From NCBI GenBank assembly GCA_021162305.1, contig JAGGYX010000175.1, forward strand, positions 1 to 10,256: 10,256 nt of DNA. The letters run 5' to 3'. Position 1 is the stretch's first letter, and each line of letters starts with the position of its first letter. The notes under the pieces are model-generated. The model had not been told where the DNA came from, did no database searches, and was given only the letters and a program-made list of their open reading frames with translations. Shown here in pieces: positions 1-10,256 of the stretch. The DNA comes from Thermoplasmata archaeon (GTDB lineage Archaea; Thermoplasmatota; E2; UBA202; JdFR-43). A program made the translations under genes and the position numbers.

Positions 1-14
1 CTCCCACAGCAGAC

Positions 15-91
15 AACTGGAGGATATGTGGCTCGCTCACGCTCGCCCAAATTTCGTCTTACGGCGAAACTTCACATATCCCCAGAATGTT
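15..91. repeat. Long imperfect hairpin with one-sided bulge (attC-like or ncRNA-like)
   Basis: Bases 17-30 (CTGGAGGATATGTG) pair with 73-85 (CACATATCCCCAG), leaving one extrahelical A at 21. Inside, 49-58 pairs with 63-72 around a TTAC loop (59-62). Bases 31-48, a C-rich stretch with two copies of GCTCGC, are unpaired on one side only. AAC at 15-17 can face GTT at 89-91. A long stem with asymmetric bulges, an extrahelical base and AAC/GTT ends recalls integron attC sites, but the flanking bases do not fit the full GTTRRRY core, and no integrase is in the window. It could instead be a structured RNA or a mobile-element end. The fold is seen; the role is inference. Confidence 0.5.
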
Positions 92-98
92 AGCAGAA

Positions 99-121
99 AT
101 TCCGCACGCCGCTTTAGGAAT
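99..121. repeat. Short inverted repeat ATTCC-N13-GGAAT beside the R-M promoter
   Basis: ATTCC at 99-103 and GGAAT at 117-121 form perfect 5-base arms. The right arm directly abuts the TATA-like box at 123-130, where TFB would contact DNA. This would suit an operator for the restriction-modification genes. Arms this short arise often by chance, and no control-protein gene is visible, so the regulatory role is a guess. Confidence 0.2.
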
Positions 122-122
122 A

Positions 123-130
123 TTTAAAAA
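123..130 (+). promoter_or_regulatory. TATA-like box for the restriction-modification genes
   Basis: TTTAAAAA sits in the larger AT run TATTTAAAAATA, with purine-rich AGGAA just upstream that could serve as a BRE. Archaeal initiation about 25 bases downstream would place the transcript start near 150-155. That is so close to the coding start that the mRNA would have a very short leader or none. Confidence 0.5.
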
Positions 131-163
131 TAAGGAAGAAATCATATTAAGGAGATGAAAAAT

Positions 164-1111
164 ATGGAAGAGTCAAAAAATAAGCAAAACACTTTGTTTA
201 AACAGAAAGTTAAACCAAATAATTGGAAAAGGCTTGTTATTAAAGATACTGATGAGAAAAAGGAATACCCTATAGAAGAAATAAGGAATAAAGTTATTTT
301 GGGAGATACCTTTAAAGTGTTGAAAAAGATCGATGATGAATCTTTTGACATGGTTTTCGTTGATCCACCTTACTTTTTACAATTACCGAGTAAGGAATTA
401 AGAAGATGGACCGTGAAGACAGTTGTTGAAGGAGTTAATGATGAATGGGATAAGTTTTCATCATTTGAAGAATATGATAACTTTATAACCAAACTTCTGA
501 TTGAAGTTAAAAGAGTAATGAAACCAAATGCCACTATTTGGGTTATTGCTACCTATCATAGTATTTTTAGAATTGGGAAGATTATGCAAGATTTAGGATT
601 TTGGATACTTAATGATGTGATATGGATTAAGACAAATCCAATGCCAAATTGGTTGGGCGTAAGATTTACTAATGCGACCGAGAATTTAATATGGGCTGTG
701 AAAGATAAGAAAGCAAAGAAATATACATTTAATAAAGAATATGCACGAAAGTTTGGCATAGGTAAGGTTGGAGCAAACGTATGGGTATTACCATTATGTT
801 GGGGCAAAGAAAGATTAAAAAATGATAAAGGAAAGAAACTCCATTCAACCCAGAAACCGGTAGAACTGTTAAAAAGAGTAATTTTAACCTCTACAAAAGA
901 AGGAGATTTGATTTTAGATCCTGTAGCTGGAACTGGGACAACGGGGCATGTGGCAAAGGCACTAAAGAGAGATTTTGTTATGATTGAAATAAATGAGAAA
1001 TATGTAGAAGGAATTGTGGAACGCTTTAAGAAACCCTTAAAGATAACAGACGATCCGCTACCCAAACCCAAAAAAGTTAATAGATATTTAAGATTGGAGG
1101 AATTAGCATGA
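164..1111 (+). CDS. Type II DNA adenine-N6 methyltransferase, HinfI/CcrM-like beta class
   Basis: It would methylate adenine in its recognition site, protecting host DNA from the endonuclease encoded just downstream. Numbering from the ATG at 155, catalytic motif IV DPPY is at residues 70-73 and the AdoMet-binding motif DPVAGTGTTG at 255-264. This IV-TRD-I order defines the beta class. HSTQKP (230-235, motif X) precedes motif I. Blocks such as NDEWDKF, FWILNDVIWIKTNPMPNW and GKERLKNDKGKKLHSTQKP closely match what I remember of M.HinfI, so GANTC is a plausible but unproven site. It lacks the long C-terminal extension of HinfI/CcrM enzymes. Start choice: ATG 164 lies 9 bases after AAGGAG (149-154). 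The in-frame ATG at 155 abuts that motif and would only work leaderless. The stop overlaps the next start by 4 bases. Codons are more A-rich than in the hydrogenase genes, consistent with transfer. Confidence 0.9.
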   Translation: MEESKNKQNTLFKQKVKPNNWKRLVIKDTDEKKEYPIEEIRNKVILGDTFKVLKKIDDESFDMVFVDPPYFLQLPSKELRRWTVKTVVEGVNDEWDKFSSFEEYDNFITKLLIEVKRVMKPNATIWVIATYHSIFRIGKIMQDLGFWILNDVIWIKTNPMPNWLGVRFTNATENLIWAVKDKKAKKYTFNKEYARKFGIGKVGANVWVLPLCWGKERLKNDKGKKLHSTQKPVELLKRVILTSTKEGDLILDPVAGTGTTGHVAKALKRDFVMIEINEKYVEGIVERFKKPLKITDDPLPKPKKVNRYLRLEELA

Positions 1112-1989
1112 ATTACAATAAATTTTGTACAATACTCAACAAGCATATATTCGAAGGGGAGAAAAAAGAATTATTAAGAAAATTAGCAGAAAGACCAGAA
1201 CGGTTTGTAGGGTTATTTAGACCTACAAAACCAGGGGCAAAAGTTCTACAACATCTTTTACAATCACACGAAATAAGATTCGGAGACGCTATGGAGGAAT
1301 TAATATCCGAGTTCCTAAAAGATTGGGGATTCAAAGTTCTACCCAAAATAATAATCCCTGACCCTTCAAATCCCCGCAAAAAACTTGACATAGATCAATA
1401 CTTTACAGATAATAAAATGCATTTCTTCATCGAGCAAAAAGTTAGAGATGATCATGACTCAACCAAAAAGAGAGGACAGATAAATAATTTTGAGACAAAA
1501 CTTGAATTTCTTTACAGAAAACACGGACAAAATCTCATAGGAATAATGTATTTTATAGATCCTGATCTGGTAAAAAACAAAAATTACTATATTGAAGAAC
1601 TCAACAAAATGGCAGACACTTATGGAGTAAGCCTGCATCTCCTTTATGGTCAGGAATTATTTGAATTTTTCAACGAGTTAAGCGTTTGGAATGATTTACT
1701 TTCATGGTTAAGCAAATGGAAAGAAAGTTTGCCTGAATTGCCTGAGATCAATTTCGATAGCAATCCACAAGATAGTTTTAATGAAATTAAGGATTTAGAA
1801 ATAAGGTTTTGGAGAAAGATTTTAGAAAACGAGAAATTATGGAGAGATGGAATAATGCTTACTATATTTAGAAATGGAGCAACATTAAGAATGCTTTTTG
1901 ATTTCTTTAGTAAAAAACCAGAAAGAGCATATAGAAAACTTGCTGAAATGATAGAACAAAAATTGAAAGAATATTATGATTGCAATTAA
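1108..1989 (+). CDS. Type II restriction endonuclease, PD-(D/E)xK fold (putative)
   Basis: This 293-residue protein is the probable restriction partner of the upstream methyltransferase. Around residues 94-111, the pattern LDID...FFIEQK provides acidic residues D94/D96 and E109-Q-K111, the D...ExK signature of Mg2+-dependent PD-(D/E)xK nucleases; E63 or E64 in a preceding helix may contribute. A charged stretch, VRDDHDSTKKRGQ, follows directly and probably belongs to the active-site or DNA-binding region. No membrane segment or signal peptide is seen. The start ATG overlaps the methyltransferase stop (ATGA) and has GGAGG seven bases upstream (1096-1100), so the two genes are translationally coupled. 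The assignment rests on the motif, the size and strong context. I do not recognise a named restriction family, and the site is presumed to equal that of the methyltransferase. The stop is TAA. Confidence 0.75.
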   Translation: MNYNKFCTILNKHIFEGEKKELLRKLAERPERFVGLFRPTKPGAKVLQHLLQSHEIRFGDAMEELISEFLKDWGFKVLPKIIIPDPSNPRKKLDIDQYFTDNKMHFFIEQKVRDDHDSTKKRGQINNFETKLEFLYRKHGQNLIGIMYFIDPDLVKNKNYYIEELNKMADTYGVSLHLLYGQELFEFFNELSVWNDLLSWLSKWKESLPELPEINFDSNPQDSFNEIKDLEIRFWRKILENEKLWRDGIMLTIFRNGATLRMLFDFFSKKPERAYRKLAEMIEQKLKEYYDCN

Positions 1990-2009
1990 AACGAATTCTT
2001 AAGGTAGCA

Positions 2010-2042
2010 TGCGAGATTCTTCGCAACTTTGTTGTTTTGTTC
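2010..2042 (+). terminator. Short hairpin plus T-rich tract after the R-M genes
   Basis: TGCGA (2010-2014) and TCGCA (2021-2025) form a 5-base stem with a 6-base loop, followed by T-rich ACTTTGTTGTTTTGTT on the + strand. The 62-base gap lies between convergent genes, where termination is needed. Archaeal termination depends mainly on T tracts, so the hairpin may be incidental. Confidence 0.4.
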
Positions 2043-2051
2043 ACTAATTCC

Positions 2052-2450
2052 TTATTCCACGATCAAATTTTCCTCGAGTTTGTTATCGCTTGCCAGTAGA
2101 AACTCGCTGCTCATATTTAAAGCCCCGACAGGACATATATCATTGCACTGGCTGCAGAAAATGCATCTTGCCACATATATCTTTATTTTCTTTTCTTCTT
2201 TTTTGAATTCTATTGCTTTTGGTGGGCAAACTTTTATGCAGAGCTGGCACCCAATGCATTTTTCTCTATCATATACAATTTTTCCTCTAAAATCAGGTGG
2301 AGTGGCTACTGGAGGATTTAACTTTATTTTTTTCTTTTCCACTTTTTCCATGAATTTTTTAACATTTTTTGGAGCATATTTTGCTGGAAATAAATTGGTG
2401 AATGGCTTTTTTACCATTTGTCCGAGCAATTGCTTCAGCATTGGAAACAT
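2052..2450 (-). CDS. mbhN: Membrane-bound hydrogenase subunit N, 2x[4Fe-4S] ferredoxin-like (MbhN)
   Basis: This is the electron-input subunit of the peripheral arm. It relays electrons from reduced ferredoxin towards the cluster in MbhJ, and it is homologous to NuoI of complex I. The 132-residue protein has two classic CxxCxxCxxxCP motifs, at C65/C68/C71/C75 and C96/C99/C102/C106, each expected to bind a [4Fe-4S] cluster. The N-terminal ~55 residues are basic and probably dock on MbhM. The start ATG (2450-2448) shares one base with the mbhM stop (TAATG) and is preceded by GGGGAGGTGG inside the mbhM coding end. A longer in-frame reading from 2480 lies wholly within mbhM and is unlikely. It is the last gene of the operon, with stop TAA. 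Confidence 0.93.
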   Translation of the reverse strand: MFPMLKQLLGQMVKKPFTNLFPAKYAPKNVKKFMEKVEKKKIKLNPPVATPPDFRGKIVYDREKCIGCQLCIKVCPPKAIEFKKEEKKIKIYVARCIFCSQCNDICPVGALNMSSEFLLASDNKLEENLIVE

Positions 2451-3454
2451 TATAACCACCTCCCCACATGACTGTCCCACATTAGCAGCACGAGACCAAT
2501 GAGAGCAATAAGCGTGATTGTAACCCAGTAGCCTGTTACAACCTGTGTTATTCTCAATCTTGCAACTCCTGCCCTTATGAGCGTGACTGAGAATAGCATA
2601 ACTATGAATACTTTAAGCAGGAAGAAAAGAAAATCTGCTATTGAAGCAATTACACCATTCAATGAAAGAAGTGATGCAATTCCATATGGGAAAAATAAGG
2701 CTATTATGAGAGCCGAAAATGCAAAAATTTTCACTCCATCTGCCATATAAAACATCGCAAGATTTCTTCCAGAATATTCTACCGTCAATCCTTCAGCAAT
2801 TTCTGTTTCTGCCTCTGCAACATCAAATGGGATTTTTGCAAGCTCTCCTGGAGCAACAATAATCATGGAAAGCAAAAGCATGACAATGCCTATCAGTCCA
2901 AGCAAGCCAACATTCTCCCAGATGGGATGAGCTGTTATAAACGCCATGGAGAAAACATCTCCTCCTATGCCACTCAATTTCCATGCAATGCCAATTATAA
3001 TGACGGCGAGAGGCAACTCATATGAAATCATGGTGACAACCTCACGCTGCGCGCCGACGGCGGCGAATGGCGAGGAGCTGGCGAAGCCGCCAGCCACCAT
3101 AGCTATGGAAGGAATGGCAAATAGATATAGAATGAGTATAAGGTCCCCATGTCCTTCGAGTATTGCATCTATGCCGCCCCACGGAACATAAAGCAGGAGC
3201 ATTACAGAAGAGGCAAGACAGATTAAAGGAGCTGCATTAAAAAGCCATCTTACAGCATGCTTTGGAACAATATTCTCTTTACTCATTAGTTTTATAACAT
3301 CCAGGAAAGGCTGTCTTATTGGTGGACCAACGCGACCCTGCATATGTGCCACTATTTTACGATCTATACCTTTGTATAGCAAGCCAAAAAATATTGCAAT
3401 AAATGTTATTACAATTGCTTTCACAACCAGCCAGAAAAAGAAGCCACCATTCAT
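2450..3454 (-). CDS. mbhM: Membrane-bound hydrogenase subunit M, NuoH-like membrane anchor (MbhM)
   Basis: This is the 334-residue polytopic subunit that anchors the hydrogenase module and couples it to ion translocation, equivalent to NuoH/ND1. Hallmarks are RVGPP (41-45) with RQPFLDVIKL after it, GGFASSSPFAAVGAQRE (122-138), and PFDVAEAETEIAEG then EYSG near 209-229. These acidic loops line the quinone-like cavity and proton path in complex I. About eight hydrophobic helices are visible. The start ATG overlaps the mbhL stop (ATGA), with AAGGAGG about 8 bases upstream. The stop TAA is shared with the mbhN start. Bases 3041-3095 are unusually GC-rich for this window. Confidence 0.95.
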   Translation of the reverse strand: MNGGFFFWLVVKAIVITFIAIFFGLLYKGIDRKIVAHMQGRVGPPIRQPFLDVIKLMSKENIVPKHAVRWLFNAAPLICLASSVMLLLYVPWGGIDAILEGHGDLILILYLFAIPSIAMVAGGFASSSPFAAVGAQREVVTMISYELPLAVIIIGIAWKLSGIGGDVFSMAFITAHPIWENVGLLGLIGIVMLLLSMIIVAPGELAKIPFDVAEAETEIAEGLTVEYSGRNLAMFYMADGVKIFAFSALIIALFFPYGIASLLSLNGVIASIADFLFFLLKVFIVMLFSVTLIRAGVARLRITQVVTGYWVTITLIALIGLVLLMWDSHVGRWL

Positions 3455-4671
3455 TTCATCAACCTCCTTGTTTTTTGAACCGAAAGGCGATGGAAGTAGT
3501 CAGCATCGATTATTTTTTCCTCTCCATTCTTAACCACAGCAAACCTATTTGTGCATGACAGGCATGGGTCGATGCTCGCTGCAATTATTGGAATATCTGC
3601 AATTTGATAGCCAAGCAGCATTGGACGCCATGAAAGTATGTTTATGTATGTTGGAGCTCTGACCTTCCATGAATACAATGGCTCATAACCTTTCTTTAGC
3701 ATAACATAATGTATGTCCTCGCCTCTTGGCGCTTCATATCTTGCCACAGCTTCTCCTTCGCTACTTTTAATCTTTGCCATGAGCTTAACCAATTTTTTCT
3801 CAGCAATGATATCGCCAGAAGGCATGTTATTCAATGCTTCTTCTATTATCTCAACAGACTGTTTAACTTCAAGCAATCTAACAACAATTCTGTCATAAAC
3901 ATCTCCAACAGAATAGCCGAGCAGCTCGTCAGGCGTGATTGCATGAACATCAAAATCAGGATAAGCAAAATACGGAAAATCTTGGCGAACATCTTTTTTT
4001 ACTCCACTAGCTCTCGCTGTGGGCCCAGCTGCCGCCAGTTTTAAGGCATCTTCTTTTTTTAATATCCCTATCTCTCTTGTCCTCTTCTTTATTGTTTCAT
4101 CTTTCAAAAAAAGATTGGCAAGTTTATCAAAAGCTTCCAGATAATATGAACACATTTTTCTTATCAGCTTTGCTCTCTCCTCGTCTATATCTCTTCTTAC
4201 GCCACCATACATTATTATTGCCTTCGTAACTCTATTTCCATTAACTGCTTCAAGCACATCCATGACTTTTTCTCTTACCATCCACGTATAATGCAATAGA
4301 CTGTCAAAACCAATTTCATGAGCTGCCACACCTGCCCAAAGTAAATGGCTATGGATACGTTCCAGTTCACCCTGAATAACTCTTATCTACTGTGCTCTTT
4401 CTGGCACTTCTATATCAGCTATTTCTTCTATTGCCATCACAAGGTCGGAAGGATGGCAGAAATTGCATATGCCACATATTCTCTCTGCCAGATACAGGCT
4501 CTGTATGGGATTATTTCTATTCATTCCAATCCATTCTATGCCACGATGATTCTGACTTGCTATGACATCAACATCAACAATTTCCTCACCTTCTATAGTC
4601 AAACGTAACATTATTGGTTCTTTTAAAGCAGGATGAATTGGTCCAACTGCAATTTCGTAATCATGCCTCAT
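3451..4671 (-). CDS. mbhL: [NiFe]-hydrogenase large subunit (MbhL), interrupted by one in-frame TAG
   Basis: This is the catalytic subunit, which reduces protons to H2 at the NiFe site and is homologous to NuoD. Read straight through the TAG it is 406 residues, close to the family size. RICGIC gives C66 and C69, and DPCLSC gives C370 and C373. All four Ni ligands are therefore present, as in true hydrogenases and unlike Mbx/Mbs or NuoD. Codon 95 (4389-4387) is TAG. The frame then continues without a shift as IRVIQGELERIHSHLLWAG, a conserved helix, into the remaining 292 residues. A caller would split it into a 94-residue piece and one starting at GTG 4329, but that GTG has no ribosome binding site and lies inside conserved sequence. 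The start ATG 4671 follows GAGGTGG and overlaps mbhK by 11 bases. It ends in TGA. Confidence 0.9.
4387..4389 (-). other. In-frame TAG codon inside mbhL
   Basis: The codon reads TAG on the minus strand, flanked by PERAQ before and IRVIQGELERIHSHLLW after, all in one frame. Related large subunits have, to my recollection, tyrosine here (RA-x-Y-I/L-R), so a single base change from TAT or TAC explains it. Possible causes are a base-call error, a nonsense mutation, or UAG decoded as pyrrolysine or by a suppressor tRNA. Confidence 0.9.
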
Positions 4672-5182
4672 CTTTCCACCTCTCATATAGCTTGTTTGTT
4701 TCTTTTACGCCAGCCTCATCCCGCCTCCATGGGTAAACGCCAGAAGGAAAATCCTTTGTCAAAAACATGTGTCTGCCATCTGGAATGTTTATAACCTCGA
4801 TGCCCATCATTTCCTGTATCTCTCTTTCGGAATATATTACAGCTGGAAATATATCTGCTATTGAATCAATTTTTAAATCATTTTTTGGAAGGTTAACCTT
4901 AAATGTGATAACATATTCCTCTAAACGACGACCATATCCAAGAGCGAAATGGTAATTTAATTCAATAATGTTTTCCAAATCTGTGCATGATATTATGCTA
5001 AAATGCGGATATTGATCAGCAATCTCCTTAAAAAATTGCATCGCTTCTCTAAACTTCTCCTTATCAACTTTTATCCACAGCGTCTTTCTCGCCACTTTGT
5101 TTCTCACTCCTGCAACGCGCTCTGTAATCCATGTTTCATAACCAGCTTTTTCAAATTCTTGCTTCACTTCTTCAATATTCAT
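4661..5182 (-). CDS. mbhK: Membrane-bound hydrogenase subunit K, NuoC-like 30 kDa (MbhK)
   Basis: This soluble 173-residue subunit packs against the large and small subunits in the peripheral arm and carries no cofactor. It matches the NuoC/NADH dehydrogenase 30 kDa family. The signature SEREIQEMMGI is at residues 118-128, followed by IPDGRHMFLTKDFP and the C-terminal YPWRRDE, which replaces the usual HPDLR/LPEDF-like turn. The start ATG overlaps the mbhJ stop (ATGA), with GGAGGTG just upstream. Its end overlaps the mbhL start by 11 bases. Confidence 0.92.
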   Translation of the reverse strand: MNIEEVKQEFEKAGYETWITERVAGVRNKVARKTLWIKVDKEKFREAMQFFKEIADQYPHFSIISCTDLENIIELNYHFALGYGRRLEEYVITFKVNLPKNDLKIDSIADIFPAVIYSEREIQEMMGIEVINIPDGRHMFLTKDFPSGVYPWRRDEAGVKETNKLYERWKDEA

Positions 5183-5613
5183 TTCTTCACCTCCAGTTCC
5201 TCAAGCCACTCCCATGCTTTTGCAAATGCCTGTATTATTGCTTCTGGACGAGGAGGACAGCCTGGCACATAAAAATATTTTGCATTTGGATAGAGCTTAT
5301 CTATTGGTCCAGCTAAATGGTAAGACTCATGGAAGACGCCTCCGCCTATGCCGCAGGAGCCAACAACGACGATAACTTTTGGATCAGGCGTCTGCTCTAT
5401 TATCCTTATAACTTTATCCTTCATATCATTTGTTACTGGACCAGTAAATGCTATGACATCTGCATGGCGTGGTGAGCCAACAAGTTTTATACCAAATCGC
5501 TCTGCGTCATAGCGTGGCGTTAAAGCGGCTATTATTTCAATATCACATCCATTACATGAACCGCTATTGACATGGAATACCCATAATGAGCGCTTGAAAG
5601 CTTTTGGAATCAT
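5179..5613 (-). CDS. mbhJ: [NiFe]-hydrogenase small subunit (MbhJ), NuoB-like
   Basis: It holds the [4Fe-4S] cluster next to the NiFe site and passes electrons from MbhN to MbhL. The 144-residue NuoB-type protein has the four expected ligands: C20 and C23 in SGSCNGCD, C87 in VGSCGIGGG, and C119 in PGCPPRPE. It is short, with one proximal cluster only, as is normal for group 4 enzymes. The start ATG 5613 is preceded by GGAGGTGAT (7-base spacing to the GGAGG core) and overlaps the mbhI stop (ATGA). An upstream in-frame reading to 5673 lies inside mbhI and is rejected. Confidence 0.95.
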   Translation of the reverse strand: MIPKAFKRSLWVFHVNSGSCNGCDIEIIAALTPRYDAERFGIKLVGSPRHADVIAFTGPVTNDMKDKVIRIIEQTPDPKVIVVVGSCGIGGGVFHESYHLAGPIDKLYPNAKYFYVPGCPPRPEAIIQAFAKAWEWLEELEVKK

Positions 5614-5942
5614 GGTATCACCTCCTGAGCAAACAGTGCAATGAAAAGCAAAACAGCTATGAAAACAAACCATGAGACATAATTGTTTATTATTCCATCA
5701 TGCATTTTTTCCATTATACCATAATAGCCCTTCATTGATTCTGTGAAGCCCCAGTATATGTTCGATGCCCTGACATGCGTCTTTTCTGTCGGCAGTTCAA
5801 CGCCTGAGAAGAATGGCTCTTCCGCTTCTTTTCTATAGCCCTTCTTTCCAAAACTTCTTATGATATAGACGACGATGCATATAACGATGAATGTAATAAT
5901 CCATGCAATTGCATCCCAATATCCACCAGTGGTATGTAACAT
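5610..5942 (-). CDS. mbhI: Membrane-bound hydrogenase subunit I (MbhI), bridging membrane subunit
   Basis: This 110-residue protein has hydrophobic helices at about 11-29 and 89-107, with a polar, partly amphipathic middle. In the Pyrococcus Mbh structure the equivalent subunit links the antiporter arm (MbhH) to the hydrogenase membrane module (MbhM), like the lateral-helix end of NuoL. Assignment rests on the helix pattern and its exact position between mbhH and mbhJ. Start: ATG 5942 follows AGGAGG with 8-base spacing and lies one base after the mbhH stop. The GTG at 5951 overlaps that ribosome binding site and is unlikely. The family is present in Mbh and lacking from Mbx/Mbs operons, which supports Mbh identity. 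Confidence 0.85.
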   Translation of the reverse strand: MLHTTGGYWDAIAWIITFIVICIVVYIIRSFGKKGYRKEAEEPFFSGVELPTEKTHVRASNIYWGFTESMKGYYGIMEKMHDGIINNYVSWFVFIAVLLFIALFAQEVIP

Positions 5943-5943
5943 T

Positions 5944-7491
5944 TTATGCACCTCCTGTGACAGCTGCTATATATGCCATTTTATCAGCTAAAGCCATGGC
6001 GGCTGGATGAACAATATGGTTTACAACCCATCCTGGAAATACACCAAAGAATATTATTACAAATGTGAGAACAGCCATTCCGAGAAGCATGCTCTTTGGC
6101 ACTTCTTTAACATCGTGCAATTTTGGACCCATGAAGGCAGAATGAAAAACTTTTATGAATGATGCCAGTGTAAGTATTGAAACAAGCATTGCCACGATAG
6201 AAAGAATGGGGCTTACTTTGTAACATGCTTCATATATGAGTAATTTTGATGCAAAGCCATTGAAAGGAGGTATACCAGCTATAGCAAGTGCACCTATCAT
6301 GAAAAATATGGAGGTGAATTTCATTGTATGGCCCAAGCCACCCATTTCATTTAAATTTCGAGTTCCAAGACGGTAATATATTGCGCCTGCCGTTAAGAAA
6401 AGCAACCCTTTATACATTGCATGATTTATTATGTGGAATATTCCTCCTTCCATCGCTTTTATTCCATATGTATTGAAATCTTGAGAGCCAAGCAGATATA
6501 AGCCCACGCCAACGCCAAGCAACATGTAGCCAGTCTGGCTGATAGCATGATATGCCATTAGCCTTTTGATATCCTTTTGAGGCAATGCCATTGTAACGCC
6601 AATAAACATGGAAAGCAAACCAAATATTATGATGGCAATTCCTATTGTTTGATAACTCATGAGGCTGCCATATAAGGTGAATGAAACCCTGAACAATGCA
6701 TATAAACTTGCCTGGCTTGCTGCCACCAGCATTGCCGTTATGGCGGCTGGCGCAGTGCTATAGCTGTCTGGAGCCCAGAAATGCATAGGCACAGCCCCAC
6801 ATTTCATTGCAAAGGCAGCGACAAACAAAACCAAAGCAATTTTGTCCAGCTGCGTGTATTGCATTACATGGGCTATGGCAGCGATATTAAGCAAATCGTA
6901 TTGGGCATACAGCAATGCAACAGCAAAGAGAACAAATAAAGCTGCTATATTTGAAATGACCATATATTTAAATGCTCCTTCAACAGCATCTGCATGCTGA
7001 CGATAAGCTATGAGACCGCATGAAGTTATGGAAAGAATTTCAAGGAAAACAAAGAGGTTAAACAAATCACCTGTAAATTCCATTCCTATCATGCCAGCGA
7101 GCATTAGAAGCAGGAGCGTATAATAACGAGCTTTTGCATTACTTTCTTTAATGAAAGCTATTGAGTATATTCCTGCTGCCAAGCTTACAGTTGCAGATAT
7201 CAATCCCATAAAGGCTGCCATACCATCGATTTCCAGAACAATTCTTATTGGCACAGCTGCCTGTGTTGGTATAGCGCCTGTTGGATTCTTGGCACCCATT
7301 GTATAGATTACTATGTCATTTGTAAAAACATGCCAAGCGAGTAATATGACAAGCAATTCTTCAATTATCAGAATTGCCAGAACAAATGCATTCCTTGCTT
7401 TCTTGCTTGCAATGTTTATTAATGGCGTTAGAAAAGCTGCCAGCAATGGCAAGCCAATTGCTATAGCAGGTATTGCTTCATTATAAATCAT
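5944..7491 (-). CDS. mbhH: Membrane-bound hydrogenase subunit H, MnhD/NuoN-like antiporter (MbhH)
   Basis: This is the large 515-residue ion-translocating subunit, of the proton-conducting family that includes MrpD and NuoL/M/N. About 14 hydrophobic helices are visible. Key residues fit the family: E151 in FVFLEILSIT (helix 5), K230 in AMKCGAVPMHFWAPD (helix 7), H315 in MAYHAISQTGYM, and H353/H357/K361 in the IFHIINHAMYKG segment. It would move protons (and couple Na+ exchange) in response to ferredoxin-driven H2 formation. The start ATG overlaps the mbhG stop (ATGA), with AAGGAGG upstream. Only one antiporter-size subunit is present, whereas Mbx/Mbs operons carry two. Confidence 0.96.
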   Translation of the reverse strand: MIYNEAIPAIAIGLPLLAAFLTPLINIASKKARNAFVLAILIIEELLVILLAWHVFTNDIVIYTMGAKNPTGAIPTQAAVPIRIVLEIDGMAAFMGLISATVSLAAGIYSIAFIKESNAKARYYTLLLLMLAGMIGMEFTGDLFNLFVFLEILSITSCGLIAYRQHADAVEGAFKYMVISNIAALFVLFAVALLYAQYDLLNIAAIAHVMQYTQLDKIALVLFVAAFAMKCGAVPMHFWAPDSYSTAPAAITAMLVAASQASLYALFRVSFTLYGSLMSYQTIGIAIIIFGLLSMFIGVTMALPQKDIKRLMAYHAISQTGYMLLGVGVGLYLLGSQDFNTYGIKAMEGGIFHIINHAMYKGLLFLTAGAIYYRLGTRNLNEMGGLGHTMKFTSIFFMIGALAIAGIPPFNGFASKLLIYEACYKVSPILSIVAMLVSILTLASFIKVFHSAFMGPKLHDVKEVPKSMLLGMAVLTFVIIFFGVFPGWVVNHIVHPAAMALADKMAYIAAVTGGA

Positions 7492-7844
7492 CCTTTCAAC
7501 CTCCTTGAATGACTATCCAAGCTTTTATTGTGCTCGTAGAACTTCATTATGAAAGAGAGGGTTAAAGCAAGAACAGCCACGCCTATAACAATGCTTGTGA
7601 GTGTCAAAGCTTGAGGAACGGGCAATACCATGCCTTCTGGAGCTTTCACACCAGGTGGCAAATTTGTATAAATTGGAGCAATTCCACCCTCTCTATAGCC
7701 AAGAGTAATCAAAAAGAGATTTACCCCGCTCTCAATTATTGTAATTCCTATTGCAATCTTTATAAGATTTCGCTTAAACATTACAGCATATAATCCTATT
7801 GCTATGAGCAATGCAACCGTTATGAATGGTATATTCCATATCAT
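7488..7844 (-). CDS. mbhG: Membrane-bound hydrogenase subunit G, MnhC/NuoK-like (MbhG)
   Basis: This 118-residue protein has three membrane helices, in the NuoK/MrpC family. An acidic residue, E38, lies in the second helix (ITIIESGVNLFL), as in the ion channel of NuoK. The motif LPVPQALTLTSIVIG begins the third helix at residue 74. It forms part of the antiporter module beside MbhH. The start ATG overlaps the mbhF stop (ATGA) and is preceded by GGTGATG, a weaker match to the anti-SD than at its neighbours. Confidence 0.93.
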   Translation of the reverse strand: MIWNIPFITVALLIAIGLYAVMFKRNLIKIAIGITIIESGVNLFLITLGYREGGIAPIYTNLPPGVKAPEGMVLPVPQALTLTSIVIGVAVLALTLSFIMKFYEHNKSLDSHSRRLKG

Positions 7845-8308
7845 TCTTCATCACCTGCCATAGCCATTATCATTACAACAGCTGCCAAGCCACCTATAAC
7901 CTTCATTCCAACAGCAATATTCAGTATGGGCAGCACACCGCCGCTATCCAATATTCCGCTGTTGCCTCCAAATGGTGGAATCTTTCCAAACACGGGTGTG
8001 CCAACCAAGAAATTATACATAAACGAAGTAGCCATAAAAACTCCAGCAAACGCAACCAGTGCAAATATTGCAGCTCCAATGCTTTCTGCCATACTCAGCC
8101 CTTCCTCGCTCACTTTCTTCTTCATTCTCTCATGTCCATAGGCGGCAATCATCATAACTATGGCGCTTGCCGCTATCGCTCCTCCCTGAAAGCCGCCGCC
8201 TGGCGTAAGATGACCATGCATGATGACATAGAATGAAAAGACAAGGATGAACGGCAGCAGCATCGTTGCTATAGTTCGCACTATTATGCTCATCCTTCCA
8301 TCATTCAT
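7841..8308 (-). CDS. mbhF: Membrane-bound hydrogenase subunit F, MnhB-like (MbhF)
   Basis: A 155-residue MrpB/MnhB-family membrane protein with about four helices. The family signature HGHLTPGGGFQGGAI is at 31-45, and a second glycine-rich loop lies near 105-124. It belongs to the Mrp-like cation/proton antiporter module and probably contributes to the Na+ path. The start ATG 8308 follows AAAGGAGG and overlaps the mbhE end by 8 bases. Confidence 0.93.
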   Translation of the reverse strand: MNDGRMSIIVRTIATMLLPFILVFSFYVIMHGHLTPGGGFQGGAIAASAIVMMIAAYGHERMKKKVSEEGLSMAESIGAAIFALVAFAGVFMATSFMYNFLVGTPVFGKIPPFGGNSGILDSGGVLPILNIAVGMKVIGGLAAVVMIMAMAGDEE

Positions 8309-8567
8309 TTTTTCCCTCCTTTCTCAATGTTATTAAAGCACCTGCTATTGCTGAGAACAGAACCGTTGCTTCTCCAAGAGTGTCATAACCTCTGTAATCA
8401 AAGACAACGCTTGTAACAACATTGTTGGCAGCAGTCTCATTCTGAGCATTCATGATTATATAATCATCCATCCCGCTTTCCTGCAATTCTCCGAAAGGAT
8501 GAACTTTTATTGCAGCATATATCATGAAGGCAGCAAATATTATGAAAACTATTGCTTTTGCTTTCAT
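8301..8567 (-). CDS. mbhE: Membrane-bound hydrogenase subunit E (MbhE)
   Basis: This 88-residue protein has an N-terminal helix at about 4-21 and a second at about 65-80. The block VVFDYRGYDTLGEATVLF at 54-71 is characteristic of MbhE and of the C-terminal part of MrpA, in which D and E residues line the ion route. It overlaps mbhD by ATGA, with AAGGAGGTGG just ahead of the start. The upstream stretch carries a polar loop (residues ~28-50) facing outside. Confidence 0.9.
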   Translation of the reverse strand: MKAKAIVFIIFAAFMIYAAIKVHPFGELQESGMDDYIIMNAQNETAANNVVTSVVFDYRGYDTLGEATVLFSAIAGALITLRKEGKNE

Positions 8568-8821
8568 TTTTCCACCTCCTTGCGTTGCGTCGCCCTTATG
8601 GCTATGATAAATAAAGCTGTTGTGATGCAGGCGCCGACGCCCGCCTCCGCAATTGCAACATCAGGGGCATGAAGAAGATAAAAATATAAAGAAAGCAATA
8701 GGCTCATTATGGCAAGAGCAATAACACATGCAAGCAAATCTTTCATCACAACAGCCAGAATGGCTGGAATGACTGTAAATATGGACAATATAATGAGAGC
8801 TATTCCAAAAAGACTAAGCAT
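8564..8821 (-). CDS. mbhD: Membrane-bound hydrogenase subunit D, DUF4040-type (MbhD)
   Basis: This 85-residue, three-helix protein corresponds to part of the MrpA C-terminal region. The hallmark HAPDVAIAEAGVGA is at 51-64, and E59 is the likely ion-path acid. Start: ATG 8821 lies 9 bases after GGAGG (GGAGGGTGATAAAA), so translation begins within the last codons of mbhC, an 8-base overlap. The longer in-frame reading from 8872 lies entirely inside mbhC, lacks a better ribosome binding site and is rejected. Confidence 0.9.
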   Translation of the reverse strand: MLSLFGIALIILSIFTVIPAILAVVMKDLLACVIALAIMSLLLSLYFYLLHAPDVAIAEAGVGACITTALFIIAIRATQRKEVEK

Positions 8822-9167
8822 TTTTATCACCCTCCAGCTCATCCACCATCGCTTTAGCAGGTTTAACTCCACTTCTATGAGCTGCTCTTGCTATTGCATG
8901 TGCTCCCGTTGGATTTGTAAGCAATATTGCTATTAAAGCAAAAAATGAATGTATGGCAAGGCTTATCATTGCTTTTTCTCCATCATACCATTTCCATAAG
9001 CCATACGCCATGACGGCTAAAGCAATAAAAATACTTCCGAATGTTGTGCATTTCGTTCCAGCATGTAAGCGAGTATATACGTCGGGAAAGCGAAGCAAGC
9101 CAACTGAGGCAAGTAAATTAAAGAATATGCCTATTCCAAGCAATGTGTAAATCAGTTCCCACATCAT
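8814..9167 (-). CDS. mbhC: Membrane-bound hydrogenase subunit C, MnhG-like (MbhC)
   Basis: A 117-residue MrpG/MnhG-family protein with three helices. The signature GLLRFPDVYTRLHAGTKC starts at residue 23, and LTNPTGAHAIARAAH follows at 83-97. It is part of the antiporter module. Two tandem ATGs are available (9167 and 9164); the first overlaps the mbhB stop, and a GGAGGG lies about 10 bases upstream. It ends with TAG (8816-8814), the only gene here that does so at a natural end, so TAG does act as a stop in this genome. Confidence 0.93.
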   Translation of the reverse strand: MMWELIYTLLGIGIFFNLLASVGLLRFPDVYTRLHAGTKCTTFGSIFIALAVMAYGLWKWYDGEKAMISLAIHSFFALIAILLTNPTGAHAIARAAHRSGVKPAKAMVDELEGDKNA

Positions 9168-9421
9168 ATTCTACCACCCTCCAGATATTTTGCAATCAGA
9201 ACAGTTGTTATGTAAGATAGCAATGCATACACAATGGCAACATCTATATATATGACCTCTTTCTTGGCTGCACCAAAAACGAGCATACTTGCTATAACCA
9301 GAGTATTTACTGTATCAAGTCCAACAACTCTATCTGGTATGGTTGGACCGAGTATTGCTCTTATCATCGCTATTAATATAGAAATGCTTAACAACACCAG
9401 AGTTATCATAAATGGGTTCAT
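9164..9421 (-). CDS. mbhB: Membrane-bound hydrogenase subunit B, MnhF-like (MbhB)
   Basis: An 85-residue, three-helix protein of the MrpF/MnhF family. GPTIPDRVVGLDTVN (25-39) is the family hallmark, followed by IDVAIVYALLSYITT. It is part of the antiporter module. Start: ATG 9421 overlaps the mbhA stop (ATGA) and follows AAGGAGG. A longer in-frame reading to 9472 lies within mbhA and is rejected. The length matches MnhF proteins of 85-90 residues. Confidence 0.93.
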   Translation of the reverse strand: MNPFMITLVLLSISILIAMIRAILGPTIPDRVVGLDTVNTLVIASMLVFGAAKKEVIYIDVAIVYALLSYITTVLIAKYLEGGRI

Positions 9422-9924
9422 TCTCCTATCCTCCTTGCCCAATCTGGAAATGTTGAGCAAACATACCTGCATTTACATTTTACGTCCTCTACTTCAAAAA
9501 ATTCTGGCTTAACATTTATCCAATGCACATATAGATTGCCTTCCTCGTCGACATCAACACTTAGTGTTCCAGGTGTAAGTGTAATAGAATTTGCCAGAAT
9601 CGTTATTGAAAGGTTGTTTTTTAAATGCGGAGAAAGCTTAATAATGCCAGGCTTTATCCTGCCAGTTATGACTCGATAAGCTACATCAAAATTTGCTTTT
9701 GCCATTTCATAGAAGAAACGGGGCAGATACGCAATCAAATAAAGCCATTTTTTTGGAGATAATGAACGATATTCTTTTATTGCTAATTTTTTTGTTATTA
9801 CTCCAGCTACTATGGAAAAAATTATGCCAGCTGTTATCTCGTCCCAGTTCCATAAATTGCCATTGAAAGTAAACAATAGCCACAAAACAAAGCATAAGAT
9901 TGTCGCTCCTATAAATCCCCTCAT
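9418..9924 (-). CDS. mbhA: Membrane-bound hydrogenase subunit A, MnhE-like (MbhA)
   Basis: This is the first gene of the operon, encoding a 168-residue MrpE/MnhE-family protein. Hydrophobic helices lie at about 2-20, 28-45 and 58-75, followed by a soluble domain with the signature NSITLTPGTLSVD (112-124). It sits at the end of the antiporter arm. The start ATG has no ribosome binding site upstream. A TATA-like TTTAAATA is centred about 25 bases ahead, pointing to a leaderless message. Near its C-terminus are three closely spaced cysteines, C150, C152 and C156, that I do not recall as a family feature. Confidence 0.93.
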   Translation of the reverse strand: MRGFIGATILCFVLWLLFTFNGNLWNWDEITAGIIFSIVAGVITKKLAIKEYRSLSPKKWLYLIAYLPRFFYEMAKANFDVAYRVITGRIKPGIIKLSPHLKNNLSITILANSITLTPGTLSVDVDEEGNLYVHWINVKPEFFEVEDVKCKCRYVCSTFPDWARRIGE

Positions 9925-10043
9925 CGATGGGAATATGTAAAATATTATTTAAAAATTCGCTCGGTTTTGCATTATAAATGCACTATCGTTATAATTAGGT
10001 ATATTTTCATGACAAATTTATTTTAATTTTACAAAATTTTAAC
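9925..10043 (-). other. AT-rich intergenic region between the exchanger and the mbh operon
   Basis: Downstream of the exchanger stop, the minus strand has T-rich runs (AAAATTTTGTAAAATT, AATAAATTTG) that could terminate its transcript. The mbh TATA boxes follow. No coding potential or RNA gene is seen. Confidence 0.4.
9946..9953 (-). promoter_or_regulatory. TATA box of the mbh operon, giving a probably leaderless transcript
   Basis: TTTAAATA on the minus strand fits the archaeal box A consensus exactly. Its centre is about 25-26 bases from the mbhA ATG, so initiation would fall at or next to the start codon. No GGAGG-like element lies between. A second TATA-like TTTATAAT at 9978-9971 would start about 25 bases further upstream and could give a leadered alternative. 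I did not find a clear GTT-N3-AAC (SurR-like) site. Confidence 0.55.
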
Positions 10044-10256
10044 TCACAAATACAAAAGAAACAGGAAAATGGCGTAAAATATGAGGAAAGTCACGCCGAT
10101 CATTCTGCTATACAATTTCTTCCACGCTATCATCGTTATCAAAAAAGAGGCGAAAATGAAAAACAGAAAGGTTAAATCTATGGAAACCGCGATTTTCCCT
10201 ACAATGCATGATAGCCCTAAAACGATACCAAGGTTGACAATATTGCTCCCTATTAC
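10044..10256 (-). CDS. Sodium/calcium exchanger family protein, C-terminal part (truncated by the window edge)
   Basis: The minus-strand frame entering at the right edge is open for 70 residues to a TGA at 10046-10044. It begins VIGSNIVNLGIVLG, the GSN-x-x-N motif of the second alpha repeat of CaCA-type (CaxA/YrbG-like) cation exchangers, in which the asparagine-rich turn binds the cation. Two hydrophobic helices follow (about residues 29-43 and 52-69), separated by a basic turn (WKKLYSR), matching the usual C-terminus of these proteins. The product would exchange Na+ for Ca2+ across the membrane. It lies 119 bases ahead of mbhA in the same direction, but mbhA has its own promoter. The family call rests on a short fragment. 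Confidence 0.7.
   Translation of the reverse strand, partial: VIGSNIVNLGIVLGLSCIVGKIAVSIDLTFLFFIFASFLITMIAWKKLYSRMIGVTFLIFYAIFLFLLYL

Follow-up and report, generated by a model that had tools for sequence, protein, structure and literature searches.

We find that mbhL, the gene for the catalytic large subunit of a group 4 membrane-bound [NiFe] hydrogenase in a Thermoplasmata draft genome, is interrupted at codon 100 by an in-frame TAG, and we consider it very probable that this TAG, rather than being decoded, is a nonsense change of one base that stands alone in the assembled consensus. The window (the whole stretch of DNA that was analysed, 10,256 nucleotides) is the entire contig 182 of the draft, which comprises 1,440,462 bases in 223 contigs and is 93.3% complete. 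Within it, the plus-strand CTA at 4387-4389 is a minus-strand TAG inside the mbhL frame (3451-4686, minus strand), corresponding to codon 100 when counted from the ATG at 4686 and to codon 95 when counted from an inner ATG at 4671; the sequence and the codons of relatives together place it at a conserved tyrosine codon. As the first-pass annotation had described, the frame contains this single TAG and is elsewhere open, up to the TGA at 3453-3451. As one nonsense base in a draft assembly, the TAG carries little biological weight, except as a caution against taking a lone in-frame TAG of a draft genome as evidence for recoding.

The identity of the interrupted gene is supported by structural and family matches and by its gene context. 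Among solved structures, the best match of mbhL is chain L of 6cfw (E 5.1e-118, query residues 4-374), which we take to come from Pyrococcus furiosus, and the two halves of the gene match the Pfam families PF00374 and PF00346. The stretch before the TAG (4390-4686, minus strand, 99 codons) carries the first cysteine pair of the large subunit, ICGIC, and the stretch behind it (3454-4386, minus strand, 311 codons) carries the second, DPCLSC, in line with the earlier statement that the Ni-ligand cysteines are kept. The earliest ATG, GTG or TTG in the latter stretch is a GTG at 4329, after 19 codons. The gene belongs to a cluster of 14 overlapping or abutting minus-strand genes (9924-2052) encoding Mrp-like subunits, an MbhD-domain protein and complex-I-like subunits B, C, D, H and I, of which mbhL is the D-like one; the presence of Mrp-like and complex-I-like partners in one cluster, together with both cysteine pairs, marks the enzyme as group 4 and Mbh-type. 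Eleven partner genes, complex-I-like and Mrp-antiporter-like, lie upstream (4661-9924, minus strand) and were covered by a family scan with the exception of 8301-8567; the gene at 5613-5951 (minus strand) had no Pfam match at E 0.001 and is MbhI-like by position only. Downstream of mbhL follow an mbhM-like gene (2450-3454, minus strand), whose start codon shares an ATGA (3454-3451) with the mbhL stop, and an mbhN-like gene (2052-2480, minus strand). None of the 13 partner genes of the cluster was found to contain an internal stop, and the earlier description of all of them as intact therefore stands. With the Mbh represented by 6cfw chain L, the system shares homology, the tyrosine position and the gene set with Mrp-like, MbhD-domain and complex-I-like subunits, but it differs in the one TAG at that tyrosine codon, in this assembly.

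The tyrosine that the first-pass annotation had expected at the TAG position is present in all 53 homologous loci read, four same-genus genomes included, in a set that holds several genomes twice as two collections overlap. Reading by motif gave a tyrosine codon in 52 of the 53 loci (L034-L086; 31 TAT and 21 TAC), and the one locus missed by the motif (L059) has tyrosine by alignment. An alignment of L034-L062 places tyrosine at the position in 29/29 loci; the window keeps 146 of the 147 columns that are invariant in these relatives (among columns present in at least 25 loci) and departs at the TAG only (query position 93). When the comparison is confined to the four same-genus loci, 323 columns are invariant and the window departs at four of them, namely the TAG and three ordinary substitutions. 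Among the named genomes of the collection, the closest relatives are the Thermoplasmata MAGs AUK146 and AUK114, with 94% identity in the MbhL protein. At the same place, the nearest sister reads ...GCGCAATATATAAGAG and the window reads ...GCACAGTAGATAAGAG, with TAT at the codon in sister G002 and a context near-identical to that of the window (a comparison of the window row with the L110 row); the nonsense change is therefore a T to G at the third codon base, which supports the earlier leaning towards a simple change from TAT or TAC to TAG. In the printed alignment 6cfw chain L also has tyrosine at the aligned position, and the aligned residue of 7z0s chain E, a formate hydrogenlyase subunit, is methionine, so that tyrosine is not required across the wider family. 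The stops noted in paralogous hydrogenase genes of G003 and G037 (TGA; TGA and TAA) and of G031 (TAG) were set aside, as they sit where those proteins ordinarily end. Five of the MbhL relatives (L080, L081 and L083-L085, 60-61% identity) lie on contigs labelled Dehalococcoidia, a bacterial group, and may reflect gene transfer or mislabelled bins.

The rest of mbhL bears the marks of purifying selection, as had been proposed from the window itself. With sister G002 as reference, mbhL has a dN/dS of 0.035 and ranks lowest among the nine cluster genes compared (0.035 to 0.090, one partial), the other five having no match in the G002 stretch used (18,500 of 24,161 bases). Against G003 the ratio is 0.066, which is mid-range (fifth lowest of 13 ratios), so that the rank of lowest is true for G002 only, and with a dS of about 1.1 all of these ratios are rough. 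Relative to G002, dN is 0.035 before the TAG and 0.040 after it, without relaxation past the stop. The relaxed selection and further lesions of an established pseudogene are thus absent, both ratios being low and no other stop being present. If the stop were long standing and unread, more change behind it would be expected; conservation of the rest of mbhL would also be expected if the TAG were efficiently read as tyrosine. Taken together, the tyrosine in all relatives, the TAG as sole departure and the low dN/dS indicate that the base has changed very recently or is not real.

We propose that a TAT tyrosine codon came to read G at its third base in the assembled consensus, either through an error in the consensus or a base from a minority strain, or through a nonsense mutation too recent for further decay. 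To the first of these, in which a wrong, low-coverage or minority-strain base entered the consensus and the living population keeps the tyrosine codon, we assign an even chance: neither mbhL nor its 13 partners show another interruption, the change concerns a single third base, and the genome is a draft in 223 contigs, but the TAG lies mid-contig, and the 290 kb sampled from this genome showed no broader set of such errors. Slightly short of even is the chance we give to a genuine nonsense mutation of very recent date, or a strain polymorphism, by which all or part of the population has lost Mbh. Purifying selection on mbhL until recently is in agreement with such an event, as is a survey that reports stops within reading frames to be widespread in bacterial genomes and to persist only briefly (Belinky et al., 2021; PMC7918605); against it, mbhL is without an internal stop in four other genomes of the genus, which would make its loss unusual, and no second lesion accompanies the TAG. 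The survey also expects artefacts to make up a substantial fraction of the raw cases, and its pattern fits the mbhL TAG in that both concern a single in-frame stop in a gene that purifying selection maintains, but the case here comes from one draft genome and its stop is not shared by relatives, whereas the large-scale set of the survey is bacterial and centres on stops common to different species (Belinky et al., 2021). The sister MAGs probably stem from the Auka vent study, judging by the MAG names, and that article reports Illumina HiSeq reads assembled with SPAdes and MEGAHIT (PMC9213671). Should the TAG be real, translation would end after 99 residues, before the second pair of Ni-ligand cysteines, and would probably also be lowered for mbhM, which overlaps mbhL by ATGA, and for mbhN behind it; cells bearing the TAG would thus lose Mbh.

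In some organisms tRNA-Tyr is able to misread UAG, and an ordinary tRNA, for example tRNA-Tyr(GUA), might do so here at a low level and restore the normal residue. The residue expected is tyrosine, an intron-containing tRNA-Tyr(GTA) is present in the same genome, and selection is as strong distal to the TAG as proximal to it, all of which would suit leaky read-through of this kind; we nevertheless regard it as improbable, since no relative read retains the TAG and there is accordingly no sign of maintained read-through. Smaller again, in our estimate, is the likelihood that a real, fixed UAG is read as tyrosine by an ordinary tRNA-Tyr and keeps hydrogenase at a low level in the population. A second tRNA-Tyr call (L101) has the canonical anticodon GTG and is therefore taken as a tRNA-His.

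Dedicated recoding of UAG, by pyrrolysine or by a suppressor tRNA-Tyr, is in our view extremely improbable. The first-pass annotation had proposed to look for pyl or suppressor genes and for ordinary TAG stops, and the outcome speaks against recoding, within a draft that is 93% complete and a tRNA set that is incomplete. PylS models (NF007083, TIGR02367) gave no match over cut-off in this 93% complete draft, and the positive control, M. acetivorans, scored over it; across 99 genomes, from the window's own out to the phylum, PylS exceeded the cut-off in none, and 84 had weak matches below it. The weak PylS matches of the genome itself are HisRS and ThrRS, and its one weak PylB match, likewise below cut-off, is another radical SAM protein. 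PylC, PylD and MttB had no match in the draft. The case shares with pyrrolysine-encoding archaea a TAG within a conserved archaeal gene, but it differs from them in that PylS, PylB, PylC and PylD do not reach cut-off, MttB is not found, tyrosine is the expected residue and TAG is a common stop.

One tRNA call appeared to favour dedicated recoding: with introns allowed, ARAGORN called a tRNA-Pyl(CUA) in the same genome (G000 contig 83:88-208; L030), placing the intron within the anticodon. The call was rejected, as the spliced gene is 73/73 identical to the intronless tRNA-Gln(CUG) of relative G012; the splice junction was picked as the best match to that tRNA-Gln, and two neighbouring junctions yield the same sequence. 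When the contig 83 tRNA is read on past its 5' exon without a break, its anticodon is CTG, and the same exons occur without an intron in relatives, where 5/11 loci were called as tRNA-Gln(CTG) and the other six gave no call. The tRNA-Gln(CUG) of this genome thus contains a 48-base intron that is lacking in relatives such as G005, G007 and G012, and the intron mode of ARAGORN can make an archaeal tRNA-Gln(CUG) look like a tRNA-Pyl(CUA), which calls for caution elsewhere. A copy 90% identical to this intron-bearing gene is found in the sister genome (G002:C63:88-215; L111). A further tRNA-Gln-like copy (L122, G000:C195:595-717, minus strand), whose intron is similar, misses its 3' acceptor part after the T-arm and may have been left behind at an integration site. 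The tRNAs examined comprised 32 Rfam matches and 47 T-arm matches, the latter representing 46 distinct sequences, and by canonical reading a CUA anticodon was found in none of these 46 (30 gave a tRNA call and 16 none). Expected tRNAs such as Trp and Glu are absent from the calls, and the Rfam search missed at least one tRNA-like sequence (contig 195); because the set is incomplete and the draft, in 223 contigs, is 93.3% complete, a suppressor tRNA may have escaped detection, and we treat the tRNA evidence against decoding as supporting, not conclusive.

The use of TAG elsewhere in the genome likewise argues against its being decoded. In a sample of 289,624 bases, made up of 16 contig stretches chosen for holding tRNAs and 20 low-numbered contigs, TAG ends 44/262 ORFs of at least 80 amino acids and is therefore an ordinary stop. 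We scanned for split genes among 40 adjacent in-frame ORF pairs, each half having at least 40 codons, and flagged pairs in which the first 15 codons of the second half were free of start codons; any split gene with a chance start close behind its stop would therefore fall among the 31 pairs left unflagged. The scan flagged mbhL of the window, as expected of a working scan, and nine further pairs, none of which has a TAG junction (0/9). Three of the nine have two long halves and were dismissed, as the Pfam families differ on each side, and the other six have one half of at most 67 codons. At a limit of 60 codons, one of the 16 pairs listed from the first 16 stretches has a TAG junction (L106, 75 + 60 codons), with a start codon nine codons past the TAG. 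Neither sign of genome-wide UAG reassignment, TAG being rare as a stop or recurring inside conserved genes, was found among the sampled ORFs and the flagged pairs.

Two further features flank the hydrogenase cluster within the window. A restriction-modification pair adjoins it at 155-1989 on the plus strand, consisting of a CcrM-like DNA methyltransferase, which scored below the cut-off of that model, and a type II restriction enzyme of the HpyAIV family, which scored over it. On the other side, the end of a sodium/calcium exchanger gene (10044-10256, minus strand) is cut by the contig edge.
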